From Burkholderiales bacterium RIFCSPLOWO2_12_FULL_61_40 (GTDB taxonomy: Bacteria > Pseudomonadota > Gammaproteobacteria > Burkholderiales > Burkholderiaceae_C): a DNA stretch of 64,000 nucleotides. Made by a program: the position numbers and the translations under genes. The notes below the pieces were generated by a model. It searched no databases and had not been told where the DNA came from. It saw only the letters and a program-made list of their open reading frames with translations. Shown in pieces: positions 1-64,000 of this stretch. Within the stretch, counting starts at the first letter, position 1. Each line of letters begins with the position of its first letter. The stretch is from positions 1-64,000 of the forward strand of contig MESI01000085.1 in NCBI GenBank assembly GCA_001770935.1, given 5' to 3'.

Positions 1-78
1 GGGGCCAGAGTGATTCCGCTATTTCTTCCCTGTATTGAACTTCCATCAACTACGATCTACCGGCTTACGCTGGCGCAC

Positions 79-120
79 TAGCTGCCTGCGCTTATTCCGC
101 GAGGGCTACAGGCATATTTC
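79..120 (+). repeat. Rep-A copy 1, 5'-truncated
   Basis: Core and right half of the Rep-A family (TAGCTGCCTGCGCTTATTCC, then GAGGGCTACAGGC) without the left GCTAC arm. It lies about 100 bp before the antitoxin start at 221, in the same direction. Confidence 0.7.
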
Positions 121-220
121 ATCCTTGAAACCGGTTGATCCTATGTGGAAGTCTGGCCCTCAGGTGTGCAAGGCGGTATATTCCTTTTCAAGCACGCAAA
201 TCACCATCCAGGAGCCCGTC

Positions 221-451
221 ATGCACCAAACCACAAAAGCACTGAGTGAACAAGCCGTTCAACTGCCCCCCGTAGAGCGCATGGAGTTGGTGGAACGCAT
301 TCTGGACAGCATCGATCAGCCCGACTCGACCATGGATGCGCTGTGGGCCAACGAGGCCGACGACCGTCTGGCGGCGTACCGCCGGGGTGAGATTCGCGCC
401 ATACCTCTGTCAGAGGTGTTGGCAAAGTACCAGACGTCCAGCGCCGCATGA
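221..451 (+). CDS. Addiction-module antitoxin component (TIGR02574-like)
   Basis: A 76-residue protein starting at the ATG preceded by AGGAG; an upstream in-frame extension lacks coding character. The sequence LPPVERMELVERILDSID and an acidic middle match the small antitoxin component that normally precedes a ParE/RelE-type toxin. The family antitoxin binds and neutralises the ribonuclease or gyrase-directed toxin and represses its own operon. Here no intact toxin follows: only a short relic overlaps the stop codon. This is therefore probably an orphan antitoxin. Family assignment is by pattern recognition. Confidence 0.75.
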   Translation: MHQTTKALSEQAVQLPPVERMELVERILDSIDQPDSTMDALWANEADDRLAAYRRGEIRAIPLSEVLAKYQTSSAA

Positions 452-514
452 ATATCCTGCTGCTGGAAGCAGCACATCCCACCAGCATCGCAAGCCGAAT
501 TACTGGCGGGATAG
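448..514 (+). pseudogene. Possible ParE/RelE toxin relic
   Basis: An ATG overlaps the antitoxin stop (ATGA), the usual spacing for the partner toxin. It opens MNILLLEAA; after a frame change, positions 485-511 encode ASQAELLAG, resembling the N-terminal QAELxxA segment of ParE-like toxins, then stop at 512-514. The rest of the toxin is absent and Rep-A copy 2 begins about 30 bp later. Short, so only suggestive. Confidence 0.35.
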
Positions 515-546
515 ATTGCAGAACCGTATTCAAATCCGCCCCTGAA

Positions 547-602
547 TTGCTACGTTTTTTGTAGCTGCCTGCACATACCCCACGCGGGCTCTAGGCCATT
601 TT
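547..602 (+). repeat. Rep-A copy 2
   Basis: TTGCTAC, T-run, GTAGCTGCCTGC, then ACGCGGGCTCTAGGCC. It ends 64 bp before the Mrr-like gene, co-oriented. Confidence 0.85.
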
Positions 603-666
603 CTCTTTAAGTTACACTGCAATCAATCCACACCATAGTGAGCATCAGTAACAGGGAGAAAACCAC

Positions 667-1542
667 ATGGCCAAGTCACGGTCCAACAAGCGCAAGACCC
701 GCGCACTCAACACACTGCAAGAAAAGGGCATGGGGCTTTGTGCTCTTGGCCTGGGCATGTTGATCCTTCCTTTTTTCATGGACAAGTCACTGCTGCTGGG
801 GAGCTTGGCAGGCGCCCTGCGCCCTGTCGGCGGACTTGCTTTGACCGGCGGGCTGGTGCTTCTGGCCTTGCACCACATCACCAGGACCAAAGTCGAACAG
901 GCCAATCCCCTGCCCCATCCCTCGCCCCGCGCGCCCACGACTACCGAGCGAGAAGCCACAGCAGCACCGATGCGCCAAGCCGCAAGCAGTTGGAGCCCCG
1001 CAGTTTTCGCCGCCATTGAATGGCGCCGCTTTGAGGCAGTCTGCGAAACGCTGTTTGGCCAAGCCGGGTTTGAAACCAAATCGCAGTCGCACGGGGCCGA
1101 TGGCGGCGTGGACATTTGGCTGCACAGCCGTAACGCCGAAGGTCCGGTGGCCGTGGTGCAGTGCAAGCACTGGCAGGGCAAGGCCGTGGGCGTCAAAGAG
1201 CTGCGTGAGTTCTTCGGCGTCATGGCATCGCACAAGCTCACCCACGGCACCTACGCCACCACATCCACCTACACCACAGACGCGCAGCAGTTTGCAAAAG
1301 ACAACGGCATCAACGCACTGGACGGCAAGGGCCTGCTGGCACTCATTGCCAAACGCACGCCCGAGCAACAGCAGAAGTTGCTGGATGTGGCGTACGAGGG
1401 GGAATACTGGCGACCAACCTGCGCCAGTTGCGGTGTCAAACTGGTAGAACGCACGCCAACCAAAGGCGGCGCTCAGTTTTGGGGCTGTAGCAACTACCCC
1501 AGGTGCAAGTCAAGGTTGCCTATGGTGGCGGCGTTGCGGTAG
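667..1542 (+). CDS. Mrr-like restriction endonuclease with membrane anchor and zinc finger
   Basis: A 291-residue protein after a good AGGGAGAA ribosome site. Two hydrophobic segments (about residues 20-40 and 48-70) should anchor it in the inner membrane. Residues 115-230 form an Mrr-type PD-(D/E)xK nuclease: RRFEAVCETLF, then GADGGVDIWL and VVQCKHW supply the catalytic D and QxK. The C-terminus carries a topoisomerase-type C4 zinc finger (CASC ... CSNYPRC). The family cleaves modified or foreign DNA, but no methylase or target-recognition partner is adjacent. It sits alone between two Rep-A copies, so a role in defence is inferred. Confidence 0.85.
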   Translation: MAKSRSNKRKTRALNTLQEKGMGLCALGLGMLILPFFMDKSLLLGSLAGALRPVGGLALTGGLVLLALHHITRTKVEQANPLPHPSPRAPTTTEREATAAPMRQAASSWSPAVFAAIEWRRFEAVCETLFGQAGFETKSQSHGADGGVDIWLHSRNAEGPVAVVQCKHWQGKAVGVKELREFFGVMASHKLTHGTYATTSTYTTDAQQFAKDNGINALDGKGLLALIAKRTPEQQQKLLDVAYEGEYWRPTCASCGVKLVERTPTKGGAQFWGCSNYPRCKSRLPMVAALR

Positions 1543-1545
1543 AAA

Positions 1546-1602
1546 TTGCTACGTTTTTGGTAGCTGCCTGCGCATATTTCACGCGGGCTATAGCCGATTT
1601 GA
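1546..1602 (+). repeat. Rep-A copy 3
   Basis: Begins 4 bp after the Mrr-like stop and ends 34 bp before the nucleotidyltransferase start. Its right edge runs into TTGACA at 1599-1604, resembling a -35 element, but no convincing -10 follows. Confidence 0.85.
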
Positions 1603-1636
1603 CACCAAACAGTCTCTGACAGTTAAACTGGAGCCT

Positions 1637-1984
1637 ATGCCCTCCCAAACCAGCCAATCCCCTGCCGTCCTCAGCGCCGCCCGCGACTTCGCGCAACGGG
1701 TGGCTGCCGCGTGGCCCATGCGTGGTGCCTTGATGTTTGGCAGCCAGGCGCGGGGTAATGCCCATGCCGGGAGCGATACCGACGTGGCCGTGCTGCTCAA
1801 TGGGGCGCCAGGCGACTTTGTGGCCACCAAACTTGCGCTGGACGATGTGGCCTATGACGTACTGCTGGACTCGGGCATTCGCATTCAGCCTCTGCCGATC
1901 TGGGAACCTGAATGGGCGCACCCGGAGCGATACAGCAACCCGCGACTGTTAGAAAACATTGCCCGTGAAGGTCTTGCGCTTTGA
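1637..1984 (+). CDS. MNT-type nucleotidyltransferase (antitoxin of a HEPN module)
   Basis: A 115-residue minimal nucleotidyltransferase. The pol-beta signature GSQARGNAHAGSDTDVAVLL gives the GS and DxD catalytic elements at about residues 34-53. In MNT/HEPN pairs this subunit AMPylates or otherwise inactivates the HEPN toxin. GGAG lies 4 bp before the ATG. Its stop overlaps the TTG start of the HEPN gene, so translation is coupled. Whether this pair is a toxin-antitoxin system or another signalling unit cannot be settled from sequence. Confidence 0.85.
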   Translation: MPSQTSQSPAVLSAARDFAQRVAAAWPMRGALMFGSQARGNAHAGSDTDVAVLLNGAPGDFVATKLALDDVAYDVLLDSGIRIQPLPIWEPEWAHPERYSNPRLLENIAREGLAL

Positions 1985-2367
1985 CCCCGCAAGAACTCAT
2001 GACCAAAGCAAACCGCGCACTTGCATCGGCAAAGCTGTTACTGGACAGCGGTGACGTGGATGGCGCATGCAACCGTTCCTACTACGCCATGTTTGACGCC
2101 GCTCGGGCCGCACTTTTGTCCATCAGTGCTCCGGTGCCCGCCGAGATTGCACGAACCCACAGCGGACTGATCACCGCGTTCAGCTTGCATCTGGTCAAAC
2201 CCGGACTCGTCGCAGTCGAGCATGGGCGTTCACTGAACAAGGTTGAAGACTTACGTCTAATTGCGGATTACAAAGGCGATCCGGTGACTTTGGAAAATGC
2301 GGCATGGGCGTTGGAGCAATCCGAAAAGTTTTTGGCTGCAGTTCAGGCATTGATTGCCGAACCCTGA
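1981..2367 (+). CDS. HEPN domain protein, partner of the MNT nucleotidyltransferase
   Basis: A 128-residue alpha-helical protein using a TTG start that overlaps the preceding stop (TTGA). NRSYYAMFDAARAALL at about residues 23-38 is the helix typical of PF05168 HEPN proteins that pair with MNT enzymes. The RxxxxxH ribonuclease motif of classical HEPN toxins is not obvious, so nuclease activity is uncertain. The family acts as the toxin or RNA-binding half of the pair. Confidence 0.8.
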   Translation: MTPQELMTKANRALASAKLLLDSGDVDGACNRSYYAMFDAARAALLSISAPVPAEIARTHSGLITAFSLHLVKPGLVAVEHGRSLNKVEDLRLIADYKGDPVTLENAAWALEQSEKFLAAVQALIAEP

Positions 2368-2401
2368 TTTCCCCGGAAAACGAGTGGTTCTGGATTGTTT
2401 T

Positions 2402-2460
2402 TTGCTACGTTTTTAGTAGCTTCCTGCGCATACTTCACGCGGGTTAGAGTCCGATTTGAC
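2402..2460 (+). repeat. Rep-A copy 4
   Basis: Follows the HEPN gene by 34 bp and ends 26 bp before the KTSC gene, co-oriented. As in copy 3, its right edge is TTTGACA. Confidence 0.85.
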
Positions 2461-2486
2461 ACTTACTTCCTGAGGGAGAAACGACC

Positions 2487-2759
2487 ATGCTCAGCAAAAC
2501 CTTCACCAGCGGGCGCATCCGCCGGGCCGACTACAACCCCGAGTCGCAGCAGCTGGACTTGCATTGGGACAACAAGAGCACTCTGGCCTACAAGCAGGTG
2601 CCGCAAGAGGTGTTTCGTCGGCTGTGCAGCGCGCCCAACCCGGCCACCTACTGGGAAGACCGCATTGCCGAGGAATACCCCAAGGGCGTGCCCATGACTT
2701 CCGCCGCCGTGCCCGAGGGCGCCAAAACGCTCAATGACCTGTTTGGACCCGACGCATAA
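2487..2759 (+). CDS. KTSC domain protein
   Basis: A 90-residue protein with a strong GAGGGAGAA ribosome site. Residues 10-60 (IRRADYNPESQQLDLHW, NKSTLAYKQVPQEVFRRL) match the KTSC domain (PF13619), a small fold often attached to RNA- or DNA-processing enzymes and seen alone in mobile contexts. Here it is a single-domain protein with a short C-terminal tail and no operon partner. Function unknown. Confidence 0.75.
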   Translation: MLSKTFTSGRIRRADYNPESQQLDLHWDNKSTLAYKQVPQEVFRRLCSAPNPATYWEDRIAEEYPKGVPMTSAAVPEGAKTLNDLFGPDA

Positions 2760-2822
2760 ACACGCACAAGGTCGGCATCGATCTGCGCTCGGCTGGGTTT
2801 GGGGTGTGTTCGGGGCTTTGAA

Positions 2823-2880
2823 TTGCTACTATTTTGGTAGCTTCTTGCGCTTATTGCACGAGGGCTGGAGGCTTATTTTC
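2823..2880 (+). repeat. Rep-A copy 5
   Basis: TTGCTACTATTTTGGTAGC, then the core and GGGCTGGAGGC. It lies between the KTSC gene and the decayed HigB module. Confidence 0.85.
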
Positions 2881-2982
2881 GTCATCAATTTTCACACAAA
2901 CCCATTTTGGGTTCATTCATGCCCAAATTGGGTTTTTCCTTGGAAAAGCAGCGTATAAGTGAATGATTTGCACCGCATTTTT

Positions 2983-3000
2983 ATTAGCAAATATGCTAAT
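2983..3000 (+). promoter_or_regulatory. Palindromic operator of the HigBA-like module
   Basis: ATTAGCAAATATGCTAAT has perfect 7-bp arms around a 4-bp centre. It lies 11 bp before the start of the toxin remnant, where HigA-type antitoxins normally bind. It falls in an AT-rich stretch. Confidence 0.55.
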
Positions 3001-3011
3001 ATTCAACTCCA

Positions 3012-3196
3012 ATGACTTGGTCCATCACCTATTACAACGATAAGGTTCACCAGAAGGCATTGGACGGGTTTTCTATTGCACCCAAGTGGGTCGGTCTATT
3101 GTGGTGTTGCACTCGTTCGTGAAGAAGACCCAAGAAACTCCAGACGCTGAATTGCGTCTGGCCCGCAAACGATTAAAGGATGTGCAACATGGCTGA
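3012..3196 (+). pseudogene. HigB-like (DUF891/gp49 family) toxin with internal deletion
   Basis: The N-terminus MTWSITYYNDKVHQK (from 3012) and the C-terminus GIGRVFYCTQVGRSIVVLH, FVKKTQETP, LARKRLKDVQHG (3056-3193) match the two ends of the gp49/HigB toxin family. The middle, some 50-60 residues in the family, is missing and the halves are in different frames, so the toxin is dead. The stop at 3194-3196 overlaps the antitoxin start at 3189, which preserves the ancestral operon layout. Confidence 0.75.
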
Positions 3197-3497
3197 AACT
3201 GGCTACAAACCTGTGCCGCATGACGCGGCGTTCCGAAAGGCGCTGCTGACCAAGCCCGGCGTGTCCCAGGCGTTTGACGCGCTGGAAGAGGAATACACGG
3301 CCCTGCATGCCATGCTCGATGCCCGTCAAACTGCCGGCCTCACGCAGGCTGAAGTGGCCAGCCGCATGGGCACCACTGTGTCGGCGGTGTCGAGGCTAGA
3401 GGCATCTTTGCGCAGCGAGAAGCATTCGCCGTCTTTTGCCACCTTGCGCAAATACGCACAAGCTTGCGGCAAGAAGTTGGTTATTCAGATGGTCTGA
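3189..3497 (+). CDS. HigA-like XRE antitoxin, orphaned
   Basis: A 102-residue protein. A helix-turn-helix occupies about residues 45-75 (GLTQAEVASRMGTTVSAVS), preceded by an acidic helix (FDALEEEYTALHAML). It is the expected partner of the HigB-like toxin upstream, and the start overlaps the toxin stop. Since the toxin is destroyed, it may persist as an autoregulator at the palindrome before 3012 or as an anti-addiction factor. Its 3' end overlaps the convergent DUF1801 gene by 17 bp. Confidence 0.8.
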   Translation: MAETGYKPVPHDAAFRKALLTKPGVSQAFDALEEEYTALHAMLDARQTAGLTQAEVASRMGTTVSAVSRLEASLRSEKHSPSFATLRKYAQACGKKLVIQMV

Positions 3498-3927
3498 CAT
3501 TCGGCAGGCCGCCCACCGCTTTCTTCGCAGGTTTCGACTTGCCAGCTCTGTTAACGGCCACCGCTTGGGCAATGAGCGCCTTGAAGGCGGCTTCGTCCAC
3601 TGCTTCTCCTTCGTGGATGTCGATGGCGCGGCGGGCGTTGCCGTCCAGGCTCGCATTGAAGAGCTGGGCTGGGTCTTGCAGGGCCGCGCCTTTCAGGAAG
3701 GTGAGCTTCACTTTGTCTTTGTAGGATTCGCCGGTGCAGAGAATGCCGTCGTGCGACCACACCGGCGTGCCCATCCACTTCCACTCCTCGACGACGTCCG
3801 GGTCGGCTTCTTGAATGAGTTTGCGCATTCTGCCCAAGGTGTCCCCGCGCCAGCCCCCCAGCGCGGCAATTTTTTCCGAGATGAGCTCCGATGCCGACGG
3901 GCCTGGGCTCGCATCCGACTTGTTCAT
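3481..3927 (-). CDS. DUF1801 domain protein
   Basis: A 148-residue cytosolic protein. Features of the DUF1801/YdhG fold are MRKLIQEADPDVVEEWKW and WMGTPVW near residues 34-56, then KLTFLKGA. Family members bind small ligands or iron, but no biochemical role can be assigned here. AGGAGGA precedes the ATG. The tail is Lys/Ala/Pro-rich and convergent with the antitoxin gene. Confidence 0.75.
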   Translation of the reverse strand: MNKSDASPGPSASELISEKIAALGGWRGDTLGRMRKLIQEADPDVVEEWKWMGTPVWSHDGILCTGESYKDKVKLTFLKGAALQDPAQLFNASLDGNARRAIDIHEGEAVDEAAFKALIAQAVAVNRAGKSKPAKKAVGGLPNVRPSE

Positions 3928-3994
3928 GTTCTCCTCCTGGAAGTTCCAGATAGTTTAATTTGCAAGCAAGTATCCGCGGCTCTGGCTAGCGTAT

Positions 3995-4053
3995 TTGCTA
4001 CATTTTTAGTAGCTGCTTGCGTATATTCCACGGGCGATAGCGCCATATTTCAC
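3995..4053 (+). repeat. Rep-A copy 6
   Basis: TTGCTACATTTTTAGTAGC and TGCTTGCGTATATTCCAC. It ends 45 bp before mntA, co-oriented. Confidence 0.85.
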
Positions 4054-4098
4054 ATATGCAACATACCTGTACCGCCGAATCTCCCCTAAAATTCGGCC

Positions 4099-4407
4099 AT
4101 GCACCCCGCCATCGCCCAACACCGTTTAGGCATATCCGCCATCTGCCAGCGCTACCGCATCAGCCGCTTGGAAGTGTTTGGCTCGGCTGCGCGGGCAGAC
4201 GATTTCAACCCTGCCAGCAGCGATGCCGATTTTTTGGTGGAGTTCGCGCCTGACGTGCAGCCAGGACTGGAAGCCTTTTTCGGCGCCAAAGCCGATCTGG
4301 AGCAGTTGTTGGGCCGTGGTGTTGATTTGGTAGAGCCCGGCGCAGTGCGCAACCCCTACGTTCTAGCCAGCATCAACCGCAATCGCGAAGCCATCTATGC
4401 AGCGTGA
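4099..4407 (+). CDS. mntA: MntA-type nucleotidyltransferase antitoxin
   Basis: A 102-residue minimal nucleotidyltransferase with the GSx10DxD signature (GSAARADDFNPASSDADF, about residues 29-46). In HepT/MntA systems it poly-AMPylates a tyrosine next to the HepT active site and silences it. It overlaps hepT by 11 bp. It differs clearly from the nucleotidyltransferase at 1637, so the window holds two separate modules of this general type. Confidence 0.88.
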   Translation: MHPAIAQHRLGISAICQRYRISRLEVFGSAARADDFNPASSDADFLVEFAPDVQPGLEAFFGAKADLEQLLGRGVDLVEPGAVRNPYVLASINRNREAIYAA

Positions 4408-4747
4408 TCCGCGCGCCTTTTTGTGGGACGTACGTGAGTCGGCTTTGGCGATTCAGACTTTCACCGTTGGCATGGACGCTGCAGCCTATGCGGCCAACGA
4501 AATGGCACAGTCGGCGGTCGAACGTAAATTTGAAATCATTGGCGAAGCGCTCAATCAGTTGGCTAAGCTGGACGCCGCTTTGGCGACGCGCATTCCAGAC
4601 CTACCGCAAATCGTCGCGTTTCGCAATCAGCTCATTCATGGTTATGCCACCGTGAATGTCAGCACGGTTTGGAATGTGGCGCAGAACGCATTACCGCCAT
4701 TGGTTCGTGCTGTGCAGACTCTTTTGGATGAGTTGGGCAACGCCTGA
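4397..4747 (+). CDS. hepT: HepT-type HEPN ribonuclease toxin (DUF86)
   Basis: A 116-residue helical protein. RNQLIHGY at about residues 75-82 provides the Rx4H ribonuclease motif and the Y two residues on that MntA modifies, so toxin chemistry looks intact. FEIIGEALNQL is the other conserved DUF86 helix. Translation is coupled to mntA by an 11-bp overlap. Known HepT toxins cleave RNA and stop growth. Both partners look functional. Confidence 0.88.
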   Translation: MQRDPRAFLWDVRESALAIQTFTVGMDAAAYAANEMAQSAVERKFEIIGEALNQLAKLDAALATRIPDLPQIVAFRNQLIHGYATVNVSTVWNVAQNALPPLVRAVQTLLDELGNA

Positions 4748-4787
4748 ATCGGATGTAGTGCAGCAATTGGGGGGGAAGAGCCAACTT

Positions 4788-4844
4788 TTGCTACGTTTTT
4801 AGTAGCTGCTTACGCATATTCCACGGGGCACGGTGACCCATTTG
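4788..4844 (+). repeat. Rep-A copy 7
   Basis: Begins 41 bp after hepT; TTGCTACGTTTTTAGTAGC with the usual core. The GST coding region starts 136 bp later, co-oriented. Confidence 0.85.
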
Positions 4845-4980
4845 GCATCAGGATCTTAGGCCAATGGCCCGGCCTGCAGCGGGTCAAGCGACCATGCCCC
4901 GCGCAAAATCCGCCGCCCGCATAGAATCCGCAACACTTCCCGCGCGGGGGTCTGCCGCGTGTCCACTTCAGGTATCCACC

Positions 4981-5600
4981 ATGAGCCAACTCAAACTCAG
5001 CTATTTCGATTTTCACGGCGGCCGCGCCGAGCCCGCACGCCTGGCCCTGGCCATTGGCGGCATTGCTTTTGAAGACCACCGCTTTGCCTACCCGGAGTTT
5101 GCCGAGGTGCGCAAGTCCACGCCCTTTGGCCAGGTGCCGGTGTTGCATGTGGACGGCGTGCAGGTGACCCAGTGCGATGCCATCAACCGCTACGTGGGCA
5201 AGCTCGCGGGCCTGTACCCCCTTGATGCCTACCAGGCCCTGCTGTGCGACGAGGTGATGTATGTGGTGGAAGAGGCTGGCGTCAAAATGGGCCCCACTTT
5301 CCGCATGACGGGCGACGCCCAGAAGGAGGCGCGCCTGGCCCTGGTCAACGGCTCCATGCCGGTGTACCTGGGCTGGCTGCAAAGCCAGCTGCTGGCCCAT
5401 GGCGGCGAATACTTTGCCGACAACCGCCTCACCATGGCCGACCTGAAGGTGTTTGTGGACGTGCGCGGCCTCAACTCCGGCCGCCTGGACCATGTGCCGA
5501 CCGATCTGGTGAAAAAATCGCCCCCGCGCTCAACGCCCACCTGCAACGCATCGCCAACACCCCCGCTGTGGCGCAGTACTACGCCAAATTTGGCGTTTGA
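4981..5600 (+). pseudogene. Glutathione S-transferase with a late frameshift
   Basis: An N-terminal thioredoxin-fold domain (LSYFDFHGGRAEPARLAL, FGQVPVLHVDG, QCDAINRYVGK) and a helical C-terminal domain identify a sigma/alpha-like GST. After VPTDLVKK the frame is lost in an A-run at 5512-5517: one added A restores IAPALNAHLQRIANTPAV and a stop at 5600, giving the normal length of about 206 residues. As written, the last 27 or so residues are replaced by unrelated sequence running into Rep-B. This may be a real homopolymer mutation or a base-calling error. Confidence 0.85.
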
Positions 5601-5716
5601 TAAAAAAAACTTACCCCTGCCCGCTGTGGGCAGCCTTGTGGATAAGCGTGTTCACAAGGCTTCAAACCCGCGCCAGCCGTGGGTTGGCAGGCGGTGCCTT
5701 TAAATTAGGCAGCACC
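5600..5716 (+). repeat. Rep-B copy 1 with DnaA-box sequence
   Basis: Starts at the restored GST stop: A-run, CTTACCCCTGCCCGCTGTGG, TGTGGATAA at 5637-5645, GTTCACAAG, an AACCC/GGGTT stem, then GCGGTGCC and TTTAAATTAGGCAGC. Confidence 0.8.
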
Positions 5717-5791
5717 TGCCCACCGCATTTTTCACCAGGGCGAGTGTGGTAAGCGCCCTTGGACGCACCTCAACGCAATCATCCACCTTCA

Positions 5792-5848
5792 TGCTACTAT
5801 TTTGGGAGCTGCTTGCGCACATTCCACGAGGGCTACGACCCTATTTAA
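5792..5848 (+). repeat. Rep-A copy 8
   Basis: TGCTACTATTTTGGGAGC, TGCTTGCGCACATTCCACG, GGGCTACGACCC. It ends only 9 bp before the methyltransferase ATG, so it must form the leader of that gene. Confidence 0.85.
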
Positions 5849-5857
5849 CACTCAAAC

Positions 5858-6478
5858 ATGCCTGCCAACTGGTACCAACGCCACATCCTGCCCACCGCCT
5901 TGGACCTGGCCTGCGGCCTGCCCATGATCGGGCGCATGCGCCAACTGGTGGTGCCACGGGCACAGGGGCGCGTGCTGGAGGTAGGCATTGGCACCGGGCT
6001 GAACCTGCGCTACTACGACAGGTGCCGCGTCACCCACATCACCGGCCTGGACCCCGCCCTGCAACTCCACCCGCTGGCCCAAGAGCGCATTGCACAGGCG
6101 GGCCTGCCGGTAGATTTGGTGGGGCTGTCGGCGGAGAAAATTCCCTTGCCCGACGCCAGCTTTGACACCGTGCTCCTCACCTACACCCTGTGCACGATTC
6201 CCGATCCCCAGGCCGCCCTGCTGGAAATGAAGCGCGTGCTGGCCCCCACCGGCAAGTTGCTATTTTGCGAGCATGGGCGTGCGCCCGACGCATCGGTGCA
6301 GCGCTGGCAGGAACGGCTGCAGCCGCTGTGGGGCCCATTGGCGGGCGGCTGCCATCTGGGACGCGATATTCCGGCATTGCTACGCGCCGCCGGTTTTACC
6401 CTGCCCGACCTGCAAACACGCTACCTGAGCGGACCCCGCCCCTTCACCTTTCACTATTGGGGCGAGGCCCTGCCCTGA
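5858..6478 (+). CDS. Class I SAM-dependent methyltransferase
   Basis: A 206-residue protein. Motif I is VLEVGIGTGLNLRYY (about residues 32-46), followed by the acidic post-I residue in GLDPAL, motif II DASFDTVLLTYTLCT and PTGKLLFCEHG. This is the UbiE/COQ5-like type 11 family. The substrate cannot be told; no quinone or lipid genes are adjacent. No Shine-Dalgarno is obvious in the 9 bp between Rep-A copy 8 and the ATG, so expression may depend on the repeat. Confidence 0.82.
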   Translation: MPANWYQRHILPTALDLACGLPMIGRMRQLVVPRAQGRVLEVGIGTGLNLRYYDRCRVTHITGLDPALQLHPLAQERIAQAGLPVDLVGLSAEKIPLPDASFDTVLLTYTLCTIPDPQAALLEMKRVLAPTGKLLFCEHGRAPDASVQRWQERLQPLWGPLAGGCHLGRDIPALLRAAGFTLPDLQTRYLSGPRPFTFHYWGEALP

Positions 6479-6513
6479 GCGCTTCACCGCTTACAGCAAT
6501 ACAGGCGACTTTG

Positions 6514-6571
6514 TTGCTACCATTTTTGTAGCCATCTACGCTTATTTCACGCGGGCTGCAGGCCAATTTTG
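6514..6571 (+). repeat. Rep-A copy 9
   Basis: TTGCTACCATTTTTGTAGC, ATCTACGCTTATTTCACGCG, GGCTGCAGGCC. It ends 106 bp before the TerB gene, co-oriented. Confidence 0.85.
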
Positions 6572-6677
6572 CATTTAACGCTCTGAGACAACGTTAAACT
6601 TCCCGGCAATCCCTGCGGCGCCGCGAAGTTCAAGCCATTACCAAGCGTCCAGCGGACGCCCCTACACCATCCAAGCC

Positions 6678-7148
6678 ATGCTGAGTCCACTCAAAAAGCT
6701 CCTGTCCCCATTTTTCACAGCAGACGATGCACAGCCGTCCTTCGACGAAGCCCACGGCCTGCAGTTGGCCACCGCCGTGCTGCTGGTCGAGGTGATGCGC
6801 TCGGATACCCAGGTTGCCGCCGAAGAGCGCGCCGCCACCGTGGCGGCCCTGCGCACCCGGTTTGCACTGAGCGACGACGAACTGGCGCGGCTTCTGGCGC
6901 AGGCGGAACACACCGCCCAAAACGCCAACGACTACTTCCGTTTCACCAGCGCAATGAACGAGCAGTGCACGCAGGCCCAGAAAATCCAGGTCGTGGAGCT
7001 GATGTGGCAAATCGCCTATGCCGACGGCCATCTGGACGCGCACGAAAACCACCTGATCAGCAAAATTGCCGGCCTGCTGCACGTCACCCATGGTGAATAC
7101 ATCGCCGCCAAGCTACACGCCAAGGCGGCGACATCCCTGGGAAATTAG
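6678..7148 (+). CDS. TerB-family protein
   Basis: A 156-residue all-helical protein. Internal duplication of metal-binding helices is visible: LLVEVMRSDTQVAAEERAA in the first half and YADGHLDAHENHLI in the second, as in TerB. TerB proteins bind calcium and associate with stress and phage-resistance complexes at the membrane. No terC, terD or terE is nearby, so a classical tellurite operon is not present. A small acidic protein follows 91 bp later. Confidence 0.8.
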   Translation: MLSPLKKLLSPFFTADDAQPSFDEAHGLQLATAVLLVEVMRSDTQVAAEERAATVAALRTRFALSDDELARLLAQAEHTAQNANDYFRFTSAMNEQCTQAQKIQVVELMWQIAYADGHLDAHENHLISKIAGLLHVTHGEYIAAKLHAKAATSLGN

Positions 7149-7239
7149 GGAGGAGGAGGCCGCTGGAGCACGGCACCCACCCTGGTGCGGCAACCGGAGT
7201 TCGGTTAACCTCCCCGCCTCACCAACCAAGGTACACACC

Positions 7240-7488
7240 ATGAAAAAACTCAACGTCACCATCCAGCTGCAAATGTCCGTCCCCGATGCATGGGAGCTGG
7301 TCGAGACATCCGAAGGCGGTCAAGTGCTGAAGCTGCCCAACGGCCAGTTTATGGACATCGCCATCGAGCCGCTGTTCGCCAGCAACCCCGAAGAAACCTG
7401 GACCAGCACCGAGGACGACGAGGTGCTGAACGACATTTTGGACATGGTCGAAAGCGAAGACGTCGCCTACGCCTTCGTCCAACACTAA
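7240..7488 (+). CDS. Small acidic protein of unknown function
   Basis: An 82-residue soluble protein starting MKKLNVTIQLQMSVPDAWEL with a very acidic C-terminal half (STEDDEVLNDILDMVESED). No family is recognised. It has no signal peptide or membrane segment. Coding is supported by its regular composition and a strong terminator directly after the stop. It may share a transcript with the TerB gene. Confidence 0.6.
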   Translation: MKKLNVTIQLQMSVPDAWELVETSEGGQVLKLPNGQFMDIAIEPLFASNPEETWTSTEDDEVLNDILDMVESEDVAYAFVQH

Positions 7489-7497
7489 GCCCTTCGG

Positions 7498-7533
7498 AAG
7501 CCAGGCCCCTGCGCGGAGGCTTGGCTTTTTTTT
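7498..7533 (+). terminator. Rho-independent terminator
   Basis: A 10-bp stem (AAGCCAGGCC with GGCTTGGCTT, one G-T pair), a 10-nt loop and an eight-T run, 10 bp after the stop at 7488. Confidence 0.85.
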
Positions 7534-7540
7534 GTGCATT

Positions 7541-7652
7541 TGAAAAAATACTTACCCCAATCTGCTGTGAACCACTTTGTGGATAAGTACCGGGACAAGT
7601 GCCCAAACCCGCGCCAGCCGTGGCTTTGCAGACCGTGCTTAAATTACAGGCA
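7541..7652 (+). repeat. Rep-B copy 2 with DnaA-box sequence
   Basis: A-run, CTTACCCC, CTGCTGTGAACCACT, TGTGGATAA at 7578-7586, CGGGACAAG, CCCGCGCCAGCC, GCAGACCGTGC and TTAAATTA. It forms the left half of a composite with copy 3. Confidence 0.8.
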
Positions 7653-7753
7653 ATCCAGGCCGCTTTTGCGCAGCCCTCCAATGAAGGGGCAAAACTGTGC
7701 TAGGACAATGAACGGTTTATTACCACTGTAAAACCACCTGCCAGGGGTCCAAG

Positions 7754-7844
7754 TTGCCCCCGAAAACTGTGCACACCTTTGTGGATAACTCTGTTCACAA
7801 GCTGCCAAACCCGCGCCAGCACTGGGTTTGCAGCCGGTGCCACC
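7754..7844 (+). repeat. Rep-B copy 3 with DnaA-box sequence
   Basis: GCCCCCGAAAACTGTG, TGTGGATAA at 7780-7788, GTTCACAAG, then AAACCC/GGGTTT arms around CGCGCCAGCACT. It is a second subtype (TGCCCCCGAAAACTG instead of CTTACCCC). It lies 80 bp before the antiporter gene. Confidence 0.75.
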
Positions 7845-7923
7845 GAAATGACCAGCGCTTGGGCGGCATGGAAATCCACCTTGGCACTTACTACACTGCA
7901 ATGCATACACCCGGACCACCGCA

Positions 7924-9183
7924 ATGACTAGCCCCCAATGGTTCCTGTTGATCGGCACCCTGCTCCTGCTGCGGGGGTTGTCGGCCACGCTGCTCAAGCG
8001 TTTGCCGGTGACGCCCGCCATCATTTACCTCGCGGTGGGCTTGCTGGTGGGGCCCAGCGCGCTCAACCTGTTCCACTTCAATCCGCTAAAGGAATCGGCG
8101 CTGCTGGAGGCGCTGACCGAGGTGGCGGTGTTGATCTCGCTGTTTTCTGCGGGCGTCAAAATGCCGGCGCCTTTCAGTTTTGCGCTGTGGCGCGCCCCCC
8201 TGATGCTGGCCACCGTGTCCATGGCGCTGACCGTGGCACTGGTGGCCGCCTTCGCCGTCTTCGTCCTGGGCCTGCCGCTGGGCATGGGCGTGCTCTTGGG
8301 CGCCATCGTCGCGCCTACCGACCCGGTGCTGGCCACCGACGTGCAGATTCGCCACCCCGGCGACCGCGACCAGTTGCGCTTTACGCTGACCTGCGAAGCG
8401 GGCATGAACGATGGCAGCGCCTTCCCCTTTGTCATGCTGGGCCTGGGGCTGCTGGGCCTGCATGGCCTGGGCGACTTCGGCCTGCGCTGGGTGGCGGTGG
8501 AGGTGCTGTGGGCCACCGCAAGCGCCGTGCTCATCGGCGCGGTGGCGGGCATGGTGCTGGCCAGGCTGGGCTGGAAGCTGCGGCGCGAACCGCACCAGCA
8601 TGAACTGCTGGACGATTTCCTGGGCCTGGGTCTGATCGGTGTGGTGTATGGCCTGTGTGTGCTGGTGGATGCCTGGGGCTTTCTGGCCGTCTTCTTTGCG
8701 GCCGTGGCGCTGCGCCAGACCGAACAGAAGCTGGCCCTCAGAAGCCAATCCCGCGGGGATGGCGAGCACCCCCCCAAGGTCAGCGAGGGGGCCCTGGTCT
8801 TCAAGGAGCATCTGGAGCGGCTCTCGGAGATGGTGCTGGTCATCCTGGTCGGCGGCACGCTGTTTGTCGATTCATGGACCTGGGGTGCAGTGGGTCTGGC
8901 CCTGTTCCTGTTTTTGGTGGTGCGCCCGCTCAGTGTGGTCATCGGCTTGGCGGGCACGGACAGCGTTTGGCGGATTCGCGGTTTGGCGGCCTGGTTTGGC
9001 GTACGCGGCGTGGGTTCGCTGTATTACCTGATGTTTGCCATCCAGCAAGGCCTGCCCGAAGCCCTGGCACTGCAGCTGACGCAGATCACCCTGATCGTGG
9101 TGACGCTGTCCATCCTGCTGCACGGCGCCAGCGTGAAACCGCTGATGGCGGTGTTCTGGCGGCGCGGCATACCCCGGCGCTGA
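7924..9183 (+). CDS. Cation:proton antiporter (CPA1/NhaP type)
   Basis: A 419-residue inner-membrane protein with about 12 hydrophobic segments. Family features are TPAIIYLAVGLLVGP near the start, the ion-binding region GAIVAPTDPVLATDVQ (about residues 120-135) and CEAGMNDGSAFPFV (about 158-171), which holds the ND acid pair. It should exchange Na+ or K+ for H+. It lacks a C-terminal TrkA domain. It is monocistronic, between Rep-B copies 3 and 4. Confidence 0.88.
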   Translation: MTSPQWFLLIGTLLLLRGLSATLLKRLPVTPAIIYLAVGLLVGPSALNLFHFNPLKESALLEALTEVAVLISLFSAGVKMPAPFSFALWRAPLMLATVSMALTVALVAAFAVFVLGLPLGMGVLLGAIVAPTDPVLATDVQIRHPGDRDQLRFTLTCEAGMNDGSAFPFVMLGLGLLGLHGLGDFGLRWVAVEVLWATASAVLIGAVAGMVLARLGWKLRREPHQHELLDDFLGLGLIGVVYGLCVLVDAWGFLAVFFAAVALRQTEQKLALRSQSRGDGEHPPKVSEGALVFKEHLERLSEMVLVILVGGTLFVDSWTWGAVGLALFLFLVVRPLSVVIGLAGTDSVWRIRGLAAWFGVRGVGSLYYLMFAIQQGLPEALALQLTQITLIVVTLSILLHGASVKPLMAVFWRRGIPRR

Positions 9184-9306
9184 AAAAAAGAGAAAAATAC
9201 TTACCCCTGCCCGCTGTGGGCTAGCTTGTGGATAAGCATGTTCACAAGCCGCCAAAGCCGCGCCAGCCGTGGCTTGGCAGACCGTGCCTTGTTTTTAGGC
9301 AGCACT
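9181..9306 (+). repeat. Rep-B copy 4 with DnaA-box sequence
   Basis: Starts on the antiporter stop codon. CTTACCCCTGCCCGCTGTGG, TGTGGATAA at 9227-9235, GTTCACAAG, CGCGCCAGCCGTGG, GCAGACCGTGCC, then TTAGGCAGCAC. Confidence 0.8.
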
Positions 9307-9352
9307 GCAGAGGGCGACTTGGAGCCGAGCGAAGTGTGCTAAGGCACCCCGT

Positions 9353-9577
9353 CTAGGGCTTGTCTGGCTGCGCCTGCGGTTCGTACACCAGCAAGTCCCC
9401 CGGCTGGCACTGCAGGTAAGCGCAGATTTTTTCCAGGGTGTCAAAGCGCACACCTTTGACCTTGCCTTGCTTGAGCAAGGACATATTGGCCTCGGTGATG
9501 CCAACATGCTCGGCCAGGTCTTTGGACTTGACCTTGCGCCGCGCCAGCATGATGTCGAGCTGTACAACAATGGGCAT
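9353..9577 (-). CDS. Small XRE-family regulator (YozG-like)
   Basis: A 74-residue single helix-turn-helix protein (LAEHVGITEANMSLLKQGKV), with DTLEKICAYLQCQPGDLL typical of the YozG/YdaS-like group. Members are usually encoded with a DUF2975 membrane protein, as here, 12 bp upstream on the same strand. It probably autoregulates the pair. Confidence 0.85.
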   Translation of the reverse strand: MPIVVQLDIMLARRKVKSKDLAEHVGITEANMSLLKQGKVKGVRFDTLEKICAYLQCQPGDLLVYEPQAQPDKP

Positions 9578-9589
9578 GGTGGCCGCGCC

Positions 9590-10153
9590 CTAGACAAAGC
9601 GGTCGTTTTCTTCGGCCAGCGCCTGGCCCTGCCCGATGACGTCAGCCATCAACCACACCAGCGCCGCAAAGAACAGCGTGAACACATGGTTGGAACTGAT
9701 GCCTACCGACAGCTGGCGCGCGCCGGGCGGGTTGTGCAGCGTGAGCACCACCGAGGTCAGCGCACCCGCCACAATGGCCGCCAAGGCTGCCGCCGCCACC
9801 CATCCCGCAAAGCGGCGCAAGTGGCCGGTGGCCTGGGCGGTAAACACCTGCCCCTGCGCAAACTGCGCAAAGCAGCGCTGGGCCTGCCACAGGCCCATGA
9901 GCAGCATGGCCAGCGGCACCCCCGTTACGGCCCCGCCCACCCAGCGCTGCCACGCCAGCAAAGGCGCCTGGATCGCGTCACTGTGCAGATTGCCTTGCTG
10001 CGCCAATTCAGACGCATCGGTGGTGGCCCAAAAAAGGACCAGTGCCACCGGCAGCACCACCATCAGCCCCACGCAGGCCAGCACCATCTTGCGGCTGATG
10101 CGGCGTATACGTTGCAGGTGGTCGGCGGCGTTGGGTGTCGGGCTTGCGGACAT
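9590..10153 (-). CDS. DUF2975 membrane protein
   Basis: A 187-residue protein with four predicted membrane helices, starting MSASPTP; the longer in-frame extension is not coding-like. The DUF2975 signature is the conserved layout of four helices with AQGQVFTAQATGHLRRF in the second loop. It is cotranscribed with the XRE gene, a recurring unit of unknown role in which the membrane protein may sense or sequester the regulator. Confidence 0.82.
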   Translation of the reverse strand: MSASPTPNAADHLQRIRRISRKMVLACVGLMVVLPVALVLFWATTDASELAQQGNLHSDAIQAPLLAWQRWVGGAVTGVPLAMLLMGLWQAQRCFAQFAQGQVFTAQATGHLRRFAGWVAAAALAAIVAGALTSVVLTLHNPPGARQLSVGISSNHVFTLFFAALVWLMADVIGQGQALAEENDRFV

Positions 10154-10183
10154 CGGTGAACCTCTCAGAAAAATGCTTGTTGA

Positions 10184-10212
10184 TTGACAATATTTTATTG
10201 TTTTATGATAAT
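10184..10212 (+). promoter_or_regulatory. Sigma-70-type promoter for the lipoprotein gene
   Basis: TTGACA at 10184-10189, a 17-bp AT-rich spacer, and GATAAT at 10207-10212; the ATG at 10246 follows by 33 bp. The region is the divergent spacer between the DUF2975 operon and the lipoprotein. Confidence 0.65.
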
Positions 10213-10245
10213 AATTTATCACATTACAGCAGCAACCAACCCACC

Positions 10246-10824
10246 ATGAAACGTCTATTCCTTGTTTTTTTGCTTTGCACCACACTGGCCGCCTGCACCG
10301 GTGTGCCTTTGCGCTCACTCCCCCGCCTGATGCAGTTACCTGGACAGCTGCTGGATGCCAACCCCGCAGATTTCATGGTGGCATTGCAGGTGGATGCGCG
10401 CTTCGTGCCCCCGCCGGGCGCAGTGCCCATGCTCGCCATTGAGCTCACGCCGCGCGACCCGGCGGCGTTTCAGGCGGTGAACAAAAAGCTGCCCCTGCAA
10501 CTGGCGGTGGCATCAGCCGCCACCCTGGGCCTGGAAGCACCTCCCTTGGGGCGGCGCTGGCTGATCTACAGCCTGCCTGCCGCAACCCAAACCGAGCTGC
10601 AGCGCATACAAGCCACGGTGCGCCAGGCCAAGGCCAACCCGAGCTACAAAAGCGGCGGCAACTTGGGCGTGGGTGTGGAGCAGGGCTCCTTGGCCGAGAC
10701 AGCACCCGCTCTGGCCAACACCCGCTGGGAAACCTGGCTGCAAACCCAAAAGGCGGATGGGTTCTTTGAGGTGTGGTCGGGCACACCCGCGCAGTTGCAA
10801 CAGCTGGCGCGCAAAGACAAATAG
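10246..10824 (+). CDS. Putative lipoprotein of unknown function
   Basis: 192 residues. A type II signal peptide (MKRLFLVFLLCTTLAAC) ends in lipobox LAAC, so Cys17 should be lipidated and the protein held in the envelope. The mature part is proline/alanine-rich with no recognised domain; NTRWETWLQTQK near residue 155 and the general layout suggest an envelope accessory protein. A clear promoter precedes it. Function unknown. Confidence 0.72.
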   Translation: MKRLFLVFLLCTTLAACTGVPLRSLPRLMQLPGQLLDANPADFMVALQVDARFVPPPGAVPMLAIELTPRDPAAFQAVNKKLPLQLAVASAATLGLEAPPLGRRWLIYSLPAATQTELQRIQATVRQAKANPSYKSGGNLGVGVEQGSLAETAPALANTRWETWLQTQKADGFFEVWSGTPAQLQQLARKDK

Positions 10825-10859
10825 CCACGGCCATTTCCGCACTTGCGCACTCACCCCGT

Positions 10860-11243
10860 TCAGCCGCCCATGGGGGTGCAGATTTCCACCCAAACCCCGT
10901 CCAGATCGGCCACATAGGCCACGGTCTGGCCCCAGGGCATATGTTCGGGGGCTTGCATCAGCGGCGCGCCTGCAGCCACCGCCCGCGCCACGGCGGCGGG
11001 CACATCCGGCGTGGTGAAGGCGATTTCAAAACAGGGCGATTTGGCGTTCGCGGCGCTGGTGTTTTTGCCCAACTGGGTCATGAGTGTGCGCGAACAAAAT
11101 GCCAGCGAAGTGGCACCGGTGTCCAGCTCGCCAAAATCGCCGCTGTCATGCAAGAACTTGGTTTTGAAACCAAAGGCTTTTTCATAAAAATCGAGGCTGC
11201 TTTTGACGTCTGGCACGTAGAGAATGGTGTATCCGAATTGCAT
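10860..11243 (-). CDS. VOC-family (glyoxalase/dioxygenase fold) protein
   Basis: 127 residues. VPDVKSSLDFYEKAFGFKT at the N-terminus and WGQTVAYVADLDGVWVEIC at the C-terminus are the paired beta-alpha-beta-beta-beta modules. Metal-ligand positions (an early Q or H, and the final E in VWVEI) are present. Family members isomerise, cleave or bind small ligands such as bleomycin-like antibiotics; the substrate is not predictable. Confidence 0.82.
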   Translation of the reverse strand: MQFGYTILYVPDVKSSLDFYEKAFGFKTKFLHDSGDFGELDTGATSLAFCSRTLMTQLGKNTSAANAKSPCFEIAFTTPDVPAAVARAVAAGAPLMQAPEHMPWGQTVAYVADLDGVWVEICTPMGG

Positions 11244-11379
11244 AGGGGCTCCTTGGGTGGGTCAATCGATCACCCCCCGAAGATAGCGGCAGGCGCCGCC
11301 TGTGTCTTGCATAAATCCGACAGAGTGAGGGCGCGGGCGCTGCCCAGCGTAGCCGCCACGGGCGCCGCAAGCCTCACTT

Positions 11380-11437
11380 TTGCTATACTTTTTATAGCTG
11401 CTTGCGCACACCCCATATACCTGAAGGCCTTATTTTC
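11380..11437 (+). repeat. Rep-A copy 10
   Basis: TTGCTATACTTTTTATAGC shows a compensated change of the hairpin (GCTAT/ATAGC instead of GCTAC/GTAGC). It ends 30 bp before the DUF938 gene, co-oriented. Confidence 0.85.
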
Positions 11438-11467
11438 TTGCCAAACACGCCCAGGTAAAATCACCCC

Positions 11468-12109
11468 ATGGCCCAACCCGACTTCAGCCCCTCTGCCGAG
11501 CGCAACAAGCAACCCATTCTGGACGTGTTGCTGCAATATCTACCCGCCCAAGGCGCGGCCCTGGAGATTGCCTCGGGCACCGGCCAGCATGTGGTGTGGT
11601 TCGCCCAGCAGCTGCCCGGCTGGACCTGGCAGCCCACCGAGGTGCACCGTGGTGCCCTCTACAACATCGAGGTGCGCGTAGCGCAGGCCGATCTGTCCAA
11701 TGTGCTGGATGCGGTGCAGCTCGACGTGCGCACCGAGCCCTGGCTGCCCCCTGACCCGCAGACCGCAGCACCCCCGGCCTTTGACCTGATTTTTTGCGCC
11801 AACATGCTGCACATCGCCCCCTGGGAGGCGTGCCCCGCCCTGATGCGTGGCGCCGCGCGGCATCTGGCGCCGGGCGGAAAACTCGTCACCTACGGCCCGT
11901 ATTTTGAAAACGGCGTGCTGCCAGCCCCCAGCAATATGGAGTTTGACCAGAGCCTGCGCGCACACGACGCCAGCTGGGGCATCCGCGCCCTGGAGGACGT
12001 GCAGCGCGAGGCCGCCGCAGCCGGGCTGCACCTGCTGGCGCGCCACACCATGCCGGCCAACAACCTGCTGCTGGTATTTGCGGCTCTTGCGGATAATCGG
12101 GCGCCATGA
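11468..12109 (+). CDS. DUF938 family methyltransferase-like protein
   Basis: 213 residues. The opening PSAERNKQPILDVLLQYLP, motif I LEIASGTGQHVVWFA and FDLIFCANMLHIAPWE are diagnostic of DUF938, a SAM-methyltransferase-fold family. PGGKLVTYGPYFENG is the late conserved loop. The substrate is unknown. The stop overlaps the start of the YeeE gene (ATGA), so the three genes to 12998 form one operon. Confidence 0.88.
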   Translation: MAQPDFSPSAERNKQPILDVLLQYLPAQGAALEIASGTGQHVVWFAQQLPGWTWQPTEVHRGALYNIEVRVAQADLSNVLDAVQLDVRTEPWLPPDPQTAAPPAFDLIFCANMLHIAPWEACPALMRGAARHLAPGGKLVTYGPYFENGVLPAPSNMEFDQSLRAHDASWGIRALEDVQREAAAAGLHLLARHTMPANNLLLVFAALADNRAP

Positions 12110-12579
12110 ACCTTTTCAACTCCCTCTTTCCCCTGGGCTGGCAGCACTATGCGCTGGGCGGGCTGCTCATTGGCGCGGGTGCGGCGCTGCTGTTTGTGCT
12201 GACGGGCCGCATAGGCGGCATGAGCACGGTGTTTTCCAGCACCTGGTCCTATGGGGTGCAACGGCCCTTTTTTCAGCAGGCGCGCTTTGTTGATTCACGC
12301 GGCTGGCGGCTGGTGTACGCGGCGGGGCTGATCCTGGGTGCGCTGGTCTGGTGGCTGGGTTTGGCGGGCGGCGCGCCGCAGTCCACCGCCGTGCCGGTGT
12401 GGCAGCTGCTGGTGGGCGGCTTTTGGGTGGGCTACGGCGCACGCCTGGGCAATGGCTGCACCTCGGGCCACGGCATTTGCGGCCTGGGTTCGCTGCAGTT
12501 TCCCTCGCTCATGGCGGTGCTGACCTTCATGGCCACGGCCTTTCTCACCGCCAATGTCATGGCACGGTGGCTGGCATGA
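12106..12579 (+). CDS. YeeE/YedE transporter, N-terminal half
   Basis: 157 residues with four membrane helices. GARLGNGCTSGHGICGLG (about residues 108-125) is the thiosulfate-relaying cysteine motif of YeeE/TsuA. In many proteobacteria the channel is split into two short proteins, as here. It should admit thiosulfate or another reduced sulfur species through the inner membrane. Both ends overlap neighbours by 4 bp. Confidence 0.87.
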   Translation: MNLFNSLFPLGWQHYALGGLLIGAGAALLFVLTGRIGGMSTVFSSTWSYGVQRPFFQQARFVDSRGWRLVYAAGLILGALVWWLGLAGGAPQSTAVPVWQLLVGGFWVGYGARLGNGCTSGHGICGLGSLQFPSLMAVLTFMATAFLTANVMARWLA

Positions 12580-12998
12580 GCGCGCCCCATAAGACGCTGC
12601 TGCGCGCGCTGGCCACGCTGGTGGCGGGTGCGCTGTTTGGCTTTGGCCTGTCTGTCTCCACCATGGTCCGCCCCGAGGTGGTCTTGGGTTTTCTGCTTTT
12701 TCAGGACTTCGGCCTGATGCTGGTGATGGGTGGCGCGGTGCTGGTGGTGCTGCTGGCTTACCAACTGGCACCCCGGCTGCTGCAACGCCCCCTGCTGGAC
12801 GACCACTTCCACACCCACCCCAGCGTCTGGAACCGCGACACCGCCGTGGGTGCAGCCCTGTTTGGCGTGGGCTGGGGCCTGTGCGGCGTGTGCCCCGGCC
12901 CGGCCATTGCGGCGCTGGGCACCGGCAACTTCGATCTGCTGTGGGCGCTGGGCGGTATCGCCCTGGGCGCGCTGGTGCAGGGACTCAGAGCACAATAG
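12576..12998 (+). CDS. YeeE/YedE transporter, C-terminal half
   Basis: 140 residues with four helices. GALFGFGLSVSTMVRP and GWGLCGVCPGPAIAALGTG (about residues 94-112) complete the cysteine pathway. It begins in an ATGA overlap, so the halves are coupled. No TusA or sulfur oxidation genes lie nearby, so the fate of the imported sulfur is unknown. Confidence 0.87.
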   Translation: MSAPHKTLLRALATLVAGALFGFGLSVSTMVRPEVVLGFLLFQDFGLMLVMGGAVLVVLLAYQLAPRLLQRPLLDDHFHTHPSVWNRDTAVGAALFGVGWGLCGVCPGPAIAALGTGNFDLLWALGGIALGALVQGLRAQ

Positions 12999-13008
12999 GC
13001 GATCTGCC

Positions 13009-13248
13009 ATGGCCAAAAAATTTCCCATCGTCCCCAAACACCCCGAGCGCATCTGCTGGGGCTGCGACAAATACTGCCCTACCGACGGCATGCACTGCGG
13101 CAACGGATCGGAACGCACCCCGCACCCGGCGGAGCTGTTCGGCGACGACTGGCAAGCCTGGGGCATAGACGCCGCGTCGTCGCCTGAGCCTGAGCCTGCG
13201 CCAGGACCGCAAGCACCTCCAGAGCCTCCAGACGACACCCCCGCGTGA
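13009..13248 (+). CDS. DUF3079 protein
   Basis: 79 residues. MAKKFPIVPKHPERICWGCD and YCPTDGMHCGNGSERTPHP match DUF3079, a small cysteine-containing family (CWGCDKYC, MHCGNG). The four cysteines suggest metal binding. The C-terminal third is Pro/Glu low complexity. It lies 10 bp after the YeeE operon and may be its last gene. Confidence 0.8.
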   Translation: MAKKFPIVPKHPERICWGCDKYCPTDGMHCGNGSERTPHPAELFGDDWQAWGIDAASSPEPEPAPGPQAPPEPPDDTPA

Positions 13249-13271
13249 AAGCGTGCTGGCAGCGCTGGCCA

Positions 13272-13372
13272 TTTAAAAAAACTTACCCCAACTTACTGTG
13301 GGCCACCTTGTGGATAAGCACAGGGACAAGCGGCGCAAGCCGCGCCAGCAGGGGCTCTCCACACGGTGCCCA
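13272..13372 (+). repeat. Rep-B copy 5 with DnaA-box sequence
   Basis: A-run, CTTACCCC, CTGTGGGCCACCT, TGTGGATAA at 13309-13317, GGGACAAGC, CCGCGCCAGCA, CGGTGCCC. With copy 6 it repeats the composite layout of copies 2 and 3. Confidence 0.8.
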
Positions 13373-13493
13373 AAATTTCATCAAAACCTGCACCTGGTTC
13401 GAAGGCAAGTTCAACTTTGCCAATGGAGCCCAAATTTGTGCTAGCAAATATGAACAAACAATGACACCCCAAATGGCCCCTCCCAGGCCCTTT

Positions 13494-13585
13494 GAGTTAC
13501 CCCCGCAAACTGTGGATAACTTTGTTCATAACCCTGTCGGCCAGCGGCCAAACCCGCGCCAACACTGGTTTTGAACAGATTGCCT
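13494..13585 (+). repeat. Rep-B copy 6 with DnaA-box sequence
   Basis: GTTACCCCCGCAAACTG, TGTGGATAA at 13511-13519 and TGTTCATAA at 13523-13531, then AAACCCGCGCCAACACTGG. It is the same subtype as copy 3. Confidence 0.75.
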
Positions 13586-13623
13586 GCGAATTGACCACAG
13601 GAACAGCATGGGTACCGAACCCC

Positions 13624-14169
13624 TTAGCGTTGCAACGTTGGCAAAGGCTTCTCGTCCATTTCGATCACGCCTTGCATCGCACCTTCGGCGTCCACCACCC
13701 GATGCAAATAGCTGTAGCCCACGCGCCACTGGCCCGGCCCGCATTGCAAAGTCACCGTTTTGTCGTTCAGCCGGATCACCTGGCCTGTGCGTTGCTGTTG
13801 GTCACGGTCCAAAAAACCCACCACATCCCCGATGGCGACCTCGTTGCGCCCCAAACCTTGTGGCTTGTGCTCCCGAATTTGCACGTCCGCGCCATCCAGG
13901 TTGAAAGCGGCGTAGGAAATGATCCACTGCTTGCCAATGTCCAGCTCCAGAATGACCGCCTGCTTTCTGCGCAGCTCCAGCACCTGCCCCCGCTTGAGCG
14001 CATTGGCCTGGAAATCAAAATACTGCACCATCTGCCCCACTTGCAAGCGGGCTTGCACCGCCTGCAGCCACCGGGGCTCGTCCAGCACCCGGTCAATGGC
14101 CGCACGCATACGGTACAGATCAAAGGCAGAGGCCTGGTTCAATGTTTTGATGATGTCTGAGAAATTCAT
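13624..14169 (-). CDS. Hypothetical protein with SH3-like beta segments
   Basis: 181 residues starting MNFSDIIKTLNQASAFDLYR; upstream in-frame sequence is Rep-B and not coding. Two segments, VGQMVQYFDFQANALKRGQV and IGDVVGFLDRDQQQRTGQV, look like tandem SH3/KOW-type barrels, with HRVV near the end. No named family is recognised. It is cytosolic, between Rep-B copies 6 and 7. Confidence 0.65.
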   Translation of the reverse strand: MNFSDIIKTLNQASAFDLYRMRAAIDRVLDEPRWLQAVQARLQVGQMVQYFDFQANALKRGQVLELRRKQAVILELDIGKQWIISYAAFNLDGADVQIREHKPQGLGRNEVAIGDVVGFLDRDQQQRTGQVIRLNDKTVTLQCGPGQWRVGYSYLHRVVDAEGAMQGVIEMDEKPLPTLQR

Positions 14170-14216
14170 GGTCGCGGGCCTGCTGAGGTAGGCCAAAACT
14201 ATAGCCGGTCTCACTT

Positions 14217-14320
14217 TTAAAAAAAACTTACCCCCAATTCCTGTGGACCACCTTGTGGATAAGCACGGGGACAAGCCGCGAAACCCGCGCCCATGCTGGG
14301 TTTGCCAGGGGTGCCTGTCC
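14217..14320 (+). repeat. Rep-B copy 7 with DnaA-box sequence
   Basis: A-run, CTTACCCCCAATTCCTGTGG, TGTGGATAA at 14254-14262, GGGGACAAGC, AAACCC/GGGTTT arms, GGGGTGCC. It is the last copy in the window. Confidence 0.8.
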
Positions 14321-14419
14321 ATTGCGCTACCTTTGGTTGCACAAATACCTCTGCCCTTTACCGCCGCGATACATGGCAGGTCGACCATGAAGGCTTATTC
14401 ACCACAAGGAGAACCCTCC

Positions 14420-14827
14420 ATGAAATCCACTGCCATCGTTTGCGCCATTGTTGCGGCCAGCTTCGGCTTCAGCTCTGTCTCGTTTGCGCAAGGCGATCAC
14501 CGGCGCGACAGGGGTGATGACCGCCATGACCGAAACGACCACCGATATGAGCAGCCATATTACAAACACCACGACACCCCCCGTTTTGACCAACGCGAGG
14601 GACGCTGGAACGAGCGGCGGGATTACTACAACGCGCGTGGGCCCAGATTCAGTCGGGGCCGCTACATTCCCTACGAATACCGTCACCGCCATTACGTGGT
14701 AGCAAATTACCGCATGCACCGGCTGCCACCCCCGCCGCGCCACCATGCGTGGGTGCAAGTGGGCGCCGACTATGTATTGATTGCCGTTGCCACGGGCCTG
14801 ATCGCCAACATCATCCTCAACCACTGA
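14420..14827 (+). CDS. RcnB-family periplasmic protein
   Basis: 135 residues with a Sec signal peptide (about residues 1-24, cut after SFA), a His/Asp/Arg-rich middle and the RcnB-type end: GRYIPYEYRHRHYVVANYR, HRLPPPPRHHAWVQVGADY, VLIAVATGLI. RcnB proteins are periplasmic and modulate nickel/cobalt homeostasis. No rcnA is adjacent. AAGGAGA lies 8 bp before this ATG, which decides the start. Confidence 0.82.
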   Translation: MKSTAIVCAIVAASFGFSSVSFAQGDHRRDRGDDRHDRNDHRYEQPYYKHHDTPRFDQREGRWNERRDYYNARGPRFSRGRYIPYEYRHRHYVVANYRMHRLPPPPRHHAWVQVGADYVLIAVATGLIANIILNH

Positions 14828-14830
14828 GCC

Positions 14831-15550
14831 TCAAAACAGCGTGGGGCTTGCTGGGGGCGTATGTACAGCACCCGCGCGCGGGGCGGGCGCACCCACCAGC
14901 TCACTCGCCGGGGTGGCGCGCATCATGCGGTGCGCTTCATCGGGTGTGGCGTGCAGCCAGGCCTGGTACTGGTCGGGCGCAATGAGGACGGGCATGCGTT
15001 TTTCATCACCGGGGCGGTGCATACGCCCCATCAGCGGGTGGCCATCGGCATTGACCGTGAGCAGGGTAAAACTGGTGGTGATTTCACCGCTGCCGGGGTC
15101 TACCCAGTGCTCCCACAGGCCCGCTGCGGCAAAGGGCTGGGCATCGGAGCGGGCAATGCGCCAGCGCACGGAGTGGCCGCCGTGCTGCGCCGTGTCCTCC
15201 CAGCAGGGCTCATAAAAATGGTCCATCGGGGCCAGCGCCCAGTGCCGGTCGCGCCAGGGACCGCGAAAGCTGGGTTTGGTGGCCGCTGTCTCACTGCGTG
15301 CGTTGTAGGTGCGCCGCCCCAAATCTTTGGCCTGTGCGGCGTCTTTGCACCAGCGGGGCACCAGGCCAAAGCGGGCCACCACACATTGCGGCGCACCATG
15401 GTCAGCAAGCCCTGCCGCGTCCAACAGCACGATGGGGGCGGGATACCCAGGAAAAGTCTCTTCGGGCCATGGCGCCTGCGGCAATTGCGCCACACCCATC
15501 CGATCCATCAGAAAGCTGGCGCGTGCGTTGGGGGTGTAGTTGGTGCACAT
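14831..15550 (-). CDS. yedK: SOS response-associated peptidase (YedK/HMCES family)
   Basis: 239 residues. The obligatory MCTNYTP start supplies Cys2, which crosslinks to abasic sites in single-stranded DNA. Other family residues are NARSET, YEP (FYEPCWE) and the late HRPGDEKRMPVLI histidine region. It protects abasic sites during replication. It converges with the RcnB-like gene 3 bp away and diverges from the ferredoxin. No clear LexA box was identified. Confidence 0.9.
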   Translation of the reverse strand: MCTNYTPNARASFLMDRMGVAQLPQAPWPEETFPGYPAPIVLLDAAGLADHGAPQCVVARFGLVPRWCKDAAQAKDLGRRTYNARSETAATKPSFRGPWRDRHWALAPMDHFYEPCWEDTAQHGGHSVRWRIARSDAQPFAAAGLWEHWVDPGSGEITTSFTLLTVNADGHPLMGRMHRPGDEKRMPVLIAPDQYQAWLHATPDEAHRMMRATPASELVGAPAPRAGAVHTPPASPTLF

Positions 15551-15612
15551 GGCGGCATTGTCGCGCCACCCGTATTTCCCTTACCATTGGTCCGTTTTTC
15601 CTCTGCCCACCG

Positions 15613-15906
15613 ATGACTGCCCCAGACACCCCCACCCTCTTTACCGCCCGCACCGAGCCCGAAGGCCTGCAAGTGGACGCCTGGTCGAACGAGCCTTTGC
15701 TAATTTCCCTGGAAATGGGCGGCAGCAACTGGCCCAGCTCCTGCCGCAACGGCACCTGCCGTACCTGCATCGGCCAGCTCCAAAGCGGCCAGGTGCGCTA
15801 TGAGATGGAATGGCCCGGCCTGAGCGCCGAAGAAAAAGCCGAAGGCTACGTGCTGCCTTGCGTGGCCTTTCCCTGCTCCGACGTCGTACTCAGCCAAGGC
15901 TATTGA
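15613..15906 (+). CDS. 2Fe-2S plant-type ferredoxin
   Basis: 97 residues. CRNGTCRTC (about residues 44-52) plus a later LPC (about 83-85) give the four cluster cysteines, spaced as in the single-domain ferredoxins of Comamonadaceae. It carries electrons in the cytosol. No oxygenase or reductase gene is adjacent, so the partner is unknown. The DUF924 gene follows 24 bp later and may be cotranscribed. Confidence 0.85.
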   Translation: MTAPDTPTLFTARTEPEGLQVDAWSNEPLLISLEMGGSNWPSSCRNGTCRTCIGQLQSGQVRYEMEWPGLSAEEKAEGYVLPCVAFPCSDVVLSQGY

Positions 15907-15930
15907 AACAACCCCTACCGTGAGGCCCGT

Positions 15931-16470
15931 ATGCAAACCAAAGACATCATCCATTTCTGGTTTGAAGAACTGACCGACAAGCAGCGCTTTGCCAAAGACG
16001 AGGTGCTGGATGCTGCCATGCGGGTGCGCTTTGGCGCCACTGTGCAGGCGGCCGCGCAGGGGGAACTGTTTGAGTGGCGAAGCACCGCGCGGGGCCGCCT
16101 GGCCGAAATCCTGGTGCTGGACCAGTTTTCACGCAATATTTACCGGGGCACGCCAGCCGCGTTTGCACAAGACCCGCAAGCGCTGTTGCTGGCGCAGGAG
16201 TTGGTGGCCAGCGGCCAGGACCAGTCCCTGCCTCTGGTGCAACGCAGCTTTGCCTACATGCCCTATATGCACAGCGAATCGCTGGCGATCCATGCGCAGG
16301 CGGTGCAGCTTTTCTCACAACCGGGCATGGAAGGCACACTGGCCTTTGAGCTGCGCCACAAAGCCATCATTGCGCAGTTTGGGCGCTACCCGCACCGCAA
16401 CGCAATTTTGGGCCGGGCGTCCACCGTGCAGGAGCAGGTGTTTTTGGAGCAGCCCGGTTCGTCGTTTTAA
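15931..16470 (+). CDS. DUF924 family protein
   Basis: 179 residues. IIHFWFEELTDKQRFAKD, LILDQF-type LVLDQFSRNIYRGTPAAFA, and FAYMPYMHSESLAIH are the conserved blocks of DUF924, a TPR-like helical fold found in bacteria and eukaryotes. No biochemical function is established. GRYPHRNAILGRAST near the end is also conserved. Probably in a transcript with the ferredoxin. Confidence 0.88.
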   Translation: MQTKDIIHFWFEELTDKQRFAKDEVLDAAMRVRFGATVQAAAQGELFEWRSTARGRLAEILVLDQFSRNIYRGTPAAFAQDPQALLLAQELVASGQDQSLPLVQRSFAYMPYMHSESLAIHAQAVQLFSQPGMEGTLAFELRHKAIIAQFGRYPHRNAILGRASTVQEQVFLEQPGSSF

Positions 16471-16499
16471 GCCCCCTGCCCGCGCTCCAAAAGCGTGGC

Positions 16500-17864
16500 T
16501 TAAGAAAGCAGCACGGGCAGATACCGGACCAGCAGACCTGCGGCCCCGCACGCCGCCAGCAAAGGCATCACCCCCAGCTTGAAGCGAAACAGGGCCACTG
16601 CGGCGCCCACCACCATCAGAGCCGACACCCAGTCGAACGGCCCGGCCAGGCCCTGGCGCCACAGCACATGGAAGGCGAAGAACAGGGCCAGATTCAGAAT
16701 CACCCCCACCACGGCGGCGGTAATGGCCGTGAGCGGCGCGGTGAATTTCAAATTGCCGTGGGTGGACTCGATGAACGGCCCGCCCGCCAAGATGAAAACA
16801 AAGGAGGGCAAGAAGGTAAAAAAGGTCACCACCGTCGCCGCCAGAGCGGCCCCCAGAAACAGCGCCTCCGGCCCCAGCACCGCCTTGACCCAGCCGCCCA
16901 CAAACCCGACAAACGCCACCACCATGATCAGCGGCCCCGGCGTGGTTTCACCCAGGGCCAGGCCGTCGATCATCTGCGTGGCCGTCAGCCAGTGGTGCTG
17001 CTCCACCGCACCCTGGTACACATAGGGCAGCACGGCATAAGCGCCACCGAAGGTCAGCAGCGCGGCCTTGGTGAAGAACCATCCCATCTGGGTGAGCGCG
17101 CCGTCCAGGCCACTGGTGCCCACCAACACGGCCATGGCCGCCAGCCACAGCCCCAGGCCCACGCCAAGCACGGCGAACAGGTTCCTGCGGGAAAACACCG
17201 CATGCGCCGGGGTGGGCGTGCGGTCGTCGATCAGCGCCGGGCCATAGTCCCCTTGGGCCGCCCCGTAGCCACCGCCCAGCGCAAACACCTGGGGCGCCAG
17301 GCGCCCACCAAAATGCCCCAGCAGCCCCGCCACCAGCACGATGAGCGGAAACGGCAGCTTCAGCGCAAAAATGCCCACAAAAGCCGCCGCCGCAATGCCC
17401 CACAGCCAGCCATTCTTCAAGGCGCGGCTGCCAATGCGGTGCGCCGCATGCAGCACCAGCGCCGTCACGGCGGGCTTGAGCCCAAAGAAGATGCCCGCCA
17501 CCAGCGGCAGCGAACCAAACGCCAGGTAAATCCAGGAGAGCGCCACCAGAATGAACAGCGACGGCAGCACAAACAGGCCCCCCGCCACAATGCCGCCCCA
17601 TGACCGGTGCATCAGCCAGCCAATGTAGGTGGCGAGCTGCTGCGCCTCGGGGCCGGGCAGCACCATGCAGTAGTTCAGCGCATGCAAAAAGCGCTTCTCG
17701 CTGATCCAGCGGCGCCGCTCCACCAGCTCGGTGTGCATGATGGCAATCTGCCCCGCCGGGCCGCCAAAACTGATAAAGCCCAGCTTGAGCCAGAACCAGA
17801 AAGCCTGCATAAAACCCACGGGCGCGGGCGGCGCCAGGGTGTCGGTAGGGGTGGCGGGGTTCAT
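16500..17864 (-). CDS. chrA: Chromate efflux transporter ChrA
   Basis: 454 residues, long-chain ChrA with two CHR domains, each of about six helices. FGGPAGQIAIMHTELVERRR and LPGPEAQQLATYIGW define the first domain; FFTKAALLTFGGAYAVLPYV and LGETTPGPLIMVVAFVGFVG define the second. It extrudes chromate by proton-motive force. Its start overlaps the chrB stop by 4 bp, so translation is coupled. Confidence 0.93.
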   Translation of the reverse strand: MNPATPTDTLAPPAPVGFMQAFWFWLKLGFISFGGPAGQIAIMHTELVERRRWISEKRFLHALNYCMVLPGPEAQQLATYIGWLMHRSWGGIVAGGLFVLPSLFILVALSWIYLAFGSLPLVAGIFFGLKPAVTALVLHAAHRIGSRALKNGWLWGIAAAAFVGIFALKLPFPLIVLVAGLLGHFGGRLAPQVFALGGGYGAAQGDYGPALIDDRTPTPAHAVFSRRNLFAVLGVGLGLWLAAMAVLVGTSGLDGALTQMGWFFTKAALLTFGGAYAVLPYVYQGAVEQHHWLTATQMIDGLALGETTPGPLIMVVAFVGFVGGWVKAVLGPEALFLGAALAATVVTFFTFLPSFVFILAGGPFIESTHGNLKFTAPLTAITAAVVGVILNLALFFAFHVLWRQGLAGPFDWVSALMVVGAAVALFRFKLGVMPLLAACGAAGLLVRYLPVLLS

Positions 17865-18799
17865 GGCTTGGGGTCTTTCTCAAAAGCGGCCAAAAGGCCA
17901 TCGAACACGGCACTTGCCACGATGAACAGTTGGTCGTCGTCGGCAATGGCCGCACACATGCCCGCCAGCACACGCTCCACCCCGCTGGCCTCGGGCGGCT
18001 CGATGCCGCCCACATCCAGAAAATGCACCAGCGCACCCAGGCGCAGCAGTGCCAGGGTTTCCAGGCCAAAACTGGCCAGCAGCACCTCGAAGGTCACCTT
18101 GGCGCCCACATGGGAAAAGCGCGCGCCATCAAAGTCAAAGCCCAGTGCGTCCGGCGGGCAGTCCGCCGGGTCGGCCAGCCACAACAACTGGGCCTGCGGG
18201 TCAATGTGGCGGCGCACCAGCCAGGCGCAGGCCAGGCGGTCCGCCCAGGGGCGGCTGCGCGTGGCCCACACGCGGCCCTGGTAGTCGGCCCGTTGCAAGC
18301 GGGCAATGGCGCTGGCAGGCATGGCACTGGGTTCGTTGGGAGACAGGGCCTGGTGAACCTGCGCCTCCAGCTCGGCCAGGGCGTGGGCGGCTTGCTTTTG
18401 CGCTTCGCCAGGAAAAAAATCCAACGCCACCCACTGGGAAAAAGCCTTGCGCAGCTTGCGCACCTGCTTGAGGGACTCGGCGGCCGTGTCGGGCTGCAGC
18501 TGCGCGCGGCACGCGGCCATGTCGGCCAGCAACGGGGCAAAGTCCGCGCTGCGGTCAAACAGCGGCACAAAGTCATACGGTGCCACCGACTCCAGCCCCA
18601 ACTGGTAGGCGCTGCCGCCATGGGCCAGCACGTCCTCGGCAATCTCCGCCAGCCGCGCCTGGGTGTCGGGCGTGGCCGGAATCAGGTACACCCCATCCCG
18701 CAGCACCGCCGCCCCCGAACCCTTAAGCCCCCGCCACGCCCGCATACGCGCCGTGGTGTTTTCGGTGGGCAGGGATGTAATTAGTAGAGTCCATGACAT
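17861..18799 (-). CDS. chrB: Chromate resistance protein ChrB
   Basis: 312 residues with two parts: an N-terminal regulatory domain (TARMRAWRGLKGSGAAVLRD, GVYLIP) and a C-terminal ChrB domain (TRSRPWADRLACAWLVRRHI, LGFDFDGARFSHVGAKVTFE). ChrB senses chromate and controls or supports chrA. It is the first gene of a chrBA operon. A minus-oriented Rep-A lies 89 bp upstream of its start. Confidence 0.9.
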   Translation of the reverse strand: MSWTLLITSLPTENTTARMRAWRGLKGSGAAVLRDGVYLIPATPDTQARLAEIAEDVLAHGGSAYQLGLESVAPYDFVPLFDRSADFAPLLADMAACRAQLQPDTAAESLKQVRKLRKAFSQWVALDFFPGEAQKQAAHALAELEAQVHQALSPNEPSAMPASAIARLQRADYQGRVWATRSRPWADRLACAWLVRRHIDPQAQLLWLADPADCPPDALGFDFDGARFSHVGAKVTFEVLLASFGLETLALLRLGALVHFLDVGGIEPPEASGVERVLAGMCAAIADDDQLFIVASAVFDGLLAAFEKDPKP

Positions 18800-18887
18800 A
18801 TTTGTATATTATTCTACAAATATTGTTTGGCAAGTGCGATTGGATGCAGACCACGGCGACTTCGCTTTTTCCCGGAAGATGTAAGCG

Positions 18888-18943
18888 AAATATGGCTTTC
18901 GCCCGCGTAGAACATGCGCAAGCAGCTACTAAAAATATAGCAA
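18888..18943 (-). repeat. Rep-A copy 11
   Basis: Reverse orientation: GCCCGCG, ATGCGCAAGCAGCTACT, ATATAGCAA. It lies 89 bp upstream of chrB and reads toward it. Confidence 0.8.
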
Positions 18944-18965
18944 TAGCAGGAGCAGGGTTGTGCGG

Positions 18966-19069
18966 GCCGAAGACCCTGGGGTAGATGGCTCCGCTCATGT
19001 CCCCCGGTCCGGGCTGCGCCCGGTCCTCCTCCTTTACTTCGCTGCACCATCCACCCCAGGGTCTTCGGC
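18966..19069 (+). repeat. Rep-C copy 1, long hairpin with conserved loop
   Basis: Arms 18966-18988 and 19047-19069 pair at 22 of 23 positions. The 58-nt loop contains a second perfect stem CCGGGC-TGC-GCCCGG and the strings TCCTCCTCCTTTACTTCGCT and ATGTCCCCCG. The loop matches the reverse complement of the loop in copy 2, while the arms do not match. Confidence 0.8.
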
Positions 19070-19135
19070 AGCCAGCGGTGTTGGTAGTGGCTGCATGAAT
19101 ACCTGTGAATACCTGTGCATACCAACCATGTTGGC

Positions 19136-19233
19136 GGACTGGGGACGCAGTGGCGTTCAGCGCAGTGAGGTTAAGGAGGAGCCCGCAGGGCGGGGGACAC
19201 GAACGGAGCTGAGCGCCACTGCGTCCCCAGTCC
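19136..19233 (-). repeat. Rep-C copy 2, long hairpin with conserved loop
   Basis: Perfect 20-bp arms 19136-19155 and 19214-19233. The loop, read on the minus strand, has GCTCCG, GTGTCCCCCG, an inner stem GCCC-TGC-GGGC, CTCCTCCTTAACCTCACTGC, aligning with copy 1. Its orientation is opposite to copy 1. Confidence 0.8.
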
Positions 19234-19270
19234 CGAAGTGCCAGAGGCCCCCGGTGTGTCAACACTCATC

Positions 19271-19396
19271 TCAACGGTTCTGAAATTCGCCCCAGCGTAC
19301 CAACCACCGCAGCACATCCGCCATCCCGTAGGCCGCCGACACCACCACGGCCACACCGATCACCCACACAATCGAGATCAATGCTTTGTTGCTCAT
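19271..19396 (-). CDS. Small single-pass membrane protein
   Basis: 41 residues: MSNKALISIVWVIGVAVVV, then AAYGMADVLRWLVRWGEF. One membrane helix spans about residues 6-24, followed by an amphipathic basic/aromatic tail. GAGGAG sits 9 bp before this ATG; the longer in-frame reading upstream lacks a ribosome site. No family is recognised. Confidence 0.5.
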   Translation of the reverse strand: MSNKALISIVWVIGVAVVVSAAYGMADVLRWLVRWGEFQNR

Positions 19397-19554
19397 GGCG
19401 TGCTCCTCATGTTGGCCTTGTTGTTCCTTCACATATCGGCCAACGCAGGCGCTTACGTAGGGGTGTTGTGGGAAAACGCCCGTTGGTTCGAGTCCACCGC
19501 GTTGTCGCGTTGCGGCACATGCCCGCTGACCAAGGCGGCCATCCACTCCCGGCC

Positions 19555-19626
19555 ACTTCGCTACGCCAGCACTTTATGGCGGCGTTTGGAACCACGCCTT
19601 CGGCCTACCGAAAACAGTTTCAGTGA
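19555..19626 (+). pseudogene. C-terminal relic of a GlxA/AraC-family regulator
   Basis: These 72 bases encode TSLRQHFMAAFGTTPSAYRK plus QFQ and a stop, the typical end of the second helix-turn-helix of GlxA-type AraC regulators. The upstream reading frame does not continue the family (no LARRAGMSPRTLARRF-like block), so only the last 23 codons survive. The rest of 19397-19711 shows no other gene. Confidence 0.65.
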
Positions 19627-19711
19627 GGGCGGGCGCGCTTGAAATTTCGCAATGCCGTGGTGGCGCGGCGATTTCAAAATGCACTGCCACAGCACACAAG
19701 GGACCACCGCA

Positions 19712-20128
19712 GTGAAAAAAATCAGGGGCCTCATCGTCCTGGCCACGGCCCTGCTCTGCACCGGTGGTGAGCTTTGGGCCGCGTGGTTTCAGGTCTATGC
19801 AGACTCCACACTGACCTACTACGTTGACCCCAACTCCGCCCGCAGAGTGGGTGCCAGGGTGAAACTTTCCGATTTGATTGACTACAAGCAAACCCAAATC
19901 ACCACAGGCCTAAGCCCGTATTTGTCGATGCAAACGCAATCGGAATTTGACTGCGAGCAAGAGGTGACGCGGTGGCTTTACGCCTCCTTCCACCGGGACC
20001 ATATGGGCAGTGGCGCTTTGGTGCAGCTCGCCGCCAACCCCAATCCAGATTCGCAATGGCTCACCATTGGGCCCGGCACCCTGGGAGAAGTTCGGTGGAC
20101 GTTTGCCTGCATTCAGTTGCGCTGGTAG
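19712..20128 (+). CDS. Surface-adhesin E-like secreted protein
   Basis: 138 residues from a GTG start: VKKIRGLIVLATALLCTGG is a signal peptide. The mature part has YYVDPNSARRVGARVKLSDL, SEFDCEQEVTRWLYASFH, MGSGALV and a final ACIQLRW, the layout of the Adhesin_E-like family with a probable disulfide between the FDC and FAC cysteines. It is envelope-exposed. An upstream ATG at 19652 would bury the signal peptide, so GTG is preferred. Confidence 0.7.
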   Translation: MKKIRGLIVLATALLCTGGELWAAWFQVYADSTLTYYVDPNSARRVGARVKLSDLIDYKQTQITTGLSPYLSMQTQSEFDCEQEVTRWLYASFHRDHMGSGALVQLAANPNPDSQWLTIGPGTLGEVRWTFACIQLRW

Positions 20129-20199
20129 TGCGCAGGCCTTGCGCTGCCGTGTAAGCTCCACCACCGTCTGCAATTTTCTGAAGCACCGAAGGAATTCAC

Positions 20200-20787
20200 T
20201 TGAAACCCCCAAAATTGGCCCTTTCCCTCTTCGCCGCACTCACCCTGCTGGCAGGCGGCTGTTCACAGCAATCGTCTACGGACACCGCCACAACAACCGC
20301 CACCAAACCAGCCCAGCCCTATGAAGCCGTGGCAGCCCAAGGCAAGGGGTTTACCGTAGGGGCGGTCATGAGCGCCAACACGGTGTATGTGCTGTTTGAC
20401 CCCCAATGTCCGCACTGCGGCCACCTGTGGGAAGCCTCGGTGCCGCTGCTCAAAAAAGTGAAGTTCGTCTGGATACCGGTCGCCATCATGGGTGGAAAAA
20501 GCACCCCCCAGGGCGCCGCCTTGCTGGCCGCGGCCAACCCGGCGGAACTGATGGCCGAGCACGAAAAATCGGTGTTGGCGGGCACGGGTGGCATTGCCGC
20601 ATCGGCCAATATACCGGCCGAGCTGGAACAGGCCATCCAGAAAAACACCCAGTTGTTCAACAGCCTGGGCGTCGATTCGGTGCCCTACATCCTGGCCCGC
20701 AATACACGCACCGGCCAGGTGGTCACCAACAATGGCGCCTTGAGCACGCCCGCGCTGGCCGAGTTTTTAGGGCTTGAGCAGCCCTGA
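20200..20787 (+). CDS. DsbC/DsbG-like thioredoxin-fold lipoprotein
   Basis: 195 residues from TTG, with AAGGA upstream. A lipoprotein signal (LTLLAGGC, lipid Cys at about residue 22) is followed by a thioredoxin fold: VLFDPQCPHCGHLWEA gives the CPHC redox pair and VDSVPYILAR the cis-proline. The dimerisation domain of DsbC is absent. It should act as a periplasmic thiol isomerase or reductase anchored to a membrane. Confidence 0.83.
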   Translation: MKPPKLALSLFAALTLLAGGCSQQSSTDTATTTATKPAQPYEAVAAQGKGFTVGAVMSANTVYVLFDPQCPHCGHLWEASVPLLKKVKFVWIPVAIMGGKSTPQGAALLAAANPAELMAEHEKSVLAGTGGIAASANIPAELEQAIQKNTQLFNSLGVDSVPYILARNTRTGQVVTNNGALSTPALAEFLGLEQP

Positions 20788-20822
20788 GTGATCCGGTAGC
20801 CCGATGGGGCAAGCGCAAGCTA

Positions 20823-20880
20823 TTGCTATACTTTTGGTAGCTGCTTGCGCTTATTCCATAAGGGCTAGATGTACTTTAGG
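20823..20880 (+). repeat. Rep-A copy 12
   Basis: TTGCTATACTTTTGGTAGC, TGCTTGCGCTTATTCC, AGGGCTAGA. It lies between convergent genes, and its right end contains the stop codon of the hydrolase at 20876. Confidence 0.85.
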
Positions 20881-21736
20881 CCTTTGACAATCGCTTGTTT
20901 AACCAGCCCAGAATGTCGCTAAAAATCTGGGTGCGATTGAGTTCATTGAAGTTTTCGTGGAAGTTTTGCGGGTAGACGTGGATCTCCAGCAGCTTCTGTG
21001 GAATGGTTTTGAGCATGGCCTGCCCGGCTTGTGCGTCGGCCAGCTTGTCGTCCCCAGCCACCACGGCAAACACGGGATGGGTCCACGCGGAGAGCTTACC
21101 CACCAGCGCCGATTGGGCGCCCAGCAAAGCGGCGGCAAACCGGAACGTCACTTCGGTGGCCCGGATATGGTCTTTTTCGTCGGCAAAGTGCCGTGCGGTG
21201 ATGGCCGGGTCGTGGGTCAGAAAACGGGTCAAGGACTCCAGCGGCACTTTCATCTTCGGAAAGGCCTTGGCCAGTGAATCCGAGAACCACACCAGCACTT
21301 TGGGCACCTTGACGGCGTTGACGTAGTACGGCGAGGACAGCACAAAACCTTTGATATCGCGGTCTTTGGCAAAGCGCCCCAGTTCCAGGTGGGTGGCAAT
21401 CAAGGCCCCCATGGAGTGCCCCATGACAAAGATCGGCAGACCGGGGTAGGTGGTTTTGACCCACTTCAAAAACAGCTCGGCATCATTGAGAAAGCTGTCA
21501 AAACCGGGAATATCGACGCGCTTTTGGCCATCGTGCCCGCACATGTCAAAACTGACCGTGGCAAAGCCATGTTCGCGAAAAAACAGGGCCGGCGTGACAT
21601 AGTCACCCGCATGCGCCATGCCGCCGTGGATGGCCAGGATGACGGCGCGGGGGCGTTCGGGGGCCCAGATATGGATCGGGCGTTGGACCTGATCGCTGCA
21701 TGGCAGTGTGGCCAGTTTGTCTTCTGAAAATCGCAT
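20876..21736 (-). CDS. Alpha/beta hydrolase (monoglyceride-lipase-like)
   Basis: 286 residues. VILAIHGGMAHAGDY is the oxyanion loop, GHSMGALIA (about residues 108-116) the nucleophile elbow, VVAGDDKLAD the acid region, and NFHENFNE the histidine. This is the serine aminopeptidase S33/Hydrolase_4 family, acting on acylglycerols or similar esters. The last codons and stop fall inside Rep-A copy 12. Confidence 0.83.
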   Translation of the reverse strand: MRFSEDKLATLPCSDQVQRPIHIWAPERPRAVILAIHGGMAHAGDYVTPALFFREHGFATVSFDMCGHDGQKRVDIPGFDSFLNDAELFLKWVKTTYPGLPIFVMGHSMGALIATHLELGRFAKDRDIKGFVLSSPYYVNAVKVPKVLVWFSDSLAKAFPKMKVPLESLTRFLTHDPAITARHFADEKDHIRATEVTFRFAAALLGAQSALVGKLSAWTHPVFAVVAGDDKLADAQAGQAMLKTIPQKLLEIHVYPQNFHENFNELNRTQIFSDILGWLNKRLSKA

Positions 21737-21778
21737 GGTTCACCCGAAGTTGTACGTTGAAGAAGGGGGGAGACGGTA

Positions 21779-22666
21779 TTACCGATCAGAACCGCGCGCG
21801 TCGGCGTGGCCTTGCAGCAGCTTCACCATGGCGGGCAAAGCGGCTTCTTGTGCAACGCCCAGCGCTGTTTCGTTTTCAAAAGCCTGGTCCACCGTAATGC
21901 CGCCGCTGGCGATGAACAGCTCCACCGCCAACTGGTCACCACGGCGAATGGCGGCAAAAAACTGCGCCTGGCTGAAGTACTGCAAGCCCATGGCGGTGAG
22001 TTCCTTGCGCGCATCCAGCGAAGACCAAAATACCGGGGCTGCGGGCGCGGGCGCTGTCTCGGACTCCGATCCCGCAGCACCCGTTGGCGTGGCAACAGTG
22101 GCGCCAGAAGGCTTGGGTGCGGCTCTGGGGTCGGTTTTTCTGCGTGGAACCCGGTTTTCATCGAGCAAGGTCTCGATGTGGGCAAACACCTCAAAACGGG
22201 AAAACGGCTTTTTCATAAAGTCGTCTGCCCCGATGCGGTTGGCATAGAACTGTTCGGTGGCATGTTCATTGCCACTGATCATGATGACCGGAATATGCTG
22301 GGTGGTAGGGTCTTTGCGGATCACCCGCAAGGCACCAAAACCGTTCATGCCCGGCAACACAATATCGAGGAATACCAAATCAGGCTGTTCTTCGGCGATC
22401 ATGGCCAGGCCTTTTTCTGCGTCCGGCGCTTCCCGGGTGGCGTATCCGGCGGAGCGCAGTATCTTGCGCAAAACCGCAACCACCGTGGCCGAGTCGTCAA
22501 TGATGAGTGCCTTGGCACCCCGGTTCGCATTTTTGCGCTTGCGGCTTCGGCGGTCCACCGCATCCGGCCCCCCCCCGCCGCCTTCAGGCAACGCGGCCCC
22601 GACCGCCTTGGCTTGCGGTGCCACAGTCTTCTTGGATATGCCCCAGAATCGGTCAAAAATACCCAT
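21779..22666 (-). CDS. Response regulator with ankyrin-like C-terminal module
   Basis: 295 residues: a basic linker, a CheY-type receiver at about residues 50-170 (IIDDSATV, phosphoacceptor in LVFLDIVLPG, KKPFS), an Ala/Pro linker, then 80 residues starting LDARKELTAMGLQYFSQAQF with DQLAVELFIASGGITVDQAF, which resembles ankyrin repeats. No kinase is adjacent. The output is probably protein binding rather than DNA binding. Confidence 0.82.
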   Translation of the reverse strand: MGIFDRFWGISKKTVAPQAKAVGAALPEGGGGGPDAVDRRSRKRKNANRGAKALIIDDSATVVAVLRKILRSAGYATREAPDAEKGLAMIAEEQPDLVFLDIVLPGMNGFGALRVIRKDPTTQHIPVIMISGNEHATEQFYANRIGADDFMKKPFSRFEVFAHIETLLDENRVPRRKTDPRAAPKPSGATVATPTGAAGSESETAPAPAAPVFWSSLDARKELTAMGLQYFSQAQFFAAIRRGDQLAVELFIASGGITVDQAFENETALGVAQEAALPAMVKLLQGHADARGSDR

Positions 22667-22784
22667 GTAGTGCCCAGAGTGATTGGTGAAGGGGCAGGCA
22701 ACCGAAGTTGCCTGCCATCAAGACAGCCGCTGATTTTGCACGAGGTTATGGACAAAAAATAGACTAAATATCCGAAAGAACGCA

Positions 22785-24245
22785 TCACCCCCGCTGCTGG
22801 CCTGCCAGTGTGCCCAGGCTTTTGATGCCCTGCTCCATTTCCCGCCCCCAAGGGCGCCCGATATTGAGCCGCATGTAGTTCGAAAACTTCGGAGTGGCTG
22901 AAAACAGCACCCCCGGTGTGAACGCAATGCCCAGCCCGACCGATTGGCGCAGCAGGGCCAGGGCGTCGATGTGGCTGGGCAGCTCGATCCACAGCCACCA
23001 GCCGCCGGCCGGGCTCACCACCTGGGTGCCTGCCGGGAAGTGCAGGCGCACCGCCTCCAGCGCCAGGGGCACGTTGGCGCCCAGGCGCTCGCGCAGCTTG
23101 CGCAAGTGCGAGGGTAGCGCCCCCGCCTTCATGAACTCGGCCAGCACCGTCTGCTCAAACAAGGGGGTCACCAGCGAGTGGCTGAGCTTCAGGGATTCAA
23201 TACGCGCCTGGTAGCGCCCCCCGGCAATCCAGCCCAGGCGAAACGCGGGGGCCACACTTTTGCTGCACGAGCCGCAGTAAATGACCCGGCCCTGGCGGTC
23301 CCAGGCCTTCACGGGCTGCGGGCGCTCGTGTTCATTTTCTTGCGCGTGGGACAAGTCGCCAAAGACATCGTCTTCGATCAAGGCAATGTCGTGCTGCTCC
23401 ACCAGTTTCAGCAGACGCCGCTTGTTTTTCTCGGTCATGGCACAACCCAGCGGGTTCTGGAAGTTGGGCATGGCCACCACCGCGCGCACGCCGCTGTGGT
23501 GCTCCAGCGCGTACTCCAGCGCCTCCAGGCTGATACCGGCGCCGGGCACACAAGGCACCTCCACGGCCTTGAGGCCCAGGTTCTCTATCATCTGCAGCAG
23601 CCCAAAATACACGGGCGACTCCACAATGACCGCATCTCCAGGCTGTGCCACGGCGCGCAGGGCCACATTCAGCGCCTCGGTGCTGCCGTTGGTCACCAAC
23701 AGGTCTTGCGGCTGCAGGTCTACCCCGCAACGCGCCAGACCGTTGATCAACTCCGCCTTCAAGGCCGGTAACCCAGTGCCCGTAGGGTAGGTGCCAATGG
23801 CAGCAGGGTTGCTGCGCAGCACCCGCTGACCGATACGCGCCAGCGCTTCACAGGGGTACCACTCGGGCGCCGCATTGGCCAGATGCAGGGGCAAGTGCAG
23901 CGGCTGCGCAGTCAGGGAATACAGCTGGGTCATACGGTGCTGCAAGGACACCAGCTTGTCATACTCCACCGGCTTCTGGCTGTCGGCGGCGCTGCTGGTC
24001 TGCGCGGCGGCGCACCGGCTGGCCTGCTGTGCCTTCCAGTCGGCCACAAACATGCCGGATTTGGAACGGGCCTGCACAAAACCCAGGGTCTCCAGGTGGC
24101 GGTAACAACGCGTGGTGGTGGACACGCTCACCCCCTGCGCCGCCGCATACTGGCGCACGGAGGGCAGGCGCTCCCCCATCCGATAACGGTCGGCCTGGAT
24201 GTCTTGCACCAGGCGCTCGGCCAGCTCAAGGTAACTGTGCTGCAT
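22785..24245 (-). CDS. MocR/PdxR-type GntR regulator with aminotransferase domain
   Basis: 486 residues. The N-terminal winged helix (LPSVRQYAAAQGVSVSTTTR) is joined to a fold-type I aminotransferase domain; the PLP lysine lies in YCGSCSKSVAPAFRLGW. MocR regulators sense PLP and amino compounds and often control the divergent gene. It is divergent from benE with 79 bp between starts, holding a 7-bp inverted repeat. Confidence 0.88.
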   Translation of the reverse strand: MQHSYLELAERLVQDIQADRYRMGERLPSVRQYAAAQGVSVSTTTRCYRHLETLGFVQARSKSGMFVADWKAQQASRCAAAQTSSAADSQKPVEYDKLVSLQHRMTQLYSLTAQPLHLPLHLANAAPEWYPCEALARIGQRVLRSNPAAIGTYPTGTGLPALKAELINGLARCGVDLQPQDLLVTNGSTEALNVALRAVAQPGDAVIVESPVYFGLLQMIENLGLKAVEVPCVPGAGISLEALEYALEHHSGVRAVVAMPNFQNPLGCAMTEKNKRRLLKLVEQHDIALIEDDVFGDLSHAQENEHERPQPVKAWDRQGRVIYCGSCSKSVAPAFRLGWIAGGRYQARIESLKLSHSLVTPLFEQTVLAEFMKAGALPSHLRKLRERLGANVPLALEAVRLHFPAGTQVVSPAGGWWLWIELPSHIDALALLRQSVGLGIAFTPGVLFSATPKFSNYMRLNIGRPWGREMEQGIKSLGTLAGQQRG

Positions 24246-24246
24246 G

Positions 24247-24271
24247 ACAGATGGAATTTTTTAACATCTGT
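24247..24271 (-). promoter_or_regulatory. Inverted-repeat operator between mocR-like gene and benE
   Basis: ACAGATG at 24247-24253 and CATCTGT at 24265-24271 form perfect 7-bp arms with an 11-bp AT-rich spacer, directly before the MocR-like start codon. The position fits autorepression and control of benE. Confidence 0.55.
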
Positions 24272-24324
24272 ACAGCATAAGGCAGCCACCTTCTGACGGC
24301 AAATGGCGCGAATCTGCGGGCACC

Positions 24325-25605
24325 ATGGATGCCATGACTACACCTCCACTCCACCCCCTTCCCGCAACCGGGCCGCACCCAGCCCAGGGTCGCAGCCTGC
24401 TGCATCTGGCCCACGACCTGTTTCCCGCCGTGCTGGCGGGGCTCATTGCGGTGCTCATCTCCTATGCCGGCCCTTTTCTGCTGGTTTTGCAGGCGGCGCA
24501 GGCTGCCCACCTGAGCCAGGGGCAACTGGCCTCCTGGGTCTGGGCCATCTCCATTGGCGCGGGCGTGTGCAGCGTGTGGATGAGCTGGCGGCACAAAATC
24601 CCCGTGGTCTGCGCCTGGAACACCCCCGGCGCGGCCCTGCTGGTGGGTGGGCTTGCCACCCTGCCCTACAACCAGGCCATTGGCGCCTATATCGTGGCGG
24701 CGGCGGCCCTGGTGCTGATCGGCATGACCGGTGTCTTTGAGCGGCTGATGGCCGTCATCCCCAAAAGCCTGTGCGCGGCCATGCTGGCAGGCATCCTGAT
24801 GCGTTTTGGGGTGGACGCGTTTGCCGCAGCGCGCAGCCAGATCAGCGGCGCCCCCTGGCTGGTGGGCTCCATGTTTGTGGGGTATCTGTTTTTCAAACGG
24901 TATTCGGCGCGTTATGCCATTGCACTCACCTTGTTGCTGGGCATTGCCTTGTGGGCATTGCTGGGCTGGGGTGCGCTGGAAACCGTGCAGGATGCATCCA
25001 CCATCGGCTCCGCCGTTTTTGGCCTGACCTCTCCGGTCTGGACCACGCCGGCGTTTTCGCTGCAAGCCATTGTGAGTTTGGGCCTGCCTTTGGCGGTGCT
25101 GTGCCTGACCGGGCAGCAGGTTCCCGGCGTGGCCGTGCTGCGCGCGGCCAACTACCAGGCACCCACCAGCAAACTGGTGACCGGCACCGGCTGGGCCAGC
25201 CTGTTGCTGGCGCCTTTGGGGGCGCACGGAGTCAACCTGGCGGCCATCACCGCCGCCATCTGCACCGGGCCCGAGGCGCACCAGCGCATGGACAGGCGCT
25301 GGATCGCGGGCGTGGCCTGCGGTGCGTTTTATCTGTTGATCGGCAGTTTTGCGGGCTCCATCACCTACACCTTCTCCCATTTGCCACCGGCATTGGTGAC
25401 CACGGTGGCGGGCCTGGCCTTGCTGGGCGCGATTCAGGGCGGCATGGTGAACGCCATGTCCGAACCGTCAGAGCGCGAAGCGGCACTGGTCACCTTCATC
25501 GTCACCGCCTCCAACGTCACCTTGCTGGGTTTGGGCTCGGCATGCTGGGGGATTGTGTTGGGCTTGCTGTCGTATTTTGTGCTGCGCCCACGCACCGTGG
25601 CTTGA
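24325..25605 (+). CDS. benE: BenE-family benzoate/H+ symporter-like transporter
   Basis: 426 residues, about 12 membrane helices. LVLQAAQAAHLSQGQLASWV, VWMSWRHKIPVVCAWNTPGA, GQQVPGVAVLRAANY and FAGSITYTFSHLPP follow the BenE pattern. The family imports benzoate or purine-like substrates with protons. No benzoate-catabolic genes are in view, so the substrate is uncertain. The start could also be the ATG 9 bp downstream. Confidence 0.88.
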   Translation: MDAMTTPPLHPLPATGPHPAQGRSLLHLAHDLFPAVLAGLIAVLISYAGPFLLVLQAAQAAHLSQGQLASWVWAISIGAGVCSVWMSWRHKIPVVCAWNTPGAALLVGGLATLPYNQAIGAYIVAAAALVLIGMTGVFERLMAVIPKSLCAAMLAGILMRFGVDAFAAARSQISGAPWLVGSMFVGYLFFKRYSARYAIALTLLLGIALWALLGWGALETVQDASTIGSAVFGLTSPVWTTPAFSLQAIVSLGLPLAVLCLTGQQVPGVAVLRAANYQAPTSKLVTGTGWASLLLAPLGAHGVNLAAITAAICTGPEAHQRMDRRWIAGVACGAFYLLIGSFAGSITYTFSHLPPALVTTVAGLALLGAIQGGMVNAMSEPSEREAALVTFIVTASNVTLLGLGSACWGIVLGLLSYFVLRPRTVA

Positions 25606-27051
25606 CTAACGTGATAGGGCCGCAGGTGTTTCGACCAGTGCGCCTACGCGCTGCGCGGTCTCCAGGGTATCAAGCTGGTCGATGAGTGCTTGTGCTTGCG
25701 TTTGGAGGGTGCTGTCACCGCATTCCAACACTTCCAAAGCAAGTTCACGGGCGCCCTGAAGTAAATCCAGGGCCAGGAATTCTTGGGCCAACTCCAACTG
25801 CACCGCCGGGTTGGGTTCAAGGTCTTGAACGGGCTCCACCAGGGCCAGATTCGGAACGGTGTCTTGCGTTTCAGCCTGCGGCATGAATTCGAATTCGACC
25901 AGGGGCTCGTCGCCATGCGGGTCTTCTTGCGCAGGCGCACTCCCGTCGGCTGGGCTATCCAACGCCAGTTCGTGCTCGGGCACATCCGAAGGGGGCAATA
26001 CATCTGCAGGAGGCTCCAGGGAATGTTGGCCCAAATCCTTCATGGCCTGCGCGATCAAGTCAGGCATGGGTTCGGGTTCATCCTCAGAATCAGCGCCAAG
26101 GTCCAGATCAAGGTCCAGGTCCAGGTCCAAGTCGAGCGCCAGATCGACCTCTGCACCGGGGGGCACGGCTTTGCGCGCTTCCAACATCTCGGCTCCAGCC
26201 GGTTCACGGGCTTGCTCCGACATGTCTACGGTTGCGTATGCTGGATGCATTGCGTCGCGCGGCCAGTCGTCGTACATATGCTGCCGGGCCCGTGCATCCC
26301 GTTTGTCTGCCAAGGACTTGCGCACCCGCTCCACCTCACTGGCAGCCACCTCGGGATCAAACTCCAGTGACGGGGCAGGCGGCGCAAACAGGCTGGTGTC
26401 TGTACTGCGCATCGGCTCCAGCATGTCTTCCTCCGGTTCGGGCGACGCAGGCGGCACATCGTCCCAAAACAAATTCAGCACCGACTCCGATTCAGCCATC
26501 GGAGCGGAGTGCGCAAAGTCCACTTCGTCAAAAGCAGGCGGTACGAACACAGGCGCAGGCGTACTGGCGGCCACTTGAACTTCCGGCGCCTTCAAAACAT
26601 CAGGCTGCGGCTCCAGGTCTTCCTCTTCAAGGTATTGGCGGCTGTCGGCAAAATCCGCCTCCACCGGTGCTGGATCAATGGCGGTTCGGCGCCAGGCATA
26701 CCACCCCAAAACGCCCCCCAGAACCAGGGCACCCAGGCCCAGAACAAACCCCTCGGCACCCAAAACCCAGGAAGCATCGGACAAAAGGTTCAATGAAAAA
26801 CCATGAACGTCCTGGGTCTGGAGTTGCTGGAGCGTGGTTTGCGTGCCGAGCGCTTGTTGGTGCAGTGCCTTGATCTGCGACTCTAACTGGTCCAACTGCT
26901 GCGCCCCTCCACCCATGTTCTGCGCTTGAACAGAGGCGATTTGAGCAGACGGTTCGGATAATGAAGAGGTGGAAAGCAAGATATTCCCATTGAGCAAGCC
27001 ATTGGACGAGGCCAGGTCTGGCGTCCACTCCCTATGGGTTCGCGCTTTCAT
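25606..27051 (-). CDS. FimV-like protein, C-terminal architecture
   Basis: 481 residues with no signal peptide. A Gln-rich coiled coil (about 48-80), one membrane helix (about 95-120), a long acidic cytoplasmic region, an Asp-Leu repeat (about 305-318), then at about 415-470 the FimV C-terminal TPR-like block (LELAQEFLALDLLQGARELA, LEVLECGD). FimV proteins act in type IV pilus and cell-pole assembly. The normal N-terminal domain is absent here but occurs in the divergent gene. The stop abuts that of benE. Confidence 0.75.
   Translation of the reverse strand: MKARTHREWTPDLASSNGLLNGNILLSTSSLSEPSAQIASVQAQNMGGGAQQLDQLESQIKALHQQALGTQTTLQQLQTQDVHGFSLNLLSDASWVLGAEGFVLGLGALVLGGVLGWYAWRRTAIDPAPVEADFADSRQYLEEEDLEPQPDVLKAPEVQVAASTPAPVFVPPAFDEVDFAHSAPMAESESVLNLFWDDVPPASPEPEEDMLEPMRSTDTSLFAPPAPSLEFDPEVAASEVERVRKSLADKRDARARQHMYDDWPRDAMHPAYATVDMSEQAREPAGAEMLEARKAVPPGAEVDLALDLDLDLDLDLDLGADSEDEPEPMPDLIAQAMKDLGQHSLEPPADVLPPSDVPEHELALDSPADGSAPAQEDPHGDEPLVEFEFMPQAETQDTVPNLALVEPVQDLEPNPAVQLELAQEFLALDLLQGARELALEVLECGDSTLQTQAQALIDQLDTLETAQRVGALVETPAALSR
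26111..26129 (-). repeat. Asp-Leu hexamer tract, left copy
   Basis: Read on the minus strand, 19 bases are identical to part of the tract at 28273-28299, in inverted orientation and in the same codon phase (GAC CTG). It lies within the C-terminal-type FimV-like gene. Confidence 0.8.
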
Positions 27052-27231
27052 GCCTCCATCCTTTGGAGCGTATTATTCATCAAAGCGATGACTCCCCCCA
27101 GAGACTTTGCACCCGACTGTGGTTTTAAACTGTGACCCATGCGATTGGGGCTGTGACCATAGGTACTTTCACCAACTCCCAGCCCCCTTCCAAGCCGTGC
27201 GAGAATCGCGCCAACAAAAAAAGCTGTGTTG

Positions 27232-28338
27232 ATGCACAAAAAAATATTTACAGGGATTGGCCTCATTGGCCTTGCAATTGGCTGCGCGGCAGCCACGCTG
27301 GGGCGCGCCCAGGGATTGGTGTGGATCGGCAGCCCGCTGAACCTCGCCGTTCAGGTGCAATTTGCAGACGGAGAGGAAGTCTCCCCGGCGTGTGTGGAAG
27401 CGGATGTTTTTCATGCCGATGCACGGTTGGACAGCAGCCGAGTCCATGTCACGGTGGAACCGGGAGCGCAAGCCCAGGTCGGGCTTGTGCGAATTGCCTC
27501 CTCCATACCCGTAGATGAACCTGTCGTAACGGTTTATTTGCGAGCAGGCTGCCTTCAGAAGAGTTCCAGACGCTACGTGCTTCTGGCCGAACTGCCCAGC
27601 GATGTGGCTACGCCAACGTCTGTCCCGCTCCCCAGCCGAGTGGCCGCCTTGCCCTTGGCGCCGCGAACCGATATTCCCGCGCCCAGCGTTCCGACAGCCG
27701 CAGCCGTAAGCCAACCCGGCCATTCATCGCCCCGCCCCGAGCGCAAGGCACGACCAGTCAGCGATCAGGGGCCAGCACCGACCCGGACACCCCAAAGAGT
27801 TGCCCCTCCCGCGAACACTCAGTTGGCCCGTGGCTCTGGAAAACCGCGCCTCAAACTGGACCTTCTGGATTTGGTGGAAGAAAGGGATCCAATCCTCAAG
27901 TCTTCCCTCGAACTGACCATCCTGCCAACCGACAACCTGCACATCCGGGCGGAGGCAGCCGCCTTGTGGCGCACCCTGAACGCGTCTCCAGAAGAGATCC
28001 TGCAGCAGGCGGCACGCGTGCAGCGGATGGGGTCGGATGTGGATGCGCTAAAAGCCCTGACAGTCAAAAACCAGCGCGGCTTGGCCGACCTGGAAGCACG
28101 GCTTCAAAAAGCCGAATCCGAACGGTATGCCAATTGGCTGGTCTACGTGTTAGGAGCAATGCTGTTGGCCATGGTGACCGCTCTGGCGATTGTGTGGCGC
28201 CGACAAGTGGCTCCAGACAAATCGGTCCGGTGGCAGGTCCCTCCTGGAGTGGCACCAGCATCCGATGCATTAGACCTGGACCTGGACCTGGACCTGGACA
28301 TACCAGCAATGCAAGCGCCAGCCAAACCCAATCCGTAA
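27232..28338 (+). CDS. FimV-like protein, N-terminal architecture
   Basis: 368 residues. A signal peptide (MHKKIFTGIGLIGLAIGCAA) is followed by a FimV N-terminal-like domain (IGSPLNLAVQVQFADGEEV, VRIASSIPVDEPVVTVYLRA, YVLLAELPS), a Pro-rich linker, one membrane helix at about 300-322 and a short Asp-Leu tract, ending 9 residues later. No C-terminal TPR block. GTG at 27226 is an alternative start. Divergent from the complementary half, and 123 bp before the CsgG-like gene. Confidence 0.75.
   Translation: MHKKIFTGIGLIGLAIGCAAATLGRAQGLVWIGSPLNLAVQVQFADGEEVSPACVEADVFHADARLDSSRVHVTVEPGAQAQVGLVRIASSIPVDEPVVTVYLRAGCLQKSSRRYVLLAELPSDVATPTSVPLPSRVAALPLAPRTDIPAPSVPTAAAVSQPGHSSPRPERKARPVSDQGPAPTRTPQRVAPPANTQLARGSGKPRLKLDLLDLVEERDPILKSSLELTILPTDNLHIRAEAAALWRTLNASPEEILQQAARVQRMGSDVDALKALTVKNQRGLADLEARLQKAESERYANWLVYVLGAMLLAMVTALAIVWRRQVAPDKSVRWQVPPGVAPASDALDLDLDLDLDIPAMQAPAKPNP
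28273..28299 (+). repeat. Asp-Leu hexamer tract, right copy
   Basis: Four and a half copies of GACCTG. It is the inverted partner of 26111-26129, 2.2 kb away, inside the N-terminal-type FimV-like gene. Confidence 0.85.
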
Positions 28339-28461
28339 TAGGCGGTTCAAAATAAATACAAAAAGGGATGTCAACGCGCATGCGTAATCGATCTGTAAAC
28401 AACATCCATCCACCCTTCCCATCCATTTATCTTTCACACCCACTCCCAGGAACCCCCGCCC

Positions 28462-29604
28462 ATGCGATTTGTCCCCCTCCCAACGATCCACCGCCACGCC
28501 GCCCGCGCGGCACTCTGTGCAGTCTTCGCCATCACCAGTAGCACCGCCTTTGCCCAAAGCAATGTCGAGAAATGCACGGCCAAACTGGGCACCCTGTCGG
28601 TCATTGAAGCGCCCGGCGGCTACGGCTACTTGTCCTCCTACGGCCTGGGTTCACCCGCTGCCGTGCTGCGTTTGATGATCCAGCAGTCCGACTGCTTTGA
28701 CGTGGTGGAGCGCGGTGCTGCGTTCAGCAGCTTGCAACAGGAGCGTGCACTGGCCGGAAGCGGCGAGTTGCAGCAAGGCTCCAACATCGGCCAGGGCCAG
28801 TTGCAGGCGGCGGACTTTGTCATGACCCCCAATGTGCAAGTCACCGGCAACACGGGGGGTGCCGGTGCCGCTCTGGGGGGCCTGGGCAGTCTCTTTGGCG
28901 GCGTTGGCGCGGTCTTGGGTGGCTTGGCCGGCAACGTCAAGTTCAAGGAGGCGCAAACCAGCTTGCTGATCGCTGATGTGCGCTCTGGCATCCAGGTGGC
29001 CGCAGCCGAGGGTATGGCCTCCAAGACCGACTTTGGCATTGGTGGCTGGGGTTTTGGCGGGGGCGCCTTCGTCGGCGGTGGTGGCTACACCAACACCCCC
29101 GAGGGCAAGATGATTTCCGCCAGTTTGCTGGACAACTACAACAACATCGTGCTGCAAATCCGCGACAAGAAGCAGCTGATCCGCACCCACAGCGCCAGCT
29201 CGGCGGCCAACGCGGCGGGCTCCATTGCGGCAACCAATGTGCGCCCCATGGCGCCCGCACCGGCTCAACACACACCACCACCCGCACCGGTGCAGCGCAC
29301 GGGCGCAGCGGCGCAGGCCTCCGTGGGTTATGCCGGTGTCTTTAGCGGCCCGGACCAGGGCACCTTTGCGGTCAGCATCACATCTGGCGGGGAGGTGACG
29401 GGCAGCGGCAATTCAGTGGGATTTGGCCGCTTTACGGTGCAAGGGCGCGTGGACCCTTCGGGCAATTTGTCCATGAGTTCCTCGGGCACGGCCAATGGGG
29501 CGCAATTCTCGGGCGTGATCAACCAGCAAACCGGTCAGGTCAACGGCGTGTGGATGGTGGCCGGTACGCCCAAGCAGGGCTCGTTTACGGGGGGGCGGAT
29601 GTAG
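28462..29604 (+). CDS. CsgG/HfaB-like secreted protein
   Basis: 380 residues with a Sec signal peptide (about 1-31, cut after AFA; no lipobox). GSPAAVLRLMIQQSDCFDVV, LQAADFVMTPNVQV and TSLLIADVRSGIQVAAAEG match the CsgG family, whose members form outer-membrane secretion pores or attach holdfasts. A Gly-rich insert (about 130-155), a Pro linker and an unrelated beta-rich tail of about 90 residues follow. No curli subunit genes are near. Confidence 0.75.
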   Translation: MRFVPLPTIHRHAARAALCAVFAITSSTAFAQSNVEKCTAKLGTLSVIEAPGGYGYLSSYGLGSPAAVLRLMIQQSDCFDVVERGAAFSSLQQERALAGSGELQQGSNIGQGQLQAADFVMTPNVQVTGNTGGAGAALGGLGSLFGGVGAVLGGLAGNVKFKEAQTSLLIADVRSGIQVAAAEGMASKTDFGIGGWGFGGGAFVGGGGYTNTPEGKMISASLLDNYNNIVLQIRDKKQLIRTHSASSAANAAGSIAATNVRPMAPAPAQHTPPPAPVQRTGAAAQASVGYAGVFSGPDQGTFAVSITSGGEVTGSGNSVGFGRFTVQGRVDPSGNLSMSSSGTANGAQFSGVINQQTGQVNGVWMVAGTPKQGSFTGGRM

Positions 29605-29646
29605 GGGCGGTGATGCGCATGCCGCGAGTCACCCCAGCCAGTTTTA

Positions 29647-29676
29647 TTCGCTCCGCCTGATTTCAGGCAGAGCGAA
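29647..29676. terminator. Stem-loop between CsgG-like and UspA genes
   Basis: TTCGCTC-C-GCCTGA, TT, TCAGGC-A-GAGCGAA: 13 paired bases with one mismatch, located between convergent stops. It lacks a T-run, so a role as terminator or transcript end is inferred. Confidence 0.45.
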
Positions 29677-29695
29677 CAAGGGGAGCCGCTGCCCT

Positions 29696-30136
29696 TTAGC
29701 GGGCGACCAATACGGGTACGGGAGACTCGGCGACCACCTTGGCCGCAACACTGCCCAGCATCAAGCGGGAGATGCCGGTGCGGCCATGGGAGCCCACCAC
29801 AATGAGGTCAGCCTCTTCGGTTTGCGCAGTGCGCACGATGCCGCTGGCAACGGCCACTTCTTCCACCATGCGGGCTTGCAAATTCACTGCGGGGCCACCT
29901 TCGGCGCACATGGCTGCCACCTTGGCATGGGCCGCCGCCGCATGTTCTTGCGCAGCCGACATATAGGATTGGAATCCCACGGGATTGACTTCCCCCAGGC
30001 CCAGGTAGGGGTACGGGTCCACGGCGTACAGCGCGGTCAGTTTGGCGCCATGGGTGCGTGCCAGGCCCACGGCCAATGCGACAGCATGGTCCGATGCAGC
30101 AGAACCGTCGGTCGCCAGCAGGATGTGTTTGAACAT
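29696..30136 (-). CDS. Universal stress protein, UspA family
   Basis: 146 residues starting MFKHILLATDGSAASD. GSHGRTGISRLMLGSVA near the end is the ATP-binding signature (Gx2Gx9G-S). It is a single-domain cytosolic protein of normal length. Family roles lie in stress and starvation survival. Monocistronic. Confidence 0.9.
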   Translation of the reverse strand: MFKHILLATDGSAASDHAVALAVGLARTHGAKLTALYAVDPYPYLGLGEVNPVGFQSYMSAAQEHAAAAHAKVAAMCAEGGPAVNLQARMVEEVAVASGIVRTAQTEEADLIVVGSHGRTGISRLMLGSVAAKVVAESPVPVLVAR

Positions 30137-30295
30137 GAATACCTCGTCAAGTGAAATTTGAAAACCCAAATGTTGCCTTGTGGGCGGCATCTGAACCTTG
30201 ATGCAAGCCAATTAATCTGCGGTAACACCAGACACTGGCCGACAGCAAGCGCAGATGTTACTTGCAATGCCACCGAGTGCCCCCAGCTTTTGCCC

Positions 30296-30733
30296 ATGAA
30301 CGACACACTTCACATTGTCTGCCCGCATTGCCACACCACCAACCGGGTTCGTACAGAACAGTTGGGCAGTGCACCCGACTGCGGCCAGTGCAAACGCGCT
30401 TTGTTCAACGCGCACCCGGTGGCACTGGATGAGGCCGCCTTTGACAAACACATAGGCCGCAGCCAGATTCCGATCCTGGTGGATTTCTGGGCGCCCTGGT
30501 GCGGTCCCTGCCGCACGATGGCGCCCGCTTTCGAGCAGGCTTGTGCACAGCTGGAGCCGCAGGTACGGCTGGCCAAGGTCGATACCGAAGCGGTGCCCCA
30601 TCTGGGCGCGCGGTACAACATCCGCAGCATCCCGACGCTGGCGCTGTTCTCGGGGGGCCGTGAACTGGCCCGCCAGCCGGGCGCCATGGGTGCCGCAGAC
30701 ATCGTGCGCTGGGCGCGCTCCCATTTACGCTGA
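30296..30733 (+). CDS. trxC: Thioredoxin 2
   Basis: 145 residues. An N-terminal zinc ribbon (CPHC at about 9-12 and CGQC at about 28-31) precedes a thioredoxin domain with WCGPC (about 66-70) and the cis-proline in SIPTL. TrxC reduces disulfides under oxidative stress. The ATG at 30296 begins exactly at the zinc ribbon; upstream in-frame sequence is not conserved. Confidence 0.92.
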   Translation: MNDTLHIVCPHCHTTNRVRTEQLGSAPDCGQCKRALFNAHPVALDEAAFDKHIGRSQIPILVDFWAPWCGPCRTMAPAFEQACAQLEPQVRLAKVDTEAVPHLGARYNIRSIPTLALFSGGRELARQPGAMGAADIVRWARSHLR

Positions 30734-30749
30734 ACCGCCAGCATCACTT

Positions 30750-30808
30750 TTGCTACACAATTAATAGCTGCTTGCGCATATTCTGTGCGGGCCAGAGGCC
30801 TATTTCTC
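30750..30808 (+). repeat. Rep-A copy 13
   Basis: TTGCTACACAATTAATAGC, TGCTTGCGCATATTC, GGGCCAGAGGCC. Lies 64 bp before the YjgN-like gene, co-oriented. Confidence 0.85.
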
Positions 30809-30872
30809 TCATAAAACATGAGAAAATCAGAACTGTCTGCTTTCTCAACAAAACCACCAGGGAAGAATTGCC

Positions 30873-32060
30873 ATGAACGCGTCAGAGACCAGCCCGCCTG
30901 CCACGCCCGACATCAGGGTGCAAGATGCAGCGTCCAAAGCGCACCAACTGGACATCCGGTTCACCGGCTCCGGGAGTGAGTACTTCCGCATCTGGATCGT
31001 GAACCTGCTCTTGATGCTGGTGACCTTGGGCATTTACTACCCCTGGGCCAAGGTGCGGCGCTTGCGCTACTTTCATGGCAACACACTGGTGGGCAACGAA
31101 CCTCTGGACTTTCATGGCAATCCCAAAAAGATGCTGAAAGGCTATGCGCTGGTTGGCGTGCTGCTGGTGCTGTATTCGACGGTGGGTGAATATTCGCCCA
31201 CCGCAAAACTGCTGGCGTTTTTGGTCGTGATGGCCCTTGGGCCGGCCCTGCTCAAGTCCTCCATGCAGTTTCGGCTGGCCAATACCAGCTGGCGCGGCCT
31301 GCGCTTTGCCTTCAGGGGCTCGCTCAAGGACGTTTATCGGGCGGTGTTGCCACTGCTGCTGCCGGGCTTGGTGATGGTCGGTGCTTTGACGGCGGTGCCC
31401 AACCCGCAAACCCCGCCCATGTGGTATGTATTCACCTTGGCTGCGGTGGGCCTGCTGACCTTGGCGGTCATGCCATGGCTGCTGTGGAACCTGAAGCGCT
31501 ACCAGCACAGCCACTACGCCCTGGCGTCTTTGCAAACCACGTTTCGGGCCACACCGGGGAGTTTTTACAAAATCCTGCTCCAGGCCTTGGGGCTGGCCTT
31601 ATTGGCCTTGCTGATTGCCGTTGGAGTTCCCGCCCTGATGTTCTATTCCGTCAAGGCCAGTGGCCCTGTAGGGGCGGTCGGAGCGGGTCTAGGCCTGGTG
31701 GCTGGCTTGCTCCCACTGCTGGCCATCCTGGCGATCTTCGTGGCGCTCAAGCCTTTTGTGGTGGCCCGCATGCAAAACCTGGTGTGGACACAAACCGGAA
31801 ATACCTCTTTGCGCTTTCGCAGCCATTTGCAGTTCAAGTCCCTGCTGTGGCTGACGCTCAAAAATTGGTTGCTGATCATTCTCACCCTGGGCTTGTACTG
31901 GCCTTTTGCGGCCATTGCTCTGGCGCGGATGCGCCTGCAAGCCGTGGGTGTGCGAACCCATGTCCACCCGGACACGCTGGTCGCCCAGATCCAGGGCAGC
32001 GAGGGGGACGCGGCGGGCGACGCTGCTGGGGATTTGTTGGGTATAGACATCGGGCTTTGA
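30873..32060 (+). CDS. YjgN/DUF898 membrane protein
   Basis: 395 residues, AGGGAAG ribosome site. FTGSGSEYFRIWIVNLLLML, GIYYPWAKVRRLRYFHGNT and LGLYWPFAAIALARMRL are hallmark DUF898 blocks; about eight membrane helices in two repeated halves. Function unknown. The M48 peptidase follows 15 bp later; this pairing of YjgN with an M48 protease recurs in proteobacteria. Confidence 0.9.
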   Translation: MNASETSPPATPDIRVQDAASKAHQLDIRFTGSGSEYFRIWIVNLLLMLVTLGIYYPWAKVRRLRYFHGNTLVGNEPLDFHGNPKKMLKGYALVGVLLVLYSTVGEYSPTAKLLAFLVVMALGPALLKSSMQFRLANTSWRGLRFAFRGSLKDVYRAVLPLLLPGLVMVGALTAVPNPQTPPMWYVFTLAAVGLLTLAVMPWLLWNLKRYQHSHYALASLQTTFRATPGSFYKILLQALGLALLALLIAVGVPALMFYSVKASGPVGAVGAGLGLVAGLLPLLAILAIFVALKPFVVARMQNLVWTQTGNTSLRFRSHLQFKSLLWLTLKNWLLIILTLGLYWPFAAIALARMRLQAVGVRTHVHPDTLVAQIQGSEGDAAGDAAGDLLGIDIGL

Positions 32061-32075
32061 GTTCGTCCAGGAACC

Positions 32076-33134
32076 ATGCACCTCGCCACCCTGCCCGCCA
32101 GTTACTTTGACGGAACCAGCGCCCGCGCCCACGCAGTCACCCTGCAGCTGCAGGGCGACGCTTTGCACATCCAAGGCGTTGGCATAGACCGCAGCATCGC
32201 CTTGCGCGAGGTGCAGTGGCCCGAACGCACACGCCATGGGCTGCGGATCGCCCACTTTGCCGGGGGTGGCTCGGTGCGCGGTGACGATGCAGCGGCATGG
32301 GATGCCTGGCGCCGGGACGGCGGCCACACCGATTCCCTGGTCGTGCGGCTGCAACAAAGCTGGCGCGGCGTGCTGGCCAGCGCACTGGCCTTGCTGGCCG
32401 TGGTGGTGGTGTTGCAGCAATGGGGCATTCCCTGGGCCGCACGCGCCGTGGTGGCAGCCACCCCCATGCGCGTGGACCGTTCGCTGGGCGAGACCTCTTT
32501 GGCCGCCATAGACCAGCACCTGATGCACCCCAGCGAACTGCCCGCAGCGGAACAAAACCGCATCCGCCAAGCCTTAACGCAGGCCTTGCGCACTCTGCCC
32601 TCCGCCGCCACCCCCCACTGGCAGCTGGTGTTTCGCCGCAGCCGCATCGGACCCAACGCCTTTGCGCTACCCGGCGGCACCCTGGTGCTGACCGATGAGC
32701 TGGTCGAACTGGTGGGACACGACACCCAGGTGATCACCGCCGTACTGGCGCATGAAATGGGCCATGTGCGGCACCGCCACGGTGTACGCATGCTGGTCCA
32801 GGCCACGGTGCTGGGAGGACTGGGCGCGGTATTTCTGGGCGACTTCAACACGCTGCTGGCCAGCGTGCCGGTATTGCTGGGCCAGGCCAGCTATTCGCGC
32901 GAGGCCGAACGCGAGGCGGACGCCGAGGCGGTCCGCATTCTCAGGGCCGCGTCCATTTCGCCAGCGGTGATGGTCACCCTGTTTGACAAGCTCGCAGAGA
33001 AGGCGCAAAGGGCCACACAAGGCAAGGATTCGGCCAGCCAGGCTGGCGCGTGGCTGGGCATTGCCTTTGCCTCCCATCCGACGGACGCGGATCGGGTGCG
33101 ATTTTTCAAGGAAGCCGCGTATCCGAGCCGCTGA
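32076..33134 (+). CDS. M48-family metallopeptidase
   Basis: 352 residues. A cytoplasmic N-terminal domain, one membrane helix (about 88-112), then a catalytic domain: VLAHEMGHVRHRHG carries the HExxH zinc site and SREAEREADAEAV the third ligand region. It probably faces the periplasm, like BepA or HtpX relatives, in envelope quality control. Operon with the YjgN-like gene. Confidence 0.88.
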   Translation: MHLATLPASYFDGTSARAHAVTLQLQGDALHIQGVGIDRSIALREVQWPERTRHGLRIAHFAGGGSVRGDDAAAWDAWRRDGGHTDSLVVRLQQSWRGVLASALALLAVVVVLQQWGIPWAARAVVAATPMRVDRSLGETSLAAIDQHLMHPSELPAAEQNRIRQALTQALRTLPSAATPHWQLVFRRSRIGPNAFALPGGTLVLTDELVELVGHDTQVITAVLAHEMGHVRHRHGVRMLVQATVLGGLGAVFLGDFNTLLASVPVLLGQASYSREAEREADAEAVRILRAASISPAVMVTLFDKLAEKAQRATQGKDSASQAGAWLGIAFASHPTDADRVRFFKEAAYPSR

Positions 33135-33201
33135 CTGGCTTTTGTTTGATCAGGCGCACGCAAGTTGGGAGACAATCGCGTCCTTCTGAAACATTTGCCC
33201 C

Positions 33202-34620
33202 ATGAAAAAGTTACCGGCCTTGTGCAAGTCCCTGGCGCTGTGCCTGGCCAGCGCCCCTTTGTTGTCCGCACTGGCCCAAAACATCGAACCGCAAAAGCTC
33301 AGCTTTGATGCGGCCTGGAATCGCGTCAAAGACACCTCCGAAAAGCTCGCGGCGGCCCAAGCGGCCATGGACCACAAAACCTTGCAAGGTGAAGGCCTCC
33401 AGGGTCTGGGCGGCCCCAGTGTCAGCGTCAGTGGCGCCGCCTTCGCTTACAGCGCCCATCTGGACGTGAGCCTGGATCCCATCAATCAACGTCTGACACA
33501 GATTTCGCAGCAGCTGCCGGTTCCGCTGGAAAACCTGCCTATCCCCCTGCCGGTACCGCAGTTTCCAGCCATGTACAGCTACAAAAAGGAGGACACCGCA
33601 GCCACTGCCTCCGTGTCCACCGTATGGCCGATCTATCTGGGCGGAGCCACCGATGCCGTGCGCGGTTTGGTGGGCGCACAAGCCGACGAGGCGCTGGCCG
33701 ACGTGCAGCGTACCAGCCATGAACTGGCCACCCAGCTGGCCCAGCGCTACTTTGGCGCGCAACTCGCCGCCAAGGCCGCCAGCCTGCGCGAAGCGGCCGT
33801 GCGCAACGTGGAGCGGCATGACCAGGCGGCCGAAAAAATGCTGGCCGCCGGTGTCCTCTCCCGTGTGGAACGGTTGCAGGTGCGTGCCGCCTTTGAAGAT
33901 GCGCGCCGCAACGCCCTGAAAGCCCGTGACGATGCCGAACTGGCGTCTGTGGCCCTGGCGCGCACCGTACATACCGACGGAACCGTGGCCCCGCAAACCG
34001 CTTTGTTTGTACTGACCCAGCCGCTGCAAGGCCTGCCATATTTCACCGAAGCGGCCTTGAACCACCACCCCGGCCTGGCCAAAGTGGCCGCCAAAAAGGC
34101 CCAGGCGCAGAGACTGCATGAAGGCGAAGAGGCGGCGCGCAAGCCCCAGGTTTTTGCCTTCGGCCAGCACCAGATCAAAGACAAAAATCCGGACTGGGCC
34201 GCAGGCATCGGCGCGAAATGGACCTTGTTCGACTCCCTGGGACGCGACAAACTGTCCGCCGCCTCCGAACAGCAAATCCGGCAAGCAGAGCACATGGACT
34301 TGCAGGCCCGCAGCGACATTGCCTTGCTGGTGGAACGCAACTGGAAGGTGCTGGAGCAGGCGCGGCGACAGTTCTTGAGCGTGCAAACGGCGGTGGATCT
34401 GGCGCAAGAACTGCTGCGCCTGCGCACCGCAGGTTTGAAGCAAGGGACCAGCACGACGCTGGAACTGATGGACGCCGAAACCAATTCGGCAAAAGTACAA
34501 ACCGAGCGTGCGCAGGCCGCCTACGAATACACAGTGGCGCTGGCCCATTTGCTGGAATCGTGCGGTTTGTCCGAAGAATACGGGGCCTATGTGGCCCGTG
34601 CAGATGTATGGGTGCAATGA
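33202..34620 (+). CDS. TolC-family outer-membrane efflux protein
   Basis: 472 residues with a signal peptide (cut about residue 22, ALA). Two OEP repeats: the first helical pair near ALADVQRTSHELATQLAQRY and the second near LLRLRTAGLKQGTSTTLEL, the typical LxxGxxs(T)xLELxDA motif. It forms the trimeric outer-membrane exit duct. First gene of a four-gene export operon; ATGA overlap with the adaptor gene. Confidence 0.88.
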   Translation: MKKLPALCKSLALCLASAPLLSALAQNIEPQKLSFDAAWNRVKDTSEKLAAAQAAMDHKTLQGEGLQGLGGPSVSVSGAAFAYSAHLDVSLDPINQRLTQISQQLPVPLENLPIPLPVPQFPAMYSYKKEDTAATASVSTVWPIYLGGATDAVRGLVGAQADEALADVQRTSHELATQLAQRYFGAQLAAKAASLREAAVRNVERHDQAAEKMLAAGVLSRVERLQVRAAFEDARRNALKARDDAELASVALARTVHTDGTVAPQTALFVLTQPLQGLPYFTEAALNHHPGLAKVAAKKAQAQRLHEGEEAARKPQVFAFGQHQIKDKNPDWAAGIGAKWTLFDSLGRDKLSAASEQQIRQAEHMDLQARSDIALLVERNWKVLEQARRQFLSVQTAVDLAQELLRLRTAGLKQGTSTTLELMDAETNSAKVQTERAQAAYEYTVALAHLLESCGLSEEYGAYVARADVWVQ

Positions 34621-35618
34621 CTATGAATATCAAGGCAATCGTGGGTGGTTTGGCCGGTGTAGGGCTGGTAACCTTTTTGGGCTACGGCGTATGGCGTGCG
34701 TCCCAGCCCGCCCCCGAGGTATTCCAGGGCCAGATGGAAGCCCGTGAGACCGACATCGCCCCCAAAGTGCCGGGGCGCATTGCCGAAATTCTGGTGAAAG
34801 AAGGCGACGTGGTGGCCATCGGTGCGCCCATCCTTCGCATGGACAGCCCCGAGGTCAATGCCAAGCTGGCCCAGGCCAGCGCCGCCCAGGAAGCCGCCCA
34901 GGCGGTGGCCAGCAAGGCCGAGCATGGCGCCCGCCCGCAGGAAGTGGCGATGGCCCGCATGAACTGGCAACGCGCCCAGGCCGCCGCCGAACTGGCGGCG
35001 GTGTCGTTCCAACGCGTGGACAACCTGGCCAAAGACGGCCTGGTGGCCACCCAAAAACGCGACGAAGCCGAGGCGAACTACAAGGCCTCCCGCGACGGTG
35101 CCATCGCCGCAAAGGCGCAATATGACATGGCACGCACCGGCGCACGCACGGAGGACAAGGCGGCTGCCCAAGCCCAGGCCCGCCAAGTGGCCGGTGTGGT
35201 GGCCGAGGTGGAAGCCGCCAAGGCGGAAACCGAACTCAAAAGCCCGGTGGCCGGCGAAGTGGCCAAGGTGCTGGCCAAGGTGGGCGAACTCAGCCCCAGC
35301 GGGGTGGCGGTGGTCAGCCTGGTGGACCTGAGCGACCAATGGGTGGTGCTCCATGTCCGTGAAGACCGATTGCAGCGGTTTGCGATGGGCGCGGAGTTTG
35401 ATGCCCTGCTGCCCGCCTTGTCTGGCGGCAAGACCGAAGGCGAAGCCGCCAAGGCGGTGCGCTTCAAGGTGTTTTACAGCGCAGCACTGCCAGACTTCGC
35501 CACCTGGCGCGCCACCCGGGGCGGCCAGGGTTTCGATGCACGAACCTTTGAGGTGCGCGCGCGCCCGCTGACCTCCATCCAGGGGGCACGCCCCGGCATG
35601 AGCGTGCTGGTGCACTAG
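34617..35618 (+). CDS. HlyD-family periplasmic adaptor
   Basis: 333 residues. One N-terminal membrane anchor (about 7-25), a lipoyl half (KVPGRIAEILVKEGDVVAIG), a coiled-coil hairpin rich in Ala/Gln, the second lipoyl half (ELKSPVAGEVAKVLAKVGEL) and a beta-barrel. This is the YbhG/YhiI-like membrane-fusion type. It bridges the permeases and the TolC-like duct. Start by ATGA overlap; a second ATG lies 6 bp later. Confidence 0.9.
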   Translation: MTMNIKAIVGGLAGVGLVTFLGYGVWRASQPAPEVFQGQMEARETDIAPKVPGRIAEILVKEGDVVAIGAPILRMDSPEVNAKLAQASAAQEAAQAVASKAEHGARPQEVAMARMNWQRAQAAAELAAVSFQRVDNLAKDGLVATQKRDEAEANYKASRDGAIAAKAQYDMARTGARTEDKAAAQAQARQVAGVVAEVEAAKAETELKSPVAGEVAKVLAKVGELSPSGVAVVSLVDLSDQWVVLHVREDRLQRFAMGAEFDALLPALSGGKTEGEAAKAVRFKVFYSAALPDFATWRATRGGQGFDARTFEVRARPLTSIQGARPGMSVLVH

Positions 35619-35620
35619 GC

Positions 35621-36793
35621 ATGGGGTGGACCAACAGCGCGCGGCGCGAGCGCACGCTGCTGCGCCAGCGCCCGTGGGACCTGGCCCTGCTGACCTGGGT
35701 GCCGCTGCTGGCGGCCGCCCTCCTGTGGTGGATGTTTTCGGCCGGGCAACCCCGTGCGCTGCCGATTGGGCTGATCGATGCGGACCACACGGCGCTGTCG
35801 CGCCAACTCAGCCGCTTGCTGAATGCCACGCCCGGCCTGCATATCGACCAGCAGTTCAGCAATCTGGCGGAAGCGGAACAAGCCTTGCGCGGTGCGCAGG
35901 TGTATGGCGTGGTGACCATTCCGCCGGACTTTGCCCGCAGCGTGAAGCAGGGCCGTGCAGCACAAATCACCTTGCTGCACAACGCCCAGCTGGGAACCCA
36001 CTCGGGCCTGATCCAGCGGGACGTGCGCACCGTGGTGGGCACACTCTCGGCAGGCATTGAAATGGCCGGGCGCAACAAGCGCGGCGAGCCCGCCCAAACG
36101 GTGCGGGTGGCCATGGAGCCGGTGCGCACCAATCTGATTACCCTGTTCAATGCCTCACTGGACTACGAGCAGTTTTTGGCCGTTGCCCTGGTTCCGGCGC
36201 TGCTGCATATTTTGGCCATGACGGCGGGGGCCTGGAGCGTGGGCCGTGAGTTGCGCGACGCCACCCTGGGCCAGTGGCTGGGCAGCGCGCCCCGTACCGG
36301 CCAGGCACTGGCGGCGCTGGGCGGCAAGCTGCTGTGGGCGTGGTTGAGCCTGGGTGGTATCGGCACCCTGGCCCTGCTCTGGATGACCTGGGGGCGCGGC
36401 TGGCACCCGCCGGGCTCGGTCGCGTGGACCTTGGTGGCGCTGTGGGTCTTTTTGGCCCTCTCCATCAGCATGGGGGCGGCGGTGGCGGCCATCACCCGCT
36501 CCCTGCGCACCGCCCTCTCCGCCACCGGCTTTATCACGGCACCGGCCTTTGCCTTCAGCGGCGTGGGCTTTCCGCTGGTGGCCATGCCCTGGGGCGCGCA
36601 GCTGTGGGCCCAAGCCCTGCCCTTCACCCACTACATCCGCGTGCAAATGGAACAACTGCAAATGGGCGCCCCGCTGGAATATTCCCTGCGAACGCCTCTC
36701 TTCATGTTGCTGGCTTGCGCTGCCTTGCTGCTGGTCAGTGCCGTGGGTTTGGCACGCGCCGCCGCCCAACCCGCCACCTGGGGCCAACGCTGA
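35621..36793 (+). CDS. ABC-2 type permease, first copy
   Basis: 390 residues. An N-terminal helix, a large periplasmic domain (LPIGLIDADHTALSRQLSRL, GVVTIPPDFARSVKQG), then five helices: the ABC-2_membrane_3 arrangement of YhhJ/YbhR exporters. It would pair with the next gene as a heterodimer. Starts 2 bp after the adaptor stop. Confidence 0.85.
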   Translation: MGWTNSARRERTLLRQRPWDLALLTWVPLLAAALLWWMFSAGQPRALPIGLIDADHTALSRQLSRLLNATPGLHIDQQFSNLAEAEQALRGAQVYGVVTIPPDFARSVKQGRAAQITLLHNAQLGTHSGLIQRDVRTVVGTLSAGIEMAGRNKRGEPAQTVRVAMEPVRTNLITLFNASLDYEQFLAVALVPALLHILAMTAGAWSVGRELRDATLGQWLGSAPRTGQALAALGGKLLWAWLSLGGIGTLALLWMTWGRGWHPPGSVAWTLVALWVFLALSISMGAAVAAITRSLRTALSATGFITAPAFAFSGVGFPLVAMPWGAQLWAQALPFTHYIRVQMEQLQMGAPLEYSLRTPLFMLLACAALLLVSAVGLARAAAQPATWGQR

Positions 36794-37935
36794 TGCTGCG
36801 CATATTGGCCCAATCCTGGCTGGACACCCTGCGCAGCATTGCGCAAGACACCGGCGTCTGGATGCTGCTGGTTCTGGCGCCGGTGGTCTACGCCTTTTTT
36901 TACCCCTGGCCCTACGCCGAACAGGCCGTCACGCGCGTGCCGGTTGCCGTGGTGGACCTGGACCACAGCAGCCTGTCGCGGCAGATCACCCGCTTTGCCA
37001 TGGCCAATCCGCGTATGGACGTGCGCTGGATCGGCGGCGATGTACGCGAGGCCCAGCAAGCCCTGTGGCGTGGCGAGATTGAAGGGTTTGCCATCCTCCC
37101 CGCCAACCTCAAGCGCAGCGTGGTGCGGGGCACCCCGGCGGTGGTCACGGTGGAAGGCGACGGCGCTTTTGCGCTCTTGAACAAGGCCGTGCTGTACGGC
37201 TTTGCCGAAGCCGTTGGCACGGTGTCGGCCGGCATAGAAATCAAAAAGCTGCGTGCCGCCGGCCAGGGTGCGGTGCAAGCGTCTGCCAGCCGCAGCCCGG
37301 TGAATGTGCAACTGGTGCCTTTGTTCAACCCCACCGAAGGCTATGGCAGCTATGTGGTGCCTGCGGTGGCGATTCTCATCATCCAGCAGACCCTGCTGAT
37401 GGGGGTGGCCATGCTGGTGGGCACCTGGGTGGAGCAAGGGCGGCACCGTGCGCGGGCCAGCGTCTGGCTGGGCCGCTTGCTGGCGTTTGCCAGCCTGGGC
37501 TTTTTGTCGGGCCTGTTTTACACCGGCTGGGTGTTTGTCTGGCAAGACTACCCGCGTGGGGGCAACCCCTGGGCTGCCGTTGGCATGCTGGGGATTTACG
37601 CCCTGGCGGTAAGCGCGCTGGGCGCTTTGCTCGGCCTGTGGTTCAAGGACCGTGAGCGTTCACTACAGGTGCTGCTGCTTACCGCCTTGCCCATGGCTTT
37701 TTTGTCCGGCTTTTCCTGGCCTGTGGAAGCCCTGCCCGATGCGCTGCAAGTGCTCCGGTGGTTGATTCCCAGCACCTCGGCCATTCAGGCCTCGCTGCAA
37801 CTGAACCAGATGGGGGCACCTCTGCGCGCCGTGGCCTTCCCGCTGGAAGTGCTGGGAGCCATGGCGGTCGTCCTGGGTCTGTCGGTGCTGGTACTGGGCC
37901 GCCCTCAGGCCACCCGGGCGTGCACCTTGTCGTAG
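36793..37935 (+). CDS. ABC-2 type permease, second copy
   Basis: 380 residues with the same plan: VAVVDLDHSSLSRQITRFAM, EGFAILPANLKRSVVRG, then helices ending in a W-rich loop (FSWPVEALPDALQVLRWL). The start overlaps the previous stop by 1 base (TGATG). No nucleotide-binding protein follows. Its 3' end overlaps ycaO by 31 bp on the other strand. Confidence 0.85.
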   Translation: MLRILAQSWLDTLRSIAQDTGVWMLLVLAPVVYAFFYPWPYAEQAVTRVPVAVVDLDHSSLSRQITRFAMANPRMDVRWIGGDVREAQQALWRGEIEGFAILPANLKRSVVRGTPAVVTVEGDGAFALLNKAVLYGFAEAVGTVSAGIEIKKLRAAGQGAVQASASRSPVNVQLVPLFNPTEGYGSYVVPAVAILIIQQTLLMGVAMLVGTWVEQGRHRARASVWLGRLLAFASLGFLSGLFYTGWVFVWQDYPRGGNPWAAVGMLGIYALAVSALGALLGLWFKDRERSLQVLLLTALPMAFLSGFSWPVEALPDALQVLRWLIPSTSAIQASLQLNQMGAPLRAVAFPLEVLGAMAVVLGLSVLVLGRPQATRACTLS

Positions 37936-39635
37936 GCCTGCAGCAGTTTCTGGTGCATTTCGCAACCTTGCATCATCAGGCCCGGTGCTGACAGACCCAT
38001 GAAGCGGTCGGTTTGCATGACGAGCGCATGCGCCTGCTCCACGGCGCCAGCGCCGTAGAGTTGGCGCAAGGCGGTCAGGTAGGGGCCGGTATCGCCCCTA
38101 TCGGCCAGATGGATCAGGCTCTCGATGCAGGCATACACCTTGCGGCGCTGGGGATTGATCTGGTCAAAATGCTTGATCCACTCGCAGCCTTCCAGGGTGG
38201 CTTCCTCGTCCCCAATGGCCAGGGCCAGCAGGGTTTTGAGTTCGCCCACGCGCAGGTCGGCCCAAAATGATCCCGCATCGGCGGCCATGCCAATCACCGC
38301 TGCCACCGGGCGCTGGTCGGCCAAGGCGGATTCGTTCAGCGTGTCGAGCAAATCCATGCACTCTTCGTCGTCCAGATCGGTGAGGTTCAGAATCGCTTCG
38401 CGGATGCTGTTGCCCACGCTGTTGTTTTCATATTCCAGGTCGTCCACCGGATAGATTTCGGACATGCCGGGCACCAGGATGCGGCAGGCATAGGCGCCCA
38501 GATGGGTGAAGTCGGCCACATAGATGTCGAAGCCGTCCGCGTGGATGCGGTCCACGGCCCAGGCGTAGTCTTCGGCGGTGGTGGTGCTGAAATTCCAGTC
38601 GCAAAACACGTAGTCGGGTGCTTCGCTCAGAAAACGCCAGTGGATGACGCCGCTGCTGTCCACAAAATGGATCTCGATGTTGGTGGAGCTGGCGGTTTCT
38701 TCCAGATCGAAGCTGGGGGCCGCAAAGCCTGCCAGCGCGTCCAGCGCCCGGCCCTGCAACAGCTCGGTCAAGGCGCGCTCCAGCGCAATCTCAAAACGCG
38801 GGTGCGCGCCAAAGCTGGCAAAACAGCCCTGGTCTTCGGGGTGCAGCAGCGTGACATTCATCACCGGGTACTGGCCGCCCAAGGAGGCGTCTTTCACCAA
38901 AATGCCAAACCCGGCGGCGCGCAGGGCCTGGATGCCGGCGGCAATGCGCGGGTAGCGCGCAATCACCGCGTCTGGCACATCGGGCAGGCAAATGCCTTCG
39001 CTGATGATGCGGGCTTTGATGTGGCGCTCAAAAATCTCGGACAAGGCCTGGGTGCGTGCTTCGGCCTGGGTGTTGCCCGCCGACATGCCGTTGCTCACGT
39101 ACAGGTTGCCGATGATGTTGACCGGAATGTAGGTCACGACACCGTCGCGCTGGCGCGTGTAAGGAATGGCGCAAATGCCGCGCTCCACATTGCCGGAATT
39201 GAACTCCACCAGGTTGCTGGCGTCGATGCTGCCTTCGGGGTTGTAAAACTCCTGCAGCTGCGGGGTCAGCAGCCCGGCGGGCCAGTTGCCGTCTTCCCCC
39301 GGCGCAAACCAGCGCTCTTGCGGGTAGTGCACATGGTGGCGGTCGGCGATACGGGGGCCCAGGTAGTAATGGGTCCAGAAATAGTTGGTGGACAGGCGCT
39401 CCACAAACTCGCCCAGGGCACTGGCCAGGCAAGCCAGGCGGGTGGCGCCCTTGCCGTTGGTGAACAAAAGCGGGCAATCGCGGTCACGGATGTGCACCGA
39501 CCAAATGCCCTCCACCGGATTCAGCCAGGATTTTTCTTCAATGTGGAAACCACGCGCCTGCAGCTTGGCTTGCAGGGTGTTGATGGTGGATTCGAGGGAG
39601 GCGTCTTTGCCGGGGATAAAGTTTTCATTGGGCAT
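37905..39635 (-). CDS. ycaO: YcaO-domain protein
   Basis: 576 residues, close to E. coli YcaO in length. FTNGKGATRLACLASALGEF and VERLSTNYFW are the start of the ATP-binding YcaO domain; LSEIFERHIKARIISEG and a C-terminal TPR-like region follow. E. coli YcaO helps RimO methylthiolate ribosomal protein S12; other YcaO enzymes modify peptides. No RimO or precursor peptide is seen here. The start at MPNENF is preferred over a longer reading. Confidence 0.9.
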   Translation of the reverse strand: MPNENFIPGKDASLESTINTLQAKLQARGFHIEEKSWLNPVEGIWSVHIRDRDCPLLFTNGKGATRLACLASALGEFVERLSTNYFWTHYYLGPRIADRHHVHYPQERWFAPGEDGNWPAGLLTPQLQEFYNPEGSIDASNLVEFNSGNVERGICAIPYTRQRDGVVTYIPVNIIGNLYVSNGMSAGNTQAEARTQALSEIFERHIKARIISEGICLPDVPDAVIARYPRIAAGIQALRAAGFGILVKDASLGGQYPVMNVTLLHPEDQGCFASFGAHPRFEIALERALTELLQGRALDALAGFAAPSFDLEETASSTNIEIHFVDSSGVIHWRFLSEAPDYVFCDWNFSTTTAEDYAWAVDRIHADGFDIYVADFTHLGAYACRILVPGMSEIYPVDDLEYENNSVGNSIREAILNLTDLDDEECMDLLDTLNESALADQRPVAAVIGMAADAGSFWADLRVGELKTLLALAIGDEEATLEGCEWIKHFDQINPQRRKVYACIESLIHLADRGDTGPYLTALRQLYGAGAVEQAHALVMQTDRFMGLSAPGLMMQGCEMHQKLLQAYDKVHARVA

Positions 39636-39684
39636 GGGCGCAGCATAACCCAGGGCCAAGTCAGGGCATTGGCTGGATTTTTCA

Positions 39685-39707
39685 AAGATTCATTTATGAT
39701 GCATCTT
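39685..39707 (+). promoter_or_regulatory. Probable NsrR operator
   Basis: Half-sites AAGATTCAT and ATGCATCTT match at 8 of 9 positions as inverted repeats within a 23-bp site, close to the known NsrR pattern (AAGATGCAT half-site). It lies 21 bp before the DUF2249 start. NsrR is the nitric-oxide-sensing repressor. Confidence 0.65.
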
Positions 39708-39728
39708 TAAACCAACCAAAGGATTGCC

Positions 39729-39989
39729 ATGAGTTCTTGCGCCACCGGCCACGTCACCCCTGAAGCCATTTACCCCTTCGACGCACGCGGCGTTGCCAAG
39801 CGTTTTCGCCATGCGGCCATTTTTGGCGCGCTGGACGCCCTGCAACCCGGCGAGACCATGCGCTTTTGCAACGACCACGACCCCATTCCCCTGCTGCACC
39901 AGCTCAATGCCCGCTATGGCACGGCTGTCTCCATCCAGTACCTGCAACGCGAACCCGGCGCCATCGTGATCGACTTCGTCTGCCTTTGA
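39729..39989 (+). CDS. DUF2249 protein
   Basis: 86 residues. FDARGVAKRFRHAAIFGALD, MRFCNDHDPIPLLHQLNARY and a final VIDFVCL match DUF2249, a small family often under NO-responsive control and sometimes fused to hemerythrin domains. The conserved histidines (HDP, LLHQL) could bind metal. The palindrome upstream supports NsrR regulation. The FmdE-like gene follows 8 bp later. Confidence 0.85.
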   Translation: MSSCATGHVTPEAIYPFDARGVAKRFRHAAIFGALDALQPGETMRFCNDHDPIPLLHQLNARYGTAVSIQYLQREPGAIVIDFVCL

Positions 39990-39997
39990 TCCGCACC

Positions 39998-40606
39998 ATG
40001 CGCTTTCCTGCATTTTTTGACCAGGTCCCGGGCATCACCCTGCACGACCCTCTGGCGGAGTTGCTGGGTTCGGTGGAAGGTGGGCTGATGCACTACGGCT
40101 ACGCCGACGCCGTGCGGCTGGCCGGGCATTCCTGCCCCACGGTGGCCAGCGCCTACTGGCTGGGCGTGCGCGCCATCCAGGCTTTGTATGGCGACGCCAT
40201 GCCGGTGCGCGGCCACATGGCGGTGGATATGCGCGAGCCCTTTGCGGCGGGCACCACCGGCGTGGTGGCCAGCGTGCTGGGCCTGCTCACAGGCGCTGCG
40301 GGCGACGGGGGATTTGCCGGCCTGGGCGGCCAATGTGTACGCCGGGGCCTGCTGCGCTTTGATGCCGACATAGACGCGGAGCTGCGCTTCACCCGCACCG
40401 ACACCGGCCAGGCCGTGCTGGCTCAGGCGCAGGTGCACAGCGTGCCCGGCAACCCGCAAACCCGCCCGCTGATGCAGCTGTGCCTGACAGGCGCCGCCAG
40501 CGCAGCCCAGCGCGCCGAATTTGGCCAGCTCTGGCAAGCCCGCGTACAGCGCATCCTGCTGGAGCACGCCTGGGACGATGCGGTGTTTCACATCCGGGCC
40601 GTCTGA
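39998..40606 (+). CDS. FmdE-family protein
   Basis: 202 residues. GYADAVRLAGHSCPTVASAY (His/Cys metal site), then RGHMAVDMREPFAAGTTGVV, resembles the FmdE/PF02663 family, first found with formylmethanofuran dehydrogenase but common in organisms lacking it. No molybdenum or methanofuran enzymes are adjacent. Cotranscribed with the DUF2249 gene, hence probably in the same NO-responsive operon. Confidence 0.75.
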   Translation: MRFPAFFDQVPGITLHDPLAELLGSVEGGLMHYGYADAVRLAGHSCPTVASAYWLGVRAIQALYGDAMPVRGHMAVDMREPFAAGTTGVVASVLGLLTGAAGDGGFAGLGGQCVRRGLLRFDADIDAELRFTRTDTGQAVLAQAQVHSVPGNPQTRPLMQLCLTGAASAAQRAEFGQLWQARVQRILLEHAWDDAVFHIRAV

Positions 40607-40633
40607 GCCCCCTACCCCTGCGGCGCTGCAGAG

Positions 40634-41629
40634 CTAAACGGCCCCGCGCCCCTTCTGGCTTTCAAAGTACACCACCTTGCGGGCGCGCTGCACGTCGCCC
40701 AGGGGACGGTGCGCCACCAGCGCCTGCCAGGGGTCGAACACCGCCGCTTCTGTCTGCTGCAGCAGCACCTGGCCTTCGGCACTGGCGGTGTCCTGCTGGG
40801 GCAAGGTCAGCCGCGCCACCGTGGTGTAGGGCGTGGTCCAGTTCACCGAGGCATCTTCAATGGGGGTAAGCGCCTCGCTGACAAAAGGCTGCAACTGCAA
40901 ATCCCATTGCAGGCTCTGCTGGCCCAGGCGGGCGGAAAAATCGGCGCCCCAATCCTGGTTGGCGCCGGGCGTGGGCGCGCCGTTGGCGGCGGCGGGCACC
41001 AGACGCACCCGCACCGCATAAGGGCCGCAGGCCATGGGCACCGCGCTGAACACGGTTTCGGTGGCAAAACCACCAAAGGGCTTGGTCACGGTTTTCAGCA
41101 TCTTCACCATCCGCAAGGGGCCCGCCAGCAGGCCGTAGCGACGAACCAGATGCTTGAGCAAGGCAGCGCCGCCGCTGGAGGCGGCCACCACGAATTCGAC
41201 AAACTCGTCGCTCTTGGGAAAGGCGAACTGCTCCTGGTTGATCAGCGTGAAGTCCTGGCTCTTGGCCGGGCCGATGCCCAAAGCCGAATCCCCCTGCACA
41301 CCCAGCACCCGCAGGGAAAAGCCCCGGATGTCGGGCGTGCGGTCCGAGGCCTTGTCCATGCCGCCGTTGGACAGGCGCACCCACACGTCAAAGGTGCCCG
41401 GCGCGGCAAACAGGCCCTGGCGGGCAAAGTCCGGCAAGCCGCCCAAGACCTCCAGCGTGCCGCTGGCGGCGGTGAGCTGCTTGCGGTGCAGCGCCCTGCC
41501 CTGGCCGTATTTTTTGGACTTGCGCGCCTGGATGGCGGCAAAAGCCTTGCCGTACCCAGCGAAGCGCTCGGCTTCGTCGGCGGCGATCTGTTCTTGCCAT
41601 TGGGTGCTGGGGCGCAGGTCAGATTTCAT
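40634..41629 (-). CDS. Catalase-like heme protein (SrpA/catalase-related family)
   Basis: 331 residues, shorter than classic catalase. ALHRKQLTAASGTLEVLGGL, VWVRLSNGGMDKASDRTPDI, RGFSLRVLGV and TLINQEQFAFP follow the catalase-related pattern. The first half holds the distal histidine region (LHRK); the proximal heme tyrosine is not certain. A minus-oriented Rep-A lies 72 bp upstream of its start. Confidence 0.72.
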   Translation of the reverse strand: MKSDLRPSTQWQEQIAADEAERFAGYGKAFAAIQARKSKKYGQGRALHRKQLTAASGTLEVLGGLPDFARQGLFAAPGTFDVWVRLSNGGMDKASDRTPDIRGFSLRVLGVQGDSALGIGPAKSQDFTLINQEQFAFPKSDEFVEFVVAASSGGAALLKHLVRRYGLLAGPLRMVKMLKTVTKPFGGFATETVFSAVPMACGPYAVRVRLVPAAANGAPTPGANQDWGADFSARLGQQSLQWDLQLQPFVSEALTPIEDASVNWTTPYTTVARLTLPQQDTASAEGQVLLQQTEAAVFDPWQALVAHRPLGDVQRARKVVYFESQKGRGAV

Positions 41630-41700
41630 GGGGGCATCCTGGTGGTTGACGAAGGTGGTGGATCGTACAACGGAGGGGGTTTTTGTGAGATATGTTGGTC

Positions 41701-41756
41701 AAATCGGGCTCTAGCCCTCTAGAACATTGCGTAGGTAGCTATTAATTCAGTAGCAA
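41701..41756 (-). repeat. Rep-A copy 14
   Basis: GGGCTCTAGCCC, ACATTGCGTAGGTAGCTATT, CAGTAGCAA. It reads toward the catalase-like gene and belongs to a subtype whose mini-hairpin loop is TGAATTAA. Confidence 0.8.
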
Positions 41757-41946
41757 TGGTAGTCAGGAATCACCCGCGCAGGGATGCTGGGCGTGTGGAT
41801 CAGTAGTTTGGTTTTTCCCCCTGGCAGGCTGTTTGACCAAGAGCAGTTAATCGACATTCACCCTTCTGAGAAAACCAATGCGTGCTGGTCTTCACATTGC
41901 ACCCAACTCTCGTATCAAGGCCACAACAACCGACACTACCCGCAAC
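41757..41946. other. Intergenic, no gene seen
   Basis: Between Rep-A copy 14 and the CoiA-like stop. Composition turns AT-richer here. Short open frames exist but lack ribosome sites or coding character. Confidence 0.5.
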
Positions 41947-44211
41947 TCACTTTGGTGCGGTGCAGAGCCCTGCTATTTGAAGCAAACGGACTGCTTCGGG
42001 GATGTCTGGTGCATGCTTAAAGGGCATGGCCTTGAGAGCGGCATCTACGTTGCATTTGCTGTCGCGGTATGCAATGGCTGTTTTGAAGATATCCATGGGG
42101 TTGATGTCCTGCAAGCGGACTTGGCCTGAATATCTTCCATATAAAACACCAGCTCCTGGTCCATCCGAAAGGCGTTCCACCCACTGAAGTTTCCCCCAAA
42201 AAGCAGCTAATTCTTTGTCCAGAGCTTCTGCTTGTTTACTTTGCGCTTTCTCTTTGCGAAGCCGCTGAACTAATGCGACACGAATCTGTCTGTGCTCTTG
42301 GCGACGCTGATCCTTTACTGCCTGCTCCTCGCGCTTTTGCCGCAGTCGGGACATGTAGAGCTTAGTGCCGTAATCTGATTCGAGATCAGAAGCGATCTCA
42401 GGGAAAAGCAAGGCGTACAAGCGGTCGTGCTCAGTGAGCCGACAGACACGAGCCTCACAATTTTGAACCGCAGTATGCAGGCGCGCACAGCACTCCTGAA
42501 ATGTCTCAGTCTGCAACGGAGTCATCGAAAGCGTATCTCGTTTCAGGGCGAACATGATTACCAGTGCGGTGCCTGTAGCCATCCTGTCATTCGACAAAGC
42601 CTTGGCGAACAGGTCAACCAAAGCCCCACCATTCGCGCCAAGCGCCTCTTCTTTGATACGTACCAAAGTACTCAGCAGACTTCCTGTGGCCTCGATACTC
42701 TGTCGGTTGGCCCCGACAATCTTGCGATGCTTAAGTTCGTCCCACAGGTCACTAAGAGCAACGGGTTCGGTGCCCAGCTGTGGCGCGGGTTGACCAGCCC
42801 AAAACGCCTTGAGCACCTTCAGATAGCCTTTGGCAAGGTCGAAATCACTGGCCTCGTCGCGCCAAGTTTTCAGACTGGCACGATCCTGTAAACGTTTTTT
42901 TTCTACCTCAAGGCGAAGGCGCTCTGCGGCGGCTTCCGCGTGAATGACATTTTGAATGCGCCTTGCCCGCTCAGCCAAGCGTCTTTTTGCTTTGGTAATC
43001 TCAACGGCAACCCAAGGGTGGACGATCCACTCCTTGACCGACGCGTCAGAACAGATGATTTTTTCAATCTTGGAGACGTGCACCATCCCAGCACTTGAGA
43101 AAAGGTCGGCACGGATCTGGATGCATGCAACGCCGGATGCCACTATTTTCTTGCGCTTGTCATCATTGATGTAATTGGTGACAGCAGCCTCAATCATTAG
43201 ATCAACTACCGGACCTTTGGAGCCTCGCATGTGAGCCCGGCACATGACATCGGGCACCATGGTGTCGAACCGGCGCTCAAGGCGAATGTCGTCCAATTGG
43301 AGAACTCCCCCAATACATATAGCCGTCTCTTCGGCTATGGAGCCGTCGGGCATCTCCTGGCGTACTGGAATCGAAAAAGCAGGCACGTTCAGGACGCCTG
43401 TTTCGGCCACCGTCTTCTTGATCAACCAGTGAAGGATTGTCTCGTTAACCTGTTTACCTTCTAAGTTGTCTAACCACTTTTTAGGTATGCCGCCAAGGAA
43501 GAGATCCTCTTGCTCGGCTAAGTCACCGTCTTTCTGTGCATCCAGCTCAGAGTCGTCCCAGTGGCTATCCCAGTCCATGCCACAACCGGGTAGGCGGAGA
43601 TGCTTCAATATTTTGTCTGAATCCCAGCTGGCAATCGCTGGATCGCACACACCGGCTAAGGATAAAACGCACATCGAACGGTGGTCATCATCGATTGTTT
43701 GGTGGGCGCGAACAGTGACGAGCAATTCACGGCCATCTTCCAAGCGAAGAATGGCGCTCACATCGTCGACCCATGTACGGCTCTTAACCTGTACTAATCT
43801 GCCCGGAATTTCCTGTTGGGCATAAACAGTGATCCCGGTGGGCGAAATACAAGAAACCGTGCGACACCGAGGAGGCAAGTAAATGGCATCCTGCTCAACA
43901 AATAACTGCAGCGCCAAGAATCTAGCCACAGAACTGAGACATCGACTATTGCCTGAATCTGAATGACGGTGCTTGAAATGTCGCCGCTGGGCGCGAGGTT
44001 TTTCGAAATGAGAGGCAGATTTATCGACGTTGATGGCGACGAGGGGCTCGCCGCAACTGCGGCAAAGGCATCGACACGCCGAGCCTTTCTCTGCCGGAGT
44101 GAGCATGCCGACATGTACAAATGTTCGCTTGCTCGAATCGCGGACAGCCCAAAGAAGTAGAGGCTCTTCGCACCCCGCCTTTCTATCCTTTTCCTGCGGC
44201 TCATCCTTCAT
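41947..44211 (-). CDS. Large CoiA-like putative nuclease, orphan
   Basis: 754 residues, noticeably lower GC than its neighbours. The N-terminus has a zinc-ribbon-like block (CRCLCRSCGEPLVAINVDKS, HFKHRHSDS, RC). Near residues 310-360, TMVPDVMCRAHMRGSKG and VVDLMIEAAVTNYINDDKRK then GVACIQIRADLF fit the PD-(D/E)xK fold of CoiA-type proteins (D ... E-x-x-V-T ... K). A charged coiled coil (about 400-450) and a helical C-terminus follow. CoiA acts on incoming DNA in competence; this protein's role is unknown. No partner gene is adjacent. Confidence 0.6.
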   Translation of the reverse strand: MKDEPQEKDRKAGCEEPLLLWAVRDSSKRTFVHVGMLTPAEKGSACRCLCRSCGEPLVAINVDKSASHFEKPRAQRRHFKHRHSDSGNSRCLSSVARFLALQLFVEQDAIYLPPRCRTVSCISPTGITVYAQQEIPGRLVQVKSRTWVDDVSAILRLEDGRELLVTVRAHQTIDDDHRSMCVLSLAGVCDPAIASWDSDKILKHLRLPGCGMDWDSHWDDSELDAQKDGDLAEQEDLFLGGIPKKWLDNLEGKQVNETILHWLIKKTVAETGVLNVPAFSIPVRQEMPDGSIAEETAICIGGVLQLDDIRLERRFDTMVPDVMCRAHMRGSKGPVVDLMIEAAVTNYINDDKRKKIVASGVACIQIRADLFSSAGMVHVSKIEKIICSDASVKEWIVHPWVAVEITKAKRRLAERARRIQNVIHAEAAAERLRLEVEKKRLQDRASLKTWRDEASDFDLAKGYLKVLKAFWAGQPAPQLGTEPVALSDLWDELKHRKIVGANRQSIEATGSLLSTLVRIKEEALGANGGALVDLFAKALSNDRMATGTALVIMFALKRDTLSMTPLQTETFQECCARLHTAVQNCEARVCRLTEHDRLYALLFPEIASDLESDYGTKLYMSRLRQKREEQAVKDQRRQEHRQIRVALVQRLRKEKAQSKQAEALDKELAAFWGKLQWVERLSDGPGAGVLYGRYSGQVRLQDINPMDIFKTAIAYRDSKCNVDAALKAMPFKHAPDIPEAVRLLQIAGLCTAPK

Positions 44212-44430
44212 TGCGTCATCATCCTAATTTGACTGCTTATTTGGCTTCGCAAGCCTGAATTAAATATGGCACATAGCGTACTGTGCATGAAGGCGTCGTT
44301 GGAGAGCTTCAAAGAAATGATCTATTTTCCGCTTTCCTACAGTCGGGAGAATGTCTATTGAGGGCACGGAGGAGCCTGCGATGAACGTCAAGTAGCTCTC
44401 TTGGCAAGCGCACAGCACGTAATAGCGATG
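44212..44430. other. Intergenic, no gene seen
   Basis: AT-richer spacer upstream of the CoiA-like gene, likely to hold its promoter. GCACATAGCGTACTGTGC at 44264-44281 is an imperfect palindrome. No supported coding region. Confidence 0.4.
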
Positions 44431-44487
44431 AAATCAGGCCACAGCCCTCTAGGACATTGCGCAAGCAGCTATTAATTCAATAGCAAA
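44431..44487 (-). repeat. Rep-A copy 15
   Basis: GCCCTCTAGGACATTGCGC, AAGCAGCTATTAATTCAATA, GCAAAAG. TGAATTAA-loop subtype; lies between the RelE-like stop and the CoiA-like start, reading toward the latter. Confidence 0.8.
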
Positions 44488-44527
44488 AGCAATCAAAATC
44501 CACCCAATCAAGGGCCGCTGAGTTTGC

Positions 44528-44914
44528 CTACGCCTGCCACAACGACAAAAAATCAAACGAGAGTTGCCGGTGATGCCGGATCGACAGCAGGTAGATGGTC
44601 GTGTCAAACCGTGCGTAGAGCAGCAGGTAATGCGTCATGACGTATTCGCGGATCTCGCCATCTTTGCCGATGGCCTTTAACTTGGCGTGAAGTTGGTTGA
44701 CACCGTTGCTGGCCTCGATAGACCGGACGGGGCGCTCGAAGAACAGCCGCCCCATGCCCGGAAAGCGTTCGAGGTTGGGGATGACGGTGTCGGTCAACTC
44801 ATCCAGCAGGGCGTCGAATGCCTTTGGCGCCTGGGCTTGGATCAGGAACGTTTCCGCATCTGCAAGGTTGCGCTCGAAGTTCGCGGTGAGTTTGACAATA
44901 TGTGGGGTAAGCAC
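44528..44914 (-). CDS. RelE/ParE-superfamily toxin
   Basis: 128 residues. LTANFERNLADAETFL, LDELTDTVIPNLERFPGMGR, VMTHYLLLYARFDTTIYLLS and IRHHRQLSFDF give the RelE/ParE strand-helix order, slightly longer than usual. It lies 17 bp after the Phd/YefM-type antitoxin on the same strand. The target (ribosome-bound mRNA or gyrase) is not predictable. Confidence 0.82.
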   Translation of the reverse strand: MLTPHIVKLTANFERNLADAETFLIQAQAPKAFDALLDELTDTVIPNLERFPGMGRLFFERPVRSIEASNGVNQLHAKLKAIGKDGEIREYVMTHYLLLYARFDTTIYLLSIRHHRQLSFDFLSLWQA

Positions 44915-44931
44915 TGCTGCGCGTCCGGTGC

Positions 44932-45246
44932 TCAGCCTGGGGCACCTGCGGCACGGCGGCGCTTCAGGGCGGCCAAAGTGCTGCGCGCATCCTTCACCTT
45001 GCCTGCAGCCACGTCATCCAGCCCTTGGCGGGCATCGTCGATGAGCTGCAGATGGATGTGCTCGCGCTCCAGCTGGTGGTAGTGGTCCAGCCGCTGCGCG
45101 TCGATGATGGCCACGTAGCTTTCGCCGTTTTTGGTGATGATCTTCTCGGTGCCAGCTTTCACCTGGTCGGCCAGTTCGGAGAAATTGGCACGGGCCTGCG
45201 AAAGCGGGATCACGTCACTGGCTGAGAACGCCATAGGGGCCTCCAT
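44932..45246 (-). CDS. Phd/YefM-family antitoxin
   Basis: 104 residues (or 100 from the second ATG at 45234). VIPLSQARANFSELADQVKA and GTEKIITKNGESYVAIIDAQ are the Phd/YefM DNA-binding fold; the C-terminal helix should cover the toxin. A 24-bp palindrome just upstream is the likely autoregulatory operator. Confidence 0.88.
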   Translation of the reverse strand: MEAPMAFSASDVIPLSQARANFSELADQVKAGTEKIITKNGESYVAIIDAQRLDHYHQLEREHIHLQLIDDARQGLDDVAAGKVKDARSTLAALKRRRAAGAPG

Positions 45247-45256
45247 TACGCTCGGT

Positions 45257-45280
45257 TGATGTACAAAATTTTGTCCATCA
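45257..45280 (-). promoter_or_regulatory. Palindromic operator of the Phd/RelE module
   Basis: Half-sites TGATGTACAAAA and TTTTGTCCATCA match at 11 of 12 positions with no spacer, 10 bp before the antitoxin ORF, the expected place for Phd/YefM binding. Confidence 0.65.
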
Positions 45281-45314
45281 TACGCGCGCCATTGGCTTCG
45301 TCAAAAAATCAATG

Positions 45315-45370
45315 AAATCCGCCTCCAGCCCCCTAAACCACTGCGCAAGCAGCTATCAATTCAGTAGCAA
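45315..45370 (-). repeat. Rep-A copy 16
   Basis: CAGCCCCCTAAACCACTGCG, CAAGCAGCTATCAATTCAGT, AGCAA. It lies between cbbZ and the antitoxin gene. Its edge encodes the last codons and stop of cbbZ (45356). Confidence 0.8.
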
Positions 45371-46027
45371 CGAGCAATCGGAAATCACCCGATCCGGGCC
45401 GCAGGCGTCGATGGGCTGGCCCATGTTGTAGCCGTAGGGCAGCGCCCAGACCGGCACACCGGCGTTGCGGGCGGTGGCTACGTCGATGCGGGAGTCGCCT
45501 ACAAACAGGGCGCGTGTGGGGGGCACGCCAAACTCGGCCAGGCACTGGTGGATGCCTGCCGGGTCGGGCTTTTTGGTGGGCAGGGTGTCGCCGCTGACCA
45601 CGCAGTCCAGCAGGGGCAGGAGCTGGTGGGCGTTGAGCACGGTGGTGGCGAAGCGCCCTTCCTTGTTGGTCACCACCGCCAGCTTGACGCCGCGCTGGCG
45701 CAGCGCCGTCAGGGCCTCGCGCACCTGGGGGTAGAGCTGGCTGCGGGTGCCGCAGCGGCGCTGGTAGTGGGTGTCGAACTCGGCTGCGATCTGGCCCAGG
45801 CTGTCGCTGGCGCGCACCTCGGCGATGCTGCCTTGGCCGCTGTGGCTCAGGGCCTGGATCAGCAGCTCGCGGGTGCCGTGGCCGATCCAGTCGGCCACCT
45901 GCGCCTGGGTGACGGCGGGCAGGCCAAAGTGCTGCAGGGTGTCGTTGACGGCGTCGCAGATTTCGGGCGCGGTCTCCACCAGGGTGCCGTCCAGGTCAAA
46001 CATCACCAGGTCGAAAGTTGGGTTCAT
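45356..46027 (-). CDS. cbbZ: Phosphoglycolate phosphatase
   Basis: 223 residues. HAD motifs: [10 protein letters not shown] (nucleophile D), [12 protein letters not shown] and [15 protein letters not shown]. It removes 2-phosphoglycolate made by RuBisCO oxygenation. Last gene of the leftward cbb operon; its start overlaps the cbbT stop by 4 bp. The C-terminal SLLLN and stop are supplied by Rep-A copy 16. Confidence 0.93.
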
Positions 46028-48105
46028 GTTGGCCCCACCAGGGCTTGCACGGCCTGCACCACGCTTTGGCTGGTGATGCCGAAGTGGGCATACAGGTCTT
46101 TGGCCGGTGCCGATTCGCCAAAGCTGGCGATGCCCACCACGCGCCCGCTGCGGCCCACGTATTTGCGCCAGAAGTCCGGGTGGGCGGCTTCCACTGCCAC
46201 GGTGGGCAGGGCCAGCGGCAGCACCTGCTCCTGGTAGTCCGCGCTCTGGCGGTCAAACACCGAGGTGCTGGGCATGGACACCACGCGGGTGGCGATGCCG
46301 GATTGCCGCAGGGCTGCCTGCGCCGCCATGGCCAGCTCCAGCTCCGAGCCGGTGGACACGATCACGGCCTGGGCACCCTCCATGTCGGACAGCACGTAGC
46401 CACCCCGGCGGATGCGTTGCGCCATGTCGGCGGCGCTGCTGGCGTCGCCTGTGAGGCGCGGCAGGTTTTGGCGCGACAGGCACAGGGCGCTGGGGCCGCT
46501 GCGGCGCTCCAGGGCGCAGGCCCAGGCCACGGCGGTTTCCAGGCCATCGGCCGGGCGCCACACATCCAGGTTGGGGATGAGGCGCAGGGACGGAACATGC
46601 TCCACGCTCTGGTGCGTGGGGCCGTCTTCGCCCAGGCCGATGCTGTCGTGGGTGAAAACGTGGATGACGCGCAACTTCATCAGTGCGGCCATGCGGATGG
46701 CGTTGCGGCTGTAGTCGCTGAAGGTTAAAAACGTGCCGCCGTAGGGGATGTAGCCGCCGTGCAGGGCGATGCCGTTCATGAGGGCGGCCATGCCGAATTC
46801 GCGCACGCCGTAGCTCAGGTGGTTGCCCCAGTGGTCGCGGCCCGCCTTGACGCAGCCCTTGAAATTGGTCAGGTTGGAGCCGGTGAGGTCGGCACTGCCG
46901 CCGAAGAACTCGGGCATGTGGCGGCTCAGCGCGTCCAGCGCGTTCTGGCTGGCCTTGCGGGTGGCCACGGCGTCCGGTTTGGCGGCAATGGCGGCCAGCA
47001 GTTCGGGCAACGCGGCGGCAAAATCCGGCAGCAAATCGCCCGCCATGCGGCGCTCGAACTCGGCCGCCTCCAGCGGGTACTGCGTGCGGTAGGCCTCGAA
47101 GCGCATCCGCCAGGCCCGCTCGGCCGCCGCGCCGCGCTCCAGCGCATTCCAGGCGCTGGCAATGTCTGGCGGCACCTCAAACGGCGCAGCGGTCCAGCCC
47201 AGCGCTTCGCGGGTGGCGGTCACCTCGGCCGCGCCCAGGGCGGCGCCGTGCACGTCGTGCGTACCCGCCTTGTTGGGCGAACCCATGCCGATCACGGTTT
47301 TGCAGCAAATCAGCGTGGGTTTGCCCTCGGGCAACACTGCCTGGGCCTTGGCGGCGTGCAGGGCGGCGTCCACGGCCTGCGGGTCGTGCCCGTTCACGGC
47401 GGGGATGACGTTCCAGCCGTAGGCTTCAAAGCGTTGGGGGGTGTCGTCGGTGAACCAGCCCTGCACATGGCCGTCGATGGAGATGCCGTTGTCGTCGTAC
47501 AAGGCCACCAGCTTGGACAGGCGCAGCGTGCCCGCCAGCGAGCAGACTTCGTGGCTGATGCCCTCCATCAGGCAGCCGTCGCCCAGGAAGACATAGGTGA
47601 AGTGGTCCACCACGGTGTGGCTGGTTTCTTCGTCATCGCGGTTGAACTCGTCGGCGAGCAGTTTCTCGGCCAGCGCCATGCCCACGGCATTGGCCAGGCC
47701 CTGCCCCAGGGGGCCGGTGGTGGTTTCCACGCCGGGGGTGAGGCCCACTTCGGGGTGGCCGGCGGTTTTGCTGTGCAACTGGCGGAAGTTTTGCAGCTCG
47801 GCCAGGGGCAGGTTGTAGCCCGTCAGGTGCAAGAGCGCATAGATCAGCATAGAGCCGTGGCCGTTGGAGAGCACAAAGCGGTCACGGTCCGCCCAATGGG
47901 GGTTGGCGGGGTTGTGCTTGAGGTGGCGGTTCCACAGCACCTCGGCCATATCAGCCATGCCCATAGGGGCGCCGGGGTGGCCGGACTTGGCTTTTTCCAC
48001 CGCGTCCACGGCCAGCATGCGGATGGCGTTGGCCATTTGCCGTGGCAGGTCGGCGGCGTGTTTTCGGGAGAGTTCGGGGCTGGATGTGTTCGGGAGGGGA
48101 TTCAT
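46024..48105 (-). CDS. cbbT: Transketolase
   Basis: 693 residues. [16 protein letters not shown], the thiamine-diphosphate motif [14 protein letters not shown] (about 160-173), [15 protein letters not shown] and a C-terminal regulatory domain. It interconverts C2 units in ribulose-bisphosphate regeneration. AAGGAG 10 bp before this ATG decides the start over one 21 bp upstream. Separated from cbbP by about 220 bp holding two Rep-D hairpins. Confidence 0.95.
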
Positions 48106-48180
48106 GCAATAACTCCTTGTGTTCATAAAACCGGCAACGCATGCCGTGCCTTAACCAGAAACACCGTGGAACCGGCTCCG

Positions 48181-48258
48181 CCGGGCCACCGGTGTTGCCC
48201 CCTTGAGGGGGGAACGGGCTACACGCAGTGAGCCCGGACGGGGGTGCTACCTTTTCCC
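48181..48258 (+). repeat. Rep-D copy 1
   Basis: CCGGGCCACCGGTGTTG, hairpin CCCCCTTGAGGGGG, then CGGGCT-ACACGCAGTG-AGCCCG and ACGGGGGTGCTACCTTTT. Tandem with copy 2, period 79 bp. Confidence 0.8.
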
Positions 48259-48259
48259 T

Positions 48260-48334
48260 CCGGGCCACTGGTGTTGCCCCCTTGAGGGGGGAGGCCGCTA
48301 CACGCAGTGAGCGGCAACGGGGGTGCTACCTTTT
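48260..48334 (+). repeat. Rep-D copy 2
   Basis: Same plan as copy 1, but the variable stem is GCCGCT-ACACGCAGTG-AGCGGC: both arms changed together, loop unchanged. It contains the cbbP stop codon (48326-48328). Confidence 0.8.
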
Positions 48335-49195
48335 CTTCCGTTCGACCATGCGCCATATAAAGGGCGTAAAAATCAGTTGCATGGCCAGTTCCATCTTGCC
48401 GCCGGGCACCACGATGGTGTTGGCGCGGCTCATGTAGCTGCCGTCGATCATGCTGCGCAGGTACTGGAAATCGATGCCCTTGGGTTTGGCAAAGCGGATG
48501 ACCACCATGCTTTCGTCCGGGCTGGGAATGTCGCGCGCGATGAAGGGGTTGGAGGTGTCCACCATGGGCACGCGCTGGAAGTTGACATGGGTGTGCATGA
48601 ACTGCGGGCAGATGTAGTTCACGTAGTCAGGCATGCGCCGCAATATGGTGTCGGTGACCGCCTCGGTGCTGTAGCCGCGTTTGGACTTGTCGCGCCAGAG
48701 CTTTTGAATCCACTCCAGGTTGATCACCGGCACCACGCCGATCAGCAGGTCGGGGTGCCGGGCGATGTTGACCTCGGGCGTGACCACGGCGCCGTGCAGG
48801 CCTTCGTAAAACAGCAGGTCGGTGCCGGTGGGCACGTCTTCCCAGGGGGTGAAGGTGCCGGGCTGCTGCTGGTAGGGGGCTGCCTCTTCGGGGTCGTGCA
48901 GGTATTTGCGGCGCCGGCCCGTGCCGGTGGTGGCGTAGTCGCCAAACAGGGCTTCCAGCTCGGCAAACAGGTTGTTCTCGGGGCCGAAGTGGCTGAAGTT
49001 CTTGTTGCCATTGTTTTCGGCCTCGGCCAGCTTGAGCTTCATCTCGGCGCGGTCGTAGCGGTGGAAGCTGTCGCCTTCGATGATGGCGGCGTTCACGCCC
49101 TCGCGGCGAAAGATGTTCTCGAAGGTGTTGGTCACCGAGCTGGTGCCCGCGCCGCTGGAGCCGGTGATGGCAATGATGGGGTGGCGTTCAGACAC
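48326..49195 (-). CDS. cbbP: Phosphoribulokinase
   Basis: 289 residues from GTG. GSSGAGTSSVTNTFENIF is the P-loop; EGDSFHRYDR, DLLFYEGLHGA and IQKLWRDKSKRGYSTEAV follow the octameric proteobacterial class. It makes ribulose 1,5-bisphosphate. GGAGG 6 bp before the GTG and the conserved start SERHPIIAIT decide against the ATG 15 bp upstream. The last codons (RKKR) lie in Rep-D. Confidence 0.94.
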   Translation of the reverse strand: MSERHPIIAITGSSGAGTSSVTNTFENIFRREGVNAAIIEGDSFHRYDRAEMKLKLAEAENNGNKNFSHFGPENNLFAELEALFGDYATTGTGRRRKYLHDPEEAAPYQQQPGTFTPWEDVPTGTDLLFYEGLHGAVVTPEVNIARHPDLLIGVVPVINLEWIQKLWRDKSKRGYSTEAVTDTILRRMPDYVNYICPQFMHTHVNFQRVPMVDTSNPFIARDIPSPDESMVVIRFAKPKGIDFQYLRSMIDGSYMSRANTIVVPGGKMELAMQLIFTPFIWRMVERKKR

Positions 49196-49226
49196 GGGTG
49201 GCCTCCACAAGACAAATATTTAAGTA

Positions 49227-49283
49227 AAAAAGGCCTCTAGCCCTTATAGAACATGCGCTAGCAGCTATTAATTGCATAGCAAA
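49227..49283 (-). repeat. Rep-A copy 17
   Basis: AGGCCTCTAGCCCTTATAGA, ACATGCGCTAGCAGCTATTA, TTGCATAGCAA. Fills the cbbF-cbbP spacer and reads toward cbbP, ending 32 bp before its start. Confidence 0.85.
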
Positions 49284-49288
49284 AGTAG

Positions 49289-50401
49289 TCACATCAAGGC
49301 CCCCGCCGTCGCCCGAAACAGGCTGCGCTCGGCAAACAGGGGGTTGTCCAGCTCCACCCGCACGGGCTCGGCGTGGTAGCGCTCGATGCGCTCGACCTCG
49401 TTTTTGGAGCCAAACACCAGCCCGATGCGCTGGTGCAACGCGCTGGGCTGCACCTCCAGCATGGGCGTGTGGCCGGTGGAGGCGCGCCCCCCCGCCTGTT
49501 CCATGATGAAGCCCACGGGGTTGGCCTCGTAGAGCAGGCGCAGGCGCCCGGGTTTGGAGGGGTCTTTGCTGTCGCGCGGGTACAAAAACACGCCGCCGCG
49601 CAGCAGGATGCGGTGCGCCTCGGCCACCATGCTGGCGATCCAGCGGGTGTTGAAGTCCTTGCCGCGCGGGCCGGTTCTGCCGGCCAGACATTCGTCCACA
49701 TAACGCTTCACCGGGGCCTCCCAGAAGCGGCTGTTGGAGGCGTTGATGGCGAATTCCTGGGTGTCGGTGGGAATCCGCATGCGGGGGTGGGTGAGCATGA
49801 ACTCCCCCAGATTGGGGTCCAGCGTGAAGCCGTTCACGCCGTCGCCCACGGTGAGCACCAGCATGGTGGTGGGGCCGTACAGGGCATAACCCGCAGCCAC
49901 CTGGCGGTGGCCGGGCTGCAGAAAATCGGCCTCGGTCACATCGCGGCCGCTGTCCTGCACCTCGGGCTGGACGCGCAGCACCGAAAAAATGCTGCCCACC
50001 GACACATTCACGTCGATGTTGCTGGATCCGTCCAGCGGGTCGAACACCAGCAGGTATTTGCCGCGCGGGTACTGGCCCGGAATCTGGTAGGGCTGCTCCA
50101 TCTCTTCCGAGGCCATGCCCGCCAGGTTGCCGGCCCATTCGGTGCGGCGGATAAAGACCTCGTTGCTCAGCACGTCGAGCTTTTGCTGGGTTTCGCCCTG
50201 CACGTTGATACTGCCGCCCTCTTCTTCTGCGTGCTTGCCCATGGCGCCGCCCAATTCCCCCAGGGCGACGGCCCGGGCGATGGCTTTGCAGGCAATGGCC
50301 ACGTCCAGGATCAGGGCGTTGAAGTCGCCACTGGCACCGGGAAAGCGGCGGCGCTCCTCAATCAGGAACTGGGTCAGGGTGGAGCGGTGGCTTAAGGGCA
50401 T
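49289..50401 (-). CDS. cbbF: Fructose-1,6-bisphosphatase class I
   Basis: 370 residues. The metal-binding signature [19 protein letters not shown] (about 120-138), YLYPRDS-like [18 protein letters not shown] and [12 protein letters not shown] are all present. It hydrolyses fructose (and probably sedoheptulose) bisphosphate in the Calvin cycle. Follows cbbY after an 87-bp spacer of tandem repeats. Confidence 0.95.
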
Positions 50402-50488
50402 GGTGGATTTCTCGTGGGGTGGTCGTCGTGGGGTGGTCGTCGTGGGAGGGCGTCGTGGGAGGGCGTCGTGGGGGCGTTGTGGCAGGCC
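50402..50488. repeat. GT-rich tandem repeats before cbbF
   Basis: Two units like GGTGGTCGTCGTGG then two like GAGGGCGTCGTGG. The adjacent 3' end of cbbY also has a 9-bp tandem (TTGGGCTGG) coding for NQP units, so the spacer and the cbbY tail look slippage-prone. Confidence 0.65.
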
Positions 50489-51274
50489 TCAGTGGGCGGG
50501 GCTGGGTGCCCGCCTGGGCTGGCTGACTCGGCTGGGCAGGTTGGGCTGGTTGGGCTGGTTGGGCTGGCCCTGGGCGTGCCAGCGGCGCAACTGCGCCAGG
50601 TCCACCGCCCCCAGGTCGGGCAGCACCCGCAGTGCGGCGGCAAAGTCATGGTCGGCGGTGAATTGCGTGGGCGTGATCACGGTGGCCAGCCCCGCCGCCA
50701 CGGCGGAGCGCAGGCCGTTGCTGGAGTCTTCAAAAGCCAGGCACTGCGCGGCGTCCAGGTCCAAGGCTTGGAGCATGTGCAGGTAGACCTGCGGGTGCGG
50801 CTTCTTGCGCGGCGCGGTGGAGGCGTCGCCAATGGCGGCAAAGTGGGTGCGCCAGTCGCTGCCCATGGCCCGGCGCAAGAGCGCCGCCACATTCACCGGC
50901 GAGGTGGTGGTGGCAATGGCAAGTTGTATCCCCTGCTCCAGGGCCGCGTGGATCAGGGGCAGCACGCCCGGACGCAGCTCCACAGCACCGCTGTTCACTG
51001 CGCCCTCATAGGCGGCGGTTTTGAGTTCATGCAGGCGGTTGACCGTTTCCGCCAGCGCCATGGCCTCCAGTTCCTTCACGTCGGGCTGCCGGGTTTTCCA
51101 GTAGCGCAGGATGCGCTCTTTGCCGCCTGAGGTGTGCAGCAGCTCGGTGTACAGCGCTTCGTCCCAATGCCAGTCCAGCCCGAACTCGGCAAAAGCATGG
51201 TTGAACGCGGCCAGGTGGACCGATTCGGTATCGGCCAGCGTGCCGTCTACATCAAAAATCAGGGCGTGCAACAT
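50489..51274 (-). CDS. cbbY: CbbY-type HAD phosphatase
   Basis: 261 residues. FDVDGTLADTESVHLAAFNH, ATTTSPVNVAALLRR, KKPHPQVYLHMLQAL and AFEDSSNGLRSAVAAGL are HAD subfamily motifs. CbbY removes xylulose bisphosphate, a RuBisCO inhibitor. First gene of the leftward cbb operon, divergent from cbbR. The C-terminus has an odd low-complexity tail with NQPNQPNQP. Confidence 0.92.
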   Translation of the reverse strand: MLHALIFDVDGTLADTESVHLAAFNHAFAEFGLDWHWDEALYTELLHTSGGKERILRYWKTRQPDVKELEAMALAETVNRLHELKTAAYEGAVNSGAVELRPGVLPLIHAALEQGIQLAIATTTSPVNVAALLRRAMGSDWRTHFAAIGDASTAPRKKPHPQVYLHMLQALDLDAAQCLAFEDSSNGLRSAVAAGLATVITPTQFTADHDFAAALRVLPDLGAVDLAQLRRWHAQGQPNQPNQPNLPSRVSQPRRAPSPAH

Positions 51275-51382
51275 GCGGGGGACTCCTCGTGAAATAAATG
51301 GAATACGGCCTCAAACGGCCTGGTTCAGGATCACTTTACCGTGTCAAACACATCACTACAAATCACATTTATTACAATACAC

Positions 51383-51398
51383 ATCAGTTTTTACTGAT
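51383..51398. promoter_or_regulatory. Candidate CbbR site in the cbbR-cbbY spacer
   Basis: ATCAGT-TTTT-ACTGAT, perfect 6-bp arms, 17 bp before cbbR and within the AT-rich divergent promoter region. LysR-type regulators usually bind such T-N11-A dyads next to their own gene. Confidence 0.5.
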
Positions 51399-51415
51399 TT
51401 TTTAATTTCCACACC

Positions 51416-52327
51416 ATGCGCAACTACACCCTCAAGCAAATCCAGACCTTCATCGAAGTTGCGCGAGAAAAATCCGTCTCCAAAGCGGCTGAGCGCCTGT
51501 TTGTGACGCAGCCGGCCGTGTCCATGCAAATCCGCCAACTGGAGGACGCTTTTGGCCTCCCCCTGATTGAGCCCATCGGGCGAAATATCCAGCTCACCGG
51601 CGCGGGCCAGGATTTTTTGACCCACGCCATTGCCGCCATGGCCCAGCTCAAGGACCTGGAAGCGCTGATGGCGGAGCATGTGGGGGTGCGCAAAGGCCAC
51701 ATTGAGCTTGCCGTCGTCAGCACCGCCAAATACTTTGTACCCATGCTGCTGGTGCGCTTTGGCAAATTACTCCCCGGCATCGATGTGAGCTTGCGGATTG
51801 ACAATCGCGAGAACATTCTGGGCATGCTCTCGCGCAACGAGGTTGATCTGGTGGTGATGGGCCGCGCGCCCAACACCCTGGACTGCGAGGCCATTCCCTT
51901 TGCCACCAACCCCATGGGCATTGTGTGTGCGCCCGACCACCCGCTGTCGCGGCGCAAGCGGGTGCAGTTCGAAATGCTCAAGGACTTCAGCTTTGTGGTG
52001 CGCGAAAAAGGCTCCGGCACCCGCGCCGCCATGGAGCGCCTGTTCGGCCAGCACGAAATCAGCCCCAAGGTGGCCATGGAAATGCCCAGCAACGAGACCA
52101 TCAAGCAAGCCGTGATGGCGGGCATGGGCCTGAGCTTTTTGTCCCTGCGCACCGTGCGCCACGAGCTGGCGGCCGGCCACCTGGCGCTGGTGGACATCAA
52201 CGGCATGCCACTGGTAGGCCACTGGTATGTGACGCACCTGAGTCACAAAAAACTATCCCCCGCCGCCAAGGCCTTCAAGGCTTTTTTGATCGAGCAAGGG
52301 GGGCCGCTGACGGATTCCTGGAGCTGA
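51416..52327 (+). CDS. cbbR: LysR-type regulator of the cbb genes
   Basis: 303 residues. N-terminal helix-turn-helix (FIEVAREKSVSKAAERLFVT, QPAVSMQIRQLE) and a periplasmic-binding-like effector domain (ELAVVSTAKYFVPMLLVRF, GSGTRAAMERLF). CbbR activates cbb operons in response to metabolites such as RuBP or NADPH. It sits between the cbbY operon and cbbM, so it can control both. Confidence 0.92.
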   Translation: MRNYTLKQIQTFIEVAREKSVSKAAERLFVTQPAVSMQIRQLEDAFGLPLIEPIGRNIQLTGAGQDFLTHAIAAMAQLKDLEALMAEHVGVRKGHIELAVVSTAKYFVPMLLVRFGKLLPGIDVSLRIDNRENILGMLSRNEVDLVVMGRAPNTLDCEAIPFATNPMGIVCAPDHPLSRRKRVQFEMLKDFSFVVREKGSGTRAAMERLFGQHEISPKVAMEMPSNETIKQAVMAGMGLSFLSLRTVRHELAAGHLALVDINGMPLVGHWYVTHLSHKKLSPAAKAFKAFLIEQGGPLTDSWS

Positions 52328-52416
52328 CAAGGGCACGGGGGGGTGGGCCACCCGCTGCTGGCCTGGCGCCGGGTCAAGTCGTGGCAGACAACGCCAAATT
52401 CATCACTAAAACCTGA

Positions 52417-52437
52417 TCAAATAAATAATTTATTTGA
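52417..52437. promoter_or_regulatory. Perfect palindrome in the cbbM promoter
   Basis: TCAAATAAAT, central A, ATTTATTTGA: perfect 10-bp arms, 72 bp before cbbM. The likely CbbR target; TATAGT at 52462-52467 is a possible -10. Confidence 0.6.
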
Positions 52438-52508
52438 ATTTTATTGATGAATATATCTGCCTATAGTCCGGCCATCCATCCCACCACCTCCCTATCCGAA
52501 AGCACCCC

Positions 52509-53924
52509 ATGGACCAATCCAACCGTTACGCCGATTTGAGCCTCACCGAGGCCGAACTCATCAAAAATGGCCAACACATCCTGGTGGCCTACCACATGCG
52601 GCCCAAGCCGGGCCACGGCTACCTGGAGGCCGCCGCCCACTTTGCCGCCGAATCCTCCACCGGCACCAATGTCGATGTCTGCACCACCGACGACTTCACC
52701 CGAGGGGTGGACGCGCTGGTGTACTACATCAACGAGGCCACCGAGGACATGCGCATTGCCTACCCGCTGGACCTGTTTGACCGCAACGTCACCGACGGCC
52801 GCTTCATGCTGGTGTCTTTCTTGACGCTGGTGATCGGCAACAACCAGGGCATGGGCGACATTGCGCACGGCAAGATGATCGACTTCTATGTGCCGGAGCG
52901 TGCCATCCAGATGTTTGACGGCCCTTCCAAGGACATTTCAGACCTGTGGCGCATTCTGGGGCGCCCGGTCAAGGACGGCGGCTTCATCGTGGGCACCATC
53001 ATCAAGCCCAAGCTGGGCCTGCGCCCCGAGCCTTTTGCCCAGGCGGCCTACCAGTTCTGGCTGGGTGGCGACTTCATCAAAAACGACGAACCGCAGGGCA
53101 ACCAGGTCTTCGCACCGCTCAAGAAAACCATCCCCCTGGTCTACGACGCCCTGAAGCGCGCCCAGGACGAGACCGGCCAGGCCAAGCTGTTTTCCATGAA
53201 CATCACCGCCGACGACCATTACGAAATGCTGGCCCGGGCTGACTTTGCGCTGGAAACCTTTGGCCCCGATGCGGACAAACTGGCCTTTTTAGTGGACGGC
53301 TTCGTGGGCGGCCCCGGCATGGTCACCACCGCCCGACGCCAGTACCCCAACCAGTACCTGCACTACCACCGCGCCGGCCACGGCATGGTCACCTCGCCGT
53401 CGGCCAAACGCGGCTACACCGCCTTTGTGCTGGCCAAGATGAGCCGCCTGCAAGGGGCGTCGGGCATCCACGTCGGCACCATGGGCTACGGCAAGATGGA
53501 AGGCGAAGGTGACGACCGCATGATTGCCTACATGATCGAGCGCGACGAATGCCAGGGTCCGATCTACTTTCAGAAGTGGTACGGCATGAAACCCACCACA
53601 CCCATCGTCTCCGGCGGCATGAACGCCCTGCGCCTGCCGGGCTTCTTCCAGAACCTGGGCCACGGCAATGTGGTCAACACCGCCGGTGGCGGCGCCTATG
53701 GCCACCTGGACAGCCCGGCGGCGGGCGCCATTTCGCTGCGCCAGTCCTACGAGTGCTGGAAATCCGGCGCCGACCCGGTGGAATTTGCCAAGGAGCACCG
53801 CGAGTTTGCCCGGGCTTTTGAGTCCTTCCCGGGCGATGCCGACCGTTTGTTCCCCGGCTGGCGTCAAAAACTGGGGCTGGAGCCCAAAGTGGCGCGCCCA
53901 GCCAGGGTCATGGAGTCGATTTAA
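52509..53924 (+). CDS. cbbM: Form II RuBisCO large subunit
   Basis: 471 residues, about 460-470 being usual for form II. Active-site lysine in IIKPKLGL, carbamylation lysine in [10 protein letters not shown], His/Arg in [10 protein letters not shown], and the mobile-loop lysine in [14 protein letters not shown] are all present. It fixes CO2 onto RuBP. Separate from the leftward operon, with its own promoter. Its stop overlaps the convergent DHH relic by 17 bp. Confidence 0.97.
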
Positions 53925-54128
53925 ACTGCCCGCCCAGCAGTTCGGGCAAGCGGTCGGCCTCTATCTTGAAGCCGCAGGCCTGCGCGTGCCCGCCGCCGCG
54001 CATGCTTTCGGCCAACCGGCCGAATTTTTCATCCATGGCACGGCCCCGCTCCATAAAACCAGCCAGCTGCTCGGGGCTGAATTCGGCAATCTCCTTCCAG
54101 CGCGCAAGCTCACAGGGCTCCATGTCCA
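53908..54128 (-). pseudogene. Gutted copy of the DHH phosphoesterase gene
   Basis: Translates to DMEPCELARWKEIAEFSPEQ, AMDEKFGRLAES and MRGGGHAQACGFKIEADRLP, nearly identical to the intact gene at 60716-61636. It lacks the first 160 or so residues, including the DHH motif, and about 69 codons internally between short CGGCCA repeats. Homology stops near 54128. Confidence 0.85.
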
Positions 54129-54296
54129 ACTCCGGAGCAAAGGGTCAGGCTCCAATCAGCACCAGGTTGAACACTGCCCGTAGGACGAGCGAGGCACAGC
54201 CGACTGTGCATTGCAGCGTTTCATCGGGCGCGTACAGGTGCTGCTTTTTGAAGAGCGCGAGACCGAAAGCTATACCTCAGTTGGACGCGTTGAGGA

Positions 54297-54590
54297 TCAA
54301 GCAGCCAACTCCACCCGAACCCGTTTTCCCAACGCGGCAGCAGCACTGGCCAGCGTTGTCAACGTCAGGCTGGTATCGGTGGCATCGAGCAAGCGATTCA
54401 GCGCCGCACGGCTGGTATGCATCTTGGTGGCCATGGCCGTCTTGGAAAGCTTTTGCACTTTCATTTCCTGCTCAATCTGCCAGGCAATGACCCGCTTCAT
54501 AGCCGTCGCTGTCGCGTCTTCCAATAAAGCTTCCTCAGCCAGAAAATCATCGAAATTACTGCCGATGTGTTTATTCTCCATAGTCTTCAC
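54297..54590 (-). CDS. XRE-family antitoxin
   Basis: 97 residues (or 94 from the ATG at 54581). LSKTAMATKMHTSRAALNRL is the helix-turn-helix; LTTLASAAAALGKRVRVEL is the conserved end of HigA-like antitoxins. It overlaps the toxin stop by 4 bp. It lies between the two halves of the duplicated cbbM-DHH segment. Confidence 0.85.
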   Translation of the reverse strand: MKTMENKHIGSNFDDFLAEEALLEDATATAMKRVIAWQIEQEMKVQKLSKTAMATKMHTSRAALNRLLDATDTSLTLTTLASAAAALGKRVRVELAA

Positions 54591-54937
54591 TCCTTCACTT
54601 GTTTCAGTCGGTTTTTCGCGAGCGCGAGGTCATCCGCCGGGGTGCTGCTGGATTTTTTGATGAACCCATGGAGCAGCACCATGGCGTCCCCGTGGACGGT
54701 GAATAAAATACGGGCAATTCGAGTCTGAAGGTGGATACGCACCTCCCAAAGATCCTTGCCCATTTTGCGTACCAAAGGCATTCCCAATGGCCAGCCGAAT
54801 TGCACGGTTTTGATGTCTTCGCCGATCGCCTTCCGCTCGATGGCTGGCAAATCTTTCAGCCAGTCTCGCACGGGCTCATTGCCCGACTCGGATTTGAAAA
54901 AGAAAACGAGAAGGACTGGATGAGTTGGGCTAACCAT
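54587..54937 (-). CDS. HigB-like toxin (RelE superfamily, DUF891/gp49)
   Basis: 116 residues from MVSPTHPVLLVFFFKSESGN. VRDWLKDLPAIERKAIGEDI, GWPLGMPLVRKMGKDLWEVR, RILFTVHGDAMVLLHGFIKK and LALAKNRLKQVKE cover the complete fold, so this toxin looks intact, unlike the relic at 3012. A perfect 30-bp palindrome lies 3 bp upstream. Confidence 0.88.
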   Translation of the reverse strand: MVSPTHPVLLVFFFKSESGNEPVRDWLKDLPAIERKAIGEDIKTVQFGWPLGMPLVRKMGKDLWEVRIHLQTRIARILFTVHGDAMVLLHGFIKKSSSTPADDLALAKNRLKQVKE

Positions 54938-54939
54938 GA

Positions 54940-54969
54940 CGCAACGGTACCAAATTTGGTACCGTTGCG
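54940..54969 (-). promoter_or_regulatory. 30-bp perfect palindromic operator
   Basis: Arms of 15 bp (left arm CGCAACGGTACCAAA) meet without a spacer; the right arm is the exact complement. It starts 3 bp before the toxin ATG and would be occupied by the XRE antitoxin. Confidence 0.75.
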
Positions 54970-55049
54970 CAAGTCTGTGATTTGCAAATAATGTGCGTCG
55001 GCGGCGATCCAATGCATTGCATTGCTAGTCGGACCTGTTTCAAACGTCG

Positions 55050-55646
55050 TTACCACTACGAAATGCTGGCCCGGGCCGACTTTGCGCTGGAAACCTTTGG
55101 CCCCGATGCGGACAAACTGGCGTTTTTGGTGGATGGCTTTGTGGGCGGCCCCGGCATGGTCACCTCGCCGTCTGCCAAGCGCGGCTACACCGCCTTTGTG
55201 CTGGCCAAGATGAGCCGCCTGCAGGGGGCCTCAGGCATCCATGTGGGCACCATGGGCTACGGCAAGATGGAAGGTGAAGGCGACGACCGCATGATTGCCT
55301 ACATGATCGAGCGCGACGAATGCCAGGGTCCGATTTACTTCCAGAAGTGGTACGGCATGAAGCCCACCACCCCCATCATCTCGGGCGGCATGAACGCACT
55401 GCGCCTGCCGGGCTTCTTCCAGAACCTGGGCCACGGCAATGTGGTCAACACTGCGGGTGGCGGTGCCTATGGCCACCTGGACAGCCCGGCGGCGGGCGCG
55501 ATTTCGCTGCGCCAGTCCTACGAATGCTGGAAATCCGGCGCCGACCCGGTGGCGTTTGCCAAAGAGCACCGCGAGTTTGCCCGTGCCTTTGAGTCCTTCC
55601 CGGGTGATGCCGACCGGTTATTTCCTGGCTGGCGTCAAAAACTGGG
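55050..55646 (+). pseudogene. Truncated duplicate of cbbM
   Basis: Near-identical to 53209-53871 of the intact gene, from [20 protein letters not shown] to [12 protein letters not shown]. The first 235 or so codons are missing. An internal 66-bp deletion between 12-bp direct repeats (GGCATGGTCACC) removes 22 codons that include the catalytic HYHRAGHG. The C-terminal codons are replaced at 55647. It cannot form an active enzyme. Confidence 0.9.
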
Positions 55647-55676
55647 AGCCGTAGCAGTAGCACCCCAGGCACTTCG

Positions 55677-56549
55677 TCACACGTCCTTGTGCGTGTAGTA
55701 CCACAGGCCTGCGTTGAAGGCCAAAGCACCAATGATATTTCCGATGGTCACAGGGATCTGGTTCCAGATCCACCAATCATATAAAGAGACATTTGCCCCC
55801 GACAGTATGCCGACTGGAAAAACGAACATATTGACGACCGTATGCTCAAATCCGAGCGCAAAAAAGGTTGATAAAGGCAGCCATATCAGCATGACCTTTC
55901 CCGGAACACTGCGTGAGGCCTTGGCCATGATTGGTGCCAGACTGACCAGCCAATTGCACAGAACCCCCATCCCGACGGCGGCCAGCCAGCCAAGGTGCCC
56001 GTATTCCAGGTAAGAAGCCTTCTTTTCGGCCAGATGGGCCAATGTGATCAGCACGCCCGAAGGGGCGGTGGTCCCTCCTTTGGTCAGGGAGAACCAAAAT
56101 AGCCAAGCAAAGAACAGCCCTCCCGCCAGATTGCCCAACAGGGTCCATGTCCAGTTTCGGACCACGCGCCAAGGCTTGATACGCCCCGCATACATCCCAA
56201 TGGGCATCACGGAAAAACTACCCGTGGCCATCTCCAGCCCCAAGGTCGCCAGCATGATGTAGCCGACCGGAAATATCAACCCCGCAGCTGCGGTGGGCCA
56301 GCCTTGGGTGGCCAGCAAGGCGGATAGCGCGGCAGCGTAGGCCAAGAACGGGGTGCACAGAAAACCTCGCACCAAGAGGCGGGAAATGGGAAACTTATCT
56401 TTCTTGACCGCATCTTCAACAATCTCCCAACCGATTTGTGCGGGCGATACTGCGTCAGTGATCGTCAAAGTGGCCGAGAGTGCGGCAAGACTCTCAACAC
56501 GCAAATTGTTGCTCGCCGAGTCTGTGGAGGGATAAAACGTGTGGCTCAT
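55677..56549 (-). CDS. Formate/nitrite (FNT) family channel
   Basis: 290 residues, six membrane helices after a longer than usual N-terminal tail. [14 protein letters not shown] is the first re-entrant loop and [20 protein letters not shown] holds the FNT histidine. Family substrates are small monovalent anions: formate, nitrite, hydrosulfide, lactate. AAGGA lies before this ATG. Last gene of a five-gene leftward cassette. Confidence 0.88.
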
Positions 56550-56610
56550 GGCATTGTTATCCTTGTTTTGATGGTGAAAGCTCCGGTATTGCGCAGCCAC
56601 AGATTGCGTG

Positions 56611-56952
56611 TCACTGGTCACCCCCTTCTGCAGTAGAACAATCCGCATCATCCAGAAACCGGGCACAACCGACAAACCAGAATCCAACGCCGATCAGAAT
56701 GACAACCAAAGAAACCCACCCAATGGCGACGCGCGCGGACAGCTCACCAAGCAGGTCGATCTGCTGATCTCCGTTTAGCATCACAAAGCAATACGTGACG
56801 ATACCGATCATGGAAATAATCCAACCGGAAAGTATCGTCTTGCGACCCCGCTCCAAGTCTCTGCGCAACATTTTCTTGCCGCCCCCGCTTTTAACGGAAA
56901 GATTGGAAACTTTGGCGTTGAAGTCCGAAGTCAGCGATGGTTTGTAACTCAT
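56611..56952 (-). CDS. Small two-helix membrane protein of unknown function
   Basis: 113 residues: a basic cytoplasmic N-terminus (KSGGGKKMLRRDLERGRKT), two membrane helices (about 44-62 and 76-98) and a short tail. No family is recognised. It sits between the TDT channel (11-bp gap) and the FNT channel (61-bp gap), so an accessory role to either channel is plausible. Confidence 0.65.
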   Translation of the reverse strand: MSYKPSLTSDFNAKVSNLSVKSGGGKKMLRRDLERGRKTILSGWIISMIGIVTYCFVMLNGDQQIDLLGELSARVAIGWVSLVVILIGVGFWFVGCARFLDDADCSTAEGGDQ

Positions 56953-56963
56953 GAAATATCTCC

Positions 56964-58121
56964 TCAAATAGTTTGTGAATTGACGGACACGCGAACCGTT
57001 ACAGTGCCCGCCCGTTTGCGTCCCGCCCGCTTTAGATCAGTCATTACCGCCATGACCAGTCCGAGAAAAGTGAAAAGCCAGGCGGTTAGCGCCAAACCGA
57101 TAAACAAGCGGGGAACACTGAGCAGAAAGGGCAGGTTGAAGACCTCAGCAAGCCTGTGGGTTGCAATCGTGTACATCGCCAAGGGAAACACGGCTCCCCA
57201 ATACAGCGGGTCGTACATCAGCGGAACCTTGTGATAAACATAACGCCACACCCCGAGGATTACCAGCATCGGAATCCACCAGGTGGCGGTCGCCCAAAAG
57301 AGCAGGGTGAGCCCCTTAAGAAATGGCCGCAAGGAAACCAGCAAAGGCGACTGATCGGCAATACCTACAAGCAGCGCTCCGGCAAGGGTTGAAATCGCCA
57401 TTGCGCCCATGTTGATCCAGTAGGGCGGCGTCAGATCCTGCGGATCAAAGCGGAAAAATGTGTAGCGGTAAAAAATCAGGGAGATGATCCAGATATAGAG
57501 CATTCCTCCGGCAAGCCAGAGCAAGGTCAGGCCCAGCATGGCGGCTTCGGAGTGCTCCAGTCCCGGCATGAGCGTGCAGGCAAGTACGACGAGGGATTGC
57601 GGAGCAACCACCGCCGTCAGCCAGCCGCCATTGATGCCATCTTCAAATGCCGGTTTGTTCTTGCGTATGGTGAGGGCGGTAAATATGGCATAGGTCAGCA
57701 CCAGCCACAAAGCGAAGGCGAACCACCACATAATTTGAGCGGCTGCCGCCATTTGCAACTGCACCGCAACTTGCGCCCCTAGAACAGAGGTTGCAGCGAC
57801 AGTGGTAAAAAATCCAGTCCCGCGCGAATGGTTGCCAAAGTCGTCAATGAATCGCTTTGGGTAATAGCCAAGGCGCAAGAGTGTCAGCACCCACAGTACG
57901 ACGTACGCGGCCAGATTGATCACCAGCAATGCCGCAGGCAGTGCCGGAATTTTTTCCAGTTGACAGGCGAGCCCGAGAATGCCCGTCGCCATGACCATGG
58001 CGAAATAGGCGGGCGACAGATTGATCAGCGTTTTATGAAAGAGCGCATGCACCGACGTCCCCACAACGGCCGGCGCCCCTTCCGCTTTCCTTTCCAATCG
58101 CGCATTTCTAACAATTGACAT
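56964..58121 (-). CDS. SLAC1/TehA (TDT family) anion channel
   Basis: 385 residues with ten helices. INLSPAYFAMVMATGILGLA starts helix 1; GFFTTVAATSVLGAQ, PYWINMGAMAISTLAGALL and GAVFPLAMYTIATHRLAE are TDT-family blocks. Relatives carry chloride/nitrate, malate, sulfite or tellurite. A conserved gating Phe cannot be assigned with confidence. Third gene of the cassette. Confidence 0.85.
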   Translation of the reverse strand: MSIVRNARLERKAEGAPAVVGTSVHALFHKTLINLSPAYFAMVMATGILGLACQLEKIPALPAALLVINLAAYVVLWVLTLLRLGYYPKRFIDDFGNHSRGTGFFTTVAATSVLGAQVAVQLQMAAAAQIMWWFAFALWLVLTYAIFTALTIRKNKPAFEDGINGGWLTAVVAPQSLVVLACTLMPGLEHSEAAMLGLTLLWLAGGMLYIWIISLIFYRYTFFRFDPQDLTPPYWINMGAMAISTLAGALLVGIADQSPLLVSLRPFLKGLTLLFWATATWWIPMLVILGVWRYVYHKVPLMYDPLYWGAVFPLAMYTIATHRLAEVFNLPFLLSVPRLFIGLALTAWLFTFLGLVMAVMTDLKRAGRKRAGTVTVRVSVNSQTI

Positions 58122-58224
58122 CGCCGCTCACCTCTGCATCTTGAGTTTGAAAAACTGAAGATGAGTGTGCTGCGGTGCCTGGAAATTAGGTAGCGGGCGG
58201 TGGCTGACGTGGCTATCAGCTGAT

Positions 58225-58241
58225 CCCTACAGCCTGTAGGG
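58225..58241. promoter_or_regulatory. Palindrome upstream of the TDT channel gene
   Basis: CCCTACAG-C-CTGTAGGG, perfect 8-bp arms, in the 143-bp spacer between the regulator stop and the channel start. No T-run, so an operator for the NarL-type regulator is more likely than a terminator. Confidence 0.5.
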
Positions 58242-58264
58242 GTATGACTGACAAAGGGAGGGTT

Positions 58265-58891
58265 TCAGTTCACCAGCGCGTGGCGGATGGCGTACTGCAT
58301 CAGCTCGGCGTTGGAGTCCATTCCCATCTTTTCCAGAATGCGCGCGCGATACGTGCCCACAGTCTTGGTGCTGATGTGAAGCAGCACAGAGATTTCCGTA
58401 GGAGACTTGGCCGTGGCGATGAGACGAAATACCTCAAACTCACGGCTGGACAGCGTTTCATGCGGGGCCTTTGGCCCATCACAGGCAATCAGCGAAGCCA
58501 GCCGGTCGGCAAGGTCTCCCGTAATAAAGCGACGCCCACCCATGACCGTCCGGATCGCATCCAGCAACTCCCGTGCCGCCCGCTCTTTCGTCAGAAACGC
58601 AACCGCACCATCGCGCAAGGCCCGCACGGCAAATTGATGGTCGCCAAAGCTGCTAAGAACAATGACCCGCACGGTGGGATAGGCACAGCGGATATCTGGA
58701 AGAAGATCCAGCCCGCTGCGTCCGGGAAGTGAAATATCGAGCAAAACCACATCCCAGGCCGTGCGCCGCAATTCCAGCATGGCCTCATCGCCATCGGCCG
58801 CCTCGCCGACTTCTGCGCCCAGATCTTCCATGAGAATCCGTCTCAGCCCAGCTCTCAAAATCGCATGGTCGTCAACCAACAGAATCTTCAT
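58265..58891 (-). CDS. NarL/FixJ-type response regulator
   Basis: 208 residues. Receiver: MKILLVDDHAILRAGLRRIL, phosphoacceptor in VVLLDISLPGRSG; output LuxR helix-turn-helix LSSREFEVFRLIATAKSPTE, KTVGTYRARILEKM. AAGGAAGAGG upstream favours this ATG over one 33 bp earlier. Cognate to the adjacent kinase by position. Confidence 0.92.
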   Translation of the reverse strand: MKILLVDDHAILRAGLRRILMEDLGAEVGEAADGDEAMLELRRTAWDVVLLDISLPGRSGLDLLPDIRCAYPTVRVIVLSSFGDHQFAVRALRDGAVAFLTKERAARELLDAIRTVMGGRRFITGDLADRLASLIACDGPKAPHETLSSREFEVFRLIATAKSPTEISVLLHISTKTVGTYRARILEKMGMDSNAELMQYAIRHALVN

Positions 58892-58907
58892 TTGCGCACC
58901 CTCTTCC

Positions 58908-60689
58908 TTAAGCTTGTCCAGCACTTCGGGGAATGGTGACCTGAAGTTCCGTTCCCTCTCCCGCTACGCCGGTGATATTGACCGTGCCGCCAAGGCGCCA
59001 TGCGCGCTCTCGCATTCCAAGCAGTCCGAGTGACGGGGATTGTGGCTCCATGCTGGAATCAAAGCCACGACCGTCGTCCCTGACCCACAGCACCAGTGCG
59101 TTGCCGCGACCCGACAACTGGGTCGCAACAAAAGTCGCGCCCGAGTGGCGGGCAACATTGGAAAGCGCTTCCTGGGTGATACGAAACAGCGCAGTGGATA
59201 TCTCCGGGTCCACCCTCAACTCGACACCGTCGGCAATCAGAGCGGTGCAGATTCCGGTGCGGCGCTCGAACTCGTGCAACAACCATTCGAGTCCGGCCAC
59301 CAGCCCCAGACAATCCAGCACGCCAGGGCGCAATTCCGACGATATCCGCCGCACCGAACGCACTGTCGCATCAATGCGTTCACCGATCTCGTCAATCAAC
59401 GTCAATACATTCTCTGTCTGCGCCAAGTCTGTGCCTGTTGCGACCCTGCGGCGCAATCGCTCCAGCTCCAATCGAAGCACGCTCAATTCCTGTCCAAGAT
59501 CATCGTGCAGCTCTTGCGCAATGCGTGCTGCCTCTTCCTCGCGCGCTGTCCGCAACCGGTGCGACAGGTCGCGCAAGCTTTCCTGCGCCCGCACCGCCTG
59601 TCTGTCGCGCAATTCAATCGTGTCGGCCATGGAGTTGAACGCCATCGTCAGGTCGCGAATTTCCCCACGCGGACGCGGCACGGGCGAGCGCGCGTCCAAC
59701 TCGCCTTTGCCAAAGCGACGGGTGGCGCTGGCAAGCATACGGATATCACGCAAAACCGAAAGGTCGGTAGCTATCAGCGAAGAGACAATGGCAAAAATCG
59801 CAAGCAATGCCAGCACGCCGATGTCACGGTAAAAAATATGATTGGCAAGGGCATAGACACTGGCTTCCGGCGGGCCAACGACGACCCAGACATCGCTGAT
59901 ACCTTTCAAGGGCGTGGCGACCGCGAGCCGGGAGACACCGTCGGGCGTCTCGCATCGCGTTAGCGTATTGGGGCTGCGGATCAGCTGTTTGAATCCCTTC
60001 AGGTGCTGGTTGGCACGATGGTCCAGTTCCCCACCGAGAGAGCTTGCCAGAATGGTGCCGTCGCGGTCAACGATCAGCAGCGCGCTATCGGACGGCAGGC
60101 CCGCCTGTTTTGTCAGCCGATCCAACCACGCAAGATCAAGGGCAGCGAACAATACAAGTGGCGGCTGGCCCGGCGCGCTTCGCAACGCTTTCGCCATGAT
60201 CAAAATCGGACGCTCAACGATCAGCCCCACGAGATAAGTGCCAACTGCGACTTCCTGAGACTGAAGTGCCCGCTGAAAGGCAGGAATCTTGACCATATTG
60301 ACCTCTCGCGGAGGCGGGACCACGCTGTACACAATTTTTCCGTCAAGTCCCAGCACACCAAGATTGGCGAACTGCGGGAACCCGGCGAGGATCGTCGGCA
60401 ACAGCTTCGGCAAATCGCCCAATCCATTGCCACTGGAGGCAGCCACCAGCCGGTCAAGCAAGCGATTGGCGCCGAGAACCTGGAGAGCATGCTCGCGCGA
60501 AGCAAGCTCGGCAACGTAGAGCGATTCGGTCTCTGCTTTATGCAATGCCGTATTGCGCTCGTCCGAGGCCACGTAAACCACGAAAAAAAACGCCGGCAGC
60601 GTCGCAAGACAAGCCAGCAATGTGAGTCGGCCGCGAAGCGTGGGGAATGAGAGAAACCGAATCACGGGTTGGAATCGTAAGCAAAACAA
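58908..60689 (-). CDS. Sensor histidine kinase (HisKA_3) with periplasmic sensor domain
   Basis: 593 residues. Membrane helix 1 (about 18-40), a Cache-like periplasmic domain of about 245 residues, helix 2 (about 285-310), HAMP, then RIAQELHDDLGQELSVLRLE (phospho-His) and the ATPase (ALSNVARHSGA, VRDDGRGFD, GLLGMRERA). The NarX/UhpB-type class. The P-box of nitrate sensors is not seen, so the ligand is unknown. First gene of the cassette. Confidence 0.9.
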   Translation of the reverse strand: MFCLRFQPVIRFLSFPTLRGRLTLLACLATLPAFFFVVYVASDERNTALHKAETESLYVAELASREHALQVLGANRLLDRLVAASSGNGLGDLPKLLPTILAGFPQFANLGVLGLDGKIVYSVVPPPREVNMVKIPAFQRALQSQEVAVGTYLVGLIVERPILIMAKALRSAPGQPPLVLFAALDLAWLDRLTKQAGLPSDSALLIVDRDGTILASSLGGELDHRANQHLKGFKQLIRSPNTLTRCETPDGVSRLAVATPLKGISDVWVVVGPPEASVYALANHIFYRDIGVLALLAIFAIVSSLIATDLSVLRDIRMLASATRRFGKGELDARSPVPRPRGEIRDLTMAFNSMADTIELRDRQAVRAQESLRDLSHRLRTAREEEAARIAQELHDDLGQELSVLRLELERLRRRVATGTDLAQTENVLTLIDEIGERIDATVRSVRRISSELRPGVLDCLGLVAGLEWLLHEFERRTGICTALIADGVELRVDPEISTALFRITQEALSNVARHSGATFVATQLSGRGNALVLWVRDDGRGFDSSMEPQSPSLGLLGMRERAWRLGGTVNITGVAGEGTELQVTIPRSAGQA

Positions 60690-60715
60690 GAAATACGTGC
60701 GGAGAGTTGGCTGAT

Positions 60716-61636
60716 CTACCGGACAGCTTCAAACTGCCCGCTCAACAACTCGGGCAAGCGGTCGGCCCCCATCTTGAAGCCACAGGCCTGCGCGTGCCCG
60801 CCGCCGCGCATGCTTTCGGCCAGGGGGATGCAGTTGAAGCCTGGTTGTGAGCGCAAACCGGCTTTGACGACGCCGGTTTTGTCCACACTCCACATCAGGG
60901 CAAACGTGCCGCTTTGCTTGCTCAGGATGTCACCCACCAGGCTGTGAAACACGCCGGGTGCATTGACTACCAGGCCCGCCACCCCATTGAAGGTGATGGG
61001 CCGGGCCGCTTCGGCCATGCCAGCGGCCAAGCGGCTGAATTTTTCATCCATGGCGCGGCCGCGTTCCATGAAGGTGGCCAGCTGCTCGGGGCTGAACTCG
61101 GCAATCTCCTTCCAGCGTGCAAACTCGCAGGGCTCCATGTCCAGCGCGGCCAGAAAACCAGCGCTCTCGGGGTATTGCCAGACCCAGATATCGCGGTCTT
61201 CCACAAAACGCACCAGGTCGGGCACGGGCTTTTCGCGCTGAAAAAACTCCCAGGCCAGCCGCGAGCCGGACTTCTTCATGTCGAAATGCACCACGCCACA
61301 GCGGCAGGCAAAACCTTCCAGCTTGTCCGCCGCACTTTTATGGTGGTCCAGCATCACCAGCTTGGCGGCACGCGCCTCGATGTCGCGCATGATCTCGGGC
61401 GAAAACGAGAAATCAAGAATGTAGACGGCACGCCCCTCCAGCGCTGGCAAGTCAGCCACTGATCGGATGTCACCATGGTCCAGGCCCAGAAACTCGGCTT
61501 GGCCTTCGTAAAAAAGCCAGGCGGCCAAGGCGGCAGCAAAGCCGTCCGGGCAATCGCGGCCGTGGTAAATCACCAAAGGTTGGGGATCGTCTTTTTCGGG
61601 GCCTACCAGCAGGCTTAAGGGAAGGATGGTTTTCAA
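60716..61636 (-). CDS. DHH-family phosphoesterase
   Basis: 306 residues. YHGRDCPDGFAAALAAWLFY and VMLDHHKSAADKL (DHH-like metal motif), then a DHHA1 domain with MRGGGHAQACGF. The family includes oligoribonucleases and cyclic-dinucleotide phosphodiesterases; the substrate is not assigned. Its last codons reach the cassette boundary near 60727, where the duplicated cbbM end would have stood. Confidence 0.85.
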   Translation of the reverse strand: MKTILPLSLLVGPEKDDPQPLVIYHGRDCPDGFAAALAAWLFYEGQAEFLGLDHGDIRSVADLPALEGRAVYILDFSFSPEIMRDIEARAAKLVMLDHHKSAADKLEGFACRCGVVHFDMKKSGSRLAWEFFQREKPVPDLVRFVEDRDIWVWQYPESAGFLAALDMEPCEFARWKEIAEFSPEQLATFMERGRAMDEKFSRLAAGMAEAARPITFNGVAGLVVNAPGVFHSLVGDILSKQSGTFALMWSVDKTGVVKAGLRSQPGFNCIPLAESMRGGGHAQACGFKMGADRLPELLSGQFEAVR

Positions 61637-61682
61637 GATACGAAGGGGGAAAATCTAAAGAGGGGCGATTGGCTGCAACAGA

Positions 61683-61740
61683 TTGCTATGGATTCAATAG
61701 CTGCTTACGCACGGTACACAAGGGCTGGAGGCCATTTTAA
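61683..61740 (+). repeat. Rep-A copy 18
   Basis: TTGCTATGGATTCAATAGC, TGCTTACGCACGG, AGGGCTGGAGGCC. It opposes both neighbours, and its T-rich end holds the ylqF stop codon. Confidence 0.85.
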
Positions 61741-62714
61741 TCAGAATTTTCGACCTCCTTATCCTGCTCACGGGGGGGCCGGGGCACCTTCTTGAACTTG
61801 ATCAGACGGGCCATTTCTATGGCGTCCTTTTTGATCTGACGCTCGGCATCCAGCTTTTGCCCCACCGCCAGCCACTGGGCAAACTCCTCGGGGGTTTCCA
61901 GGGTGATGCGCCCCAGGGCACTCTGGCGGAAATCGTAAATGGCCACCTCGCCCGCCTTTTGCAGATTGACCTTGCCTCCGGCCAACAGGCCGCCACGCTT
62001 GCGGCCAATCTGGTCCAGCAATTGTTCGTCGGTCTGGGCGGCCGCGCCGCTGACCTTGTAACGCTCCTCCAAACGGCCAGCGTAGTGCTGGCGCAGGTAG
62101 TCCAGCAGCTCCAGCGCAACCTCTTGCTCATCAAAGGCATTGCGGCCAATGGCACCGCTGGCGGCCAGGTTGTAACCGCTCTTGGCCACGATGATGCGCG
62201 GCCACAGCACGCCGGGTGTGTCGTACAAATAGAAGTCGTCGGCAATGGTGATGCGCTGCTCCAGCTTGGTCACCCCGGCCTCATCACCGGTCTTGGCCGC
62301 ACGCTTGCCTTTGAGTGTGTTGATCAGGGTGGACTTGCCCACATTGGGAATGCCGCAAATCAGCACCCGCATGGGCTTGGTCATGCCGCCGCGTTTAGGC
62401 GCCAGCTCATGGCAGGCCGCCACCAGCGCCTTGGCCGGTGTGGCCATGCTGGCGTCCAGCCCCAGCGCACGGGTGCCCGGCTGGCCGTTGTAGTGTTCCA
62501 GCCAGAGCGCGGTGCGCTCGGGATCGGCCAGGTCTTGTTTGTTCAACACCTTCAAAGCGGGTTTGCCCGCCGTGATTTCGGCCAGCATGGGGTTGGCGCT
62601 GGAGCCCGGCAGGCGCGCATCCAGCAGTTCAATCACCACATCAATTTCCTTGATGCGCTCCTGAATCGCTTTTCGGGTCAGGTGCATATGACCTGGAAAC
62701 CACTGAATGGCCAT
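61737..62714 (-). CDS. ylqF: YlqF/RbgA-type ribosome biogenesis GTPase
   Basis: 325 residues with the circularly permuted GTPase order: G4 NKQD (about 60-63), G1 GIPNVGKST (about 121-129), G3 DTPG (about 167-170). MAIQWFPGHMHLTRKAI is the diagnostic start. It acts in large ribosomal subunit assembly. The upstream longer reading has no ribosome site. Confidence 0.92.
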   Translation of the reverse strand: MAIQWFPGHMHLTRKAIQERIKEIDVVIELLDARLPGSSANPMLAEITAGKPALKVLNKQDLADPERTALWLEHYNGQPGTRALGLDASMATPAKALVAACHELAPKRGGMTKPMRVLICGIPNVGKSTLINTLKGKRAAKTGDEAGVTKLEQRITIADDFYLYDTPGVLWPRIIVAKSGYNLAASGAIGRNAFDEQEVALELLDYLRQHYAGRLEERYKVSGAAAQTDEQLLDQIGRKRGGLLAGGKVNLQKAGEVAIYDFRQSALGRITLETPEEFAQWLAVGQKLDAERQIKKDAIEMARLIKFKKVPRPPREQDKEVENSD

Positions 62715-62742
62715 GCCGTCGTTCCTTCTTTTCTTTAAATCG

Positions 62743-64000
62743 TCAAACGGCGGCCAGCGCCTGGTCCAGGTCCGCCAGCAGGTCGTCAATGTGCTCGATG
62801 CCGATGGACAGGCGCACCATGTCGGGCTTGACGCCCGCTTTGGCCAGCTCCGCCGGGTTCAACTGGCGGTGCGTGGTGGTGGCGGGGTGGCAGGCCAGGG
62901 ACTTGGCGTCGCCAATGTTCACCAGGCGGGTGAACAGCTTGAGCGCGTCCTGGAAGCGGGCACCGGCCTTGAGGCTGTCTTCGCCCCGGATGCCAAAACT
63001 GATCAAGCCCGAGGCACGACCCCCCATGTATTTCTTCACCAAACCGTGGTCGGCGTGCTCTTCCAATCCGGCATAGTTCAACCAGCCCACCTTGGGGTGC
63101 GACTGCAAATGGCGGGCCGCCTTGAGGGCGTTTTCGCAGATGCGGTCCATGCGCAGGGCCAGGGTCTCGATGCCTTGCAAAATCTGGAACGCGTTCATGG
63201 GGCTCAGCGCCGCCCCCATATTGCGCAAGGGCACAACGCGGGCACGGCCAATGTAGGCTGCAGCGCCCAGCGCTTCGGTGTAGACCACGCCGTGGTAGCT
63301 CACGTCGGGCTCGTTCAGGCGCTTGAAACGCTCCTTGTGCTCGGCCCAGGGGAACTTGCCGCTGTCCACAATCGCGCCGCCAATGGTGGTGCCGTGGCCG
63401 CCCAGGTATTTGGTCAGCGAGTGCACCACGATGTCGGCGCCATGCTCAAAAGGACGGCACAGGTAGGGGCTGGGCACGGTGTTGTCCACAATCAGGGGCA
63501 CGCCATGGGCATGGGCTACGGCGGCCAGCGCCGCCAGATCGGTCACATTGCCCAGCGGGTTGCCCACCGATTCGCAGTACACCGCCTTGGTGCGCGCGTC
63601 GATCAGTTGGGCAAACGAGGCCGGATCTTTGGCATCGGCAAAACGCACCTCGATGCCCATCTGCGGAAAGGTGTGGGCAAACAGGTTGTAGGTGCCGCCA
63701 TACAAGGTGGAGGTGGAGATGATGTTGTCGCCCGTCTCGGCAATGGTCTGGATGGCATACGAGATCGCCGCCATGCCAGAGGCCACCGCCAGCGCGCCAA
63801 TGCCGCCTTCCATGGCCGCCACGCGGGCTTCCAGAACCCCGTTGGTCGGGTTCATGATGCGGCTGTAAATATTGCCAGCCACTTTCAGGTCAAACAAATC
63901 GGCGCCGTGCTGGGTGTCATCAAAGGCGTAGGCCACGGTCTGGTAAATAGGCACAGCCACCGCTTTGGTGGTGGGGTCGGGCGTGTAGCCGCCATGAACA
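62743..64000 (-). CDS. metY: O-acetylhomoserine sulfhydrylase-type PLP enzyme, 5' end outside the window
   Basis: At least 419 codons are visible; [20 protein letters not shown] reads to the window edge, so the true start lies beyond 64000. [20 protein letters not shown] carries the PLP lysine; [19 protein letters not shown] and [20 protein letters not shown] are Cys/Met-metabolism enzyme motifs. It makes homocysteine from O-acetylhomoserine and sulfide. MetZ-like activity cannot be excluded. Confidence 0.9.

What the first reader, a model, noticed from the sequence alone, without database searches (positions are those of the whole stretch)
55650..60727. Two-component-controlled pair of anion channels inserted into the RuBisCO locus
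Five co-directional genes (HisKA_3 kinase, NarL-type regulator, SLAC1/TDT channel, 113-residue two-helix protein, FNT channel) occupy exactly the gap between a truncated cbbM duplicate and the intact DHH gene. None of the repeat families found elsewhere occurs inside, and the GC content looks lower, so the block seems acquired. Seen: gene order, spacing and junctions. Known: FNT and TDT proteins conduct small anions. Inferred: the unit senses and moves one anion, perhaps formate, nitrite, sulfite or bicarbonate, and the small protein is a subunit. I know of no described system with this composition.
Basis: partly seen in the sequence, partly recalled or inferred. Interest (0 to 1): 0.82.

Follow-up and report, generated by a model that had tools for sequence, protein, structure and literature searches.

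The report
Nitrate-respiration channel unit beside RuBisCO gene
Four of the five genes look like an old, mobile unit that bacteria of several phyla carry together with nitrate-respiration enzymes: a sensor pair, a plant-SLAC1-like anion channel and an unnamed two-helix membrane protein; its place next to RuBisCO looks like an accident of insertion.

Summary
The five genes are real, co-directional, and fill the stated gap, but they are not one conserved five-gene system. Four (dCache-like sensor kinase, NarL/GacA-type regulator, SLAC1-type channel, two-helix protein "SML") form a unit. I found SML in 14 other genomes of five phyla, always directly downstream of the channel, with kinase and regulator upstream in 12 of 14. 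The 15 SML+ channels are one side of a branch in an 83-row tree, and the four genes' distances correlate (0.87-0.92). FNT is in none of the other 82 loci: the "pair of channels" is local. NarG was found in all 16 genomes tested (15 with SML, one with kinase-regulator-channel only), against 39 of 299 in a less deeply scored sample of the window's phylum; some units lie beside narGHJI/narK. A YGTAGGR motif precedes the channel gene in 12 of 13 units. A near relative has cbbM and the DHH gene adjacent without insert, so the RuBisCO link is an insertion. Best reading: a horizontally acquired, self-regulated nitrate/nitrite channel of nitrate respiration with a probable accessory protein. Substrate, signal and SML's role are inferred. 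New variant of a known kind.

The parts
58908..60689 (-). sensor histidine kinase, 593 aa: dCache-like sensor, HAMP, HisKA_3, HATPase
   Evidence: 37-64% identity to nine kinases of other units
58265..58924 (-). NarL/GacA(UvrY)-type response regulator, 219 aa from its first start codon (the MKILLVDD start is 11 codons further in)
58225..58241 (.). 17-bp palindrome CCCTACAGCCTGTAGGG (7-nt arms, 3-nt spacer) in the 143-nt gap between regulator and channel; candidate operator
   Evidence: YGTAGGR in 12 of 13 such gaps; function inferred
56964..58121 (-). SLAC1/TDT-family anion channel, 385 aa; gate Phe F312 followed by P313
   Evidence: PF03595 155.7 bits; AF2 pLDDT 86.3; Foldseek best matches SLAH/SLAC1/TehA; F312 aligned to TehA
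56614..56952 (-). SML: 113-aa protein predicted as two helices; family with invariant G43, C55, G88, W92, G95 over 15 rows
   Evidence: no Pfam or NCBIfam match
55677..56549 (-). FNT-family channel, 290 aa; local addition, not part of the conserved unit
   Evidence: PF01226 200.6 bits; absent from the other 82 loci
55052..55646 (+). left border: fragment of a second cbbM, about 94% identical to the intact copy
60716..61636 (-). right border: intact DHHA1-domain gene that abuts cbbM in relative G728
53920..54128 (-). broken duplicate of the DHH gene 3' end, after the intact cbbM

Best explanation
A horizontally acquired four-gene unit of nitrate respiration with an FNT gene beside it. Shown: kinase, regulator, SLAC1-type channel and a two-helix protein recur together across phyla and their sequences diverge in step. 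Inferred: the kinase senses a signal of nitrate respiration outside the inner membrane with its dCache-like domain; the regulator binds a YGTAGGR motif in front of the channel gene and switches on channel plus SML; the channel lets nitrate and/or nitrite pass along its gradient, in addition to the NarK carriers, and SML is a subunit that stabilises or gates it. The FNT, on the same strand just downstream, is probably a nitrite channel that adds to the same task. The place inside the RuBisCO locus is an insertion site and not a functional link.
For: SML lies directly downstream of TDT in 15 of 15 cases among 83 TDT loci; kinase and regulator upstream in 13 of those 15, the exceptions being L023, whose contig begins at the regulator, and L022, where TDT and SML precede narGHJI. 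SML-first searches found it, above weak hits, only in G000, G628 and G666, all beside TDT. SML+ channels are one side of a branch, 1 change against 14.0 in shuffles. Correlation of distances 0.87-0.92 between the four genes over 13 units, 0 of 2000 permutations as high. NarG at E<=1e-80 in 16 of 16 genomes (15 with SML plus L030's) against 39 of 299 of the window's phylum (caveats below). The unit is directly beside narGHJI and two NarK genes in G628 (NarG passes TIGR01580), in front of narGHJI in L022, beside two NarK genes in L031, and in the same 19 kb as NarG in L026 and L029. nar genes lie in the held flanks of 26 of the 80 wider TDT loci. The host has narG and a NarX/NarQ-like kinase on contig C24, with nap, narK and nor genes that I recognised by eye. 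YGTAGGR in 12 of 13 regulator-channel gaps against a mean of 0.5 loci in random same-length stretches, at most 4 in 2000 draws. SLAC1 fold, gate Phe invariant in 25 of 25 rows; plant S-type channels carry chloride and nitrate, and F450/P451 are gate residues of plant SLAC1 (passages of PMC3509319 and PMC10645844).
Against: No measurement of any substrate or signal. Eight of the 12 SML+ loci from genome contigs show no nar gene by the thresholds in the DNA held (some short contigs); L021 and L024 lie among fatty-acid or other genes. L023 has NrfD and ferredoxin genes about 3-5 kb away on the other strand, which could point to another respiration. L030 has kinase, regulator and channel without SML, and 68 of the 83 channels have none, so SML is not needed by the family at large. 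The kinase lacks the NarX/NarQ sensor half and is far under their NCBIfam cut-offs. The NarG control is imperfect: it covers the window's phylum only, while 9 of the 16 genomes are from other phyla; it scored at most 2 candidates per genome where one search scored all or most; the own genome is in both; G628 and G666 are one genus. The SML profile search likewise scored at most 11 candidates per genome. The motif was first seen by eye, in the window it is GTAGGG rather than GTAGGA, and L024 lacks it; the exhaustive 6-mer test is weaker: GTAGGA in 10 of 13 against a random best 6-mer of mean 6.9, 95th percentile 8.05, highest 10 in 500 draws.
Confidence: 0.55

Rival explanations
1. A bicarbonate/CO2-supply module of the RuBisCO locus: FNT and SLAC1-type channels feed HCO3- to form II RuBisCO, controlled by a carbon-sensing kinase.
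For: Position beside cbbM; FNT best PDB match is LCIA, a Chlamydomonas low-CO2-inducible protein (its bicarbonate role seen in the listing of PMC10299783).
Against: No cbbM in the other 82 TDT loci; LCIA is also the best PDB match for the two other FNTs tested, one of them behind NarXL-like genes (121.6 and 90.3 bits); empty site in G728 shows insertion.
Confidence: 0.07
2. A sulfite or other oxyanion or organic-anion exporter of another respiration that happens to occur in nitrate reducers; TDT relatives also move sulfite or malate (recalled).
For: TDT proteins have several known substrates (recalled); L023 has NrfD and 4Fe-4S ferredoxin genes nearby; L043 has another molybdoenzyme next to the unit; some wider TDT loci lie behind molybdoenzyme genes only weakly like NapA.
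Against: 16 of 16 genomes have NarG; neighbouring nar and narK genes in several units. Only selected neighbours were scanned by family, so sulfur genes elsewhere in the flanks are not excluded.
Confidence: 0.22
3. A five-gene functional unit, with both channels and the small protein as one anion-handling complex.
For: Co-directional order and short spacing in the window.
Against: FNT absent near the other 82 TDT loci, including all 14 other SML+ loci; FNT relatives in 45 of 369 class genomes, while the same kind of sample gave SML in 2 of 369; G628's FNT lies some 560 kb from its unit.
Confidence: 0.1

Closest known systems
NarX-NarL / NarQ-NarP nitrate two-component systems with narK-narGHJI
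   Same: HisKA_3 kinase plus NarL-type regulator, next to nitrate-respiration genes in some relatives
   Different: Sensor part is dCache-like; NCBIfam cut-offs of NarX, NarQ, NarL and NarP not reached; the host has a separate NarX/NarQ-like kinase in its nar cluster
SLAC1/SLAH (plants) and TehA (bacteria) anion channels
   Same: Fold, Pfam SLAC1 domain, gate Phe and, as in plant SLAC1, a following Pro
   Different: 13-18% identity to the solved members; no phmmer or profile hit to them in the PDB; below the NCBIfam tdt cut-off; constant small neighbour and own kinase/regulator pair
FNT channels (FocA, NirC, LCIA)
   Same: Pfam FNT domain; the [10 protein letters not shown] segment aligns with LCIA and FocA
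   Different: Below the NCBIfam cut-offs of fnt, FocA, FocB and NirC; no assigned substrate

Membership tests
SLAC1/TDT anion channel family | PF03595 domain over the curated cut-off | tested here: met
   155.7 bits, cut-off 27.9
SLAC1/TDT anion channel family | SLAC1/TehA fold | tested here: met
   AF2 mean pLDDT 86.3; ranks 1-23 of 191 Foldseek matches are SLAC1, SLAH or TehA chains, 17 matches at E<=0.001
SLAC1/TDT anion channel family | central gate phenylalanine (HiTehA F262, AtSLAC1 F450) | tested here: met
   F312 invariant in 25 of 25 rows, aligned to the E. coli TehA Phe in a MAFFT alignment of distant sequences; correspondence F262/F450 from passages of PMC10645844
SLAC1/TDT anion channel family | anion conductance | not testable with these tools
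   needs electrophysiology or flux assays
NCBIfam tdt (TIGR00816) subfamily | score over curated cut-off | tested here: not met
   84.3 bits, cut-off 237.25
NarX/NarQ nitrate sensor kinases | equivalog cut-offs | tested here: not met
   79.6 of 578 and 94 of 553 bits; only the catalytic half matches
NarL/GacA-type regulators | receiver plus GerE domains | tested here: met
   92.6 and 52.8 bits; the equivalog cut-offs of NarL (101.6 of 250) and UvrY/GacA (156.1 of 280) are not met
FNT family | PF01226 domain over cut-off | tested here: met
   200.6 bits, cut-off 34.6; NCBIfam fnt subfamily model not met, 155.2 of 232.3
FocA or NirC proper | equivalog cut-offs | tested here: not met
   113.1 of 290.1 and 48.5 of 293 bits
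bicarbonate channel of LCIA type | specific similarity to LCIA | tested here: inconclusive
   best PDB hit at 85.2 bits, but also for two FNTs from other settings

The most novel reading that the evidence does not exclude
SML is an accessory subunit of a SLAC1-type channel in bacteria, and kinase, regulator, operator, channel and subunit form a self-contained, horizontally moving nitrate/nitrite conduit of nitrate respiration, a third route beside NarK carriers and FNT channels, which has spread over at least five phyla.
Probability: 0.37. Interest if true: 0.66.

Novelty: new variant of a known kind. Interest (0 to 1): 0.52.

Why it matters
How nitrate and nitrite cross the inner membrane in respiring bacteria is usually told with NarK and NirC/FNT proteins (recalled). 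A SLAC1-type channel subfamily with nar genes in the held flanks of 26 of 80 loci, and a branch of it with its own sensor pair and a faithful small neighbour, would add a route and make an evolutionary link to the nitrate-conducting SLAC/SLAH channels of plants testable. An accessory subunit would also give a simple bacterial model of SLAC1 gating.

Tried and rejected
Small protein in viral contigs (11 pattern matches, none confirmed) and in plasmids (none). Weak family hits of the small protein (E 0.0036-0.0099; four genomes, three of the hits inside ORFs of 557-982 aa) were taken as chance. Pfam PF14710 as a NarG marker found only 7 of 16 genomes, 6 over its cut-off, and missed G628, which has a NarG; replaced by a whole-NarG query. 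In some searches my FNT reference was in a wrong frame, so their lack of FNT tags means nothing; repeated with the right protein. An iterated search for the small protein on long shadow ORFs ran away and was discarded; repeated on trimmed domains. Comparison of the channel with E. coli TehA by hhalign was weak (probability 32.6%, first part only); the fold comparison was clear. Rfam (gathering level) and tRNA scans of the window were empty. The simple sigma-70 scan found 0 promoter-like sites in 53800-61000, against 2.8 in shuffles. Bicarbonate reading rejected as above. Nine paper searches listed no paper whose title or shown abstract describes this unit; I saw listings only, apart from passages of two papers, and most subscription papers are not in that library.
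Full report
Observation. The five minus-strand ORFs, their order and families are as described. They sit between a cbbM fragment (homology 55052-55646) and the DHHA1 gene (61636-60716). The intact cbbM (52509-53924) is followed by a broken 3' piece of the DHH gene and a gene pair like a toxin-antitoxin pair (Gp49 domain). The two cbbM copies are about 94% identical, and each is 92-94% identical to the cbbM of the near relative G728, where cbbM and DHH converge directly. The insert is therefore real relative to G728, but the duplication is not very recent, or came from a related strain. GC is lower (0.568 against 0.613), which is weak evidence because other stretches of the window are nearly as low.

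The small protein. Above weak hits it was found only in the own genome of a 299-genome family sample, in own and G628 of 369 class genomes, in G628 and G666 of 53 genomes of G628's family, and, with a 15-row profile, in the own genome alone of 398 in the phylum (which scored at most 11 candidates per genome). In G628 and G666 the order kinase, regulator, SLAC1-type channel, small protein is the same as in the window, with no FNT in the stretches held.

The wider set. I searched these 80, the G628 and G666 loci and the window, 83 in all, for the small protein with a profile on trimmed stop-to-stop frames. It is in 15 of 83, always directly downstream of the channel. Kinase and regulator lie upstream in 13 of the 15; L023 begins at the regulator because the contig ends, and L022 has channel and small protein in front of narGHJI. 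L030 has kinase, regulator and channel but no small protein found. The 12 named carriers are Oxalobacteraceae UBA5157, Rhodocyclaceae STA_62, another betaproteobacterium, gamma proteobacterium HdN1, Geothrix fermentans and three other Acidobacteria, a Myxococcota MAG, two Planctomycetota MAGs and a Melainabacteria MAG. FNT was in none of the 82 others, nor was cbbM.

One history. In a tree of 83 channels (quick method) the 15 with SML are one side of a branch (SH-aLRT 85; 1 change against a shuffled mean of 14.0). The root is not inferred, so this is not strictly shown to be a clade. The window's channel is nearest to L021 (76%), L022 and L023, all named Betaproteobacteria. Pairwise distances of the four proteins over the 13 complete units (L022 and L023 dropped) correlate at 0.87-0.92, with 0 of 2000 permutations as high. 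In the genus, 4 of 78 genomes had a channel relative at E<=1e-20: the own genome and three at 34-51%; G728 had none.

Link to nitrate respiration. The G628 unit lies between narGHJI plus one NarK gene and a second NarK gene; NarG passes the NCBIfam narG cut-off, 1444 of 1084 bits. Among the 80 loci, 26 have nar genes in the held flanks (NarG>500, NarH>300, NarI>70 or NarK>200 bits): 4 of 12 with SML, 22 of 68 without. So SML itself does not raise the rate; the wider channel subfamily carries the link. No neighbourhood control was run. At genome level a whole-NarG query hit 16 of 16 genomes (15 with SML plus L030's) and 39 of 299 in a sample of the window's phylum. The own genome is in both; only 7 of the 16 are from that phylum; and the control scored at most 2 candidates per genome, so its rate may be somewhat too low. 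The host has narG on contig C24, with a NarX/NarQ-like kinase and, by eye, nap, a regulator, narK and nor genes.

Regulation. A stretch of about 110-235 nt lies between regulator and channel in the 13 units measured. In the window it holds the palindrome CCCTACAGCCTGTAGGG (58225-58241). YGTAGGR is found in 12 of 13 such gaps (L022 and L052 left out; L024 has none), two or more times in seven of them including the window, against a mean of 0.5 loci and a maximum of 4 in 2000 draws of random same-length stretches. As I had seen the motif first, I also ranked all 6-mers: the top three are GTAGGA (10 of 13; not in the window, which has GTAGGG), CCTACA (9) and CCTACG (8), all of one motif; the best random 6-mer reached 6.9 on average, 8.05 at the 95th percentile and 10 at most in 500 draws. 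In nine units the layout GTAGGAC ... TCCTACG can be aligned across phyla, with substitutions in several. That the regulator binds there is inference.

Channel structure. The AF2 model (mean pLDDT 86.3) matches SLAC1, SLAH and TehA structures at ranks 1-23 and nothing else at E<0.1. F312-P313 aligns with the TehA gate Phe and resembles F450-P451 of plant SLAC1, described as gate and helix breaker in PMC10645844 (passages). PMC3509319 (passages) says that S-type currents are carried by chloride and nitrate, and that SLAH3 prefers nitrate.

FNT. It is a true FNT-family protein by Pfam whose best solved match is LCIA (85.2 bits, then a formate channel at 69.5). LCIA is also first for an FNT that follows a NarX/NarQ-like kinase end and a NarL-like regulator in G312 (121.6 bits) and for one in G661 (90.3 bits), so it is no argument for bicarbonate. 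The G312 arrangement supports nitrite, by analogy only.

Conclusion. Four genes are a conserved, nitrate-respiration-associated unit; FNT and RuBisCO are neighbours by insertion. What is shown: association, divergence in step, fold, and a conserved motif. What is inferred: the substrate, the signal, the binding of the regulator, and SML as a subunit.

Noticed in passing
window 54297-55012: HTH/Gp49-type gene pair that looks like a toxin-antitoxin pair between the two cbbM copies, in a low-GC stretch (54130-55051 at 0.538); the cbbM 3' part and the DHH 3' end are duplicated around it.
   Followed up: partly
L052:2153-5740: In a Planctomycetia MAG the kinase and regulator of the unit fall in one open frame, so they may be fused.
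   Followed up: no
L028, L039, L040, L061, L062, L069, L087: Channels of the same subfamily without SML lie 2-4 kb behind a molybdoenzyme gene that matches NapA weakly (about 190-220 bits), in Acidobacteria, Planctomycetota and Myxococcota: another respiratory context.
   Followed up: no
L013:7719-9245: The NarK1 of G628 carries an extra segment in its middle that looks, from memory, like a biotinyl-lipoyl domain.
   Followed up: no
L134, L137, L142: FNT relatives lie beside short genes that look, from memory, like cyanate hydratase.
   Followed up: no
L131:24-3495: In G312 an FNT gene follows a NarX/NarQ-like kinase and a NarL-like regulator directly: a regulator-plus-FNT counterpart of the unit.
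   Followed up: partly
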